A DNA stretch of 48,689 nucleotides from a virus, in the IMG/VR virus record IMGVR_UViG_3300024231_000842, positions 1-48,689 of that record. The stretch is one strand, 5' to 3'. Within the stretch, counting starts at the first letter, position 1. Every line of letters starts with the position of its first letter. Shown here in pieces: positions 1-48,689 of this stretch. The translations under genes and the position numbers were made by a program. The notes beneath the pieces are model-generated. The model was not told the DNA's origin. It did not search any database and saw nothing but the letters and a program-made list of their open reading frames with translations.

Positions 1-2
1 GC

Positions 3-857
3 ACAGGAGATGCAGTAGTTGATAGTGTTATTGCTACTCCTCCTCCAGTATTAATTATTCCTGTTATTCCAGTTGCACCTCCAGTTGTAGTTGTACCAGT
101 TGCACCTGCGCCAGAACCAGAAGCGCCAGTAGCAGAAGCACCAGTTGAAGTAATAACAATAGAAGCTATAGAACAAGAAGTAGAACAAGAAGTAGAAGTA
201 CAAGAGCCAGAGCCTGAAGTACAAGAGCCAGAGCCTGAAGCACCAGAACCTGAAGTAGAAGAGCCAGTTGAAGAGCCAGTTGAGGAACCAGAAGTAGAAG
301 AAGCAACTGAGGAGGAAACTACCGAAGAAGCAGTAGAAGAAGAAACAACTGAAGAGGAAGTAATTGATGAAGAAAACACAGAAGAAGAGTCTACTGAAGA
401 AGCCAATGAAGAAGCTACTGAAGAAGAATCAAGTGAGAAAGAATCAAGCGATGAAGAGAGCAATGAAGAAGTTACTGAAGAAAACAGTACTGAATCAAAA
501 CCCGTTGTAAAGAAGAAAATTAAAAAACTAACAAAAGCACAAAAAGAAAAAGCAAAAAAAGAAAAGATGAGAAAAATTATCAAAGAGAAACTATCTAGAT
601 TAGCAAATGTTATGGGAGAAGCAGTATCATTGCAAGAACAGAAAGCTCTGCAAGCACAGATTACAGCATTAATTAACTATGTACCAGGATTTAATGCATA
701 CGGACAATTAGCAATACCTGGACGAGAGTTTTATGAACCAGAAGAGTTTTATAAAGATAAAAAGGTACCAGAGAATCAACGTGGGCTAAGAAATGGATTA
801 GCAAGTGAATTAAAATGGAATGACATGGTAGATCAACAATATGAGGGAATGGAATAA
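3..857 (+). CDS. Acidic Pro/Glu-rich protein, 5' partial
   Basis: The reading frame is open from the left edge, so the N-terminus lies outside the window. The visible part starts with a Pro/Val-rich stretch, followed by about 110 residues of near-repetitive Glu/Pro/Val (EPEPEV, EEPVEEP) and then Glu/Thr/Ser (TEEE, EESS) sequence, a short Lys-rich block, and a more ordinary C-terminal domain of about 95 residues. An internal ATG at 567 gives only that C-terminal part; the uninterrupted upstream frame and biased composition favour the long protein. Low-complexity acidic linkers of this kind join domains in phage virion or DNA-mimicking proteins, but nothing here identifies a function. The stop overlaps the next start (TAATG). 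Confidence 0.75.
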   Translation, partial: TGDAVVDSVIATPPPVLIIPVIPVAPPVVVVPVAPAPEPEAPVAEAPVEVITIEAIEQEVEQEVEVQEPEPEVQEPEPEAPEPEVEEPVEEPVEEPEVEEATEEETTEEAVEEETTEEEVIDEENTEEESTEEANEEATEEESSEKESSDEESNEEVTEENSTESKPVVKKKIKKLTKAQKEKAKKEKMRKIIKEKLSRLANVMGEAVSLQEQKALQAQITALINYVPGFNAYGQLAIPGREFYEPEEFYKDKKVPENQRGLRNGLASELKWNDMVDQQYEGME

Positions 858-1186
858 TGGTTACGTTTATTTGCGGAATAGCAATATCAATGCATATGGG
901 GCTTGTAGATGATTACAATTATAAATCTATACACCCATATTGTAATGTAAAAACAGAGAGCAATGTAATAGCAGGAGCATATTACAATAGTATTGGAAAG
1001 TTAAGTGTATTCACTGGATACGAATACGACATCAATAAAGATACATCAATAGAAGTTGGAATAGCAACAGGATACGATTATAGTGTGACCCCAACAGCTA
1101 GGATTAATTATAAGGATTTATTTTTAATGCCAGCACTAGACGACAATAAGCCCGGACTTGTTGTTGGAATACAAATTAAATTTTAA
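857..1186 (+). CDS. Small beta-barrel-like exported protein
   Basis: This 109-residue protein is translationally coupled to the gene before it by a TAATG junction. It has a hydrophobic N-terminus (residues 1-15) and then alternating polar/aromatic strands rich in Tyr and Gly, and it ends in IQIKF. A terminal Phe after alternating hydrophobics is the classical outer-membrane barrel insertion signal. I infer a small outer-membrane or periplasmic beta protein; the family is not recognised. The N-terminal signal is weak, so a cytoplasmic beta protein is also possible. Confidence 0.6.
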   Translation: MVTFICGIAISMHMGLVDDYNYKSIHPYCNVKTESNVIAGAYYNSIGKLSVFTGYEYDINKDTSIEVGIATGYDYSVTPTARINYKDLFLMPALDDNKPGLVVGIQIKF

Positions 1187-1197
1187 GGAGAAGAACA

Positions 1198-1707
1198 GTG
1201 AGTGATAAAACAACAGTAGAGGTAGGTGGAGTAAAGTTTACCGGTGGTAAACTATTTCTAGTTATTACAGTAATAAGTTCAATATGCGGTGCAGCATGGG
1301 GAGGCTTTGAATTCTATAATGACTATAGAAATATGAAAGCTAAGATAGAACGCTATGTAGCACCAGACCTAAGTGGAATTAGATCAGAGCTTGCGATTAT
1401 TGATCAAAAGTTAGACGATAACAATGAATACTCTAAAGATATTAAAAACGGATTACGTGATGATATCGTTAGACTAGAGCGTATTGTAGATCAAGTTGAA
1501 GACGATATTAATGGTATTGAAGAAGATGTGCGTCAAGAAATTAGTTTAGCAGAAGAACGTTTTGAAAACAAACGTGATGCATTGCAAAATGATTATGATC
1601 AGGCTAAAGAACGTCTACGTATAGACACTGAGCGTAAACTAAAAGATTTAGAAGCTAGATTGAATAAACGTCTACAACGTGCATTGGATAATCCATTAGC
1701 GCAATAA
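1198..1707 (+). CDS. Membrane-anchored coiled-coil protein
   Basis: The start is GTG at 1198, preceded by AAGGAGAAG, a strong ribosome-binding site. The 169-residue product has one transmembrane helix (about residues 19-38, Gly/Ile/Val rich). From about residue 55 to the end it is a long charged heptad-like coiled coil rich in Asp, Glu, Arg and Lys. No catalytic motif is visible. Phage proteins of this build include inner-membrane spanins and superinfection-exclusion proteins, but the length and missing partner give no firm assignment. A sigma70-type promoter follows it. Confidence 0.65.
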   Translation: MSDKTTVEVGGVKFTGGKLFLVITVISSICGAAWGGFEFYNDYRNMKAKIERYVAPDLSGIRSELAIIDQKLDDNNEYSKDIKNGLRDDIVRLERIVDQVEDDINGIEEDVRQEISLAEERFENKRDALQNDYDQAKERLRIDTERKLKDLEARLNKRLQRALDNPLAQ

Positions 1708-1711
1708 AACA

Positions 1712-1740
1712 TTGACAGATTAATAGAAATAAAGTATAGT
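1712..1740 (+). promoter_or_regulatory. Sigma70-type promoter, predicted leaderless start
   Basis: TTGACA (1712-1717), a 17-base spacer and TATAGT (1735-1740). Six bases separate the -10 box from the ATG at 1747, so the expected transcription start coincides with the A of the start codon. No Shine-Dalgarno is present before that gene. Confidence 0.65.
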
Positions 1741-1746
1741 AGTACT

Positions 1747-2370
1747 ATGGCTCGACTTCTTATAATCACAGGACCACAAGGCAGTGGCAATCACTTGTTT
1801 AGTAAATGTCTAGGTTTACATGAAGATGTCTTTGGATGGAAGACATTACTTAATACATATTGGGAAGGGCATCATCACGAGCCCTTCGCAGAATGTTGGG
1901 CTGATCCATCTAAGCTAAATAATTTTAATTGGGAACAAAGCGAATACTTTGTGACCAGTATTAGTTGTCCATATGTAAAAAATAGAGAGATGTCTATACC
2001 AAACTATGAACGATTTATAAAAGTTGCACAAGAGTATGTTGATATAGATGTTGCTATTATAGGCAGAGATCAAAATATACTCAAGCATCAACAAGAACGA
2101 GTAAGAGGAAAACATACAACACCACTTGCAAAAGATCATTTAAAATGGGTAACAGCAAATCAACAATGCACATTTATTAGCCAAGAGTTATTGTATCTCT
2201 ATAAAGGTGATTACTTAGAACAAATAAGTAGAGACTTAGATTGGCCAATTGCATTTTGGGATACTGAGATAGATGAAATCTTACGTAATGACGCTAATGA
2301 AAAATATGTAAAAAAAGTAAATGAATATTGGCTAGACTTTGAGGTAGAACGTGCCACAAAGGAAAGTTAA
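1747..2370 (+). CDS. P-loop (sulfotransferase/kinase-like) protein
   Basis: A 207-residue protein whose N-terminus has a hydrophobic strand followed by GPQGSGNHLF (residues 9-18). This is a Walker-A-like phosphate-binding loop resembling the PAPS or ATP loop of sulfotransferase- and kinase-fold proteins. The rest carries no further motif I can assign. The ATG has no ribosome-binding site and lies directly after a consensus promoter, so its mRNA is predicted to be leaderless. Sulfotransferase activity is only one possibility, because the final Lys-Ser/Thr of a classical Walker A is replaced by Asn-His. Confidence 0.6.
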   Translation: MARLLIITGPQGSGNHLFSKCLGLHEDVFGWKTLLNTYWEGHHHEPFAECWADPSKLNNFNWEQSEYFVTSISCPYVKNREMSIPNYERFIKVAQEYVDIDVAIIGRDQNILKHQQERVRGKHTTPLAKDHLKWVTANQQCTFISQELLYLYKGDYLEQISRDLDWPIAFWDTEIDEILRNDANEKYVKKVNEYWLDFEVERATKES

Positions 2371-2388
2371 CAATAAAAGGATTAATAT

Positions 2389-3093
2389 ATGTTAGATGTT
2401 ATTATGCTGACTTTCGGCGAGCCGGAAGCTGACGAGAACTTCGAGATACTAAAACAAAAAGCTCCACATGCACAACGAGTAGACAATGTTGTAGGCTTAT
2501 TAAATGCACACAAGGCGGCCGCAGAACTATCAAAAACAAACTATTTTTATGTATGTGATGCAGATGCAATTATACAAGAGAACTTTCAATTTAAATTTGA
2601 ACCAAGCGACAGACGAGAAGCATACCCAGGTGTAAAAGAAACAGAATGTGTGTTTACTTATCGTAGTCATAACCCTGTTAACGATCTTATCTATGGGTTT
2701 GGTGCATTAAAACTATTCCCAAAGAAGAAGTTACTTGCTACTAAAGAATTTAAAGTAGACATGACTACAAGTATTGGTGCAGTATTTAAACCTAAGTTTG
2801 AGATATCAAACACTACAGCATTTAATACTGATCCATTTAACACATGGCGCAGTGGATTCCGTGAAGGAACTAAAATGGCCAGTGGTATTATCGATCACAA
2901 GAAGCAAGTAGACGATGCATACAGATTAGAAGTATGGTGTACTCGTGGTGAGAACAAACGTTATGGTGAGTATGCAATACTAGGTGCTAATCAAGGTAGA
3001 GATTTTGGAACACATTATCAAGGTAATACCGATGCCTTACGTAAAATTAACGACTGGGAATGGCTAAAGGAAACATTTAATGACGCACTCTAA
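2389..3093 (+). CDS. Glycosyltransferase-like protein
   Basis: A 234-residue protein opening with a beta strand (LDVIMLTFGEP), a region around residues 36-52 that resembles nucleotide-sugar binding, and the motif CDADAII (about residues 57-63). That motif matches the DxD metal/nucleotide-sugar site of GT-A fold glycosyltransferases. The length suits a single GT-A domain. It overlaps the next gene by 14 bases. Substrate unknown; possible roles are modification of phage DNA or of host surface sugars. The assignment rests on the fold-like motif only. Confidence 0.5.
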   Translation: MLDVIMLTFGEPEADENFEILKQKAPHAQRVDNVVGLLNAHKAAAELSKTNYFYVCDADAIIQENFQFKFEPSDRREAYPGVKETECVFTYRSHNPVNDLIYGFGALKLFPKKKLLATKEFKVDMTTSIGAVFKPKFEISNTTAFNTDPFNTWRSGFREGTKMASGIIDHKKQVDDAYRLEVWCTRGENKRYGEYAILGANQGRDFGTHYQGNTDALRKINDWEWLKETFNDAL

Positions 3094-4060
3094 TGAAGAA
3101 GTAGTACCAACTACTGAAGAACAAGAAGCATTTTCTAAACAGTATCATTGGTTTTATGGTCTTGATGAATATTTTGAATTTACAGGACAAATAGAACGAT
3201 GGCAAGTACTTAAAAAAGCAGTACTTCAACAAAATTGGTATCGCATCCGTGATGTAGTTATAGAACTAGCCACAATGCCAAATAGCAACCCAGCACATAC
3301 TCGTGCCTGGATTAATGCATTGTTACGTGAAAAAGTTTCCGCTGAAGTAAAACCACAAATGATGGCTACTCTAGTTCGTAAATTTATGCATGAAGATACA
3401 TTTATGGTAAACACATGTAAGTTTGTTAACTATTGGGCAGGCGAAGATGGTGAAGCAGCACAGATGCCAGATATGAATGACTTCCTTAGTAGAGGACAAG
3501 TTAAAAGTAAATTATGGATGGTAACTGAATTAGCTAAAGTAGTTGAAGGTCCACTAGGCAATATAGCATTTTATGGTGGTTGGTATAACTTTATGGCACA
3601 CTTCTTGTTCTCGCAGTTTGATGTAGACAAGATATATAGTTTAGATGTTGATGGCAATGTGGTGGCTCCAAGCAAGCGCCTATACCCAACACAAGTTGAA
3701 GAAGGAAGATTTTTACCAAAGACAATAAATGTATCTAAAATTAAATGGAACGAAAAAGTTGCAACTGTTCCTACTAATCAAACAGAGGGAGAAGATCCTG
3801 GAGAGTATTGGGAATTAGACACAATTAATATGGTAGTAAACACAAGTTGCGAACACATGGATGATGATTGGTATGATAATTTACCAACTGGTACATTTGT
3901 GGTACTACAAACAAATGATTATTTTAGCAATCCGCAACACAGTAATTGTGTTAAGGACTTAGAAGAAGCGAAGACCAAATATCCTATGCAAAGCCTAGCC
4001 TATGCAGGGACACTAGACACACAATTATATAATAGATTTATGCTTATTGGAATTAAATAG
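3080..4060 (+). CDS. SAM-dependent methyltransferase-like protein
   Basis: This 326-residue protein has a helical N-terminal half and then a Rossmann-like segment at about residues 155-190. The strand with GNIAFYGGWYN is followed by an acidic strand end, YSLDVDG, which looks like motif I and motif II of class I SAM methyltransferases. Near the C-terminus, NTSCEHMDDDWYDNLP resembles the motif IV region. The start at 3080 lies inside the end of the previous gene and is preceded by AAGGAAA. Phage proteins of this sort are usually of unknown substrate. Confidence is moderate for the fold and low for catalysis. Confidence 0.5.
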   Translation: MTHSNEEVVPTTEEQEAFSKQYHWFYGLDEYFEFTGQIERWQVLKKAVLQQNWYRIRDVVIELATMPNSNPAHTRAWINALLREKVSAEVKPQMMATLVRKFMHEDTFMVNTCKFVNYWAGEDGEAAQMPDMNDFLSRGQVKSKLWMVTELAKVVEGPLGNIAFYGGWYNFMAHFLFSQFDVDKIYSLDVDGNVVAPSKRLYPTQVEEGRFLPKTINVSKIKWNEKVATVPTNQTEGEDPGEYWELDTINMVVNTSCEHMDDDWYDNLPTGTFVVLQTNDYFSNPQHSNCVKDLEEAKTKYPMQSLAYAGTLDTQLYNRFMLIGIK

Positions 4061-4069
4061 AGGAAACAA

Positions 4070-5518
4070 ATGCAAAACACAACAGAATTTTCAACAAATA
4101 GCGCAGTAGTAGTACTGTATGACTCAGAAGAATATCATTTACTTGATGGAGAATTATCCGGATATTTAGATACGGTATGTAATAAGGCTAAACTTGATGG
4201 CAAAACGGTCAAGAGCGTAGATATTTCATATCCAGATCATCCTACAATTGACTATATCACTATCGTACAATGGCAAGATAAAATATCAAATACAGACTTG
4301 CGTACACTTGGCGGCAAGAATGTAACAAAATACAAAGGCAAGGTAGATACTTTGTATTTTGCATTAAATCCTGACACAATTAATACTACTGAAGTATATG
4401 ACGGTGCAATGATGGCAAGCTATAATTTTGACAAATACAAAAGTAAAACATCACCATCAGAACGTATGCCAAAAGTTCATATTGAAACAGTAAGTGGAAA
4501 CAAAACAGTTTACAACAGCATTAATTTTGCACGTGACTTAGTATCAGAACCAGCAAATGAATTGTATCCAAGAACATATGCACATACAATTAACGATATG
4601 TTGACGCCGCTTGGTGTTAATGTTAGGATTTATCATCAGTCAGAGTTAGAACAAATGGGCTTTAATTTATTACTAAGTGTTGGACAAGGTAGTGCAAAAG
4701 ATAGTTATGTTGTTGTAATGGAATGGATGAATGGTGATGAAGATGATTCTCCAATTGCTCTAGTAGGTAAAGGTGTAACATTTGATACTGGTGGTATTAG
4801 TATTAAGCCAAGTGCAGGTATGGGTGATATGAAATATGACATGGGCGGTAGTGCATCAGTTGTTGGTGCAATGCATGCGATTGCATCTAATGAGTTAACT
4901 CAAAACGTAGTAGGGATTGTTGGACTAGTAGAGAACATGCCAAGTAGTACCGCAATTAAACCAGGTGATGTAGTTACATCACTAAGTGGACAAACTGTGG
5001 AAAATTTAAATACTGATGCAGAAGGTCGTTTAGTACTTGCAGATATTTTAACACACGTACAGGATGAATATGATCCATTATACATTGTTGATTTAGCAAC
5101 ACTAACAGGAGCTATTGTCGTATCGCTTGCAAGTGAGATGGCAGGATTGTTTACTAACAGTACTCATTTATCAGAAAATATTATCAAGGCAGGTAAAGAT
5201 GCTGATGAAGGATTTTATCGTATGCCAATGGGTCCAAACTGGAATAAGATGATTGATAGTGATATTGCAGACATGAAGAATATCTCAAGTGGACGTGGAG
5301 GCGGTTCAACTACAGCTGCAGAGTTTTTGTATCGTTTTGTAGATAACAATACACCTTGGGCACACTTAGATATTGCAGGTATGGCTTGGGAAAAGTCAGG
5401 AAAACCAGTAACACCAAAAGGTGCAGTTGGTTTTGGTGTAAGAACATTATACAACTTAGTTAAAGCACACTCAAGCAAAAAAACTAAACTGGATGTTGAT
5501 AGTAATATGGATTACTAA
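4070..5518 (+). CDS. pepA: Leucyl aminopeptidase (peptidase M17)
   Basis: A 482-residue protein of normal M17 length with an N-terminal regulatory-like domain (about 1-150) and a C-terminal catalytic domain. All the di-metal ligands expected for the family are visible: K234 and D239 in GKGVTFDTGG, D257 in MKYDMGG, and D316 and E318 in NTDAEGRL. R320 is the expected active-site Arg. M17 enzymes are cytosolic hexamers that remove N-terminal hydrophobic residues from peptides. Viral copies are unusual. Because the same window encodes ClpP, ClpX, ClpA and ClpS, I infer that it finishes digestion of Clp-released peptides to free amino acids for phage protein synthesis. Some family members also bind DNA (Xer-site recombination in E. 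coli), which is an alternative. The start follows AGAGGAAAC. Confidence 0.93.
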   Translation: MQNTTEFSTNSAVVVLYDSEEYHLLDGELSGYLDTVCNKAKLDGKTVKSVDISYPDHPTIDYITIVQWQDKISNTDLRTLGGKNVTKYKGKVDTLYFALNPDTINTTEVYDGAMMASYNFDKYKSKTSPSERMPKVHIETVSGNKTVYNSINFARDLVSEPANELYPRTYAHTINDMLTPLGVNVRIYHQSELEQMGFNLLLSVGQGSAKDSYVVVMEWMNGDEDDSPIALVGKGVTFDTGGISIKPSAGMGDMKYDMGGSASVVGAMHAIASNELTQNVVGIVGLVENMPSSTAIKPGDVVTSLSGQTVENLNTDAEGRLVLADILTHVQDEYDPLYIVDLATLTGAIVVSLASEMAGLFTNSTHLSENIIKAGKDADEGFYRMPMGPNWNKMIDSDIADMKNISSGRGGGSTTAAEFLYRFVDNNTPWAHLDIAGMAWEKSGKPVTPKGAVGFGVRTLYNLVKAHSSKKTKLDVDSNMDY

Positions 5519-5792
5519 ATTGCAAGCTCCGCCAGATATAAATTATATTGATTATAGCTCTGCAGACTATCTAATAAGACATGTAGGAGATGGGTTAGTA
5601 GATTCTATAAATATTATGGGTAATATATCGGCACAACTTGGCGCACTTGGGTTGGAATATGAGAAGGATTTTTGGTTCTCACAATCTTTTATTACAGCTC
5701 ACAGTGGCGTCAGGATATTCCGTATTGAATTTTACAAAGTAGAAGATGCAATGATGGTAAAACTTAGAGGACTCAAGACAATACATGGATGA
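5493..5792 (+). CDS. Hypothetical protein
   Basis: A 99-residue product with no recognised domain, starting inside the 3' end of the aminopeptidase gene (26-base overlap). The C-terminal half alternates short beta-like segments with charged residues. A shorter start cannot be excluded because the N-terminal residues (MLIVIWITK) coincide with the overlap. The overlap suggests translational coupling to the aminopeptidase, but this gives no function. Confidence 0.5.
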   Translation: MLIVIWITKLQAPPDINYIDYSSADYLIRHVGDGLVDSINIMGNISAQLGALGLEYEKDFWFSQSFITAHSGVRIFRIEFYKVEDAMMVKLRGLKTIHG

Positions 5793-6030
5793 TGAATTAT
5801 GGGACATAATCTTAGACCAGCTTACGGTTAGAGATTTACAACGTGAAGCTGCAAGAGCAATTAGCACTATGCCAGCGGACAATAATAGTATACATAAATT
5901 TAATGCTAAAGCATATCACAATAGTCATTTGTGGTACAAAGCAGTAGTAAAATATTATATAGAAGAGCATGGTGATATGCCTAGCTTAACAGGACCAGGT
6001 GTGGATATTACATTTGTAATTGATAGCTAA
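5785..6030 (+). CDS. Hypothetical small protein
   Basis: An 81-residue protein of unknown function, overlapping its upstream neighbour by 8 bases and joined to the next gene by a TAATG junction. It is mixed helical with a central HKFNAKAYHNSHLWYKAVV segment rich in aromatics and His. No motif is recognised. Confidence 0.55.
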   Translation: MDDELWDIILDQLTVRDLQREAARAISTMPADNNSIHKFNAKAYHNSHLWYKAVVKYYIEEHGDMPSLTGPGVDITFVIDS

Positions 6031-6386
6031 TGGAGTTATTAATAACAAATATCATATATGTAAGTTACAGACTATTAGTTAGTGCAAACATTGTCAAGTT
6101 TCTAAATAAAAGATTGACTTGGTTTGAGTCAGTACTTATAATGGCACAATGTAGTTTTGCATATGACTTTTTAGTATTTTGGTTCTACTATGGAGTTGAT
6201 CCAGGCAGCATATATGATACAATAATAAGCAATATACAGTACACAATACGAGTATTAATTGCATGGTATGTAATCAAGAAGATATGGGACTGGTTAGGTA
6301 ATTACTGGTGGGCAGTGTTCATAGGAGCACAACTGACATTCATAACAGATTATTTTATATTTGGAGCGTTGTTTAGCAATGTATAA
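6030..6386 (+). CDS. Multi-spanning membrane protein
   Basis: A 118-residue very hydrophobic, aromatic-rich protein with three or four predicted transmembrane helices (about residues 4-22, 30-53, 66-85 and 90-115). It starts at a TAATG junction and its end overlaps the radical SAM gene by 8 bases. The size and topology would suit a holin or a small inner-membrane modifier, but it sits far from the other lysis-like genes here. The pattern also resembles small transporter-like host proteins. Function not assigned. Confidence 0.6.
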   Translation: MELLITNIIYVSYRLLVSANIVKFLNKRLTWFESVLIMAQCSFAYDFLVFWFYYGVDPGSIYDTIISNIQYTIRVLIAWYVIKKIWDWLGNYWWAVFIGAQLTFITDYFIFGALFSNV

Positions 6387-7476
6387 TTACGAAGATATTA
6401 ATGAAGTACATCTGGAAGTAACCCAGAGGTGTAATGCTGCGTGTCCAATGTGTGACCGTAATGAAAATGGCGGACCAGTTAATCAACATATACGTGGAGA
6501 TGAACAAGAGCTAACACTTGACGATTGTATTGATATGTTTCCTGCAGATTTTATTGCACAGTTAGATGTAATGTATATGTGTGGTAACTTGGGAGATCCA
6601 ATAAGCGCAAGGGACACATTAGAAATTATGCAATGGTTCCGTGATTGCAATAGTGAGATGTGGTTAAGTATGAACACCAATGCAGGCGCACGTGATGTAG
6701 AATGGTGGACAGAATTAGCTAATGTAATAGGTCGAAAAGGCACAGTTATCTTTAGTGTAGATGGATTAGAGAATACAAACCATTTGTATAGGCAAAATGT
6801 ACAATGGGATAAAGTAGAGCGTAACATGAAAGCATTTATTGCCGCAGGTGGTAGAGCTAGATGGGATTACTTGATATTTGAACATAGTGAATGTGATGTA
6901 GAACGTGCAGAACAGTTAGCCAAAGAGTGGGGCGTAGAGAAGTTCACTAAAAAGAAAACAGGTAGATTTATTACACAAGACAGCAAAAAGAAAGAGTCAC
7001 ACCAAGCAAAGAATCGCAAAGGCGCTGAAACTACTAAATTAGCAAAGCCTAAAAAGTTAGAGCACCAAAACTTAGCAATACTTAAACTAAAAGAGATTGA
7101 AAAAACATACGGAAGTATGATGGACTATTATAATCAAGCCACTATTAGTTGTAAAGTAGCACAACGAGGTAAAAATCAAAGCTTATTTGTTACAGCTGAA
7201 GGACTTGCAATGCCATGTTGTTGGACAGCAGGTCGTATGTACAAGTGGTGGCATAAAGACCCAAAAACAGAACAAATCTGGGACTTTATTGATGCGGCAG
7301 GCGGTAAAGACGGCATTAGTATCAAAAAGAACGGCATGCGTGGAGTGTTTGATAGTGGTATTATGCAAAATATACAAGATAGTTGGAAGCTTGACAGTAT
7401 TAAAAACGGCAAACTAGGAGTCTGCGCACAGAAATGTGGTACAGAATTTGATCCTTTTGCTGAACAATTTAAATAA
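6379..7476 (+). CDS. Radical SAM protein with C-terminal SPASM/twitch-like cysteines
   Basis: The chosen start is ATG 6379, which has GGAG 12 bases upstream; a TTG at 6361 would add six residues. The 365-residue product has C18-x3-C22-x2-C25 (CNAACPMC), the [4Fe-4S] cluster site of radical SAM enzymes, in a strand beginning EVHLEVTQR. A TIM-barrel-like region follows with the GNLGDP segment and SMNTNAG. A Lys-rich linker (about 190-235) leads to C-terminal cysteines (CCW near 280, CAQKC near 350) that could bind an auxiliary cluster. It is clearly related to the protein at 25483-26697 (shared TQRCN/TSRCN, GDP, VDGLENTNHLYR). Such enzymes often modify peptides or cofactors; the substrate here is unknown. 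Confidence 0.85.
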   Translation: MYNYEDINEVHLEVTQRCNAACPMCDRNENGGPVNQHIRGDEQELTLDDCIDMFPADFIAQLDVMYMCGNLGDPISARDTLEIMQWFRDCNSEMWLSMNTNAGARDVEWWTELANVIGRKGTVIFSVDGLENTNHLYRQNVQWDKVERNMKAFIAAGGRARWDYLIFEHSECDVERAEQLAKEWGVEKFTKKKTGRFITQDSKKKESHQAKNRKGAETTKLAKPKKLEHQNLAILKLKEIEKTYGSMMDYYNQATISCKVAQRGKNQSLFVTAEGLAMPCCWTAGRMYKWWHKDPKTEQIWDFIDAAGGKDGISIKKNGMRGVFDSGIMQNIQDSWKLDSIKNGKLGVCAQKCGTEFDPFAEQFK

Positions 7477-7544
7477 AAATTGAAAATAATTTTTAACCTA
7501 TTGATTTTATTGGAAACCTTTTTCATTTATTTGTCACTTTTTTG

Positions 7545-7573
7545 TTGACATATTGGTATAGAACTGCTAGACA
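7545..7573 (+). promoter_or_regulatory. Sigma70-type promoter
   Basis: TTGACA (7545-7550), a 17-base spacer and TAGACA (7568-7573). It lies in the 133-base gap after the radical SAM gene and drives the run of small genes starting at 7610. The -10 box is weak, but the same TAGA-type -10 recurs at other promoters in this window. Confidence 0.55.
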
Positions 7574-7609
7574 GTATATATAGCAAGTAAACAAACAAAG
7601 GATTACAAA

Positions 7610-7849
7610 ATGACAAACTTCGCAATGTTCACAGACGCAGGTAACGCAGCAGTTAAAGCAATCGCAGATGAATTTATCGGACGTGGCTTTACTGATTTAG
7701 ACGAGCTTTTCAACTGTGTATTGGGCGACTTAATTAGTTTGTCAGAATGTCAAGCGTTTGAAGAAGCAGATGATACATCAGTACGTGAAGAAGTTTTTGT
7801 ATACTGTGAAGCATCGTTTGTAAATGGCCAATCAAAAATTGCCGCTTAA
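7610..7849 (+). CDS. Small acidic hypothetical protein
   Basis: A 79-residue acidic protein, first of a cluster of small genes behind a sigma70-type promoter, with AAAGGA before its ATG. It has no recognised motif. The position and size are typical of phage early genes that modulate host functions. Its codon choice is slightly richer in C-ending codons than its neighbours, as expected of a highly expressed gene. Confidence 0.65.
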   Translation: MTNFAMFTDAGNAAVKAIADEFIGRGFTDLDELFNCVLGDLISLSECQAFEEADDTSVREEVFVYCEASFVNGQSKIAA

Positions 7850-7865
7850 TCTTAGGAGAGTTAAT

Positions 7866-8030
7866 ATGCAACTTAAAGGCGCAACAACTGTATTAGAAAA
7901 GCAGTGTATATTTTTAGGAATGAAATGGGATGAACTAATGGAGTTTATCGAACGTGCTCCACTAGCACATAATGAAACAACTGTTAAGGCTTATAACATT
8001 TATAAGCGAAACACTATGAGAAAGGAATAA
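7866..8030 (+). CDS. Small hypothetical protein
   Basis: ATG 7866 follows TTAGGAGAG, a strong ribosome-binding site, so I prefer this 54-residue form over a longer frame that begins inside the previous gene at 7824. It is helical and charged, with no recognised motif. It belongs to the small early-type gene run. Confidence 0.6.
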   Translation: MQLKGATTVLEKQCIFLGMKWDELMEFIERAPLAHNETTVKAYNIYKRNTMRKE

Positions 8031-8031
8031 T

Positions 8032-8250
8032 ATGGGACAAATGAAACAAATGGTAATGGATGCTGAAGACCGCATCTACGATGAAGCATTAGATCGTGTT
8101 GATGAATGTAAATCGTTTGTACAATTTAATCGTTTGGTATGGAAATTATATGAGCAAGATGATCTAACAATGTCATATTGCAATCATGGTGAAGAATATA
8201 TTCAGGAAACAGCATCAGCTATATGGCATGATGAGTTAGGTAAGGAATAA
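8032..8250 (+). CDS. Small acidic hypothetical protein
   Basis: A 72-residue acidic, mostly helical protein starting one base after the previous stop, with AAAGGAA before the ATG. No domain recognised. It continues the chain of small coupled genes downstream of the promoter at 7545. Confidence 0.6.
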   Translation: MGQMKQMVMDAEDRIYDEALDRVDECKSFVQFNRLVWKLYEQDDLTMSYCNHGEEYIQETASAIWHDELGKE

Positions 8251-8253
8251 AAA

Positions 8254-8400
8254 ATGTGGTATGTTGAAATTATTAAAAACTGGGAAACTGGTGAACGTGA
8301 ACGCTATGAAGGGTTAACTCTAGAAGAGAGTGCAGTTATTCATAAAGAATCATATGCAGCAGGAGCAGCTCAAGTAATATCTGGTCGTATGGAAGAATAA
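8254..8400 (+). CDS. Very small hypothetical protein
   Basis: A 48-residue open frame that fills the gap between two coupled genes, with TAAGGAATAA upstream of its ATG. It begins MWYVEIIKNWETGERERYEG and looks like a compact beta-alpha mini-domain. Support is the start site, the tight packing and coding-like codon use; the function is unknown. Confidence 0.55.
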   Translation: MWYVEIIKNWETGERERYEGLTLEESAVIHKESYAAGAAQVISGRMEE

Positions 8401-8402
8401 AT

Positions 8403-8624
8403 ATGGATATGCAATTATATTTAATCTTTGGATGCTTTACTATAGCTTGTGCTTTCTTTAGCTATAAACGTGGACATAGTGATGGGTTTAATGAAGGCTC
8501 AATTTTTACTATGGATACCACTTTGAAGACGCTAGCAAACAGTGGCGTTATTTCACTTAGTAAAGATAAACATGGTGAAACACTCATACAGCCTGTAGAA
8601 CACTTTTATGAAGACAATGAGTGA
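8403..8624 (+). CDS. Single-span membrane protein
   Basis: A 73-residue protein with an N-terminal transmembrane helix (residues 4-21, LYLIFGCFTIACAFFSY), then a KRGHSDGFNEG segment and a soluble tail. The hydrophobic helix followed by a GHxxGxxxG-type motif recurs in small proteins of marine T4-like phages, in my experience of such genomes. The role is unknown. It overlaps the next gene. Confidence 0.6.
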   Translation: MDMQLYLIFGCFTIACAFFSYKRGHSDGFNEGSIFTMDTTLKTLANSGVISLSKDKHGETLIQPVEHFYEDNE

Positions 8625-9459
8625 ACTTTTTACATATGCTGAACTTAAAAAACTACAGGATACTGGCCATTGGCCAGTAACATTGTCATCTGATCTAGTA
8701 TCTAAATTTTCAGATAGGTATCAGGTAGCTGATCAGTTATTTCAAAACTTGGATACAATTGAGTATCTTACACTAAATGAAATTGATCCAGATGATCCTG
8801 TATTAATTAATACTTGGCGTGACGAAGATATTCCAAACAAAAGTTTTTCATTAAAACATCAAGGACCATGTTTTGGTTATGATGTTGATACAATGCATGG
8901 ACCAATTAGTTGGTATGACGAAAAATCAGAAACTAGAGATTTTGTACAACGTAGAAAACTTTATGTATATGATTGGACAAAAGAGAAAACAGCAGGTAAG
9001 TTTCCTGAGCTTGACTACTTCACAAATATGCATGATACATTTAAGCCTGTACTACAGCATTATTTAAAAGAGTGCTATAGTGATCAGGAAGATTTGTGGG
9101 AGAAAGTTCTTTACAAATTAATGATTATCCAGTATACTGTACCGGTAGCCACTGATGAAACAAGAGTGTCTCATAGAAAACATAACACTGAACGTTTTGG
9201 TGACGATCATTGTGATGAAACATTAGGCGGATTACACCTAGGTGAAAACTTTACAGAATTCCATGCCAAAAATACAAACAACAATGAGTGGGAATTTATT
9301 GAAGGTTTAGACAAAAATAATATGATGTGGATGTTTGGTGAACATGCAGAACAAAGTGGGTGGAAGCCTACTTACCATGGCATGGCACACAATCCAGATC
9401 CAACACACAATCAGAGATATTCAATTATATTTGATTTACAAGCTAGATACAAGGAGTAA
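8608..9459 (+). CDS. 2OG-Fe(II) oxygenase-like protein
   Basis: A 283-residue protein (280 if ATG 8617 is used). The C-terminal half carries HCDETLGGLHLG (about residue 200), followed about 60 residues later by TYHGMAHNP and QRYSIIFDL. A first His-acid pair, a distal His and a following Arg-x-Ser match the iron and 2-oxoglutarate site of the double-stranded beta-helix oxygenases. The exact HxD spacing is not canonical, so the family call is tentative. T4-like marine phages often carry several such enzymes of unknown substrate; a second candidate lies at 45715-46587. Confidence 0.5.
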   Translation: MKTMSELFTYAELKKLQDTGHWPVTLSSDLVSKFSDRYQVADQLFQNLDTIEYLTLNEIDPDDPVLINTWRDEDIPNKSFSLKHQGPCFGYDVDTMHGPISWYDEKSETRDFVQRRKLYVYDWTKEKTAGKFPELDYFTNMHDTFKPVLQHYLKECYSDQEDLWEKVLYKLMIIQYTVPVATDETRVSHRKHNTERFGDDHCDETLGGLHLGENFTEFHAKNTNNNEWEFIEGLDKNNMMWMFGEHAEQSGWKPTYHGMAHNPDPTHNQRYSIIFDLQARYKE

Positions 9460-9465
9460 TATTTT

Positions 9466-10080
9466 ATGCTAGTCCCAATGGTAGTAGAACAAACAGGTCG
9501 CGGCGAACGTTCTTACGATATTTTCAGCCGCTTACTAAAAGATCGTATCGTTATGCTCAATACAGATGTTAATGATAATAGTGCAAACCTAGTAGTAGCA
9601 CAAATGCTATTTTTAGAATCACAAAACCCAGATGAAGATATTAATTTTTATATCAATTCTCCAGGCGGAAGCGTAACAGCAGGACTATCAATTTACGATA
9701 CTATGCAGTTTATTAATGCACCAGTATCAACTATTGTTATGGGACAAGCATGTAGTATGGGTTCATTCCTAGCACAAGCAGGTGAACCAGGCAAGCGATT
9801 TGTATTACCTAACTCACGCACAATGATCCACAGAGTAAGTAGTGGCACACCAGGTACAAGTGGAAGTGTACATGTACAAGAACTACAATTTGAAGATACT
9901 ATTCGTTCAATGGAAGAATCTAAAAAAATTAATGAACGCCTAACACAGTTGTATGTAGATCATAATACAGCAGGCAAAACATATGATACGTTCTTTGAAA
10001 CAATGAAGTTTGACACATTCCTTTCAGCACAAGAAGCAGTTGAATTTGGATTAGCTGACAAAGTAATCACAAAAAAATAA
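9466..10080 (+). CDS. clpP: ATP-dependent Clp protease proteolytic subunit ClpP
   Basis: The 204-residue protein aligns over its whole length with bacterial ClpP. The catalytic triad is intact: S97 in GQACSMGS, H122 in SRTMIHR and D183 in [10 protein letters not shown]. The SPGGSVTAG oxyanion region and the handle helix are present. The N-terminus begins LVPMVVEQT, which is the mature N-terminus of E. coli ClpP, so the phage gene lacks the propeptide and would need no self-processing. ClpP forms a double heptamer that degrades proteins fed to it by ClpX or ClpA, both of which are encoded in this window. A terminator hairpin follows directly. Confidence 0.96.
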
Positions 10081-10109
10081 TAGATCAAGTAGGTTAAACT
10101 AAATGTAGT

Positions 10110-10130
10110 GCTGGGTATTAACTACCCAGC
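10110..10130 (+). terminator. Terminator hairpin after clpP
   Basis: An 8-bp perfect stem, GCTGGGTA with TACCCAGC, closing a five-base loop. It is followed by an AT-rich run (ATAATTCTT) with only a weak U-tract, so termination may be partial. Confidence 0.65.
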
Positions 10131-10149
10131 ATAATTCTTGTTGACAAGT

Positions 10150-10157
10150 TATAAATA
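10150..10157 (+). promoter_or_regulatory. T4-type late promoter, leaderless
   Basis: A perfect TATAAATA. In T4-type late promoters this box spans -13 to -6, which places +1 at 10163, the A of the next start codon. The TTGACA at 10141-10146 is too close to act as a -35 for this box. Confidence 0.65.
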
Positions 10158-10162
10158 TAACT

Positions 10163-10738
10163 ATGAAGATACTTGATATATTAGTAAAACCACAGACAGA
10201 TTTTAATGATCCGCACAAGTTCAAGGCAGTTTTCCTTGTGGGCGGCCCTTGTTCTGGAAAAGCATTTGTGGCTAATACTATGTTGAATGGGACTAGTCTT
10301 AGACCAGTTAACTGTGATGAAATTGACTCAAGCTTTGCATATAATCGAGTAGGACTACTTTTGCCTAGTAATGGAAGAGATGTAGAAAAAGTTCAAGCTC
10401 AATTAGACATGGTAGAGAAGCTAGGATATGATACTATTATGTTATTTGTTACAGCTAATCTTGAAGTTACTCACAAGCGAAATCAAGAAGGCAATAAAAG
10501 AACTCCTGCAGAATTAGTTACTGTAGAGTGGAACCAGGCACAAGACAATCTTATAAAATTTAAAGAAATATTTAATCAAGACAATTTTCATGTTATAGAC
10601 ACCAGTGAGAATACACAAGATGCTGGTAGAAAATATAAACTAGAAGCAGTTGCTAATTCAGTGTATGATTTTTTAAATACCCCACCATCAAGTAAACAAG
10701 CAAAGCATTGGTCACATAGCAATAATAGTATACGTTAA
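10163..10738 (+). CDS. P-loop kinase-like protein
   Basis: A 191-residue protein with a strand followed by FLVGGPCSGKAF (about residues 24-35), a Walker A loop of the kinase/zeta-toxin kind. MLFVTANLEV (about 93-102) and RNQEGNKRTP (about 106-115) resemble the strand and lid arginines of small-molecule kinases. It could phosphorylate a nucleotide or another small metabolite; the substrate cannot be read from sequence. The gene has no Shine-Dalgarno and sits directly behind a late promoter. Confidence 0.65.
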   Translation: MKILDILVKPQTDFNDPHKFKAVFLVGGPCSGKAFVANTMLNGTSLRPVNCDEIDSSFAYNRVGLLLPSNGRDVEKVQAQLDMVEKLGYDTIMLFVTANLEVTHKRNQEGNKRTPAELVTVEWNQAQDNLIKFKEIFNQDNFHVIDTSENTQDAGRKYKLEAVANSVYDFLNTPPSSKQAKHWSHSNNSIR

Positions 10739-10754
10739 GTAACAGTATTTGCAT

Positions 10755-10762
10755 AATAAATA
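10755..10762 (+). promoter_or_regulatory. T4-type late promoter
   Basis: AATAAATA followed by TACAG, 41 bases before the nuclease start. The expected transcription start is near 10768, leaving a short leader that carries TAAGGA. Confidence 0.45.
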
Positions 10763-10802
10763 TACAGCAGGGTTATTAATCTGTAAACTAAGGATAAAAT
10801 AA

Positions 10803-11159
10803 ATGTATACATATAAAGCAACCCTAGTAAGAATTATAGATGGCGACACACTTGATGTTTCTATCGACTTAGGATTCGACATATCTATATCACAGCGAGT
10901 TAAGCTATATGGCATAGCTACTCCTGATAGCAAGTCATCTGATCTAGAGACAAAAGAACGTGGATTAGAAGCAAAGGCGAGATTAATGGAATTACTTAAC
11001 AAAACTTTTGTAATTAAAAGTGTACTCAATAAACGAGGTAAATATGGACGTATAATGGGTATAATACTTGTAACTGACAAATTTGGCGACCAAGTTAATT
11101 TAAATGATTTAATGGTAGCAGAAGGATATGCAGTGGAGTATTTTAACGGAGCAAAATAA
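10803..11159 (+). CDS. Staphylococcal-nuclease-type nuclease
   Basis: A 118-residue single SNase (thermonuclease) domain. Its signatures are VRIIDGDTLDV (residues 8-18), QRVKLYGIATPD with the first catalytic Arg, KERGLEAK supplying the catalytic Glu region, and KYGRIMGII with the second Arg. These enzymes are Ca2+-dependent nucleases acting on DNA or RNA. It lacks a signal peptide, so it would act in the cytoplasm, plausibly on host nucleic acid. Late-type promoter upstream. Confidence 0.85.
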   Translation: MYTYKATLVRIIDGDTLDVSIDLGFDISISQRVKLYGIATPDSKSSDLETKERGLEAKARLMELLNKTFVIKSVLNKRGKYGRIMGIILVTDKFGDQVNLNDLMVAEGYAVEYFNGAK

Positions 11160-11160
11160 A

Positions 11161-12573
11161 ATGAGATTATTTGGATATTGGACAGTATTTGTAGCATTAT
11201 GTATTAGTGTAGTTGCCGCATATTATAGTATAGTAGGATTAGTTGCAATTTTTGCCAGCGCAGTAGTACCAGTTATTATCATGGGAGCAGCTCTAGAAGT
11301 TGGTAAATTAACTACAGCGGTATGGCTTCATTTAAATTGGACTAGAGCAGGATTTTTAATTAAATCATATTTGGTATTCGCTACAATGCTACTAATGTTC
11401 ATCACAAGTATGGGTATTTTTGGCTTCTTAAGTAAAGCGCATATTGAGCAAACAGCAGTTGCTACTGAAGGTGTTGCACAGTTAGAACGTCTGCAAACAG
11501 AAATCTCTCGCAACGAGGATATTATATCACGTGCAGAAATTACAATACAAAATTTAAACAATGCAAGCACAGTAGTAGATGACACTCTACAGACTAAAAT
11601 TGAAGCAGAACAGCAACGTATTACATCAGCTAATAATCGTATTGAACTAACTGTAACTGATTTAAAAGAATCACTATTAGCAAGTATTGTTCCTTGGCAA
11701 CAAGAGTTTGATATATCATCAAGTGACTTAGTTAAACTAAGTGAACTTACAGCAATTGATACACGTGATAGAGACAAAGTTAGGACATTACAAGCTTTTG
11801 TAAAAGCTAAACCAGATGGGGCTTGGGGAAGCAAAACAGCACAAGCAGTAGAGGATTATAAAGTAAACTTAGAGAATAAGAAGCAAGTAGCATTAAGTCA
11901 AATACAACAGCTACGTGATAAAGCCTCTACAGAAATTGCTCGTGTTCGTGCAATCGCAGAAAGAGAGATTGCAGATTCTAATCAACTAGTTACTCGCCTA
12001 CGTAGTCAGCTTGGCAGAGGAAATGCAGACACAGTTGAAGCTGATGTTGACGAACAGAGTATTAAAATTAAAAAAGCTAACAATACTATAGGTACTTTAA
12101 TGGAAAAGAAGTATGAGATTGAATCACAAGCACGTGTACTAGAAGCAGAAGTAGGACCAGTTAAGTATATTGCTGAAATGGTTTATGGTACTGATGCAGG
12201 AACATCATCACTCGAGCAAGCAGTTAGGGCAGTTATACTGATACTTGTATTTGTTTTTGATCCACTTGCAGTTGCATTAGTTATATCAGGTATTAGTTTA
12301 GTTGAGCAAAACCAAAAGACTCGCAAACGTAAACAGGAACCAGTTATAGAACACAAGCCAGTTGTAAAAGTTTCTGAACCAGAGCCAGAAAAAGTACAAC
12401 CAAAAAAAAAGGTAAATAGTATTAAGAAGAAAATTGTTAAAGAAAAACAGCCAGTAATAGTTGACGTAGTACAAGAAAACCTGTATACTGATAAGATAGT
12501 TTACAAAGGTGTAACATATGAACCTGGTAATCCTGAATACGCTACAATAAAAGACTTAATAGATAATAACTAA
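11161..12573 (+). CDS. Membrane coiled-coil protein with peptidoglycan-binding-like motif
   Basis: ATG 11161, one base after the previous stop, gives 470 residues; a longer frame starting at 11128 would overlap the nuclease gene and lacks support. Three N-terminal transmembrane helices (about 5-30, 33-50, 60-85) precede a long coiled coil. Residues around 215-235 (RTLQAFVKAKPDGAWGSKT) match the PDGxWGxKT core of peptidoglycan-binding repeats. A further hydrophobic helix lies near residue 365, followed by a Lys/Pro/Glu-rich tail. It may anchor a membrane complex that touches the cell wall, for example in lysis control; this is inference. Confidence 0.7.
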   Translation: MRLFGYWTVFVALCISVVAAYYSIVGLVAIFASAVVPVIIMGAALEVGKLTTAVWLHLNWTRAGFLIKSYLVFATMLLMFITSMGIFGFLSKAHIEQTAVATEGVAQLERLQTEISRNEDIISRAEITIQNLNNASTVVDDTLQTKIEAEQQRITSANNRIELTVTDLKESLLASIVPWQQEFDISSSDLVKLSELTAIDTRDRDKVRTLQAFVKAKPDGAWGSKTAQAVEDYKVNLENKKQVALSQIQQLRDKASTEIARVRAIAEREIADSNQLVTRLRSQLGRGNADTVEADVDEQSIKIKKANNTIGTLMEKKYEIESQARVLEAEVGPVKYIAEMVYGTDAGTSSLEQAVRAVILILVFVFDPLAVALVISGISLVEQNQKTRKRKQEPVIEHKPVVKVSEPEPEKVQPKKKVNSIKKKIVKEKQPVIVDVVQENLYTDKIVYKGVTYEPGNPEYATIKDLIDNN

Positions 12574-12588
12574 TAGAAATAGAACTAC

Positions 12589-13041
12589 ATGAAACCAGAT
12601 AATAGCAGTTACACAGTAACATCACCAGACCTCTTTCTTTCTGACAATGGTGTTAGCGTAGTAATATCAAGTACTGATGCAAAGTTAACTTCTGGCATTA
12701 AGTTACTTGTAGAAAAATATATCATGAACAGTATTGTGTTTTATGTACAAGGCAGTAAAACCACATCAGTATCATTGCCATGGCTGTGGCATGTTAGTAG
12801 ATCATGTGAGTTTATGATACTGGATATAGACACATGTGCATATGAAGATATCATGGCAGCATTATTAAAAACTGTTGATGAAGGACATCAGGTAATTTTC
12901 TACAGCCCAAAGAAAAAGAGACGTGAAGCGATCAAATTAATAAACGCATCAAGTAAATATGTTATGCTGTCTGATATAAACGAATTAGATGCATACCTTA
13001 AAATACAAACAGCACCTGGATTTGGATATCTAGATGACTAG
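12589..13041 (+). CDS. Hypothetical protein upstream of clpX
   Basis: A 150-residue alpha/beta protein with no motif I recognise. Alternating strands (SVVISS, IVFYVQGS, VIFYSPKKK) suggest a Rossmann-like or receiver-like core. It overlaps clpX by 8 bases and is probably co-translated with it, so a role as partner or modulator of ClpX is possible but unproven. Confidence 0.6.
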   Translation: MKPDNSSYTVTSPDLFLSDNGVSVVISSTDAKLTSGIKLLVEKYIMNSIVFYVQGSKTTSVSLPWLWHVSRSCEFMILDIDTCAYEDIMAALLKTVDEGHQVIFYSPKKKRREAIKLINASSKYVMLSDINELDAYLKIQTAPGFGYLDD

Positions 13042-14239
13042 CTCGCCATCTTGTAACTTTTGTGGAAAAGATAAGCATCAAGTTAAGAAACTTTTAGCTG
13101 GTAACGAGTCAACACATATATGTAATCTATGTGTTGATTTATGTTGGCATATACTTAATGATGACACCACAGAAGAAGGTAAAGAAATTAGCAAAGCCCG
13201 TAAGGCTACTAAGCGTATCCCTCCTAAAGAGCTTCATAGTTATTTAAACAAGCATGTAATTGGACAGGACAATGCAAAGAAATCCATAAGTGTAGCAGTT
13301 TATAATCATTATAAAAGAATAACAAGCAAAGCAAAAGTTAACATTGGCAAGAGTAATATATTAATTACAGGCCCAACAGGATGTGGCAAAACTCTAATTG
13401 CACAAACATTAGCACAACAATTAAAAGTACCTATGGTTATTACAGATGCGACAGTAATAACAGAAAGCGGTTATGCAGGAGACGATGCTGAAGTATTAAT
13501 ACACAAGTTAGTACAAGATGCTAATTATGATCTTGACAAAGCTTCAATAGGTATTATATATGTAGATGAGATAGATAAAAAAGCCAAGCGTAATGACATG
13601 GTAAGTTTAAGTCGTGACGTGAGTGGAGAAGGAGTACAACAAAGTTTACTAAAGTTAATGGAAGGTACTATTGTAAGTATACCAAACCAACCAAATCACA
13701 ATCCTGAGCGTATTGATATAGATACCAAGGATATATTGTTTATAGTGTCAGGCGCATTTGTAGGACTAGATGAGACAGTGCTACAGCGTATAGGTAAAAA
13801 TAAAATAGGCTTTCAAGATGGCGAAGCCACATTAGTTACTAATTGGGAAGAACACCTACAAACAACTGACTTTGTTAAGTATGGTTTAATACCTGAGTTC
13901 GTAGGACGTCTTCCAAGTATAAATACATTACATGAGTTATCCAAAGATGACTTGATAAGAATTTTAACAGAACCAGAAAATAATATCGTATCCCAATATA
14001 AGGAGCTATTTAAAATGGACAATGTTGAGATTGAATTTAGTAAAAAAGCATTGGATGCAGTTGCTACTATAGCAATTGAACAGAAGCTAGGTGCCAGAGG
14101 ATTAAGAAAAATACTCGATCGTGCATTAATAGATATTCAATACGAACTACCAGATTTGTCAGAACGTGGCGTTACAAAGATCGTTATTACTGACCAAACT
14201 ATTAAAGATGATATGCCGCCCTTATTGGTTAAGGGTTAA
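13034..14239 (+). CDS. clpX: ATP-dependent unfoldase ClpX
   Basis: A 401-residue protein with the complete ClpX layout. The N-terminal zinc finger uses C7, C10, C30 and C33. The AAA+ domain has Walker A GPTGCGKT (113-120), Walker B IIYVDE (174-179), the pore-2 region LSRDVSGEGVQQ, arginine finger in EFVGRLP and sensor-2 GARGLRK (353-359). The ClpP-docking tripeptide IGF is at 258-260, so it can be expected to dock on ClpP. Two substrate-handling loops differ from the bacterial norm: pore loop 1 is GYAG (146-149) not GYVG, and the RKH loop is replaced by a Pro/Asn-rich segment around 217-226. It overlaps the gene before it by 8 bases and precedes bS21 and clpS. Confidence 0.95.
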   Translation: MTSSPSCNFCGKDKHQVKKLLAGNESTHICNLCVDLCWHILNDDTTEEGKEISKARKATKRIPPKELHSYLNKHVIGQDNAKKSISVAVYNHYKRITSKAKVNIGKSNILITGPTGCGKTLIAQTLAQQLKVPMVITDATVITESGYAGDDAEVLIHKLVQDANYDLDKASIGIIYVDEIDKKAKRNDMVSLSRDVSGEGVQQSLLKLMEGTIVSIPNQPNHNPERIDIDTKDILFIVSGAFVGLDETVLQRIGKNKIGFQDGEATLVTNWEEHLQTTDFVKYGLIPEFVGRLPSINTLHELSKDDLIRILTEPENNIVSQYKELFKMDNVEIEFSKKALDAVATIAIEQKLGARGLRKILDRALIDIQYELPDLSERGVTKIVITDQTIKDDMPPLLVKG

Positions 14240-14275
14240 TTGAATCTTGCTATATACATATAAGAAAGTGAAATA

Positions 14276-14506
14276 ATGGCAAACAGTAAACATTCTCGAA
14301 GTGATGGCGGATTAAGCGTTAAAGTACAAAACAATAACGTTGACCAGGCAATGAGAAAATTAAAAAAGAAAATGATGAATGATGGAATCCTACAAGAGCT
14401 AAGAGATCGTCAACATTTTGTAAGTAATACAGCAAAACGTTTAGCGTCTGAAGCAGCAGCAACAGCACGTCACCGAAGACGTATTGCAAAAGAAAACAAT
14501 CGATAA
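14276..14506 (+). CDS. rpsU: Ribosomal protein bS21 homologue
   Basis: A 76-residue, strongly basic protein. From about residue 13, LSVKVQNNNVDQAMRKLKKK followed by NDGILQELRDRQHF follows the bS21 pattern (KVRENE..ALRRFKR..EGIL.E.RRR..F), and the Arg-rich C-terminal helix is also typical. bS21 sits next to the anti-Shine-Dalgarno of 16S rRNA and affects initiation. Phage-encoded bS21 is known from marine viruses. I infer that it replaces the host copy to bias ribosomes toward phage messages. It lies between clpX and clpS. The N-terminal extension of about 12 residues is unusual. Confidence 0.85.
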   Translation: MANSKHSRSDGGLSVKVQNNNVDQAMRKLKKKMMNDGILQELRDRQHFVSNTAKRLASEAAATARHRRRIAKENNR

Positions 14507-14528
14507 TAATTTAGTTTAAGGACTAGCA

Positions 14529-14831
14529 ATGGCACAAGAAAATAAAGAAGCAGTAAGCGAAGCAGTACGTTTAAAAACACCACCAAAATATCATGTTATC
14601 ATGTTAAATGACGATGCAACTCCTATGGAGTTTGTTATCCAAATACTAGTGACAACCTTCAATAAAGTACATGACGATGCAACTTCTATTACTATGGATA
14701 TACATGAAAATGGTCGTGGTATTGCAGGTACTTATAGTTACGAAGTAGCAGAACAAAAATGTATCGAAACAATTACAGAGGCTAGACAAGCAGGCTTTCC
14801 TTTAGACGTAGTTGTTGAAGAAGTAGAATAA
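14529..14831 (+). CDS. clpS: ClpS, N-degron adaptor of ClpAP
   Basis: A 100-residue protein matching ClpS along its length. A flexible N-terminal tail (1-18) is followed by YHVIMLNDDATPMEFV (21-36), where N27, D28 and T31 are the expected contacts to the substrate alpha-amino group, and by H59 in IHENGRG. The EVAEQKCIE helix and the closing beta strand follow. ClpS delivers proteins with bulky hydrophobic N-termini to ClpA and blocks other ClpA substrates. The presence of ClpA at 33488-35791 and ClpP makes the set functionally coherent. TAAGGA precedes the ATG. Confidence 0.93.
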   Translation: MAQENKEAVSEAVRLKTPPKYHVIMLNDDATPMEFVIQILVTTFNKVHDDATSITMDIHENGRGIAGTYSYEVAEQKCIETITEARQAGFPLDVVVEEVE

Positions 14832-14839
14832 ATTAATAT

Positions 14840-15409
14840 ATGAAAATATCAATCACGCAACGTGTGATTGACTTTCGCAACGGACCTTATGATAGTCTGG
14901 ATCATGGATTTTATGACATGTTCAGTAATCATGAACTTTTCCCTATACCAAATAATCTAGAACACTTTGATACTAGTAAAATAGTTAATAGTGATTTAGT
15001 GGTCTTTAGTGGCGGCAATAGTTTAATAGAAGGAAACTGGCAGTACAATGCTCAGCGATTACGAATAGAACAACATACGTTGGATTTAGCAAGGCTATAC
15101 AATATACCAATATTAGGAATTAGCAAAGGATGTCAGTTTTTGACAGTAAGCCTTGGCGGCTCAATAAAAGAAACAGATAGACATTCTGCTAATCATAATG
15201 TATACTATAATGGTGATACCATAGAAGTATGCAGTAGACATACTGAACTACTTAATAGTATTCCACTTGGTGCAACATCACTTGCTAAAGATGATCAAGG
15301 ATATTGTGAAAGCTGGAAGCTTGATAATATTATTACAGTATTATGGCATCCAGAAAGAATGAAAACAAATTGGCTTCCTTGCGAAGCATACGGAGTATTG
15401 GGATTATAA
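14840..15409 (+). CDS. Class I glutamine-amidotransferase-like protein
   Basis: A 189-residue GATase1/peptidase C26-type domain: VVFSGGNSL (54-62) is the oxyanion strand, GISKGCQFL (93-101) the nucleophile elbow and LWHPER (168-173) the His170/Glu172 pair. The elbow is odd. Aligned to the usual G-I-C-x-G-x-Q, the nucleophile position is Ser95, and a Cys appears three residues later (C98). It may therefore be inactive, use Ser, or use a shifted Cys. It abuts the cytidylyltransferase gene with no gap, suggesting a shared pathway that makes a modified nucleotide-linked compound. Confidence 0.75.
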   Translation: MKISITQRVIDFRNGPYDSLDHGFYDMFSNHELFPIPNNLEHFDTSKIVNSDLVVFSGGNSLIEGNWQYNAQRLRIEQHTLDLARLYNIPILGISKGCQFLTVSLGGSIKETDRHSANHNVYYNGDTIEVCSRHTELLNSIPLGATSLAKDDQGYCESWKLDNIITVLWHPERMKTNWLPCEAYGVLGL

Positions 15410-15820
15410 ATGAAGGTAGGATTCACATGTAGCACATTTGATCTTTGTCACGCAGGACATGTGCAAATGTTACGTGAAGCAAAAGAACATTGTGATTATT
15501 TAATCTGCGGCTTGCAAATGGATCCTAGTGTTGATCGTGCAGAGAAGAATGCTCCTATACAAACTGTAGTAGAGCGTTACACTCAACTCAAAGCAGTAAA
15601 ATACGTAGATGAGATAATACCATATGGTACTGAAAAAGACTTAGATGATATCTTGACAATGTATAATATTGATGTTAGAATATTAGGTGAAGAATACAGA
15701 GACAAAGATTTTACTGGTAAAGACATATGTCGTAAGCGTGATATAGAACTTTACTTTAATAAAAGAGACCATAGATTTTCGTCTAGCGATTTGAGAAGTA
15801 GAATAGGAAATAAAAAATGA
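15410..15820 (+). CDS. Glycerol-3-phosphate-type cytidylyltransferase
   Basis: A 136-residue single-domain nucleotidyltransferase of the HxGH superfamily. HAGH at 14-17 in FDLCHAGHVQML binds the nucleotide triphosphate. The C-terminal RFSSSDLRSRI (about 121-131) matches the RTxGISTT/ISSSxLR signature. The length equals that of TagD-like enzymes, which make CDP-glycerol from CTP and glycerol-3-phosphate; related enzymes use other small phosphates. Paired with the amidotransferase-like gene it may build a CDP-linked surface or DNA modification precursor. Confidence 0.82.
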   Translation: MKVGFTCSTFDLCHAGHVQMLREAKEHCDYLICGLQMDPSVDRAEKNAPIQTVVERYTQLKAVKYVDEIIPYGTEKDLDDILTMYNIDVRILGEEYRDKDFTGKDICRKRDIELYFNKRDHRFSSSDLRSRIGNKK

Positions 15821-16356
15821 CGACACATGCAATGATTGACTTAGAAACATTAGGGTTTACTCCTGACACAACAGTATTAACTATTGGCGGTGTGAAGTTC
15901 GATCCTAATTCAATCTCTGAATGTACTCAAGAGTTCTATTATAGGTTTGAAGTAGATGAACAGCTTGAAAGTGGTCGTACAACAGACGATAGTACATTAC
16001 AATGGTGGGGCAGACAAAATAAGTCTGTAATGGAAGAAGCAATGGGACCTGATAATCGTACACCTGTTATCGAAGTACTAAAAGCATTAAACAAATGGTG
16101 CGTGGGAGTTGACTCATTATGGGCGCAAGGACCAACATTTGATATGGTAATATTAGAAAATATGTATCGCCAAAACAATCATCATATTCCATGGAAGTTT
16201 TGGAATATCAGAGATAGTAGAACATTATTTGGTATCATGCCAGTAGATCCACGTAAAGCAATGAACTTTGATGCACACAATGCATTAGAAGATTGCAAAG
16301 CTCAAGCATTATGTGTACAACAAACATTACAGCAATTAGGATTAAAAGTAAAATGA
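15817..16356 (+). CDS. DEDDh-type 3'-5' exonuclease
   Basis: A 179-residue RNase-H-fold exonuclease. MIDLETLG (6-13) provides the first Asp and Glu, [10 protein letters not shown] the second Asp, and [12 protein letters not shown] the DEDDh His and final Asp. The layout resembles T4 DexA and the Rv2179c-like 3'-5' exoribonucleases. It could degrade host DNA or RNA or trim nucleic acid ends. It overlaps the genes on both sides by four bases (ATGA type). Confidence 0.85.
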
Positions 16357-17483
16357 GAATTGATCAGGACATAAAACTAGACTACAGTGACGTACTAATT
16401 CGTCCAAAGCGTAGTACATTAAGCTCACGTAAACAAGTAAGACTTGAACGCAAGTTTACATTTAGAAACAGCAAAAAAGACTACAGTGGTATTCCTATTA
16501 TGGCTGCTAACATGGACGGCGTAGGCACCATTGAAATGGCTAACACACTTGCAGAGCAGGGCATCTTTACTTGTCTTGTAAAAACATATTCAGTAGATGT
16601 ACTATCAGAATTCTTTAACAACGACTATCCAGATCGTAGACGATCAGAGAATGTTGCTATGAGTATTGGTACAAGTGACACTGACTTTCATAAGCTAATA
16701 GACGTTGTAGCTAGTGTAGGTGGAAATCTAAAGTTTGTTTGTATGGATATTGCAAATGGTTATAGTGATCATTTTGCGGCAAGAGTACGTAAGGTACGTG
16801 ATCAGTTTCCACATTTGGTAATTATAGCAGGTAATGTAGTTACTGGAGAAATGACAGAAGAACTAATCCTTGCAGGAGCAGACATTGTTAAAGTTGGTAT
16901 TGGACCAGGTAGTGTATGCACAACACGTATTCAAACAGGCGTTGGTTACCCGCAGTTGTCAGCCGTCATTGAATGTGCTGATGCTGCACATGGACTTGGC
17001 GGACATATTATTGCTGATGGTGGTTGCACTAGTCCTGGCGATGTATCTAAAGCATTTGCAGGCGGAGCAGACTTTGTAATGCTAGGCGGTATGCTTGCTG
17101 GACACGATGAAGGTGGTGGCGAAGTAATTACCAAGTACTATCAAATAAATGAGCTTGTTTATGAAGTTGCATCACATCTTAATAAGCAGACACATAAAGT
17201 AGAAGAAAAACAGTTTATAGCATTTTATGGAATGAGCAGTGATGCTGCAAATACAAAACACTTTGGTGGACTAAAAGACTATCGTGCAAGTGAAGGACGA
17301 GAAGTACTTGTTCCTTATCGTGGCAATGTTACTAATACAATACAAAATATCTTGGGCGGTTTGCGTAGTACTTGTACATATGCAGGTGCATTAAAGCTTA
17401 AACAATTAAGTAAATGTACAACATTTGTTAGAGTGAATAATCAGTTCAATGCAGTTTATGCAAATACCACAACTAAATTATAA
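16353..17483 (+). CDS. guaC: GMP reductase
   Basis: ATG 16353 overlaps the exonuclease stop (ATGA) and gives a 376-residue protein beginning [20 protein letters not shown], the typical GuaC start; a longer frame upstream is not needed. [10 protein letters not shown] contains catalytic C189, and [16 protein letters not shown] plus [11 protein letters not shown] form the phosphate and flap regions. There is no CBS module, which argues against IMP dehydrogenase. The enzyme deaminates GMP to IMP with NADPH, moving guanine nucleotides toward adenine, which would suit an AT-rich phage. It is about 30 residues longer than E. coli GuaC. Confidence 0.9.
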
Positions 17484-17491
17484 AAAAATAC

Positions 17492-17520
17492 TTGACATAT
17501 AGATTAAGACATGCTATGTT
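17492..17520 (+). promoter_or_regulatory. Sigma70-type promoter of a structured RNA
   Basis: TTGACA (17492-17497), a 17-base spacer and TATGTT (17515-17520). The predicted start near 17527 coincides with the first base of an 8-bp hairpin, and no protein gene begins before the terminator at 17623. Confidence 0.7.
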
Positions 17521-17526
17521 AAGTAC

Positions 17527-17651
17527 ATAGTTAGGAAACTAACTATCAGGCGATGAAGTTGGCCTAGGATACAATGTAGTAAGACTTGGTATTAACCTTC
17601 ACCTACAAAAGAGAAGTATAGGCCCTGTTGCAGTAATGCAGCAGGGTTTTT
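17527..17651 (+). ncRNA. Stand-alone structured small RNA
   Basis: About 125 nt lie between a promoter and an intrinsic terminator and contain no convincing ORF. From 5' to 3': a perfect 8-bp hairpin ATAGTTAG/CTAACTAT (17527-17546) with a GAAA tetraloop; a long-range stem AGG..TGAAG.TT (17548-17560) with AA.CTTCA.CCT (17594-17604); GGCCTA (17561-17566), complementary to TAGGCC (17619-17624), which would close a pseudoknot; and the terminator. I do not recognise a known family. A regulatory RNA acting on host or phage messages is likely; a protein-binding decoy is an alternative. Confidence 0.65.
17623..17651 (+). terminator. Intrinsic terminator of the structured RNA
   Basis: A 10-bp stem CCCTGTTGCA/TGCAGCAGGG (one G-U pair) with a GTAA loop, followed by TTTTT. 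Its first two bases overlap the proposed pseudoknot strand TAGGCC, so the two structures could compete. Confidence 0.85.
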
Positions 17652-17735
17652 CTATGAGCTGCGCATATATGCACAGTTGCACTAGACGCATGTCGAGTCT
17701 ACGCAGACAGCAGTAGTAAACCCTGGTTTTTCGTG
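17642..17735 (+). other. Second structured non-coding segment
   Basis: The gap between GMP reductase and the gene at 17815 is 331 bases. Downstream of the terminator, CAGGGTTT (17642-17649) is perfectly complementary to AAACCCTG (17719-17726). Together they would enclose about 70 bases containing a TAGAC/GTCTA hairpin and a TGCGCATATATGCA near-palindrome, with GGTTTTTC following. Because CAGGG is also the 3' arm of the terminator, the two pairings exclude each other. This could be an antiterminator-like switch or a second RNA. No ORF is seen. Confidence 0.35.
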
Positions 17736-17744
17736 TTATTATGA

Positions 17745-17752
17745 TATAAATA
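17745..17752 (+). promoter_or_regulatory. T4-type late promoter
   Basis: A perfect TATAAATA, with +1 expected near 17758, upstream of the small gene cluster starting at 17815 (leader of about 57 bases carrying AAAAGGAGA). Confidence 0.6.
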
Positions 17753-17814
17753 TTAGCGTAGAAAGAAGCAATGGTTGCTTCAAAATACACATTTAACCTA
17801 AAAGGAGACTGACA

Positions 17815-18000
17815 ATGATGACTAATATGCTATTTACTGGCTTAGTGAATATATTCACGAAATCAAAAACAAGACAAGAATCAAATATGATGACTTGGGC
17901 AAAAACAGAATACGGAAATGATTGGCAGTTTGCTTATCAATGCATGCTAGACACTGGTATGCCACCATCAGATAAAGATATAAGAGGAATGATATTATGA
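17815..18000 (+). CDS. Small hypothetical protein
   Basis: A 61-residue protein behind a strong ribosome-binding site (AAAAGGAGACTGAC). It has a hydrophobic N-terminal stretch and a soluble Trp/Tyr-rich half. It overlaps the DUF1127 gene by four bases and heads a cluster of four coupled small genes. Function unknown. Confidence 0.65.
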   Translation: MMTNMLFTGLVNIFTKSKTRQESNMMTWAKTEYGNDWQFAYQCMLDTGMPPSDKDIRGMIL

Positions 18001-18245
18001 TTAACACAATTATTACAAAACTAATTAATTTTAGACGCAACATGGAGTATAGAACGGCTGTTCGTACTACTATCAAAGAACTTTCGAAACTAACTAACCA
18101 TGAGCTACAAGATATTGGTATTTGTCGTGGAGAAATTTACACAATTGCACACAATTCATATAACAAACCACAACAAGTAACATTATCTGAAATTTCAGAT
18201 ATGACAGATCTTGAAACAAATGCTAACTTGAAAGGTTTCGTATAA
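17997..18245 (+). CDS. DUF1127-like small protein
   Basis: An 82-residue protein whose central part, TIKELSKLTNHELQDIGICR followed by GEIYTIAH, matches the DUF1127 pattern (REL..L.d.EL.DIGl.R.dI). DUF1127 proteins are small, common in alpha- and gammaproteobacteria, and linked to RNA turnover and nutrient responses. A viral copy suggests mimicry of a host regulator. The C-terminal tail is longer than usual. It is coupled on both sides by overlaps. Confidence 0.7.
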   Translation: MINTIITKLINFRRNMEYRTAVRTTIKELSKLTNHELQDIGICRGEIYTIAHNSYNKPQQVTLSEISDMTDLETNANLKGFV

Positions 18246-18427
18246 TGTCTACACTAGTAATGAAAAGAACATCTAACTTAGGTAAAATGGTAAGCAAAGG
18301 CTTAGTAGCATTTGCAATGGGAGCATGGGCACTTGGTGAATCAGCAGGCAGAGCAAGAGCTGCAGAAGCACTTTGGAGAGAAGGATACCACGAAGAAGCA
18401 AAACGTTTAATGACGGAGAACAGATAA
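18245..18427 (+). CDS. Small Ala/Arg-rich protein
   Basis: A 60-residue protein with a short hydrophobic segment (VSKGLVAFAMGAWALG) and a basic amphipathic helix GRARAAEALWREGYHEEAKR. It starts on the last base of the DUF1127 gene stop and its own stop overlaps the next ATG. The short EGYHEEAKRLM ending resembles the tail of small host stress proteins, but no family is assigned. Confidence 0.55.
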   Translation: MSTLVMKRTSNLGKMVSKGLVAFAMGAWALGESAGRARAAEALWREGYHEEAKRLMTENR

Positions 18428-18561
18428 TGTTTAAGAAATTTTTAAAAGCAATGGAATACAGAAGTTATTGTATGAGTATCAAACAACTTAGAGAAATGGG
18501 CGAGTTTACTAAAGCCAATGAAATCTCAGAGTTTAAACACAACATGTATAAAACAAGATAG
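18427..18561 (+). CDS. Small basic protein
   Basis: ATG 18427 overlaps the upstream stop (TAATG) with GGAGAAC before it, giving 44 residues; a longer frame from 18373 lies inside the previous gene and is less likely. The sequence MEYRSYCMSIKQLREMGEF echoes the MEYRTAVRTTIKELSKL part of the DUF1127 gene two positions upstream, so it may be a truncated relative. Confidence 0.55.
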   Translation: MFKKFLKAMEYRSYCMSIKQLREMGEFTKANEISEFKHNMYKTR

Positions 18562-18569
18562 GATATAAC

Positions 18570-18992
18570 ATGAAAACACTTTATTTTTATTTAGTAGTGT
18601 TCGCAGCGGTATTTACTGTAAGCGCAGCACACGCAGACGTAACAATCGAAATGCTAAACAAGCGTGACGACGGCGCTAAAATGGTTTACTCACAAGACAT
18701 CACTACAATTGAAGTAGGCGAAACAATTACTTGGGTACCAACATCAAAAGGTCACAATGTAGAATTCATTGCAGGACCAGATGGTTGGAAAGCACCAAAG
18801 AAATCAAAACTAAACAAAGAAGTTGCGATTACATTTGATGTACCAGGTGTATATCTATATCAGTGTTCACCACACAAATCAATGGGCATGATTGCCATTG
18901 TAGTTGTAGGTGACGGAGATAACGATATCTCAAAAGCCAAAGTAAAAGGCAAGTCAAAGAAAAAACTAAAAGCACTTTTAAAAGAACTGTAA
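18570..18992 (+). CDS. Pseudoazurin-like blue copper protein
   Basis: A 140-residue exported cupredoxin. The signal peptide (1-22) ends HA-D after a hydrophobic core, consistent with periplasmic export. The type-1 copper ligands are all visible: H62 in SKGHNVEF and C99, H102 and M107 in YQCSPHKSMGM, with spacing like pseudoazurin. A Lys-rich tail (118-140) is added to the normal length. Pseudoazurins carry single electrons between periplasmic redox enzymes. As a phage gene it probably supports host respiration or copper handling during infection. It follows AGGATATAAC and belongs to the late-promoter cluster. Confidence 0.88.
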   Translation: MKTLYFYLVVFAAVFTVSAAHADVTIEMLNKRDDGAKMVYSQDITTIEVGETITWVPTSKGHNVEFIAGPDGWKAPKKSKLNKEVAITFDVPGVYLYQCSPHKSMGMIAIVVVGDGDNDISKAKVKGKSKKKLKALLKEL

Positions 18993-19100
18993 ATGCACGG
19001 CGATAGGGGTAACATAAAAATAGTTTGGTTAATGTTATTTCTATGTGTATTTTTACATGTAGGATTAATACCCGTATGGATGTGGTACATAGGTTTATAA
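18993..19100 (+). CDS. Tiny membrane protein
   Basis: A 35-residue frame starting directly after the pseudoazurin stop. After a short polar N-terminus (MHGDRGNIK) it is one transmembrane helix rich in Leu, Val and Trp. It is too short for motif analysis; support is the immediate packing and hydrophobic pattern. It may anchor or partner the copper protein, which is speculation. Confidence 0.4.
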   Translation: MHGDRGNIKIVWLMLFLCVFLHVGLIPVWMWYIGL

Positions 19101-19118
19101 AACTTATAAAGAAAATAA

Positions 19119-19141
19119 GGGAGCTTTTACAGCTCCCTTTT
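19119..19141. terminator. Bidirectional terminator
   Basis: A perfect 7-bp stem GGGAGCT/AGCTCCC with a five-base loop, followed by TTTT on the + strand and flanked by AAAATAA, which gives a U-rich run on the - strand. It separates the converging pseudoazurin cluster and the - strand gene at 19159-20016. Confidence 0.8.
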
Positions 19142-19158
19142 CTATGACCTTTGTTTGA

Positions 19159-20016
19159 TTATGGTGCTGGATCGTCAATTAGTATTATACAGAATGTACT
19201 ACTTACTATTGAATTGTTTACACTACTATAAGCACGAACTTCAATATCATCACCTGTATTTACTTTAATAGGGACGTTATAGTTCTTTGCATATGTAGTT
19301 GCACTCACTGTAATGATATCACGTGCGTTCCAAGCGCCATCGCCTGGTGCATCTGGATCACGTGTCATAAGCATTGCAATAGCATCTGTGTTTTGTTTAC
19401 CAGCACCAACAGTCCATTGTGTAATGTATCCTGTTTTCCCTGCTGGAATTGTATATTGCGCCATGAACGTTTGTCCACGTCCTGCAGCATTTACACCTGT
19501 GCCGTCTAAACCAATGATTGCCAATACTGTTGAAGTATCATCACTAGTAACACTGATAGTACCTTCGTTAACACCGCTTGTACCTACTGTTATTGCTTTA
19601 ACACGAAACACACGTTTAAATGCTCCACTTGTTGTAGCACCCATGTTAACAGTTTCAACAACAACTTCGCCTGCTTGATTCAAGCCTTGTATTTCTACAC
19701 TTCGAGCGCCAGTGCCTGTTGGGTTATCTTGTGGATCATCGCTTGTTACAGTAAGTGTTTCAGCTGTTTCAATGTATGTGTAAATTCCACCACCGTCCCA
19801 GATAGTTTCTTTATCATTGTCAACATCAACATTCATGCCAAACTTTTCAATGTGACTTACACCTTCAATATCACCATCTGCTATTTGAACTCCCCATCCA
19901 AAATTATTTCCAATTACTCTTAGTGCAGGTAGTCCTGCAGCATTATATTCCATTGCACGGTTGGGACCGCTTAAATTAGGATCCATATGCTTTCTATATT
20001 TGTCACCTTCACTCAT
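19159..20016 (-). CDS. Putative virion structural protein (beta-rich)
   Basis: A 285-residue protein, rich in Thr, Val, Gly and Asp with regular beta-strand alternation and no catalytic motif. The N-terminus (DPNLSGPNRAMEYNAAGLPALRVI before residue 40) reads like a particle-associated protein, and the second half (TIPAGKTGYITQWTVGAGKQ) resembles jelly-roll or Ig-like decoration and fibre domains. Late-type promoter AATAAATA and AAAGGAGAG lie upstream on the - strand. I infer a capsid or tail decoration protein; it is isolated from the fibre cluster. Confidence 0.55.
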   Translation of the reverse strand: MSEGDKYRKHMDPNLSGPNRAMEYNAAGLPALRVIGNNFGWGVQIADGDIEGVSHIEKFGMNVDVDNDKETIWDGGGIYTYIETAETLTVTSDDPQDNPTGTGARSVEIQGLNQAGEVVVETVNMGATTSGAFKRVFRVKAITVGTSGVNEGTISVTSDDTSTVLAIIGLDGTGVNAAGRGQTFMAQYTIPAGKTGYITQWTVGAGKQNTDAIAMLMTRDPDAPGDGAWNARDIITVSATTYAKNYNVPIKVNTGDDIEVRAYSSVNNSIVSSTFCIILIDDPAP

Positions 20017-20057
20017 AATTTCTCTCCTTTTGTATCATTTTAATACTATTATAAACG

Positions 20058-20065
20058 TATTTATT
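20058..20065 (-). promoter_or_regulatory. T4-type late promoter (- strand)
   Basis: AATAAATA on the - strand, with expected +1 near 20052 and a 36-base leader that carries AAAGGAGAG before the ATG at 20016. It is divergent to the promoter at 20098. Confidence 0.5.
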
Positions 20066-20097
20066 TAAAAACCCTAAATTAAAACACATTTTAATAT

Positions 20098-20105
20098 CAT
20101 AAATA
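20098..20105 (+). promoter_or_regulatory. T4-type late promoter, leaderless
   Basis: CATAAATA followed by GTATT and the ATG at 20111. The late +1 position (six bases after the box) falls on the A of the start codon, and no Shine-Dalgarno is present. Confidence 0.6.
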
Positions 20106-20110
20106 GTATT

Positions 20111-21094
20111 ATGAGCAGAACAGGACTAATATCAAGTATTATAAAACAAGTAGCTAGCTATAACAGTCAGGATAGCAAGCTTGAGGTATTGCAGAAATAT
20201 TGTAATGAGAAAACTCTCAAGCGTATTGTTGAACTAGCATACAATCCATGGCTGGATTTTAAGCTACAAAGTTTCACACCTAAATATATGGGCAAAGAAT
20301 TTGGAATGGGTATAGCTAGATTTTTACATATTTTTGATGACATTATTCAAGGAAAGCTAGAAGACAACGAGGCAAGCTTCGCTTGGAGAATGGCATTTAT
20401 GCATGTACAGAACTTAGAAGCAGAACCATTATTAATGTTAGTTAATCAAACGTTAGATAAGCACTTGGACTTGGAAATTGAAACAATCAATACAGTGTGG
20501 CCTAATTTAATTTTACCATATCCAATCAGACAAGCACAGCCTGGATCAATTACAGGTTTTGATAAATTTCCAGCATCAATACAGCATATAAGCAAGGGGC
20601 TTAGAGTTAATGTTATTGTTAAAGATAAAAAAGTTGATATAAGAACTAAAGATGGCATAGTTGTACCTGGTTGGGAAACATTCCATGAACAATTTTTAAT
20701 ACTAGCACAGGGCCAAGATACTGTTCTTGACGGACATGCTATGGTAGTAGATAGTGGAACAATTACAGATACAGATAATCAACAAGTGTTAGATGCTGAT
20801 CCAACAAAAATTAAATTTACATTTTGGGACGCAATAAGATATGATGGATTTGTAGATGGAAAAGATACACGTATTGGATATAATTGGAGATACAATGGGC
20901 TCGAGCATATGATGATGTTATCTGCAGCCAATGTTACTAATCCGTGCTATGCTATGCTTAGAGCAGAAATGGTAGGTAGTATAGAACAATTAGAAAATAC
21001 GATTACAGGTTATAAAAATGGTTATGTACTTAAAGAATTAAGTAGTACATGGGAGCAAGGTCCTACTCTTAACGAAATTATTATTTGCGATTGA
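20111..21094 (+). CDS. Degenerate T4-type DNA ligase homologue
   Basis: A 327-residue protein whose N-terminal domain and adenylation-domain start follow phage T4 DNA ligase: INTVWPNLI (126-134) and KFPASIQ (152-158) correspond to NKVWPGLI and KFPAFAQ in T4. Where T4 has the motif I KADGAR with the adenylated Lys, this protein has ISKGLR (160-165), so the catalytic Lys and the motif I Asp are lost. Motif III (VLDGHAMV, 205-212) and motif IIIa (FTFWDAI, 236-242) survive. Motif IV reads NGYVLK (303-308) without its Glu, and the protein ends before motif V and the OB domain. It is probably not a ligase; it may bind nicked DNA or another protein. Confidence 0.75.
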   Translation: MSRTGLISSIIKQVASYNSQDSKLEVLQKYCNEKTLKRIVELAYNPWLDFKLQSFTPKYMGKEFGMGIARFLHIFDDIIQGKLEDNEASFAWRMAFMHVQNLEAEPLLMLVNQTLDKHLDLEIETINTVWPNLILPYPIRQAQPGSITGFDKFPASIQHISKGLRVNVIVKDKKVDIRTKDGIVVPGWETFHEQFLILAQGQDTVLDGHAMVVDSGTITDTDNQQVLDADPTKIKFTFWDAIRYDGFVDGKDTRIGYNWRYNGLEHMMMLSAANVTNPCYAMLRAEMVGSIEQLENTITGYKNGYVLKELSSTWEQGPTLNEIIICD

Positions 21095-21824
21095 TAATTC
21101 TAGACACATACCTAATAATGTCATGATCAAACAATGCGTTAAACAATTGAAACTTTAAGTAACATTTAAATCTACTACGTATTCTATCTAAAAGTCTATC
21201 AATATATCTTTCATTAAATGTAATTTTTCCGTTATATCTAATATAACATATATCTCCTACATGTTCGTAATATAATCCTGGAGGAACCTTACATACTATA
21301 TCGTTATTGTTAACAAATCTGTATGCACTAATATCTTTAAATTGTTCAGCCCATTCGTCGTTCCCTACTCTAGGACTTCCAAAAGTATATAGTGAAACAT
21401 TTACACTATGCAAGTAATGCATTCTAGTAGTAAAGATAGTAGCCATTGCTGCACCTAAACTATGTCCAGTAACTATCATATCCTTGTCACGTAAACTTCC
21501 AATCCAATTCACAATATCATAGTATACCTTATCAAGCTCTTCTTTAAAGCCTGCATGTACCATTCCAATAGTATCACTAGAAGTAGGTAAAGCTTTTAAA
21601 TCAGCAACTATGTCACTTAACACAGTTGGCTCTGTACCACGAAACCCTATTACTACCTTGCCTGAGTCCAATTGTAGACCATATGCTTGGGCACCATCGT
21701 TTTCAAAATACTTTAACTTATTATATTTTACTTCAGCCAATTCCAACTGGTGTGTCATTTCTAAAATGTCTTTATATACCCATCCACTAAATTTTGAACA
21801 AAATATTGCAGTGTCCATGTTCAT
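21081..21824 (-). CDS. Class 3 lipase
   Basis: A 247-residue alpha/beta hydrolase of the lipase class 3 family: VVIGFRGTE (57-65) is the oxyanion strand, GHSLG (120-124) holds nucleophile S122, YTFGSPRVGN (146-155) is a family signature, D175 in NNNDIVCKVPP and H188 complete the triad. No signal peptide is evident. It could hydrolyse membrane lipids, aiding lysis or providing fatty acids. It starts within a TAATG junction with the MscS-like gene and its 3' end overlaps the converging ligase-like gene by 14 bases. Confidence 0.88.
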   Translation of the reverse strand: MNMDTAIFCSKFSGWVYKDILEMTHQLELAEVKYNKLKYFENDGAQAYGLQLDSGKVVIGFRGTEPTVLSDIVADLKALPTSSDTIGMVHAGFKEELDKVYYDIVNWIGSLRDKDMIVTGHSLGAAMATIFTTRMHYLHSVNVSLYTFGSPRVGNDEWAEQFKDISAYRFVNNNDIVCKVPPGLYYEHVGDICYIRYNGKITFNERYIDRLLDRIRSRFKCYLKFQLFNALFDHDIIRYVSRIINRK

Positions 21825-22144
21825 TATTTTTCCACCTTCTTAGATATTATTTTTTCCAATCGGTGTATAGGCATGCGAGTATTTTCAACATATCTCCATA
21901 CAGTGCCGTTACTATTGGTTATTTCAAATACAGTTTCACGCCAACCAATACTAATAATAGTAGCTAAATCTCCATCAAAAAATACTTCATCACCTGGCTC
22001 AAATCCTGGCTTCATTTTCCATTTTAAACTAGCAACTAAACTGGCTACTGTTTCTTTTAAAATCATAGCAATAATTGCGCCCACAAACAATATTAATAAT
22101 GGTTGTATTGAAGTTACAATTGTTTTTGATAGTTCTTGTTCCAT
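21824..22144 (-). CDS. Small MscS-like membrane protein
   Basis: ATG 22144 is preferred over a TTG at 22162 because a late promoter box sits between them. The 106-residue protein has one long transmembrane segment (about 8-40) and then PGFEPGDEVFFDGDLATIIS, which resembles the beta domain following the pore helix of MscS channels (PGD.V...g..G.V..I). It is much shorter than a channel and has only one clear membrane helix. It may form a small pore or modify host mechanosensitive channels. Its stop overlaps the lipase start. Confidence 0.6.
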   Translation of the reverse strand: MEQELSKTIVTSIQPLLILFVGAIIAMILKETVASLVASLKWKMKPGFEPGDEVFFDGDLATIISIGWRETVFEITNSNGTVWRYVENTRMPIHRLEKIISKKVEK

Positions 22145-22149
22145 AATAG

Positions 22150-22157
22150 TATTTATG
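22150..22157 (-). promoter_or_regulatory. T4-type late promoter (- strand), leaderless
   Basis: CATAAATA followed by CTATT and ATG on the - strand. The predicted +1 is 22144, the A of the start codon. It would drive the MscS-like gene and the lipase. Confidence 0.6.
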
Positions 22158-22166
22158 GTCAAGGTC

Positions 22167-22174
22167 GATAAATA
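22167..22174 (+). promoter_or_regulatory. T4-type late promoter
   Basis: GATAAATA with expected +1 near 22180, just before the GGAG that serves the gene at 22195. It is divergent to the - strand late promoter 10 bases away. Confidence 0.45.
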
Positions 22175-22194
22175 AATTAAATGGAGTGTTAATT

Positions 22195-23034
22195 ATGATA
22201 AACAAAATAGCATTAGTGATAAGTGGCGAAACTAGATCTTACAAAGACTTGCCTGAAGGTTATCAAATGTCTAAGATAATAGATATGTATAAAACAATTG
22301 CCAAAGAAGTAGATGTATATGGGCATACATGGTCACATTGTGAAGCTCCCCTACTCAAAAATAACTTTTTTGAAATTAAAGAACTACAAGTTGAAGATCA
22401 AGTAGTAATAGATAACTGGGTAAAGGAAGACTTTATCAACAGATCATACAATAACCAGTATAGTTTTAATGATAATCACACACTACATATACATGACCCA
22501 GCAACATTTGTTGACGTACATTTAGAAGCAAGTCGTTGTGCATATGGTCAAATATGGAGTGCAATGAGATCATTTTGTATGCTAAAAGATACATTTGATC
22601 ATTATGATATAATTGTTAGACTGAGATGGGATCTTGCTATTAATAATAGTAATGATATTAGTAGAGTACATATTAACGATTATTTAAAAAAATGTGAAGA
22701 AATTAAAGTACATTCTTTAAACGGTATTAGTCGTTGTGTGGCACAACATGATAGTTTATTGTATAGTGGGCATCCATTTGCCCCAATGATAAGTGATATA
22801 TCTTTTACATTTAATACAGAGGGATTTAAAACCTGGTGCTATACTAAACCAGAAGATTTATTAATACCAACATTTGCTAAAGCAGACGGAAATCAAAAGT
22901 TTGAAGCACATACTATGTGGAGTGAAGTCTGGCAACAACTCAAAGATGCACCAACAATTGATTTTGGAATGGCAGTAGTTTTTAATATTAATAGAACTGG
23001 CGCTTGGACGAAGGCACACAGTGAAGATTTTTAA
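22195..23034 (+). CDS. Glycosyltransferase-like protein
   Basis: ATG 22195 has GGAG eight bases upstream, giving 279 residues; a GTG at 22186 is less likely. It begins KIALVISGETRSYKDLPEGY and continues with VDVYGHTWSH. That is the opening of a family of virus and bacterial capsule-locus proteins (IAicISGq.Rs....DvfiHtW) generally regarded as glycosyltransferase-like. IIVRLRWDLAI (about 140-150) supplies the conserved R-x-R-x-D-L type motif. Function is uncertain; modification of glycans on virion or host surface is likely. Confidence 0.55.
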   Translation: MINKIALVISGETRSYKDLPEGYQMSKIIDMYKTIAKEVDVYGHTWSHCEAPLLKNNFFEIKELQVEDQVVIDNWVKEDFINRSYNNQYSFNDNHTLHIHDPATFVDVHLEASRCAYGQIWSAMRSFCMLKDTFDHYDIIVRLRWDLAINNSNDISRVHINDYLKKCEEIKVHSLNGISRCVAQHDSLLYSGHPFAPMISDISFTFNTEGFKTWCYTKPEDLLIPTFAKADGNQKFEAHTMWSEVWQQLKDAPTIDFGMAVVFNINRTGAWTKAHSEDF

Positions 23035-23038
23035 TTAC

Positions 23039-23067
23039 TTGACATATGCATATAGTTGTGTTAAAAT
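23039..23067 (+). promoter_or_regulatory. Sigma70-type promoter of the porin gene
   Basis: TTGACA (23039-23044), a 17-base spacer and TAAAAT (23062-23067), close to consensus. Expected start near 23074. Confidence 0.8.
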
Positions 23068-23073
23068 GTGGAT

Positions 23074-23240
23074 ATTAATAAGGCACAGAATCACTATGTT
23101 GCATATGTACAACATAATGATATAAACAGAAGAGAACTTCTTAAGATTTATAGTAAATTGTGTGTTTTTGTGATAAGTAATCGAGTGGCTAGTTAGTAAG
23201 TAACCCCACTCAATTCAAATATATAAAAAGGAAATAAAAT
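23074..23240 (+). promoter_or_regulatory. Long structured 5' leader of the porin gene
   Basis: About 167 nt of leader, long for this compact genome. It holds three hairpins: ATGTTG/CAACAT around 23096-23115, AGAAG/CTTCT around 23130-23144, and GAGTGG/CCACTC around 23183-23212. AAAAAGGAAA precedes the ATG. No ORF is seen. It may control stability or translation of the porin mRNA. Confidence 0.45.
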
Positions 23241-23990
23241 ATGCGTAAGTTTTTAACAACCGCAACAGCACTATTATGTGCGAACGTAGCAATGGCCGAT
23301 GTAACTGGCTCAGTAGATTTAGATGTAACAGAAAATGCATCTGACAAATTTGTAATGGCACCAACAATCAAATTAGGTTTTGGTAGTGAAGCTGGCGATG
23401 TGTCAGTTGACTTAAAAGAAGTAGGTGGCGACATTATACTTGATCGTTACTCAGTAGGAACACAATTAGGTGCATTAGGTGTATCATTTGGTGACCAAGA
23501 AGATATTTTTGACTTAGGTGCAGGCCTTGAAGTAGTTGGCGGTACAACACTAGCTAACCCAGCAGAGTCAAACGAAAACGTACAACTATCATTTGGTGGT
23601 ATAGCAGTAATGGTTGGCATGACAGATGTAACAACTGATATCACAGATGTAACAAATGTACAATTAGCAACTGTAGTAGATGCAGGTATTGCAAATGTAG
23701 GCGTAGTAGTAGATTACAACGAAGCATCATCAGACCTTACATACGGTGTTGCAGCAACAGTATCAGACATTGACTTAGCAGTAACATATGCAGATGATTT
23801 TGCATACGAATTAGGTTATAGTATGATGGGCGTAAACACATTCTTGAATGGTGATGAAAACAATACACTACAAAATGTCGGTGCTGGTTATGTAACAGTA
23901 TTGAATGGTGCAGAAGTATATGCAGAAGTAGGCTACAATGTAGACACAGAAGAAACAACACCAGCAGTTGGTTTAAGTTTCTCATTCTAA
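23241..23990 (+). CDS. Porin-like outer-membrane protein
   Basis: A 249-residue protein with a clear signal peptide (MRKFLTTATALLCANVAMA, cleavage before Asp20). It then has alternating amphipathic beta strands throughout and ends GLSFSF, with the C-terminal Phe needed for outer-membrane barrel insertion. Gram-negative porin-like architecture, with fewer strands than a full 16-strand porin given its length. It has its own strong promoter, long leader and terminator, so it is expressed as a monocistronic unit. It may change nutrient uptake or mask phage receptors after infection; both are inference. Confidence 0.8.
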   Translation: MRKFLTTATALLCANVAMADVTGSVDLDVTENASDKFVMAPTIKLGFGSEAGDVSVDLKEVGGDIILDRYSVGTQLGALGVSFGDQEDIFDLGAGLEVVGGTTLANPAESNENVQLSFGGIAVMVGMTDVTTDITDVTNVQLATVVDAGIANVGVVVDYNEASSDLTYGVAATVSDIDLAVTYADDFAYELGYSMMGVNTFLNGDENNTLQNVGAGYVTVLNGAEVYAEVGYNVDTEETTPAVGLSFSF

Positions 23991-24030
23991 GAGAATAAAT
24001 AAAACATCTAGATAAAACTAGACAACTTTA

Positions 24031-24059
24031 GGAGAGGACTTTTGTCTTCTCCTTTTTTT
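24031..24059 (+). terminator. Intrinsic terminator after porin gene
   Basis: A 9-bp stem GGAGAGGAC/GTCTTCTCC (one G-U pair) with a TTTT loop, followed by seven T residues. Confidence 0.9.
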
Positions 24060-24125
24060 ATGAATAATTGTTATCATAGTAGTTAATGCAATGAAGATAA
24101 ATATAGATAATAGTAACTAAAAGCA

Positions 24126-24154
24126 TTGACAAACACTTTGATAAGTGTTATATT
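24126..24154 (+). promoter_or_regulatory. Sigma70-type promoter
   Basis: TTGACA (24126-24131), a 17-base spacer and TATATT (24149-24154). A GATAAATA late-type box lies just upstream at 24096-24103, so the gene may be read in both phases. Confidence 0.75.
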
Positions 24155-24185
24155 CATTAAACTAGATAACAAAGGATGTAGAAAA

Positions 24186-24398
24186 ATGATCACGAGCAGA
24201 CAAGTTGTAGAAATTATTAAAAAGCAAATCGCTAATGAAAAATCTCAAGAAGGATTACGAGCTTTAAATAAAGTTATTGAGAAAATTGAAGTGTTAGAAG
24301 ATATTGAAACTGTATCTCAAACCCGTAGATACAACAACTCATCAGATCATTCAAAATCATCTGCAATGGCTGAAGCAAACAAAGTCTTTTCAAATTAA
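24186..24398 (+). CDS. Small helical hypothetical protein
   Basis: ATG 24186 lies after the promoter and AAAGGA, giving 70 residues; a frame from 24126 would start inside the promoter and is rejected. The product is a charged helical protein (VEIIKKQIANEKSQEGLRAL) with a Ser/Asn-rich tail. No family recognised; likely an early host-interaction protein. Confidence 0.6.
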   Translation: MITSRQVVEIIKKQIANEKSQEGLRALNKVIEKIEVLEDIETVSQTRRYNNSSDHSKSSAMAEANKVFSN

Positions 24399-24401
24399 TA
24401 C

Positions 24402-24430
24402 TTGACATACTTAATATATTGTTGTACAAT
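24402..24430 (+). promoter_or_regulatory. Sigma70-type promoter
   Basis: TTGACA (24402-24407), a 17-base spacer and TACAAT (24425-24430), three bases after the preceding stop codon. It drives the gene at 24456 and possibly the tRNA behind it. Confidence 0.78.
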
Positions 24431-24455
24431 ATATCATGTAATAAAAGGATAAGTT

Positions 24456-24668
24456 ATGATAGGTAAAGATGATATTGATGCATTCATTGACATTACTGTA
24501 ATGGATCATCTGAATACTATAAGTGTGCTTGAAGCAGAAATAGCTCATGCAAAATCTAAAATACAGCCTAGTGCTACTGGTCATATCTATACAGCTATTA
24601 GCTGGATGGAAGATCGTATTAAAAGTTTACAGAATGAAATAGACCAATTGGATAGCGTAATTGGATAG
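24456..24668 (+). CDS. Small coiled-coil hypothetical protein
   Basis: A 70-residue acidic protein with two helices of heptad-like pattern (NTISVLEAEIAHAKSKI and MEDRIKSLQNEIDQLDSVI), suggesting a helical hairpin or dimer. Behind its own promoter with AAAAGGA before the ATG. Function unknown. Confidence 0.62.
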   Translation: MIGKDDIDAFIDITVMDHLNTISVLEAEIAHAKSKIQPSATGHIYTAISWMEDRIKSLQNEIDQLDSVIG

Positions 24669-24676
24669 AACTAACT

Positions 24677-24753
24677 GACTCCTTAGCTCAGCTGGATAGA
24701 GCAGCTGCCTTCTAAGCAGCAGGTCATAGGTTCGAATCCTATAGGGGTCGCCA
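24677..24753 (+). tRNA. tRNA-Arg (anticodon TCT)
   Basis: A 77-nt cloverleaf: acceptor GACTCCT/AGGGGTC, a normal D arm, anticodon stem GCTGC/GCAGC with loop CTTCTAA (anticodon TCT at 24711-24713), T arm ATAGG-TTCGAAT-CCTAT and an encoded CCA end. It reads AGA codons, which are frequent in this AT-rich phage. Confidence 0.97.
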
Positions 24754-24771
24754 AAAAAAGAAAGTTTAGTG

Positions 24772-25203
24772 ATGTATAGAGTAACAGCATGGTTTAAGGA
24801 TACAAAAATATCTCAAGAGTTCCATGACGTAAACGATGCAATTGAATTTCGTGATGATGCAGATGCACACTATCCTACAAAGATAATATTTAGAAAGGTA
24901 ATATCAATGAGAGAATGGGTATATAATTGTTGGAATGTAGTAATGGATCATGAAAAGAATCCACTCAGTAACATTCCAGACTTCAGCACACGACATATGA
25001 TCATGCAAGTACTTGCGTGGATGTGGTGTATTGTGTTTGCTATTATTGTAAGTAGCATGTGGGCAGGCGTAATTAGTATGGTAATACATGCGTTGTTACT
25101 TGCTGCAATTGCAGTAACAGTAGCAACATTTGAAACCGCGAAGCGTAAGCCGCAAGTATTTGGTAACTATGGCGGTCGTGCAAACGGCGGCGAGCATGAA
25201 TAA
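24772..25203 (+). CDS. Membrane protein with two helices
   Basis: ATG 24772 (a GTG three bases earlier is also possible) gives 143 residues. An N-terminal soluble domain begins MYRVTAWFKDTKISQEFHDV. Two adjacent transmembrane helices follow (about 85-105 and 108-125), then a Gly-rich polar tail. The overlap with the next tiny membrane gene suggests co-translation. No family assigned. Confidence 0.6.
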   Translation: MYRVTAWFKDTKISQEFHDVNDAIEFRDDADAHYPTKIIFRKVISMREWVYNCWNVVMDHEKNPLSNIPDFSTRHMIMQVLAWMWCIVFAIIVSSMWAGVISMVIHALLLAAIAVTVATFETAKRKPQVFGNYGGRANGGEHE

Positions 25204-25315
25204 GGTATTTCTTGCAGTTGTTGTTGGTCTTTTACTAGCAATAGGCTTTCATCAATGGAAAGACTGTTTAAATGAGAATAGCTTTTTTACATGTACAAGG
25301 ATGCTAAACAAATAA
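25196..25315 (+). CDS. Tiny membrane protein
   Basis: ATG 25196 gives a 39-residue protein with one N-terminal helix (KVFLAVVVGLLLAIGF) and a Cys-containing tail (CLNENSFFTC). It overlaps the gene before it by 8 bases and the next start by one base. A longer frame from 25130 lies wholly inside the previous gene and is rejected. Function unknown. Confidence 0.5.
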   Translation: MNKVFLAVVVGLLLAIGFHQWKDCLNENSFFTCTRMLNK

Positions 25316-25455
25316 TGTTTTACATAATGAATCTTAAGACTGGAAGTATTAAATATACTGCTAATAGTTTGTTAGAAGCAAATGAACTTGTTAACAAACA
25401 TCCAGAATGGACCATTATGATAAAATACAATGATAGAAATAAAACATGCATATAG
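25315..25455 (+). CDS. Very small hypothetical protein
   Basis: A 46-residue frame starting at a TAATG junction (MFYIMNLKTGSIKYTANSLL). It looks like a small beta-beta-alpha domain. Tight coupling and coding-like sequence support it; no family recognised. Confidence 0.5.
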   Translation: MFYIMNLKTGSIKYTANSLLEANELVNKHPEWTIMIKYNDRNKTCI

Positions 25456-25482
25456 CAAGTTACCTAAAGAAGTATTTTTAAA

Positions 25483-26697
25483 ATGGCGCAGTCAGAGAAC
25501 TTAGAGTACATCAAATTTGATGTAGGTGTAATGCAATTAGAACTTACTTCTAGGTGTAACCTGTTATGTCCGATGTGCGTTAGAACAACTGGCATGGATG
25601 GGGATAATGTAAAGCTAAAGAAACGTGATGATTTAGACTTAACTGATACTGATCCTAGAGTAATACAACAAGCATTAGAAGACATGAAACCGTTTCTTCC
25701 AGAACATGTATTCATTAATGGGAATTGCGGCGATCCAATAATGTATCCTCATTTACTAGAAGTAGTAAAGATGTGCAAAGATATTGGAGTACCAGAAGTT
25801 ACGTTAAGTACAAATGGGTCTGCACAAACAGAAGAATGGTGGGCTGAACTTGCATCTATTATGCAAAAGTCAGACAGAGTTATCTTTGCTATTGATGGAT
25901 TAGAAGACACTAATCATTTGTATCGTGTGAATTCTAAGTGGAATATTATTATGCGTAATGCAAAAGCATTCATTGCTAATGGTGGCATTGCAAACTGGTA
26001 CTTTATTGGATTTGCGCACAATGAACATCAGATAGATGAAGCGAGACAACTAGCAAAAGACATGGGCTTTGTCAAATTTAGATATAAGAAATCAAATAGA
26101 TTTGTTATCCCTACAAATTATGAGGGAGAAGAAGTTGAAGCGATTGAAACTAAAAAAGAATTAACATTTGTTGCTAAACAACATGTAGCAAAAAACAAAA
26201 GAAAGACCGCAGAACAAAAAGAAAAAGCACTTGCAACTATATTAGCAGAACCTACAAAAATAAAATCTAATACTACTAATAAAATAGATGATGTAATTAA
26301 AAAACATAAAGGCTTTGATAATTATGTGAAGGTTACAGAAATATCATGTCAGACTAAAAGAGATAAGAGTATTTTTATCGATTATCAGGGCAAAGTATGG
26401 CCTTGCTGTTGGCAGGGATGGTACTATAGTAAAATAGGACATGATATGGCAACACCAAGACGTATCGAAGACAATAAGAATATGTGGGATCGTTACGGTG
26501 AAGATTTTAATGATTTGTCAAAGCATTCGCTATTTGACATACTTAAAACTCCATATTTTGCAAATGACTTAGTAGCAAGTTGGGAAACAAACTCAGATAA
26601 TCGTCTTTGGATTTGTGGAAAGACATGCGGGAAAGAATTAGACTTCAGAGGCAATGGAAAAGAAAACTTTAAAGATACGGAGATAAAGAAAACATGA
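25483..26697 (+). CDS. Radical SAM protein with C-terminal auxiliary-cluster-like cysteines
   Basis: A 404-residue protein with C25-x3-C29-x2-C32 (CNLLCPMC) after a typical LELTSR strand, NGNCGDP and STNGSA motifs, and C-terminal cysteines CCW (near 306) and ICGKTCG (near 380). It is a paralogue of the protein at 6379-7476 with the same architecture and a Lys-rich middle insert, but 40 residues longer. Radical SAM/SPASM-like enzymes modify ribosomal peptides, cofactors or sugars; neither substrate nor peptide precursor is evident. It overlaps the DUF805 gene by four bases. Confidence 0.85.
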   Translation: MAQSENLEYIKFDVGVMQLELTSRCNLLCPMCVRTTGMDGDNVKLKKRDDLDLTDTDPRVIQQALEDMKPFLPEHVFINGNCGDPIMYPHLLEVVKMCKDIGVPEVTLSTNGSAQTEEWWAELASIMQKSDRVIFAIDGLEDTNHLYRVNSKWNIIMRNAKAFIANGGIANWYFIGFAHNEHQIDEARQLAKDMGFVKFRYKKSNRFVIPTNYEGEEVEAIETKKELTFVAKQHVAKNKRKTAEQKEKALATILAEPTKIKSNTTNKIDDVIKKHKGFDNYVKVTEISCQTKRDKSIFIDYQGKVWPCCWQGWYYSKIGHDMATPRRIEDNKNMWDRYGEDFNDLSKHSLFDILKTPYFANDLVASWETNSDNRLWICGKTCGKELDFRGNGKENFKDTEIKKT

Positions 26698-26981
26698 AAG
26701 AATATTTTAACTTTGACGGCACTGCAAACCGTTCACAATATTGGGCAATGATTATTATTGGTACCCTTGGATATATTATTGGAGAAGCATTACTGGCAAC
26801 CATGCCATGGCTTTCACTAATAGTAATGGTCACAGTACTTTGGTATGCACTAGCAACTACCGCACGCCGAATTCGCGATACTGGAAACAGTCTTTGGTGG
26901 ATAGTAGGATTAATTATACCAGTCGTTGGTACAATAGTAACTGTAGTATTTGGATGCTTGCCAACAAAAGAGCAAGAATAA
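26694..26981 (+). CDS. DUF805 inner-membrane protein
   Basis: A 95-residue protein with the family opening FNFDGTANRSQYWAM, two or three membrane helices and the internal RRIRDTGNSLWW motif typical of DUF805 (YhaH-like) proteins. These are inner-membrane proteins of unknown role, common in bacteria and rare in phages. It starts four bases inside the radical SAM gene and may be translationally coupled to it. Probably acquired from a host. Confidence 0.85.
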   Translation: MKEYFNFDGTANRSQYWAMIIIGTLGYIIGEALLATMPWLSLIVMVTVLWYALATTARRIRDTGNSLWWIVGLIIPVVGTIVTVVFGCLPTKEQE

Positions 26982-26985
26982 AGAG

Positions 26986-27172
26986 ACGTGTTGGGTAGCA
27001 CCAACTAGTATGGGTCAGCAAATCCCATATGACGAGAAGTGATGTTGCAGTCACAACAAAAGGCTCGATGCAAGTATGCCGGCATGTGTTTGTCGTTAGT
27101 GAGGATGGGCGGAGCAGGAATTACCCTGTGTTGAGAACTCCCCTCACATACACGAGAATTATAGAATAGAGT
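26986..27172 (+). ncRNA. Putative structured RNA upstream of tRNA-Leu
   Basis: About 190 bases without a convincing ORF and visibly GC-richer than the flanking genes. It shows successive hairpins: GTTGG/CCAAC (26990-27005), TATGGG/CCCATA (27009-27029), TGTTG/CAACA within a CGAG/CTCG-closed segment (about 27033-27067), the palindrome ATGCCGGCAT, and a long GTGAGG/CCTCAC stem (27099-27147) that encloses GGAG/CTCC and CAGG/CCTG. It leads straight into tRNA-Leu, so it may be co-transcribed and cut off by tRNA 5' processing. No known family is recognised; decayed tRNA or coding remnants are the alternative. Confidence 0.4.
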
Positions 27173-27256
27173 GCCCGTGTGGTGGAATGGTAGACACAAG
27201 AGACTTAAAATCTCTCGCTTCACAGCGTATCGGTTCGAGTCCGATCACGGGTACCA
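27173..27256 (+). tRNA. tRNA-Leu (anticodon TAA)
   Basis: An 84-nt cloverleaf with the long variable arm of a leucine tRNA: acceptor GCCCGTG/CACGGGT, anticodon stem GAGA/TCTC with anticodon TAA, variable arm CGCTTCACAGCG, T arm ATCGG-TTCGAGT-CCGAT and encoded CCA. It reads TTA, a very common codon here. Confidence 0.96.
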
Positions 27257-27275
27257 TAAATTAAAGGAAAACTAG

Positions 27276-27812
27276 ATGAATAAAGTAGGAACAACCGTAC
27301 CAACGGTTACTTTTAAAACAAGAGTTCGTGATGAAAATATTGGTGGCGATAATCCATTTCGTTGGCAAGACATGAAAACAGATGATTATTTTAATGATAA
27401 ACGAGTAGTAGTGTTTTCACTACCAGGTGCATTTACACCAACGTGTAGTACATATCAACTACCTGGATTTGAAAATGATGCACAAGCATTTTACGATAAA
27501 GGTATTGATGATATCTATTGTATTAGTGTAAACGATAGTTTTGTAATGAATAAATGGGCGCAAATGGTTCGTTCAGAAGGTTTGCAAAATGTAAAAGTTA
27601 TCCCTGATGGTAACGGAGAATTTACATCAGGCATGGATATGCTTATTGATAAAACGCATCTTGGATTTGGTAAACGCAGTTGGAGATATGCAGCAGTTAT
27701 AGACAATGGTGTAATTACGCATTGGTTTGAAGAGCCAGGTATTAATAACGATGGTAGTGATACTGATCCGTATGGAGAAACGTCTCCTGAAAATGTGTTA
27801 AAAAGTCTTTGA
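27276..27812 (+). CDS. Peroxiredoxin (Prx5 type)
   Basis: A 178-residue thioredoxin-fold protein with the peroxidatic motif SLPGAFTPTCS (T54, C57) and the family segments ISVNDSFVMNKWAQ and GFGKRSWRYA, where the latter contains the conserved Arg. It reduces hydrogen peroxide or organic peroxides using a thiol donor. Length and motifs match the Prx5/AhpE-like atypical 2-Cys group. It presumably protects the infected cell from oxidative damage. TAAAGGAAA precedes the ATG, right behind tRNA-Leu. Confidence 0.92.
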   Translation: MNKVGTTVPTVTFKTRVRDENIGGDNPFRWQDMKTDDYFNDKRVVVFSLPGAFTPTCSTYQLPGFENDAQAFYDKGIDDIYCISVNDSFVMNKWAQMVRSEGLQNVKVIPDGNGEFTSGMDMLIDKTHLGFGKRSWRYAAVIDNGVITHWFEEPGINNDGSDTDPYGETSPENVLKSL

Positions 27813-27818
27813 TATAAG

Positions 27819-27847
27819 TTGACATTTTAAAATATATATTATATAAT
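27819..27847 (+). promoter_or_regulatory. Sigma70-type promoter
   Basis: TTGACA (27819-27824), a 17-base spacer and a perfect TATAAT (27842-27847). It drives the small genes at 27883 and 28085. Confidence 0.85.
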
Positions 27848-27882
27848 ATAACGTAAAATAAGATAAGATAAAGGGATAACAT

Positions 27883-28092
27883 ATGCTTCATAAAATAAGT
27901 GACATGATTCATGTAGTGGAAACAATGCATAAAAAATCAAAACAATTGCATAGTGCAAAGTACGGAGGATTTATTAAGACTCCAGAACGTGACGCAGCTA
28001 TTGATATATTGATTGATGATATACAATCACTTGCATTAAAGATTGCAATGGACAAATCACCCTATGTAAAACCGGAGGACAAAAATGATTAA
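27883..28092 (+). CDS. Small helical hypothetical protein
   Basis: A 69-residue mainly helical protein (KISDMIHVVETMHKKSKQLH) behind a consensus promoter and AAAGGGATAAC. No motif recognised. It overlaps the next small membrane gene by eight bases. Confidence 0.62.
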   Translation: MLHKISDMIHVVETMHKKSKQLHSAKYGGFIKTPERDAAIDILIDDIQSLALKIAMDKSPYVKPEDKND

Positions 28093-28249
28093 AAATTGGA
28101 TTAAATCAAGAATTGAAGAACGTACATCATTAGACGGTGCAGTATTAATTGGTGTAGGATTAGTTATACTGATTGCAGGACCGTTTGCAAAACTAGCAGC
28201 TTATGCAGCAATTGCATATGGTGCATGGACTATTTGGAAAGCCGAATAG
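28085..28249 (+). CDS. Small membrane protein
   Basis: A 54-residue protein: a charged N-terminus (MIKNWIKSRIEERTSLDG) followed by one or two hydrophobic helices (AVLIGVGLVILIAGPFAKLAA). The start overlaps the previous gene and is preceded by CGGAGGAC, an excellent ribosome-binding site. The size and topology resemble small inner-membrane phage proteins. Confidence 0.6.
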   Translation: MIKNWIKSRIEERTSLDGAVLIGVGLVILIAGPFAKLAAYAAIAYGAWTIWKAE

Positions 28250-28261
28250 TTAAAATAACTA

Positions 28262-28290
28262 TTGACATTATAATTAGCTTCTGCTACAAT
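28262..28290 (+). promoter_or_regulatory. Sigma70-type promoter
   Basis: TTGACA (28262-28267), a 17-base spacer and TACAAT (28285-28290). The leader carries AGCAGGAG before the ATG at 28326. Confidence 0.8.
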
Positions 28291-28325
28291 ACTTACATAA
28301 CAGTAATTATAGCAGGAGTTTTTTT

Positions 28326-28703
28326 ATGACAATGCACTTATTAGGTCCTCATATGACCACAACAAAGTACAACAGCAAAAAATCTAATCGTAAGAAGACT
28401 GCAAAGCTTCTCAAAGCTGAAGCAGAACACGATAAGTTTTTGCGTAAACAAGGTGTACATCCAGAGCAACTCGCCGCGAAGAAGAAACGCCAAGCTCTAA
28501 ATTCAATCCCAGATTACAAAGCACATAAACCAAAGATCGAACTTAGTAATACAGTTGCAGGACATGGCGCCGCCCGTGAAGCAAATACATATAGTGGTGA
28601 GCGACAACTACTTGGTATTGCTACAATGCACAAATCAAATATGGTACCAATATTTGCTGATCGCAAAGAAGATGCCAAAGATATTGCAAGTATGCGTCGA
28701 TGA
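28326..28703 (+). CDS. Basic hypothetical protein
   Basis: A 125-residue Lys/Arg-rich protein. The first 60 residues are strongly basic (NSKKSNRKKTAKLLKAEAEH); the C-terminal half includes GHGAAREANTYSG and ends SMRR. It may bind nucleic acid. No enzyme motif is visible. It has its own promoter and overlaps the following gene by four bases. Confidence 0.6.
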   Translation: MTMHLLGPHMTTTKYNSKKSNRKKTAKLLKAEAEHDKFLRKQGVHPEQLAAKKKRQALNSIPDYKAHKPKIELSNTVAGHGAAREANTYSGERQLLGIATMHKSNMVPIFADRKEDAKDIASMRR

Positions 28704-28891
28704 ACACAGCAAGCGATCACAAGTGGGCAATATTATTAGAGTTAAGTGCTGACGATCATATATATGTGACCGAAGATAATGGTGACAACTGTTGGGATTT
28801 AAAAGTTAAAGTATATGACACAGTTGATGAAGCACTGGAAGCTCTTGTTAAATGGAAGAATGGTGTCGTTGTTCCATTCGATCAATACTAA
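28700..28891 (+). CDS. Small acidic hypothetical protein
   Basis: A 63-residue acidic protein (WAILLELSADDHIYVTEDNG) that starts on an ATGA overlap with the basic protein upstream. The opposite charges of the two coupled products hint at an interacting pair, but no family is recognised. Confidence 0.55.
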   Translation: MNTASDHKWAILLELSADDHIYVTEDNGDNCWDLKVKVYDTVDEALEALVKWKNGVVVPFDQY

Positions 28892-28899
28892 AATAATAC

Positions 28900-28928
28900 T
28901 TGACAACTATATCTTAAAATGTTAGAAT
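28900..28928 (+). promoter_or_regulatory. Sigma70-type promoter
   Basis: TTGACA (28900-28905), a 17-base spacer and TAGAAT (28923-28928). Expected start near 28935, ahead of the gene at 28961. Confidence 0.78.
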
Positions 28929-28960
28929 ATAACTATTAAACAACTAGGGAAATAAACTTT

Positions 28961-29155
28961 ATGGCTATTAATAAACAAGTAATCACAGATGAAGAAGCAG
29001 CTGCAAAAGAGCAACTTAGCAAACAAATTCGTGAATATTTAGACAAAGGTGGTACTGTTACCGTATGTCAACCAGGAGCCCGTACTGAAAATTTACAAGT
29101 CGGGCAGTGGGGTAGACGTAAAGCAAAACCTAAACCACCACCAAAACCAGAATAG
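28961..29155 (+). CDS. Small hypothetical protein with Pro/Lys tail
   Basis: A 64-residue protein: a helical half (VITDEEAAAKEQLSKQIREY), a short segment GGTVTVCQPGARTE, and a basic proline-rich tail KAKPKPPPKPE. It is a monocistronic unit with its own promoter and terminator, which suggests a strongly expressed early product. Family unknown; the pattern could suit a small nucleic-acid or ribosome-associated protein. Confidence 0.62.
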   Translation: MAINKQVITDEEAAAKEQLSKQIREYLDKGGTVTVCQPGARTENLQVGQWGRRKAKPKPPPKPE

Positions 29156-29164
29156 CATAAAACG

Positions 29165-29197
29165 CCCACAGACTTACCGGACTGTGGGTATTTTTTT
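29165..29197 (+). terminator. Intrinsic terminator
   Basis: A 7-bp stem CCCACAG/CTGTGGG with a ten-base loop, followed by TA and seven T residues. Confidence 0.88.
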
Positions 29198-29217
29198 AAT
29201 AAATGTTCTGATTTATG

Positions 29218-29246
29218 TTGACAGGCCCCAATTATGGTGCTATAAA
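29218..29246 (+). promoter_or_regulatory. Sigma70-type promoter
   Basis: TTGACA (29218-29223), a 17-base spacer and TATAAA (29241-29246), upstream of the HAD gene. Confidence 0.7.
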
Positions 29247-29276
29247 GATGATATAATAAAATATGTAAGAAAGACG

Positions 29277-29885
29277 ATGAAAATGAAAATTAATACAAAT
29301 GAAAAAATAATACTAACAGACTGTGATGGCGTAATGCTTGATTGGGTAACAGCATTTGATGCATGGATGGCCAGTAATGGTTATACAAAATCTGATGCAG
29401 ATGTATATGATATGTCACAAGTATATGGTATCACAAGAGACGAATGTACCACAATAATTAAACAGTTTAATAGTAGTGCATGGATGGGATATCTAACCGC
29501 ATTCCGTGATTCACGTAGTGGTGTGGCTAAGTTAGTTGAAAATGGATATAAGTTTGTAGTAATTACAAGTCTAAGTCTTGATAGAAAAGCTCGGTTGCTG
29601 CGTATCGATAACATCAAAAATGTATTTGGTGAAGATGTAGTAGAAGAAGTTATTTGTTTAGATACTGGTGCTGATAAAGATGATGCACTAACATACTATA
29701 CACAAAAATATCCTAATGCAGAATACTGGTTAGAGGATAAGTTTGAAAATGCAGAGTGTGGATTGCAATTTGGTCTAAAATGTCTGTTGCTTAAACATGG
29801 ACATAATGAAGACCGAGTAAACGATCAACTAATTAAAGTTGATACATGGTCAGATATTACTGATTTAATTTTAGGAGAAAAATAA
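29277..29885 (+). CDS. HAD-family phosphatase (5'-nucleotidase-like)
   Basis: ATG 29277 (or 29283) lies just after the promoter and gives 202 residues; the longer frame from 29049 would run through a terminator and promoter and is rejected. The HAD motif I is ILTDCDGVML with nucleophile D15 and acid D17. Motif II is VVITSLS, and motif III/IV is the EDKFENAECG region. The layout resembles 5'(3')-deoxyribonucleotidases, which would remove phosphate from nucleotides during nucleotide salvage; other HAD substrates are possible. The stop overlaps the next ATG. Confidence 0.75.
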   Translation: MKMKINTNEKIILTDCDGVMLDWVTAFDAWMASNGYTKSDADVYDMSQVYGITRDECTTIIKQFNSSAWMGYLTAFRDSRSGVAKLVENGYKFVVITSLSLDRKARLLRIDNIKNVFGEDVVEEVICLDTGADKDDALTYYTQKYPNAEYWLEDKFENAECGLQFGLKCLLLKHGHNEDRVNDQLIKVDTWSDITDLILGEK

Positions 29886-30115
29886 TGGGAACAGGAACTA
29901 TTAATAGTAAGATGAGATATCTTACAAGTCTAAAAAGCAAACATCAAATACTTGATGCTAAAATTTCAGACATGATACAATCACATCTTAATGAAAACTC
30001 AATTAAAAAATTAAAGATTGAGAAGTTAGGAATTAAGGAAAAAATTGTTATGTTGGAAAGTGAACTTGATTACATATCACAACAGGAGCTGTTGGCACAA
30101 TTAACTGAAGACTAG
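29885..30115 (+). CDS. DUF465-like small coiled-coil protein
   Basis: A 76-residue helical hairpin: LKSKHQILDAKISDMIQS and KIEKLGIKEKIVMLESELD fit the DUF465 (YdcH/SlyX-like) pattern of a KHxxLDxxI helix followed by a LKxxKLxLKDxI helix. Function of the family is unknown. It starts on the last base of the HAD gene stop. Confidence 0.6.
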   Translation: MGTGTINSKMRYLTSLKSKHQILDAKISDMIQSHLNENSIKKLKIEKLGIKEKIVMLESELDYISQQELLAQLTED

Positions 30116-30151
30116 TATTTAGATTAAGTTGAGCGGCAAGCTGGACCAGTA

Positions 30152-30172
30152 TTGTTGGCTTAGAGCCAACAA
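30152..30172. terminator. Bidirectional hairpin between converging genes
   Basis: A perfect 9-bp stem TTGTTGGCT/AGCCAACAA with a three-base loop. It lies between the + strand DUF465 gene and the - strand phoH gene and is followed by TCTTTGGTTTT on the + strand. Confidence 0.65.
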
Positions 30173-30181
30173 TCTTTGGTT

Positions 30182-30928
30182 TTAATCTATATCGTCGTCT
30201 CCATAAATGCCTAATACAGCTGACACAACTGGATGACGTTCAACATCCTTGCGTTCAAACTGAACTATGCCTATCATAGGACTATCACGCTGTTCTAATT
30301 TTCGAACGAAGTCCTTTAAACCGTTGTCTTCAAAACCACGGTCGTGTTGATGCAAATCACCAGTTACGACAATCTTACTATTATCTCCAATACGGGTTAG
30401 TAACATTTTCATTTGTGATGGTGTTGCATTTTGCATTTCATCTGCTACAATCCAAGCATTTTTAAAAGTACGTCCACGCATATAAGCAAGTGGCGCAATT
30501 TCAATAGTATTTGCTGCAATCATAGTCTCTATTTCTTGTGGGCTCCAATATTCTTCCATAACATCAAATATTGGTCTAGTCCATGGCGCCATCTTTTCTA
30601 CTAATGTTCCTGGAAGGAAGCCATGCTGTTCATCAACACTAACGGCGGGGCGTGTGATAACAATTTTGTCACATTGATTGGTTTTCATTGCTTGTATAGC
30701 AGCGAGAACGCCTAGCATAGTTTTACCTGTGCCTGCTGGTCCCATTGCAAATACGATAGATTTATTACTATCGTCTAGCATTTCCAAGTAATCTTCTTGT
30801 GTCAAGTTCTTTGGAATAATATGCACGTGAGATTGTCTCTTTTTATAATTGTTCACGTTAATTACATTGTTATCTTGCGTTTTTTGTTGATGTTTCTGTT
30901 TTTTGGTAGTCTGAGCTCTTTTAGCCAT
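30182..30928 (-). CDS. phoH: PhoH-like ATPase
   Basis: ATG 30928 has AGGAGT upstream on the - strand and gives 248 residues; the frame extends to 30991 but without a binding site. A basic N-terminal tail (1-40) leads into the PhoH domain: AMGPAGTGKT (61-70, Walker A), ITRPAVSVDEQHGFLPG (a family hallmark), RGRTFKNAWIVADEMQNATP (Walker B) and VVTGDLHQHDR (sensor). PhoH is one of the commonest marine phage genes. Its role is probably RNA- or helicase-related and is not settled. Confidence 0.95.
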   Translation of the reverse strand: MAKRAQTTKKQKHQQKTQDNNVINVNNYKKRQSHVHIIPKNLTQEDYLEMLDDSNKSIVFAMGPAGTGKTMLGVLAAIQAMKTNQCDKIVITRPAVSVDEQHGFLPGTLVEKMAPWTRPIFDVMEEYWSPQEIETMIAANTIEIAPLAYMRGRTFKNAWIVADEMQNATPSQMKMLLTRIGDNSKIVVTGDLHQHDRGFEDNGLKDFVRKLEQRDSPMIGIVQFERKDVERHPVVSAVLGIYGDDDID

Positions 30929-31025
30929 GTTTACTCCTATTCGTAAGTTAATATTATTAGGCCTGCTTGCCTGCTCGTATGTATTTAACAAAAAAAGTAG
31001 TCAGTTAACTACGCAGACTATAATG

Positions 31026-31033
31026 GATAAATA
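31026..31033 (+). promoter_or_regulatory. T4-type late promoter
   Basis: GATAAATA followed by ATACTAT, with +1 expected near 31039, 15 bases before the ATG at 31054; the short leader carries AAGGAA. Confidence 0.5.
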
Positions 31034-31053
31034 ATACTATAAGGAATTTAAAA

Positions 31054-31581
31054 ATGGATCAAAATTATATTTTAGACACTCTTAAGAGTAATATTAGTAA
31101 ATCAAGTGCATTGGATACTCTGATGGATATTGAACGTGTTCTTGACACGATGAACTTGTATGCTTACAAGAATTGGATTGAAGGTGAAGTTGTAGAAGGA
31201 CCACATATTGACAAATATTGGGTTACAGTTACACTAATGTATCCATACAAACTTATGCCAGATCCAGAAGGAACACAAAGATTAACACGCAATAATTGTA
31301 AAGTTTATTATGCAAAAGATGAACTAATAACTGCTGCTAAACTAAGAAGTCCAGAAGATAGCGAGCAAGTAGATAATGCAGATGGTCGCCGTCCTGGTCA
31401 AGCTCGTGCAAAACAAGTTAAGCGTCCAATTTGGCTAGTAACATTAGAAATTCCACGTAAGTATATGGAAGGTCTAACAGATCAAAAATTGAGTGTAGAC
31501 AATCAAGAAATTAATAGCCAATCAGTAGAACAAGCATACGATGATGGTTTAGGAGATGAAGATGCAATCCAAGCAGATTAA
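31054..31581 (+). CDS. Hypothetical phage protein
   Basis: A 175-residue protein without a motif I recognise. A helical N-terminus is followed by a beta-rich centre (YWVTVTLMYPYKLMPDPEG) and an acidic Gln/Asp tail. The late promoter, and the position ahead of a second unknown gene, lysis-like genes and chaperones, suggest a virion-assembly related product. It overlaps the next gene by 26 bases. Confidence 0.6.
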   Translation: MDQNYILDTLKSNISKSSALDTLMDIERVLDTMNLYAYKNWIEGEVVEGPHIDKYWVTVTLMYPYKLMPDPEGTQRLTRNNCKVYYAKDELITAAKLRSPEDSEQVDNADGRRPGQARAKQVKRPIWLVTLEIPRKYMEGLTDQKLSVDNQEINSQSVEQAYDDGLGDEDAIQAD

Positions 31582-32050
31582 TGAAGGCTTAAAACAAAAC
31601 GACCTAGTTAATATGATCTCTAGTACATTTAGTGTTGACCAATACAAAAGTAAAGTTGGTGACGATAAAAATGTAGTAGTAGTTTCCTTTGAAGTACAAG
31701 AGCTACTGCCTGCAAAAGATTTAAGTCAGTTTTTAGAAACAGGACATTCAGCATTAGATATTGATGTTAGTGATAATCCAACACCAGACGGAAAATTTCA
31801 TGTGTTTGTTGAATTAGAGAGAGATAGTAAATTATTTGAGCGTATTGAAAAAATTTTACAGGATGTAAAACGTACTGATAATGAAATTGATAGTTTTAAA
31901 TTTACTAGTTTTAAAAATAAGACCCCATCCGAATGGAGTGAAGAAGAATTTAATAGTCGCGTGTATACTTCAAGTTATGAATATCACATAAACACTAGCA
32001 CACAATCAGAAGAAATTTCAGAGCGTATTAAATTCCTAAACAAATATTAG
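31556..32050 (+). CDS. Hypothetical phage protein
   Basis: A 164-residue protein; ATG 31556 and ATG 31562 are both possible, and both lie inside the upstream gene. An acidic alpha/beta protein (VVVVSFEVQELLPAKDLSQF; FHVFVELERDSKLFERIEKI). No family recognised. Its overlap suggests it is made in step with its upstream partner. Confidence 0.58.
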   Translation: MKMQSKQINEGLKQNDLVNMISSTFSVDQYKSKVGDDKNVVVVSFEVQELLPAKDLSQFLETGHSALDIDVSDNPTPDGKFHVFVELERDSKLFERIEKILQDVKRTDNEIDSFKFTSFKNKTPSEWSEEEFNSRVYTSSYEYHINTSTQSEEISERIKFLNKY

Positions 32051-32059
32051 AGAATTAAA

Positions 32060-32533
32060 ATGTTTGCAAAATTAAAAGTATACCTAATCATGTTTGCTGC
32101 ATTCGCATTGTTTGCTGGTGCTGCCTACTGGTACTATATAGATACTCAGCGAGCATTAATGGTTGCAGCTCAAAATCAGGCAAAGTTAGAAATTAGTTTA
32201 GATACACAAAAACAAGCAACCCAAGCACTACAAAAAGATCTTGTTAGAATGACAGCATCAATCAACAAACTAAACATTGATTTTAATTCAAGCAGACAAG
32301 ATGTTTTAACATTGGAAAAAAAGTTTAACCAAAGTGCAAATGGAAATACTCGTGATATTGGAAAACTAGCAATTGCACGACCAGGAATGATTCAAGAACG
32401 GGTAAATAAAGGCAGTAATGAAGTATTTAGATGTGTAGAGCTATTAAGCGGACAGGCACCTATACAAGGAGAGGCAGATGAAAAAGAGTTTATTAATTGT
32501 ATTAACAGCAATGATACTGACAGCTTGCAGTAA
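32060..32533 (+). CDS. Inner-membrane spanin-like protein (Rz type)
   Basis: A 157-residue protein with one N-terminal transmembrane helix (about 8-27) and a periplasmic coiled coil (about 30-95). The C-terminal part contains two cysteines. This is the layout of an i-spanin, and the small lipoprotein gene overlapping its 3' end (56 bases, different frame) is the expected partner arrangement. Spanins fuse inner and outer membranes in the final lysis step. The assignment rests on architecture, since spanins share little sequence. Confidence 0.6.
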   Translation: MFAKLKVYLIMFAAFALFAGAAYWYYIDTQRALMVAAQNQAKLEISLDTQKQATQALQKDLVRMTASINKLNIDFNSSRQDVLTLEKKFNQSANGNTRDIGKLAIARPGMIQERVNKGSNEVFRCVELLSGQAPIQGEADEKEFINCINSNDTDSLQ

Positions 32534-32825
32534 TGTACCACGTGAAATAACAATCGACGCCGCCCCTATAGCCAAGCAACCTTTAATTGTTCCAAATGTA
32601 GATACATACCAAGCAAGAAATGTTGAATGGATTATAGTAACTCCTGATAACGTAGAAGAAATTTTCCAACAGCTAGGTGGCAGTAATACTGATGTGGTAT
32701 TGTTTTCTGTTACAGATGAAGGATACCAAAATTTATCACTAAATATGGCTGATATAATTAAACTATTAAAGCAACAACAGTCAATTATTGCAGCATACAA
32801 ACAGTACTATGAAGAAACAGAATAA
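32478..32825 (+). CDS. Lipoprotein, outer-membrane spanin-like (Rz1 type)
   Basis: A 115-residue protein with a signal peptide ending in a lipobox, LTACS (C17), so it should be a lipoprotein. It begins inside the i-spanin-like gene, as Rz1 genes do, and GGAGAGG precedes its ATG. It is longer and less proline-rich than classical Rz1. It has a C-terminal helical part (LLKQQQSIIAAYKQYYEETE) that could pair with the coiled coil of its partner. Confidence 0.6.
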   Translation: MKKSLLIVLTAMILTACSNVPREITIDAAPIAKQPLIVPNVDTYQARNVEWIIVTPDNVEEIFQQLGGSNTDVVLFSVTDEGYQNLSLNMADIIKLLKQQQSIIAAYKQYYEETE

Positions 32826-33495
32826 CAATCCTTGGGAAATATTAGGAATCCCCCCTAATTCAGGTCTAAAAGCAATTAAAGATGCTTACAAGAATTTGGC
32901 CAAAAAATATCATCCAGATGGAGGCGGCACAGTTAAGCAGTGGCTAGAAATTAGCCAAGCTTATGAAGCTATCATCAATAAAAAGCATGTACCTATAATG
33001 AACGCACCAAGCACAGAATTAGTTAATATCAAGCTTAGTGTAAAACAACAAATATTAGGGATTGATGATGTTATTTTAGTTGACATTGGCGGTGAAGAAA
33101 TGTATATTAGTGTTACTATTCCTCCTGGCGCTCAAAAAGATGACAAATTTCATATCAAAGATAAAAATCAAAAATACATAATTAATATTAAAGAATTAGC
33201 AAATAAAGACTTTACAAGACAAGGTATTCATCTTATAATGTATAAGACACTGGATTTAATATCAGTACTTAAAAGAGGAACTATCATTATTAATGGACCA
33301 GAAGATGATTATATTGAAGTACAAATACCAGATGACATTATGATATCTGGATCTATTATTACTGTACCAGGACATGGACTTTATAGTCGCAAAACAAAAA
33401 AGCGTGGTAATTTAAGAATACACGTTAACACATCAGTACCAAAATTAACTGATGAGAATATTGAAGAATTTATAACAAGGTTGAAAAATGACTGA
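32809..33495 (+). CDS. DnaJ-like co-chaperone
   Basis: ATG 32809 gives 228 residues starting just ahead of the J domain; a frame from 32788 is less plausible. The J domain (about 7-60) has NPWEILGIPPNSG and the essential HPD at 35-37 in KKYHPDGGG. The rest follows the DnaJ C-terminal beta domains but lacks the Cys-rich zinc finger, as in CbpA-type proteins. It should stimulate DnaK ATPase and bind unfolded proteins. It overlaps the spanin-like lipoprotein gene and clpA, linking substrate preparation to ClpA. Confidence 0.88.
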   Translation: MKKQNNNPWEILGIPPNSGLKAIKDAYKNLAKKYHPDGGGTVKQWLEISQAYEAIINKKHVPIMNAPSTELVNIKLSVKQQILGIDDVILVDIGGEEMYISVTIPPGAQKDDKFHIKDKNQKYIINIKELANKDFTRQGIHLIMYKTLDLISVLKRGTIIINGPEDDYIEVQIPDDIMISGSIITVPGHGLYSRKTKKRGNLRIHVNTSVPKLTDENIEEFITRLKND

Positions 33496-35791
33496 CATTG
33501 AACAGATTATACTAACATCGATTGATTTAGCAAAAAGATTTAAACATGATTACTTGACAATTGAACACTTGACTGCCGTGGTACTTGACGATCCACAAAT
33601 TAGAACAATGTGTTATGAAATTGCTGCTGATCATGAAGGATTACAGTCAGCACTGATTGAATTCTTAGAAAATCAATGTGGTGAATTGATAAGTGATCCA
33701 ATTGAGGAATCAGCACCACGCAAAACACAAATGCTAGAACGAGTATTCAATCGTGCATTAACACAGGCACTTTTTCAAGGAAAGAAATCAATCAACCAGC
33801 TAGACTTGGTACTTAGTATACTAAGTGAAGAAAAGTCTACAAGTGTAATGTTTTCAGACCAAATGGGTCTTACTAAAACTAAGATTGTAAACTGGATGGC
33901 AGATTTAGATGCAGGGTACGAGCAATATTCTAGTGCAGAAGAAGATTATTATAATCAACAAAATGCAAACCTTAATGCAACATACGGTTCATATGCACAA
34001 ATACCAGGACCAACAAAGAAGAAAAAATCTGATGTCAACCACATGGAAGTTATTGAACAATTTTGTATAAACCTAAACCAAGTGAGTCCAGAGTTTGATG
34101 ATGTTATAGGACGTAGACAGGAACTTATTGACCTAGTACAAACATTAGCACGTAAAAAGAAAAGTAATGTTATACTAGCAGGCCCAAGCGGTGTAGGTAA
34201 GACCGCAATCGTACAAGGATTGGCTAAAATGATTGTTGAAGGCGAAGTGCCAGAAATTATCAGCACAAGCACAGTATGGGAACTAGATATGGGTAAATTA
34301 GTTGCTGGTACAAAATACAGAGGTGACTTTGAAGAACGCATGAAGCAACTTAGTGAAGCACTATTGCAAGTTAATGATATCGTATTGTTTATTGACGAAA
34401 TACACACAATGATTGGTGCAGGCAGTAGTAATGGTAGTATGGATGCAGGAAACATGCTAAAGCCAGCATTAAGTAGTGGCAAGTTAAGGGTAATTGGCGC
34501 AACAACAGATGAAGAGTATCGTAAGATATTTGAAAAAGAATCAGCATTAGCTCGCCGCTTTACTAAGATTGCAGTTGTCGAGCCATCTGCTGAAGAAGCA
34601 AAAGAAATATTATGCAACACACTTGATAGTTATATGGACTTTCATGATGTAGATATTGATCTTGCAGCAGCAGAAATGGCAGTTGATTTAAGCGTACAAT
34701 ACATATTCAATAAGCAATTACCAGACAAAGCATTTGATATTATTGATAGAGCATGTGCAGCAAATCGTATATTGCCATATGAAGATCGTGTACAAAGAAT
34801 TACAACTGATTCAATACGTGAAGAAGTATCTAAACTTGTTGGCGTTCCAGTAGAACATATGGGTGTTAAGTCAGAAAAAGAAATACCAACCAAGCATGTG
34901 GACGTAAAAGAGTATTTAGAATCAACAGTGTTTGGTCAGCCAGATGCTATTAACAGTGTAGTAGATGCAATTACAGTTAGTTTAGCAGGATTAAAAGATC
35001 CAAATAAACCTACAGCAAGTTACTTGTTTACAGGCCCAACAGGTGTAGGTAAAACTGAACTAGCAAAACGTTTATCAACAACTATGAATATGAAGTTATG
35101 CAGATATGACATGGCAGAGTATCAGGAGAGTCATACAGTAAGTAAGCTTATTGGTTCGCCTCCAGGATATGTTGGTCATGGAGATGGTAAAGCAGGCGAT
35201 GGGTTACTAATTACACAACTAGAAGACAATCCAAATTGCGTATTGCTATTAGACGAAGTTGAAAAAGCGCACCCAGATCTAATGAGCGTATTGCTATCAT
35301 TGTTAGACGAAGGTACAATTACAAGTAGCTCAGGCAAAGTAGTAAGTGCTAAAAATGCAATTATCATTATGACATCTAACTTAGGCGCACGTGATGCAAC
35401 TATTAAAAGTATTGGATTTAATGAAGAAACATTTAATAGTAAGGCAATTGATTCAGCTATTAATAATTTCTTTGCACCAGAATTCCGTAACCGTCTAGAT
35501 GGTATCATAAGATTTAATGGATTAAAAGAAGAGAATATGAAATCAATTGTTACTAAGTTCTTAAAAGAAGTAGAAACATATGTATCAGATAGAAACATTA
35601 TACTTAAATGGGCACCTACTACAATTGGTATGCTAGAAAAAGAAGGCTTTGATCCAGCGATGGGCGCTCGTCCTTTATCACGCCTTATTAATCAGAAGAT
35701 AAAACTACCACTAGCAAAGCATATGTTAGCTAATCCAACACAAAATACAATTGATGTTGATTATAAAGATGGCAAAATAGTAATTGCATAA
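33488..35791 (+). CDS. clpA: ATP-dependent unfoldase ClpA
   Basis: A 767-residue double-AAA+ protein close in length to E. coli ClpA (758). Domains: a Clp-N-like repeat (about 1-140), a variable Asn/Gln/Tyr-rich linker (141-185), AAA-1 with Walker A GPSGVGKT (232-239) and Walker B LFIDE (300-304), AAA-2 with GPTGVGKT (516-523), LLLDE (586-590) and pore loop GYVG (560-563). There is no ClpB middle domain after AAA-1. IGF at 642-644, in the loop before FFAPEFRNRLD, matches the ClpP-docking tripeptide position of ClpA (IGL in E. coli). It therefore looks like a ClpP partner. Starts eight bases inside the DnaJ-like gene. Confidence 0.94.
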   Translation: MTDIEQIILTSIDLAKRFKHDYLTIEHLTAVVLDDPQIRTMCYEIAADHEGLQSALIEFLENQCGELISDPIEESAPRKTQMLERVFNRALTQALFQGKKSINQLDLVLSILSEEKSTSVMFSDQMGLTKTKIVNWMADLDAGYEQYSSAEEDYYNQQNANLNATYGSYAQIPGPTKKKKSDVNHMEVIEQFCINLNQVSPEFDDVIGRRQELIDLVQTLARKKKSNVILAGPSGVGKTAIVQGLAKMIVEGEVPEIISTSTVWELDMGKLVAGTKYRGDFEERMKQLSEALLQVNDIVLFIDEIHTMIGAGSSNGSMDAGNMLKPALSSGKLRVIGATTDEEYRKIFEKESALARRFTKIAVVEPSAEEAKEILCNTLDSYMDFHDVDIDLAAAEMAVDLSVQYIFNKQLPDKAFDIIDRACAANRILPYEDRVQRITTDSIREEVSKLVGVPVEHMGVKSEKEIPTKHVDVKEYLESTVFGQPDAINSVVDAITVSLAGLKDPNKPTASYLFTGPTGVGKTELAKRLSTTMNMKLCRYDMAEYQESHTVSKLIGSPPGYVGHGDGKAGDGLLITQLEDNPNCVLLLDEVEKAHPDLMSVLLSLLDEGTITSSSGKVVSAKNAIIIMTSNLGARDATIKSIGFNEETFNSKAIDSAINNFFAPEFRNRLDGIIRFNGLKEENMKSIVTKFLKEVETYVSDRNIILKWAPTTIGMLEKEGFDPAMGARPLSRLINQKIKLPLAKHMLANPTQNTIDVDYKDGKIVIA

Positions 35792-35795
35792 TGAT

Positions 35796-36470
35796 ATGTT
35801 TGATAATCTTAAGTCTCACCCATTATGGGAACACTCAACTGACGGATGGTATGCAAAATATCATAGTAGATGTATATTAGCAGATTTTGGAGTATTCAAT
35901 GAAATACCAAAGATTCCAAAAGAGTTTGATAGTCATTATAAAGTTGTAAGAAAAATAGTCTGGTCAGCAGATTTGCTTCCTAACACATTAACTTATACAA
36001 TATATACAAGTGATATTGCACTACTGGAGCATATAATGTCTGCTCCAGAACTTAATAAGCATATTGAAAAAATACAAACACCAGTTGATATGTCACATGC
36101 ATCTACTATACTAGAATTTGATACTAGTGCAGTTCATCGCAGTAAGCTATATTATGACCATTTCCTATTTAAGATGACACCAACCAAGTATAAAAACTTA
36201 GAAGTGGAATTATCAAAGGAAGCAATTAAATTTATTGAAGATGAAATTCAAGACAAGCGTATGGTATATGCAATGGGCAGAACAAGCAGAACATGGATTT
36301 TTGGAAGTCAAAGAAAGTCAGGCTTTGGATCTTATCCATCTAGCTCTCTTAATATACCTACAGTATACACAAATGACGAACCTGGACTAATGATGTTTAA
36401 GCTCAGATTTGGTAGTGATATTAAGTTTTCTGTTGAACGTGTAGTATTAATTAAAACTCCTAAAGCATAA
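35796..36470 (+). CDS. Hypothetical phage protein
   Basis: ATG 35796 is chosen over a TTG at 35784. The 224-residue product begins MFDNLKSHPLWEHSTDGWYA and has no motif I can name. It lies directly after clpA and ends in the late promoter of the structural cluster. It may be structural or assembly related. Confidence 0.58.
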   Translation: MFDNLKSHPLWEHSTDGWYAKYHSRCILADFGVFNEIPKIPKEFDSHYKVVRKIVWSADLLPNTLTYTIYTSDIALLEHIMSAPELNKHIEKIQTPVDMSHASTILEFDTSAVHRSKLYYDHFLFKMTPTKYKNLEVELSKEAIKFIEDEIQDKRMVYAMGRTSRTWIFGSQRKSGFGSYPSSSLNIPTVYTNDEPGLMMFKLRFGSDIKFSVERVVLIKTPKA

Positions 36471-36473
36471 ATA
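36466..36473 (+). promoter_or_regulatory. T4-type late promoter of the fibre cluster
   Basis: CATAAATA followed by CTATTAT, overlapping the stop of the gene before it; +1 near 36479. It precedes the four structural genes 36503-41280, and AATAGGAGA follows as ribosome-binding site. Confidence 0.6.
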
Positions 36474-36502
36474 CTATTATATTTAATAGGAGATGAATAA
36501 CA

Positions 36503-36874
36503 ATGGCTAATGCAGTAATAGTACTAACCAATCAAAACGAACTAACTTACACCAGTAATGCCGTTAAAGGTGATGGCTATTATGGTTTTGCGGATGGCTT
36601 ACAAACTATGAGTTTCCACTTATCAAATTTCACTGGCAGAATTCATCTCGAAGCAACACTAATATTAGAGCCATCAGAAACTGATTGGTTTGAAATAGAA
36701 TTGGATCAAGAGCATCCATACTTAGAATTTACAGCTTCATCTACAACAGTAGGCACAACATTCCAAGGAAACTTTGTATATATAAGAGTAAAGGTAGACA
36801 GAGAATACCTTGGTGACCCAGAGTATGTAGTTGCCACACATGGTATTTTTGACAAAGCAGTTCTATTGATCTAA
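36503..36874 (+). CDS. Putative virion/tail structural protein
   Basis: A 123-residue beta-rich protein (AVIVLTNQNELTYTS; EATLILEPSETDWFEIELDQ) with no catalytic motif. First gene of a late-promoter unit whose later members are clearly fibre-like, so a short tail or fibre-base protein is inferred. A second late-type box (ACTAAATA, 36874-36881) overlaps its stop codon. Confidence 0.5.
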   Translation: MANAVIVLTNQNELTYTSNAVKGDGYYGFADGLQTMSFHLSNFTGRIHLEATLILEPSETDWFEIELDQEHPYLEFTASSTTVGTTFQGNFVYIRVKVDREYLGDPEYVVATHGIFDKAVLLI

Positions 36875-36902
36875 CTAAATACACTAAACGAGGAGAATTA
36901 CA

Positions 36903-37724
36903 TTGGCAATTAAAGCACACAGTGGCGGTATTACTTCATTACCATTACCTGATATACGTCTAGACGATCTGATTGCAGATGGCGATATACTTGTCTACGA
37001 TGCAGCCGGCAAAATATTTGTTAACAGCATTGCTGCAGACAGGGAAACAGGAAAGCTATTCATAACAGGCGCAACAAGTGGTGCTGGTGGACAAAGTTTG
37101 CTTACTAATTCAGTTGGCAATGATTTAGGATTTAAATCACTAGCCTCAGGTAATTTAATTGACATACAACCAAGTGTTGATGGAAACAGTCTTGTAATCA
37201 ATGTTGATGCAAGTATTGCTAGTAAACTTGGTGGTAGTGACGGATTTACTGGGGAACTTAAATCTAGTCAAATTGTATTAGCAGGTCCTGGTCCAACACA
37301 TGAGTATGGCTTCTTGAGAATTCATAATAATGATAGTATTCAACTAAACGCAAATTATACAATTGTATATCGTAATGGCAGAAGATTAAACCCAAGCGAT
37401 TATACATTTACAGAAAACAATACATTAATCTTTTCCACAGTAAGAGAGAGTGATATATTACATGTAGATACAATTACAAACGAAACAGATGTTAAACTAG
37501 TACACAGTAAGCCAGTAATGGGTGTAGCAAATCAAACATCATACCAATTCCTAGATCAATTAAACAACCTAATGCCTATTGCAAACTATTTTCAAGAAGT
37601 GTTTGTTAACAAAGGCAAAGTACACCAGAGTAACTATATAGTTCAAGAGAACACTGTAGTTTTTGCCTCTGGTTTTATTATTGATCAAGACCAAATAGAA
37701 CTAATTACACTAGGAGATATATAA
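36903..37724 (+). CDS. Putative tail-fibre-associated structural protein
   Basis: Starts with TTG at 36903, preceded by GAGGAGAAT, a strong binding site. The 273-residue protein is beta-rich. The N-terminal part (LPDIRLDDLIADGDILVYDAAG) resembles the short structural repeats that phage fibres use at the baseplate end, and the second half has typical fibre spacing of NxT/Gly turns. No enzyme motif. It abuts the next gene without a gap. Confidence 0.6.
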   Translation: MAIKAHSGGITSLPLPDIRLDDLIADGDILVYDAAGKIFVNSIAADRETGKLFITGATSGAGGQSLLTNSVGNDLGFKSLASGNLIDIQPSVDGNSLVINVDASIASKLGGSDGFTGELKSSQIVLAGPGPTHEYGFLRIHNNDSIQLNANYTIVYRNGRRLNPSDYTFTENNTLIFSTVRESDILHVDTITNETDVKLVHSKPVMGVANQTSYQFLDQLNNLMPIANYFQEVFVNKGKVHQSNYIVQENTVVFASGFIIDQDQIELITLGDI

Positions 37725-38504
37725 ATGCCAAACACAAGAGTGACACAAATTAAATCAGGAAACGATGCAGATTTTAGGCTTGAACATGATACAATTTATG
37801 TTTATGACGAAATTGCAGGCGGACTAGTAGTTGCGGCATCTATGGCAGATGTCCAAGCATCACAGTACGTATTCCTAGGAACAAAGAACGAGAGACGAAT
37901 AGACGCAACAGAAACAAATTTAAGTATTCTTATACATAAATTAGAAAACTTAACTACTGATGACATTCCACAGGGAATAAACAATACATACTTACTAAGC
38001 AACAACAATCCATCACAAACAATTGCAACAGATGCAGTTAACTTAGATGCAAGTGGATCAAAAATATTTAAACAGTTTGCAAGCAACAGATTAGAATTTA
38101 AAACAGTAAAATCAACAGAAGGCCTTACATTAACAGAAGATGCAACAAGTATCACAATAGGACTAGACGGCAATGCAGGTGCAAATAGTAGTAGTTGGGA
38201 AGCACGTATTAACTTTGACGCTGCAGGAGAACCAACTACAGTTGGAGATTTACCAGCAGGTGTAACAGCTAGTATCTCAGGTACTGATATTACATTTACA
38301 CACAGTTATGCTCGCAGTATAAAAAGTATTACATACATGGGCTATGACTCAGTAACAAATTTATATAAAATGAGATTTCCAACAGCAACATATATTGTTT
38401 CAACAACACCAGAAACATTAACAACTGAATTTACAATTAAAGTAAACACTGCTGCAACAGGAGCAGATGCAAACGGCCACGCATTAATGAATGTGATTAT
38501 GTAA
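37725..38504 (+). CDS. Putative tail-fibre structural protein
   Basis: A 259-residue protein starting directly after the previous stop. It shares the fibre-like opening (VTQIKSGNDADFRLEHDTIY VYDE) with its neighbour's DGDILVYDAAG segment, followed by Ser/Thr/Ala-rich beta repeats and a C-terminal domain from about residue 160. Likely a member of the same fibre or a host-range domain. Confidence 0.58.
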   Translation: MPNTRVTQIKSGNDADFRLEHDTIYVYDEIAGGLVVAASMADVQASQYVFLGTKNERRIDATETNLSILIHKLENLTTDDIPQGINNTYLLSNNNPSQTIATDAVNLDASGSKIFKQFASNRLEFKTVKSTEGLTLTEDATSITIGLDGNAGANSSSWEARINFDAAGEPTTVGDLPAGVTASISGTDITFTHSYARSIKSITYMGYDSVTNLYKMRFPTATYIVSTTPETLTTEFTIKVNTAATGADANGHALMNVIM

Positions 38505-38505
38505 A

Positions 38506-41280
38506 ATGAGTATTGTAATTGACGCACCAAAATTATTACCTGTACGATTAGTAACTCTTACACCAAAAGATATGAAAAATAATTTTGTGTATACATACGA
38601 TGCTACCATCGATGTAACAGCACAATTACATAGTGGTACTGTAGGTTTTACTCCATCACAGTATGACGGAAGAGACGTAAAGGTAGGAGATTATATTGCT
38701 ACTAGCAGTAGTGGCAAAGTACTAAAAGTTTCACAATTAACGTCAGTAGGACCAACACGCATCGTAGCAGTTCTTGTTGATGAAGATCAATTAAACAGCG
38801 CAGTAGATCCTACACAGTATGGTGAGAGTGCAATTGATACAGATGATGGTATACTTTTCGAAACAAGAGAAGGTAAGCCTTATATATTTCCTCTACCAGA
38901 CATTTTACCAGGCGGACTTACTAATGAATTCGCAATACAAATTGCATCTAGATTTAATTTCTCTGGTAAAGAAAGAAATATTACTGTTGAGCAAGCACCA
39001 CATAACTTTGAGTTAGGTGAATTAGTTACTTTAGATAGTAGTGGTTGGCTCTCAGATGTAACAAGTCCAACTGGTGTTATTGTTAAAGCAGATGATGATA
39101 GCTTTAGTGTTAGATTATTTGGTGTAAAAACACACATGGAATTACCAGGAAATGTTGGTGATATATACTACTGGGATTCAGTAGACAGAATGTTAACTAC
39201 TACACCTGGTGCTAATGTTGGTACTAAGTTATTCCAAAAACTAGATAGCAGAGAAGCATTATTACTAAACACATCAGAAGCTAGTGCTAGTGGTGGCAGT
39301 GGCGGTGGTGGCGACTTTAGTGGTAATTATAATGACTTAGTTAATAAACCAATAATACCAACAGACGTAAGCGGCTTAACAGATACAACCAATCTAATAC
39401 CAGATGTTAGTGGACTAGTAACTTCAGCTCAATTGACTACAGCTATTGATGAAATTGAACACCCAAATACATTTAGTGGCAACTATAACGATTTAACAAA
39501 TACGCCAACATTGTTTAGCGGTAGTTATACTGACTTAACTGATAAGCCTAGTGTCTTTGATGGAAACTATAATGCATTATATAATGCACCAGTTATACCT
39601 ACAAACGTAAGTGATCTAACTAATGACAGTGGATTCTTAACAACAGTAACAATGTCACATGTGCTAACAGCACTTGGTTATACACCAGCAAACGTAGCAA
39701 ATATCTTTAGCGGAGATTATAACAGTCTTGCTAACTTGCCAGTTTTATCTGGATACCAAACAGCAGCAGATGTATCTGCAGCAGTTGCAAATTTTATTAC
39801 AGAAGCAGAGATTGATGCTAAGATTGTTGCAGCAGGAAGCGGTAATGTAGATTTAAGTAACTACTCAACAACAGCACAAATACAAGCATTAATTAATGCA
39901 ATACCAAGTACAGATTTAACTAACTACTCAACAACCCCAGAAATACAAGCATTAATTGATGCATTACCAAGCACAGATTTAAGTGACTACTCAACAACAG
40001 TACAAGTACAAGCATTAATTGATGCAATACCAAGTGGTGGTGTTTCATCTTGGAATGACTTGACTGATAAGCCAACATTATTTAATGGTAATTATTCATC
40101 GCTAACTGGTACTCCTACTATTCCAGACACATCACTGTTCATATCTGAAGCAGAGATTGATGCTAAGATTGTTGCATCAGCGGGTGGTAATGTAGATTTA
40201 AGTAACTACTCTACAACAGCACAAATGAACGCAGCTATTTCAGCAGGCGCTGGTACAACTACACTTGATGGTTTATCAGATGTAGCAATTGGTAGTATTG
40301 AAACAGACAACCATGTACTAATGTATAATGCACTTAACTCATTATGGGAAAATGCAGATTTAGAAGAAACATTTGCTACAAAAGCGTATGTAACAAATAC
40401 AATCGCAACGCAAATTACAGACGGCGATTTTGACTTAGAAGGTTATGCAACTACTAGTTATGTAACACAAGCACTTTTAGAGCGTGGACACCATTTTAGT
40501 GGTAGTTATTTAGATCTAAATAACAAACCAAACTTGTTTAGTGGTAATTATAACGACTTAACAAATATACCATCATTAAAAGAATATAGCTTAACATCAT
40601 CAGGATCAACATTAAACTTAATAGAAACAGTATCAAATCCAGATGTTGTAGTTGCCAGTATTGATTTTGCATCGCTAGGTGTAGGTTTTAGTGGTAATTA
40701 TAACGACTTAACAAATACACCAACATTATTTAATGGTAACTACGATCAATTAGCTAACAAGCCATATATTCCAAGTATTGCAGATTTGGCAACAGAAACA
40801 TATGTAGAAAACAAATGGGCAGAACCAGTAATACCTGGAGACAGAACATTTACACATGATGTAGAAGTACAAGGTATTTCAAATCAGAAGACTAGTATAG
40901 TTAGCCACGTTGCTAATCAACGTAACATGGTTATGGCAATACAAACAACTGATGCAGTTGATACAGAAGTATTGTTTAGTGATTCCTCAAGAATAGACAT
41001 GGAAATAGGCACAACCGCAAAGTTTACAGCAACATATGTATCAACAAGTGGCGCAGACCATTGTAGTTTTGTTATAAATGGCATAATTCATAGATCATCT
41101 AGCGATATTACACTAATTGGTGATAACAATAGAGTAACTACAGCAGACACAGGACAGGGATGGACAGGGTCATTATCAGCTGATAGTACTAATAACAGTT
41201 TAAAAGTAACAGTACAAGGCTCAGCAGCAACAACAGTAGATTGGACGATATTTGTTGAAATTACAGAGGTAATAACATAA
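38506..41280 (+). CDS. Large tail-fibre protein with internal repeats
   Basis: A 924-residue protein. An N-terminal domain of about 260 residues is followed by a Gly/Ser linker (ASASGGSGGGG, near 258-268) and then tandem short repeats. One type is F(S/N)GNYNDLTN.P, at least nine copies between residues 270 and 760. The other is DLSNYSTTAQIQALINAIPS, three close copies near 450-510. The C-terminal domain (about 760-924) has no repeats and is probably the receptor-binding tip. This architecture is typical of trimeric phage tail fibres. Linker sequences between repeats are hinges such as KPTLF. Confidence 0.8.
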   Translation: MSIVIDAPKLLPVRLVTLTPKDMKNNFVYTYDATIDVTAQLHSGTVGFTPSQYDGRDVKVGDYIATSSSGKVLKVSQLTSVGPTRIVAVLVDEDQLNSAVDPTQYGESAIDTDDGILFETREGKPYIFPLPDILPGGLTNEFAIQIASRFNFSGKERNITVEQAPHNFELGELVTLDSSGWLSDVTSPTGVIVKADDDSFSVRLFGVKTHMELPGNVGDIYYWDSVDRMLTTTPGANVGTKLFQKLDSREALLLNTSEASASGGSGGGGDFSGNYNDLVNKPIIPTDVSGLTDTTNLIPDVSGLVTSAQLTTAIDEIEHPNTFSGNYNDLTNTPTLFSGSYTDLTDKPSVFDGNYNALYNAPVIPTNVSDLTNDSGFLTTVTMSHVLTALGYTPANVANIFSGDYNSLANLPVLSGYQTAADVSAAVANFITEAEIDAKIVAAGSGNVDLSNYSTTAQIQALINAIPSTDLTNYSTTPEIQALIDALPSTDLSDYSTTVQVQALIDAIPSGGVSSWNDLTDKPTLFNGNYSSLTGTPTIPDTSLFISEAEIDAKIVASAGGNVDLSNYSTTAQMNAAISAGAGTTTLDGLSDVAIGSIETDNHVLMYNALNSLWENADLEETFATKAYVTNTIATQITDGDFDLEGYATTSYVTQALLERGHHFSGSYLDLNNKPNLFSGNYNDLTNIPSLKEYSLTSSGSTLNLIETVSNPDVVVASIDFASLGVGFSGNYNDLTNTPTLFNGNYDQLANKPYIPSIADLATETYVENKWAEPVIPGDRTFTHDVEVQGISNQKTSIVSHVANQRNMVMAIQTTDAVDTEVLFSDSSRIDMEIGTTAKFTATYVSTSGADHCSFVINGIIHRSSSDITLIGDNNRVTTADTGQGWTGSLSADSTNNSLKVTVQGSAATTVDWTIFVEITEVIT
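39316..40773 (+). repeat. Tandem coding repeats in the fibre gene
   Basis: Imperfect repeats of a short unit encoding GNYNDL-type motifs recur along this part of the fibre gene, with a second unit encoding an NYSTTAQIQALI pattern repeated three times at about 39856-40030. Repeats diverge at third positions, so they are old and kept by protein selection. Confidence 0.75.
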
Positions 41281-41297
41281 AATTTATCATTGAAAAG

Positions 41298-41305
41298 GAT
41301 AAATA
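41298..41305 (+). promoter_or_regulatory. T4-type late promoter
   Basis: GATAAATA with +1 near 41311, in the 76-base gap after the fibre gene; a leader of about 46 bases with GGAG precedes the ATG at 41357. Confidence 0.5.
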
Positions 41306-41356
41306 AATGTAGTAGCAAAGCTACAGACAATTTTAAAATATAATGGAGATATTATT

Positions 41357-41623
41357 ATGACAACTAAAGTAAATGACGTATATGCAGCAGGCCAGTTCGC
41401 GCTAGCATCAGTAACACATTTCACACTAGGCCACACAGGCATGGTAGACGCAGACATGGAACTAGTATACAAAACACTAGCATCAAAAGCAACACCAATC
41501 ATCATCGGCGCAATTGCAGGTGACGAAGTACGTGTAGCAATTGAAAACACAGGCGCATGGACAGCAGCAGATCTAGCAACAGCACTAGGTTCAGGTTGGA
41601 CAGCAGTTGATTTCGCTTACTAA
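41357..41623 (+). CDS. Small structural-like protein
   Basis: An 88-residue protein whose codon use is noticeably richer in C-ending codons than its neighbours (GCAGGC, ATCATCGGC), a sign of strong expression. Ala/Thr/Val-rich with no enzyme motif. It has its own late promoter and a strong terminator, which suits an abundant virion protein such as a small decoration or fibre-accessory protein. Confidence 0.6.
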   Translation: MTTKVNDVYAAGQFALASVTHFTLGHTGMVDADMELVYKTLASKATPIIIGAIAGDEVRVAIENTGAWTAADLATALGSGWTAVDFAY

Positions 41624-41650
41624 GTTTTAGTTAACTTAACAACTAATTAT

Positions 41651-41684
41651 AAACCTAGTGTATTAATTTACACTAGGTTTTTTA
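41651..41684 (+). terminator. Strong intrinsic terminator
   Basis: A perfect 12-bp stem AAACCTAGTGTA/TACACTAGGTTT with a six-base loop, followed by TTT after the stem. One of the strongest hairpins in the window. Confidence 0.9.
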
Positions 41685-41712
41685 TTGACTTGAGTATAAA
41701 TACATGTATAAT
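41685..41712 (+). promoter_or_regulatory. Overlapping sigma70-type and late promoters
   Basis: TTGACT (41685-41690), a 16-base spacer and TATAAT (41707-41712) overlie a perfect late box TATAAATA (41695-41702). The gene at 41727 could thus be transcribed both early and late. Confidence 0.65.
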
Positions 41713-41726
41713 AAAGGAATAGTAAA

Positions 41727-42098
41727 ATGAATAACGATATGAATAATGACGGCAAAGTATCATGGATGGAAGCATTTCCATATTGGTTTGATAGATTACG
41801 TTTATTCCCACGTGCATTTATTAGTATGTACATTTATTTGCTATACCGTGTAACAGAATGGTTTATGGCATTACCAGATCCAAGCATGCCACAAGCAGGT
41901 TTAGTTAGTGTTGTAGTAGGAGCAGGTGCAGCATGGTTTGGACTTTACGTAAATAGCACTAGTGAAAACAGTGGTAAAATTGTAGTACAAACAGACACAT
42001 CAGCAACTGGAACACGTGGTAGTTATAGTGGAGCGGCCAGCAACAGAGCAGACTATGACGAACCAATAAAGTCAAGATATTCAGGAAAGTACGAATAA
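41727..42098 (+). CDS. Membrane protein with an EF-hand-like loop
   Basis: A 123-residue protein. Residues 4-15 (DMNNDGKVSWME) fit the canonical 12-residue EF-hand calcium loop at every ligand position (D, N, D, G, hydrophobic, S, E). A membrane-associated Trp/Phe/Tyr-rich helix follows (about 28-50), then a transmembrane helix (about 58-77, GLVSVVVGAGAAWFGLYV) and a soluble Ser/Gly-rich tail. A single EF-hand half is not proof of calcium binding, and dockerin-type motifs look alike. It could be a holin-like or calcium-sensing membrane protein. The stop overlaps the start of the RyR-domain gene (TAATG). Confidence 0.7.
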   Translation: MNNDMNNDGKVSWMEAFPYWFDRLRLFPRAFISMYIYLLYRVTEWFMALPDPSMPQAGLVSVVVGAGAAWFGLYVNSTSENSGKIVVQTDTSATGTRGSYSGAASNRADYDEPIKSRYSGKYE

Positions 42099-42643
42099 TG
42101 TACCAACACCATATAATATTAAAAACAGCAGAAGCACTAGATAAACAAATAGCATTGGCTTGGTATGATGTAGTGACTATGCTAGCACCATCAGGCACTG
42201 TATTTGTGTATACACACAAAGATTCAGAAGTTGGTATGGAATATGGTATATGTGAAGGTGAAGAATTTAAGCATTGTTATACAGTGCCACTTACAAGAGA
42301 CTTAACACCAGAAGAGACACAATTTATATTACAAGGGTGGGAAACAATATTCTCTCTAGACTTTGATATTGAAATTAGTAACCTATATGATGAACAACGT
42401 GACTATGAAATTGAAATAGACGAATCATTACTAGAACGTGCTACAAATGATATGGGCAAATGGCATCATAATCGTTGGGTACATTCCATGATGAAAGAAG
42501 GCTGGCACTATGGAGTATACTTTAGTGAAAGTAAAAAAAGTCATCCTGCATTAAAAGAATGGGATAGCTTGCCAGAAAGTCATAGACGTACACCAACCTT
42601 TGAAAACAAAGAGATAGTAAACTGGTTACGCAAATTAATTTAA
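42098..42643 (+). CDS. RyR-domain protein
   Basis: A 181-residue protein. The C-terminal 70 residues match the RyR domain: KWHHNRWVHSMMKEGWHYG, then SHPALKEWDSLPESHRR, in the pattern (h..W...k...GW.YG....K.hP.L..yd.Lpe..r). The N-terminal 110 residues are acidic and unassigned. RyR domains occur in animal ryanodine receptors and in prokaryotic proteins where they are thought to sense nucleotide-like ligands in conflict systems. A phage copy may bind or neutralise such a signal. It is coupled to an EF-hand membrane protein. Confidence 0.8.
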   Translation: MYQHHIILKTAEALDKQIALAWYDVVTMLAPSGTVFVYTHKDSEVGMEYGICEGEEFKHCYTVPLTRDLTPEETQFILQGWETIFSLDFDIEISNLYDEQRDYEIEIDESLLERATNDMGKWHHNRWVHSMMKEGWHYGVYFSESKKSHPALKEWDSLPESHRRTPTFENKEIVNWLRKLI

Positions 42644-42662
42644 AAAAACTTATAACCCATTG

Positions 42663-42692
42663 AAAGCGAACAATTTATTAGTTCGCTTTTTT
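42663..42692 (+). terminator. Intrinsic terminator
   Basis: A 9-bp stem AAAGCGAAC/GTTCGCTTT with a nine-base loop, ending in a run of six T residues. The next promoter begins two bases later. Confidence 0.88.
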
Positions 42693-42693
42693 C

Positions 42694-42722
42694 TTGACAT
42701 ATTATTCTATCAATGTTAGAAA
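42694..42722 (+). promoter_or_regulatory. Sigma70-type promoter
   Basis: TTGACA (42694-42699), a 17-base spacer and TAGAAA (42717-42722). It drives the DGQH-motif gene and the HNH gene. Confidence 0.75.
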
Positions 42723-42757
42723 GTATGTAATTAAGTAATAATGAGGGAATTTATAAA

Positions 42758-43927
42758 ATGATGTCGTTTACATTACAAAATAGTACATATGCGGATCAAA
42801 TCAATGCAACTTATCATTCAGATGAAGATCTGTTTGTAACAATCGAACAACGACTAAACGAATTATATGCAAAAGATAGTGATCTTGAAATGCTGTTCCG
42901 TAGCCTAGCAGAAGGCATGGTTGCCGCAATGGGATATGAAACATATAATGATATGCTAAAAGATGTTGTTGGAATGGGAGAGATCCAATACGTTCCAGCT
43001 ACACTATGTGATATCAATGATACAATGCAAAGATGGCCAGATCGTGAGAATTTAATCGATATCGTAAGTGAGTTTAATCCAGATTTTGTTAACCGTATTC
43101 GTACATACTTAGATGGTAAACGTAAAGATGGAGAAACACTACGTCATGTAGCATGGGATGGACAACATACAGCAATTGCACTTTACATTATTGGCGTATA
43201 TGGTTTTGGACTAAGACCGTCTAAAGTAAATGTTCCAGTTGATCAATATCCAGGTGATGATCGTGCTGCAATCCGTCGCCGCTTTGTAGAATTTAACAGC
43301 GGGCGTACAAGTAAAAAACTAGAAGCTATTGATTTGTTCAAGCAATATGTTGCAGGCTTTCGTCATGATGGACTTAATGAGTTTTGGAATCAGCGTTGCG
43401 TAAAATTACAAGAGTACTTTGAAAAATATGGTTTCTTTGCTACTAGTGAGAAGTTTGGCGATGAGAAACGCCCAGGTGCTTGGTCACGTATGACAGAGAT
43501 TATGAACCGTAATTTCCCAGTAGAAGTATTTGAACGTGTAATGTATTATCATAAAGCAAGCAATACAGATAATCAGTTTGTTGCTCTAGAAATTGACAAC
43601 ATGAGTCACTTTGTACGCCAGTGTATGAATGATGGAATTGTAGTAACAGATGAATACTTAGATGAAATGGTAAGTACATTAGCAAAAGTTACTGGCAATA
43701 CGTGGGCAAAAGGTAGCGTTAAACATCGTAAAGTACAAGCAGCATATCAGAACCATGTTGTTATTGAACAAAAAGCAGGGCGTATGGTAACAGGTAAAAC
43801 ACACCGTTGTAACCAAACAATTGTAGGTCCTGTATGGATCACACTAGCACTCAAGCAAGCAGGATTTACACAGAAGCTTCCAGTGTTTGATGACACATAT
43901 AACTTTACAGCGGAGGACTTAGTATAA
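42758..43927 (+). CDS. DGQH-motif (ParB/DndB-like) protein
   Basis: A 389-residue protein (387 from the second Met). VAWDGQHTAIALY (131-143) carries a DGQH motif like the DGQHR/DGQQR signature of DndB and ParB-type domains. A flanking region VPVDQYP.. and VEFNSGRTSKKL fits the same family (the N..R-x-x-K-L part follows the motif as in DGQHR proteins). The rest is helical. It is coupled to an HNH nuclease by a TAATG junction. It may contact DNA or regulate the nuclease; a direct enzymatic role is not shown. Confidence 0.65.
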   Translation: MMSFTLQNSTYADQINATYHSDEDLFVTIEQRLNELYAKDSDLEMLFRSLAEGMVAAMGYETYNDMLKDVVGMGEIQYVPATLCDINDTMQRWPDRENLIDIVSEFNPDFVNRIRTYLDGKRKDGETLRHVAWDGQHTAIALYIIGVYGFGLRPSKVNVPVDQYPGDDRAAIRRRFVEFNSGRTSKKLEAIDLFKQYVAGFRHDGLNEFWNQRCVKLQEYFEKYGFFATSEKFGDEKRPGAWSRMTEIMNRNFPVEVFERVMYYHKASNTDNQFVALEIDNMSHFVRQCMNDGIVVTDEYLDEMVSTLAKVTGNTWAKGSVKHRKVQAAYQNHVVIEQKAGRMVTGKTHRCNQTIVGPVWITLALKQAGFTQKLPVFDDTYNFTAEDLV

Positions 43928-44376
43928 TGTCTATACGTGAAGCAACAGATCGTGTACGCAAAAGCACAAGTGAAATGAAAGCTGCTTTACGTGGCAAATG
44001 TAAAACACCAGGATGTAACAGTCACTTAACATTGTGGAAAGGTCCAGGAGAGAAAGAATACTGTGATCCATGTCAGCGTAATTTTGCTGCATTTGGTGGC
44101 ATGGCTACCCCCTCCAAAGCATACAGTCAGCTACGCCAATCAACATGTAGTGATTGTGGATGGGATCCTGCATTGTTGCCTCGAGTAAGCAAGTACAAAG
44201 ACAGCGATCCTAAAAAGTTTAATAGTCTACTACGTGCGGCATTGACAGTTGATCATATTGATGGTAATCACGAAAACAATGATCCAGATAACTTGATGAC
44301 ACTTTGTAGTAATTGCCATAACATTAAAACAATTGAATACGGTGATAATCTTACACCAAGTAATCAGAACTTATAA
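43927..44376 (+). CDS. HNH endonuclease
   Basis: A 149-residue protein with zinc-like cysteine pairs (C25/C30, C46/C49, C74/C77) and the HNH core: LTVDHIDGNHENNDPDNL (107-123) with D109-H110 and N122, then CSNCHNIKT (127-135). The metal-dependent nuclease fold is clear. Free-standing HNH enzymes in phages act as homing or host-DNA nucleases. The adjacent coupled DGQH-motif gene suggests a two-protein system instead of a lone homing enzyme. Confidence 0.9.
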   Translation: MSIREATDRVRKSTSEMKAALRGKCKTPGCNSHLTLWKGPGEKEYCDPCQRNFAAFGGMATPSKAYSQLRQSTCSDCGWDPALLPRVSKYKDSDPKKFNSLLRAALTVDHIDGNHENNDPDNLMTLCSNCHNIKTIEYGDNLTPSNQNL

Positions 44377-44387
44377 GGATGTTGATC

Positions 44388-44395
44388 ACTAAATA
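44388..44395 (+). promoter_or_regulatory. T4-type late promoter
   Basis: ACTAAATA followed by GTAGTAT, with +1 near 44401, and TAAAAGGA before the ATG at 44420. One mismatch from the ATAAATA core. Confidence 0.4.
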
Positions 44396-44419
44396 GTAGT
44401 ATATTAAAAGGATTGTCAT

Positions 44420-45514
44420 ATGAAACTACATTCAAATGCATGTGTATTACCTTGGATGTCTGCCGCAATAGATGTAAGAGATGACATATTGCCATGCTGC
44501 CGTTTTAGAACGCAAGATTACACACCGCCCAAAGCTAGTGATGGATTAAATCAAGCACTCAATAGTGAAATGTTTAATAACATACGTAATCGTATGATGG
44601 CTGGTGAAAAATTAAGTAATTGTTTTAAATGTCATGACGAAGAATTAGCATCTGGGCATAGTATGCGAACTGAATTTAATGAGGATTTTAATATAGATGC
44701 TACTGGTAATATAAAACTAAGATACTTAGAAGTTGGGTTTAGTACTCATTGTAATTTGGCATGTCGTATGTGTAGCGATGAATATAGTAGTAAATGGGCA
44801 TCTATTCTCAATAAAGGAACCAAGATTGAATTAGGATTTGATATGGATATGAAATCATTCAATGTTCCATTAGAAAATTTAAGTGTGATAAAGATTATTG
44901 GAGGCGAACCATTACTAGCTAAACAGCATGATCAGTTTATTGAAAAGTTACTAGACACACATAACAATTTACAAAATCTTAAAATCATTTACCATACAAA
45001 TGGTACAATATTGCCATCACGTAAAGTTTTAGACTTTTGGAAAAAATGTAAACAAATTGCAGTATATTTTAGTATTGACGGAGTTGGTAAAATGAACGAG
45101 TACCAACGTCCTGGCCACAAATGGGAAACAATTGTAAACAATGTAGAATACTATAAATCTATAAAAGATTGCAATCTTAAATTTGGAATACAAACAACAA
45201 TAACATCATTAAATATAATGAAATTACATCACATTTATGATTGGTTAAGTAGTACATTTAACTCTGGTACAAGAATGTCAATAGACACTGCCGTATTTCC
45301 TAAAACCTTAGCAATACGTAATCTACCAGATGACGAAAAATCAAAAGCAATAGAATACATACAAAATAACATAGAACATAAATCACACAAGAAAAAGATA
45401 TTAAAGTTTTTAAATCTTGAAGCAGAACAGCAAAACCAAAAGCTAGCAAAAGTTCAAAGAGACGAACAGAAAATATTAGATCAACATTTTAATCAAGATT
45501 TTAAAGATATATAA
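44420..45514 (+). CDS. Radical SAM protein, twitch-domain type
   Basis: A 364-residue protein with the cluster motif C111-x3-C115-x2-C118 (CNLACRMC) placed in the middle. Before it, an N-terminal cysteine set (C8, C26-C27, C68-x2-C71) resembles a twitch/SPASM auxiliary-cluster domain moved to the N-terminus, as in so-called twitch radical SAM proteins. IIGGEPLL (the GGE motif) and SIDGVGKMNEY follow. It is not a close relative of the two other radical SAM proteins here. The substrate is unknown; sugar or peptide modification are options. A Gln/Lys-rich helix ends the protein. Confidence 0.87.
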   Translation: MKLHSNACVLPWMSAAIDVRDDILPCCRFRTQDYTPPKASDGLNQALNSEMFNNIRNRMMAGEKLSNCFKCHDEELASGHSMRTEFNEDFNIDATGNIKLRYLEVGFSTHCNLACRMCSDEYSSKWASILNKGTKIELGFDMDMKSFNVPLENLSVIKIIGGEPLLAKQHDQFIEKLLDTHNNLQNLKIIYHTNGTILPSRKVLDFWKKCKQIAVYFSIDGVGKMNEYQRPGHKWETIVNNVEYYKSIKDCNLKFGIQTTITSLNIMKLHHIYDWLSSTFNSGTRMSIDTAVFPKTLAIRNLPDDEKSKAIEYIQNNIEHKSHKKKILKFLNLEAEQQNQKLAKVQRDEQKILDQHFNQDFKDI

Positions 45515-45522
45515 ATTAATAC

Positions 45523-45551
45523 TTGACATGCAGAATGTAATATGTTAAACG
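45523..45551 (+). promoter_or_regulatory. Sigma70-type promoter
   Basis: TTGACA (45523-45528), a 17-base spacer and TAAACG (45546-45551). Weak -10 but the same TTGACATGCAG start as the promoter at 46597. Confidence 0.6.
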
Positions 45552-45577
45552 TATGCATAGCACAGGAGTAATACAAA

Positions 45578-45709
45578 ATGAAAAAGAAAAAAGCACCAAA
45601 GACACGTAACCCAATTGCGCATGCTCTACGTACTCCTCAATTCCGTCCAAAGACAATCCCTAATAAAAAGAAAAATACAGACGCCAAACATAAAAAGAAA
45701 GATCTTTAG
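45578..45709 (+). CDS. Small basic ArfA-like protein
   Basis: A 43-residue protein, almost half Lys/Arg/His, with its own promoter and ACAGGAG site. The core, RNPIAHALRTPQFRPKTIPN followed by KKK, resembles the ArfA ribosome-rescue factor pattern (N.I..aL..PlFR.rv..KKGKGSY). ArfA binds ribosomes stalled on broken messages and recruits a release factor. If correct, the phage carries a backup for trans-translation, useful when mRNA is degraded. The match is short and lacks the GSY part, so other basic ribosome- or nucleic-acid-binding peptides remain possible. Confidence 0.5.
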   Translation: MKKKKAPKTRNPIAHALRTPQFRPKTIPNKKKNTDAKHKKKDL

Positions 45710-45714
45710 ATCAA

Positions 45715-46587
45715 ATGATAACCAACATTAACACAGTTGATGATATTGAAAATCATAAAAGCTACAAGCTGAACTATGAGTATTGGTTGGCAAATTTAAA
45801 AGATCCAATCGTACAAGAAGACATCTCAAGTAACTTTCAGAAGGCTGAAGTATTTGACGAGGCTTTTACACAGGAAGAAATAACCTGGATATATGGTTAT
45901 GCATTTAGTCGTTGTTCTACTGTAAGACATAATGATAATGGTACTATGTTTGTAAGCGGAAATCTACAAGGTATATATGAGAAATTTGCAGACCGTATCA
46001 ATCAAATGATACCAGGTGCTGAAAACTCTCCTGTTGTTGGCGGTAACTTTTTTATTACGCCTAGTCAGTACGGATTGCACAACGATAGCACTCGAGAAGC
46101 TGACTGGATTGATGGACTATTAGATGTTCCTGCAGACAGTGATCAACGCAAATGGGTTCCTTGGCGTAATATGATTATTCCTTTGTTTACAGCACCTAGT
46201 AATATTGAAAGTCATGGTGTATTTTTTGATCAAAGACATGTTGATTTTGCACATGTATACAATCATGGACATACTGGTAAGATTGCAACAACGTATCCAG
46301 TTGCAAGAGATCATTCAGAATTGAATTTTAGTTTGTTAGATGGGTCAACACAAACCACAGCATGCAATTTACGAAAATACGACACAGAACACTATGATGA
46401 ATATTTGTATTACACTCCTTATAGGAGATTAACTGGGTTAACTCCAGAACTTACTTGTACTTGGCGTCCCAAAGCACCAATTGTTTTTGATGCATTTCAG
46501 TTACATGCTACCAATAAGGGATTTAAAGGAACACATTGGACAACAAAAATGGGGTTGTTGTTAACTTTCCTTAGAGAAATAAAATAA
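45715..46587 (+). CDS. 2OG-Fe(II) oxygenase-like protein
   Basis: A 290-residue protein with a likely H-x-D pair in YGLHNDST (about residue 121) and a distal His segment DAFQLHATNKGFKGTHWTTK near the C-terminus, a spacing compatible with the iron facial triad of 2-oxoglutarate oxygenases, followed by an Arg/Lys-containing strand for 2OG. It is unlike the protein at 8608-9459 in sequence. Substrate unknown. The start lies five bases after the ArfA-like gene. Confidence 0.55.
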   Translation: MITNINTVDDIENHKSYKLNYEYWLANLKDPIVQEDISSNFQKAEVFDEAFTQEEITWIYGYAFSRCSTVRHNDNGTMFVSGNLQGIYEKFADRINQMIPGAENSPVVGGNFFITPSQYGLHNDSTREADWIDGLLDVPADSDQRKWVPWRNMIIPLFTAPSNIESHGVFFDQRHVDFAHVYNHGHTGKIATTYPVARDHSELNFSLLDGSTQTTACNLRKYDTEHYDEYLYYTPYRRLTGLTPELTCTWRPKAPIVFDAFQLHATNKGFKGTHWTTKMGLLLTFLREIK

Positions 46588-46596
46588 AATTAGCTA

Positions 46597-46625
46597 TTGA
46601 CATGCAGTCGTATATATGTTAGTTT
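46597..46625 (+). promoter_or_regulatory. Sigma70-type promoter of the ligase gene
   Basis: TTGACA (46597-46602), a 17-base spacer and TAGTTT (46620-46625). Confidence 0.6.
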
Positions 46626-46661
46626 ACGCTAATAGGTAACAACACAGATATAGGAATAAGT

Positions 46662-47768
46662 ATGCAAAATATTGAATCACTTGCTGAACTATTTAAACGT
46701 GACTCTAAAGGTAAAGTACGCACTTGGACTATCCAGTATGGATGGGACGATGATGATAATGCAGGCATTAGAACTATATCAGGATTAGTTGACGGCAAAA
46801 AGGTTACTAGTGTGTGGAACTTGAGCGAAGCTAAAAATATAGGCAAAGTTAATGGTACAAACGCTCGTACACAAGCAATTAGTGAAGCAAAGAGTTCTTG
46901 GGATATTAATGTTGAGAAAGAATACTTTGAAGATGTAAGTAAAATTGATACTTATGAAAAGTTTAAGCCTATGCTAGCACATGACTATACCAAACGTCCA
47001 CAAAGCCAAGGTTACAGTCAACCTAAACTAGATGGTATCCGTTGCGTAGCAGATGCAAATGGATTATGGACACGCAGTGGTAAAGCTATTACTAGTTGCC
47101 CACATATTTGGGAAAGTGTACAGCCGTTTATTGAAGCCAACCCTGGTATCATTTTAGACGGCGAACTTTACAATCATGAACTAAAAGCAGACTTTAATAA
47201 GATTACAAGTCTTGTACGTAAAGTAAAGTGTAGACCAGAAGAAATTGAAGAGGCACGTGAACTAGTACAATTTCACGTATATGATTGTTATATCCCTAAT
47301 ACTAATTTTTTAGATCGTATTCGTGTAGCCAAAGGTGCTAAGAGCGATGTAGTACATATTGTACAAACAGACTATGCAAGCTTTCAAGAAGAACTAGATG
47401 CATTATATAGCGACTATATGGAACGTGGTTACGAAGGTCAAATGGTTCGTAATGATACACCATATGAATGTAAGCGCAGTAAACATTTACTAAAGCGTAA
47501 AGAGTTCATTACAGAAGAATTTGAAGTAGTAGAGGTAATTGAAGGACAAGGTGCTTGGACAGGATATGCAAAACGTTTTATCCTTAAAGACGCTCAAGGC
47601 AATACGTTTGGTAGTGGTGTACGTGGCAATCAAGCACAACTAAAAGAACTATTAGATAACCCTATTAAGCCTAACTGGGCAACGTGTCGTTATTTTGAAT
47701 TAACTCCAGATGGGGTTCCACGTTTTCCAGTAATTATTGATTATGGTGTAGGAAATCGTGAAGATTAA
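46662..47768 (+). CDS. ATP-dependent DNA ligase
   Basis: A 368-residue ligase. Residues about 1-90 form a WGR-like domain (VRTWTIQYGWDDDDNAG). The adenylation domain has motif I PKLDGIR with catalytic K122, then motif III ILDGELY, motif IV GYEGQMVR and motif V LLKRKEF, followed by an OB-fold C-terminus. All the catalytic residues are intact, in contrast to the T4-type homologue at 20111-21094. It should seal nicks in phage DNA during replication and repair. It has its own promoter and is next to UV endonuclease. Confidence 0.93.
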   Translation: MQNIESLAELFKRDSKGKVRTWTIQYGWDDDDNAGIRTISGLVDGKKVTSVWNLSEAKNIGKVNGTNARTQAISEAKSSWDINVEKEYFEDVSKIDTYEKFKPMLAHDYTKRPQSQGYSQPKLDGIRCVADANGLWTRSGKAITSCPHIWESVQPFIEANPGIILDGELYNHELKADFNKITSLVRKVKCRPEEIEEARELVQFHVYDCYIPNTNFLDRIRVAKGAKSDVVHIVQTDYASFQEELDALYSDYMERGYEGQMVRNDTPYECKRSKHLLKRKEFITEEFEVVEVIEGQGAWTGYAKRFILKDAQGNTFGSGVRGNQAQLKELLDNPIKPNWATCRYFELTPDGVPRFPVIIDYGVGNRED

Positions 47769-47770
47769 GC

Positions 47771-47799
47771 TTGACATTAGTATCAATATACGTTATAAA
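47771..47799 (+). promoter_or_regulatory. Sigma70-type promoter of the UV endonuclease gene
   Basis: TTGACA (47771-47776), a 17-base spacer and TATAAA (47794-47799), two bases after the ligase stop codon. Confidence 0.78.
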
Positions 47800-47828
47800 T
47801 GTAACAAGCAACAAGGGGAAATTGTAAA

Positions 47829-48689
47829 ATGGTAGATCACATTGGTAAAGTAGGATTTGCATGCAAGTATATGCATCCAGATCAGACGCAAAAGCCTAAA
47901 ATCCTAAAAGAAATACAAGGCGCTTATAGTGAAAAGTCAACTACCATTACATGGCTTAACAACCAAACTCAAGAAGTAGCAGAAGAAAAACTATGGAATT
48001 GTGCAGGACAAAACTGGGAAAATGCATTACGACTGATTGAATATGTAGGTAGCTTGCCTCATCAACAGCGAATGGTTAGACTAGGTAGTAACATGTTACC
48101 TGCATATACACATCCAGACTGGCGTCATTTTTACAAGCGCACAGATGTACGTAACATGCTTGCACGTGGATGGGGCATAGTAGGCGAAGTAGCTAAAAAC
48201 TTAGGTGTTAGAGTTAGTATGCACCCTGGACAATTTACAGTACTTGCAAGCGACAATCCAGATATTGTTGAACGTAGCTTAGAGGAGTTCGAATATCATG
48301 CGGATATTATCAGGTGGATGGGTTACGGTCAGAAGTGGCAAGACTTCAAGTGTAACGTCCACATCTCCGGTAGACAAGGTCCAGCCGGTATCAAAGCCAT
48401 CCTTCCAAGACTGTCTACAGAAGCAAGAAACACTATTACTATTGAAAACGATGAAAACAAGTGGGGTTTGGCTGATAGCTTAGAACTAGAAAAAGATGTA
48501 GCACTTGTAATAGACATACATCATCACTTATGCCGTGAAGGCGAATATATTAATGTAAATGACGACCGTATCAAACGTGTTATCGATAGCTGGCGTGGTG
48601 TACGTCCTGCAATGCATTACAGTCAATCACGTGAAGATATACTATTAGAGCATGGTACAAATGTGCGGCCAGACTTTGTAGAGCTATAT
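47829..48689 (+). CDS. uvsE: UV-damage endonuclease UvdE, 3' partial
   Basis: The gene runs off the right edge; 287 residues are visible. The TIM-barrel motifs of the UvdE family are present: GFACKYMHP near the start, RLGSNMLPAYTHP, VSMHPGQFTVLAS, ITIENDENKWG and VIDIHHHLC, with His/Glu/Asp residues that bind the three metals. It nicks DNA 5' to UV photoproducts, starting repair in sunlit water; the adjacent ligase could finish it. AAGGGGAAA precedes the ATG. The gene is likely complete beyond the window. Confidence 0.93.
   Translation, partial: MVDHIGKVGFACKYMHPDQTQKPKILKEIQGAYSEKSTTITWLNNQTQEVAEEKLWNCAGQNWENALRLIEYVGSLPHQQRMVRLGSNMLPAYTHPDWRHFYKRTDVRNMLARGWGIVGEVAKNLGVRVSMHPGQFTVLASDNPDIVERSLEEFEYHADIIRWMGYGQKWQDFKCNVHISGRQGPAGIKAILPRLSTEARNTITIENDENKWGLADSLELEKDVALVIDIHHHLCREGEYINVNDDRIKRVIDSWRGVRPAMHYSQSREDILLEHGTNVRPDFVELY

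What the first reader, a model, noticed from the sequence alone, without database searches (positions are those of the whole stretch)
17492..17651. Stand-alone structured RNA gene with promoter, GNRA hairpin, pseudoknot and terminator
A consensus promoter is followed by a 125-nt non-coding unit that begins exactly at the expected start with a perfect 8-bp GAAA-capped hairpin, has a bulged long-range stem and a GGCCTA/TAGGCC pairing that would form a pseudoknot, and ends in a strong terminator. It matches no RNA family that I recognise. The 5' cap hairpin and compact fold imply a stable small RNA made early in infection.
Basis: partly seen in the sequence, partly recalled or inferred. Interest (0 to 1): 0.75.

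Follow-up and report, generated by a model that had tools for sequence, protein, structure and literature searches.

The report
Orphan phage small RNA gene
A marine bacteriophage carries what looks like a self-contained gene for a 125-letter RNA that makes no protein, with its own start and stop signals, but it is known from a single phage population, its inner fold is not supported, and its job can only be guessed.

Summary
The observation mostly holds. Between guaC and a DUF1127 operon of an uncultured, T4-like marine phage lies a discrete cassette. It has a consensus host-type promoter (17492-17520), an 8-bp GAAA hairpin starting at the predicted +1 (17527-17546), a 75-nt body, and the strongest intrinsic terminator of the window (17623-17651). 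The cassette is cleanly absent from relatives (L017, L145), which keep the flanking sequence on both sides. It matches no Rfam family. The 'compact fold' fails: without the end hairpins the body folds no better than shuffled sequence, and a 6-bp pairing like GGCCTA/TAGGCC occurs in 39% of shuffles. That pairing nests in the nascent RNA and is excluded by the finished terminator, so it looks like a possible antiterminator, not a pseudoknot. Four seed scans of IMG/VR, one of species genomes and searches of related contigs found only one other copy, in a near-identical contig. Covariation therefore cannot be tested. Best reading: a lineage-specific phage small RNA (sRNA) gene, probably made early and acting in trans; the target is unknown. 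Main rival: a leader attenuator of the downstream DUF1127 operon. The more striking find lies nearby: relatives carry a covarying tandem-hairpin leader RNA in this same gap.

The parts
17492..17520 (+). sigma-70-type promoter TTGACA-17-TATGTT, TG before the -10; 8 nt after the guaC stop codon
   Evidence: 10 of 12; sequence
17527..17546 (+). 5' cap hairpin ATAGTTAG-GAAA-CTAACTAT at the predicted transcription start
17547..17622 (+). body of the RNA, not more structured than shuffled sequence; holds ACCTTCACCTACAAAAGAGAAG
   Evidence: body folded alone; unpaired probabilities
17561..17566 (+). GGCCTA, partner of TAGGCC; with GCGAT..AG upstream it can pair 13 bp with the 5' strand of the terminator (antiterminator-like)
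17619..17624 (+). TAGGCC, overlaps the first two C's of the terminator stem
17623..17651 (+). intrinsic terminator, 10-bp stem with GTAA loop, then TTTTT
   Evidence: pairing probability about 1.0
17484..17651 (+). whole cassette, absent as a block from L017 and L145 between conserved flanks
17656..17722 (+). conserved block after the cassette (CTGCGCA..ACAGTTGCA..ACGCATGTCGAGTCTACGCA), kept in relatives that lack the cassette; upstream of the late-type promoter
17745..17752 (+). TATAAATA, T4-type late promoter of the downstream operon
   Evidence: [TG]ATAAATA is upstream of the same small ORF in 71 of 79 relatives against 7% of control stretches
17815..18245 (+). small ORF (17815-18000) and DUF1127 protein (17997-18245) downstream; context, not part of the RNA
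16353..17483 (+). guaC (IMPDH/GMP reductase domain) upstream; context

Best explanation
A lineage-specific, stand-alone small RNA gene of a T4-like phage. Host RNA polymerase with sigma-70 starts at about 17527 and stops at about 17651, giving a 125-nt RNA. Its 5' GAAA hairpin and 3' terminator hairpin shield both ends from decay, and an exposed, weakly structured middle is free to base-pair with a host or phage mRNA. Shown in sequence: the promoter, the hairpin at +1, the terminator, lack of coding, and presence or absence as one block. Inferred: transcription itself, early timing (host-type promoter, whereas the next operon has a late-type promoter), stability, and trans-acting base pairing. 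The target is unknown.
For: Promoter, +1 hairpin and terminator are each rarer than chance and correctly spaced. The same promoter-hairpin-terminator arrangement in non-coding DNA was found only here in a scan of the roughly 160 related loci held. The cassette is missing as a block from L017 and L145 while guaC and the downstream block are kept. The downstream operon has its own late-type promoter, so it does not need this transcript. The body is open, not compact, as expected of a base-pairing RNA with stabilised ends. Phage sRNAs of this size and type are known (PMC12197685).
Against: No transcript data. No homologue except an identical copy, so no selection on the RNA can be shown. No phage mRNA start region in the window pairs better than for shuffled bodies (best -30.4 kcal/mol; 24 of 100 shuffles as low). 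The U tract is short (5).
Confidence: 0.5

Rival explanations
1. It is a leader attenuator: the RNA from the sigma-70 promoter is the early leader of the small ORF/DUF1127 operon, and a GCGAT..AG..GGCCTA segment can hold the 5' strand of the terminator and allow read-through when some signal favours it.
For: A 13-bp pairing between the body and the 5' strand of the terminator dominates the predicted nascent fold until the terminator is complete; only 2.3% of shuffled bodies reach 13 pairs. DUF1127 genes can be under attenuation: Sinorhizobium meliloti duf1127-1 (PMC12218461), though there without an intrinsic terminator. The operon lies 164 nt beyond the terminator.
Against: The same pairing is not significant by duplex energy (8.8% of shuffles) or by nascent fold energy (41%). 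At equilibrium the terminator wins by 6.5 kcal/mol. The downstream operon has its own late-type promoter and conserved upstream block, and relatives keep these without any cassette.
Confidence: 0.2
2. It is only a promoter-terminator remnant or insulator: the terminator ends the guaC operon and shields the late operon, and the short RNA has no function of its own.
For: No terminator precedes the cassette after guaC. Another relative, L017, has a strong terminator-like hairpin with a T run at a similar boundary. No sign of selection on the body.
Against: An insulator needs no consensus promoter and no perfect hairpin at +1; both are present.
Confidence: 0.17
3. It is a decoy that binds a host RNA-binding protein or host sRNA (sponge), possibly together with the phage DUF1127 protein next to it.
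For: DUF1127 protein CcaF1 of Rhodobacter sphaeroides is described as a small RNA-binding protein (PMC10253847), and phage sRNA sponges such as AgvB are known (PMC12197685).
Against: No repeated or recognisable protein-binding motif in the body; no test possible without the host.
Confidence: 0.1

Closest known systems
Phage-encoded trans-acting sRNAs (PreS of lambda, about 88 nt; SprY of prophage phi12, about 125 nt; VpdS of VP882; PMC12197685)
   Same: Short non-coding RNA encoded by a phage, of similar size, without an ORF.
   Different: Those have measured transcripts and targets. Most come from temperate phages or prophages. No sequence relation was tested to any of them beyond Rfam.
Non-coding RNAs of T4-like marine phages (CfrI of S-PM2; wcaG, manA, glnA RNAs of S-CREM1; PMC12197685, PMC9964418)
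   Same: Marine T4-like phage with RNA genes between or near metabolic genes.
   Different: Those are listed as cis-encoded RNAs in cyanophages. This one does not overlap a gene, and its nearest phage protein relatives are in phages of alphaproteobacteria.
Attenuator leader of duf1127-1 in Sinorhizobium meliloti (PMC12218461)
   Same: Short RNA made upstream of a DUF1127 gene by premature termination.
   Different: That leader depends on a translated upstream ORF and probably on Rho, with no intrinsic terminator. Here the terminator is intrinsic and the only ATG frame before it is 4 codons (MKLA, 17553-17567) with no good ribosome-binding site.
Leader RNA seen here upstream of the same small ORF in related phages (tandem hairpins with GAWAGA loops)
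   Same: Same intergenic gap, same downstream gene family.
   Different: No sequence or structural similarity. That RNA follows the late-type promoter and shows compensatory changes; the RNA of the window has its own sigma-70 promoter and terminator.

Membership tests
Stand-alone phage sRNA gene | own promoter and own intrinsic terminator, no coding sequence | tested here: met
Stand-alone phage sRNA gene | detected transcript of the predicted size | not testable with these tools
   no RNA data; uncultured phage
Stand-alone phage sRNA gene | conservation or covariation in homologues | tested here: inconclusive
   only an identical copy in a near-identical contig
Trans-acting antisense RNA | significant complementarity to a target start region | tested here: inconclusive
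   no significant target among 55 ORF start regions of the window; host unknown, host mRNAs not tested
Any of 4227 Rfam 15 families | covariance-model match at the gathering score | tested here: not met
   best hit below 1 in E-value terms is a 22-nt terminator-hairpin match far under its cutoff
   body -12.9 against -13.7 +/- 2.8 kcal/mol; pairing nested in the nascent RNA and excluded by the terminator
Transcription attenuator of the downstream operon | mutually exclusive terminator and antiterminator | tested here: inconclusive
   (2.3% by pair count, 8.8% by duplex energy, 41% by nascent energy)
Transcription attenuator of the downstream operon | downstream genes depend on read-through | tested here: not met
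   own late-type promoter TATAAATA at 17745-17752, conserved in 71 of 79 relatives, though read-through as an additional early route is not excluded
Tandem-hairpin leader RNA of related phages | GAWAGA-loop hairpins between the late promoter and the small ORF | tested here: not met
Other sigma-70-promoter intergenic RNAs of related phages (X and Y in this report) | profile match | tested here: not met
   nhmmer profiles find no match in the window

The most novel reading that the evidence does not exclude
The cassette is a regulated terminator/antiterminator switch, or a trans-acting replacement of the cis leader RNA that relatives carry in this gap, so that the DUF1127 operon of this lineage is controlled by a new kind of RNA element.
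Probability: 0.1. Interest if true: 0.55.

Novelty: new member of a known kind. Interest (0 to 1): 0.3.

Why it matters
Lytic marine phages are rarely screened for sRNA genes, and a self-contained one gained or lost as a cassette beside metabolic genes would be a clear case of how phages acquire RNA regulators. On its own it is an orphan of unknown function. Its larger value is that it pointed to a gap which in related phages holds a covarying, unlisted structured leader RNA.

Tried and rejected
Homologue search by four sequence seeds in viral contigs: only the near-identical contig; the other hits to the GATGAAGTTGGCCTAG seed look like coding matches to Asp-Glu-Val-Gly-Leu-Ala, and those to the other two seeds show no similarity beyond the seed. 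Species genomes: none. Known phages by blastn: chance hits. nhmmer without filters against the related loci: none. 50 whole related contigs: only 14-19 nt hits; the best one lies in what reads as a lipase-like coding sequence. Search by architecture in the related loci: no other non-coding unit like it. Target search in the window: not significant. The idea that it is a divergent copy of the X or Y RNAs of relatives: no profile match. RNAalifold on a MAFFT alignment of the neighbouring leader RNA gave a poor consensus because the stems were misaligned; hairpin-by-hairpin extraction was used instead. A covariance model of the sRNA was not built: one distinct sequence cannot give covariation (and the one attempt had a structure string of the wrong length).

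Full report
What the window is. It is a 48,689-bp fragment of an uncultured virus (G000). Its DNA ligase is closest to those of Rhodobacter, Phaeobacter, Ruegeria and Caulobacter phages (42-45% identity), and it carries T4-type TATAAATA late promoters, guaC, clpX/clpS/clpP-like genes and a DUF1127 gene. Host: probably an alphaproteobacterium (inference).

The unit. Eight bases after the guaC stop codon lies TTGACA-17-TATGTT with an extended TG. Six bases after the -10, at the expected start, a perfect 8-bp hairpin with a GAAA loop begins (17527-17546). It is the only 8-bp GNRA-type hairpin of the + strand; shuffles of the window give 0.17. At 17623-17651 stands a 10-bp hairpin with a GTAA loop and a T5 tract. 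Only four terminator-like sites exist on the + strand and none in 20 shuffles. No ORF of 40 aa or more covers the unit on the + strand. Nothing in Rfam matches, even at relaxed thresholds.

The inner structure. The z-score of the whole unit (-3.7) comes from the two end hairpins. The body alone folds at -12.9 kcal/mol against -13.7 +/- 2.8 for shuffles, and 39% of shuffles hold a stem of 6 bp or more. GGCCTA/TAGGCC nests around the weak inner stems in the nascent RNA, extends there to 13 bp with GCGAT and AG, and is displaced when the terminator completes. Against shuffled bodies this alternative is 2.3% by pair count, 8.8% by duplex energy and 41% by fold energy. It is therefore a weak hint of an antiterminator and no evidence of a pseudoknot.

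Relatives. The only other copy found is in contig IMGVR_UViG_3300024335_000660, 99.97% identical to the window over 8.6 kb. Seeds from four parts of the unit, profile searches, a DNA search of 50 whole related contigs, known phages and species genomes gave nothing else. In L017 and L145, alignable guaC sequence ends and the conserved block 17656-17722 begins with no cassette between. The cassette was therefore gained or lost as a block; which of the two is not shown. In more distant relatives the gap before the same small ORF holds another RNA (below).

Timing and independence. The downstream small ORF family is preceded by [TG]ATAAATA in 71 of 79 relatives against 7% of control stretches, and the window has TATAAATA at 17745-17752. 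By the known use of this motif in T4-like phages, that operon is late, while the RNA has a host-type promoter. So an early, separate RNA is the simplest reading. This rests on motifs only.

Mechanism. Committed reading: a stable trans-acting sRNA with protected ends and an open middle (0.5). Phage sRNAs of this kind and size are known (PMC12197685). A target search over 55 ORF start regions of the window found nothing above shuffles; host mRNAs could not be tested. Rivals: attenuator of the DUF1127 operon (0.2; a host precedent of DUF1127 attenuation exists, PMC12218461, but by another mechanism), insulator without function (0.17), decoy (0.1).

Nearby finding. Upstream of the same small ORF, relatives carry a leader RNA made of tandem hairpins. 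Across 21 distinct sequences hairpin 1 has 7 different stems around a constant GAWAGA loop, hairpin 2 has 13 stems and hairpin 3 has 13, all complementary. The loop UAUCC of hairpin 2 is complementary to GGAUA at the loop of hairpin 1 in many sequences (possible kissing loops; read from the sequences, not tested). Rfam gave no match on ten related loci, of which L002 and L004 carry a variant of this leader; the loci with the canonical form were not scanned.

Verdict. A real and ordinary-looking transcription unit, an orphan, with an over-interpreted fold.

Noticed in passing
upstream of the small ORF at 3001 in L108, L109, L110, L111, L114, L115, L125, L126, L129, L139, L141, L147, L157, L169, L170 and others (about 30-200 nt before the start codon); variant in L002, L004, L005, L006, L018, L024: Conserved leader RNA of tandem hairpins after a late-type promoter; constant loops (GAWAGA, AAA, UAUCC) with many different complementary stems, and module number varies (L112, L130, L150 have one more hairpin). 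Not in Rfam in the loci scanned, and looks like a new structured RNA class of marine phages.
   Followed up: partly
L054:2608-2821, L068:2496-2709, L076:2484-2696, L049:2487-2699, weak in L072:2757-2825: RNA 'X': about 215-nt conserved, strongly folding non-coding RNA with a consensus sigma-70 promoter, between an S21-like gene and an Hsp20-like gene; no Rfam match in L054, L050, L076.
   Followed up: partly
L017:3019-3186, L046:2989-3157, L077:3025-3193, L011:2794-2962; short copy L161:1676-1721 (-): RNA 'Y': conserved non-coding stretch with GGGTTGC..ACGAAATAAGCACGTG and a following hairpin, after a consensus promoter and before a late-type promoter; in L161 the core ends in a T run.
   Followed up: partly
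window 17656-17722; L017:5150-5232; L095-L103 about 2811-2927: Conserved block CTGCGCA..ACAGTTGCA..ACGCATRYCGAGTCT..GCA just upstream of the late-type promoter of the DUF1127 operon; many relatives have an ATGCA/TGCAT inverted repeat followed by a TGCA-like half there. Possibly a DNA regulatory site.
   Followed up: partly
L017 about 5235-5275: Strong terminator-like hairpin (AAGTGTGAACAC..GTGTTTACACTTTTTTT) in the leader just before the small ORF, in a relative that lacks the cassette.
   Followed up: no
L054:1799-2335, L072:1935-2471; window 14276-14506: These phages appear to encode translation initiation factor 3-like (relatives) and ribosomal protein S21-like proteins (relatives and window), beside ClpX, ClpS, ClpP and ClpA-like genes; read from sequence, not tested against families.
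   Followed up: no
window 17553-17567: Four-codon frame ATG AAG TTG GCC TAG inside the RNA, its stop overlapping GGCCTA; no good ribosome-binding site.
   Followed up: partly
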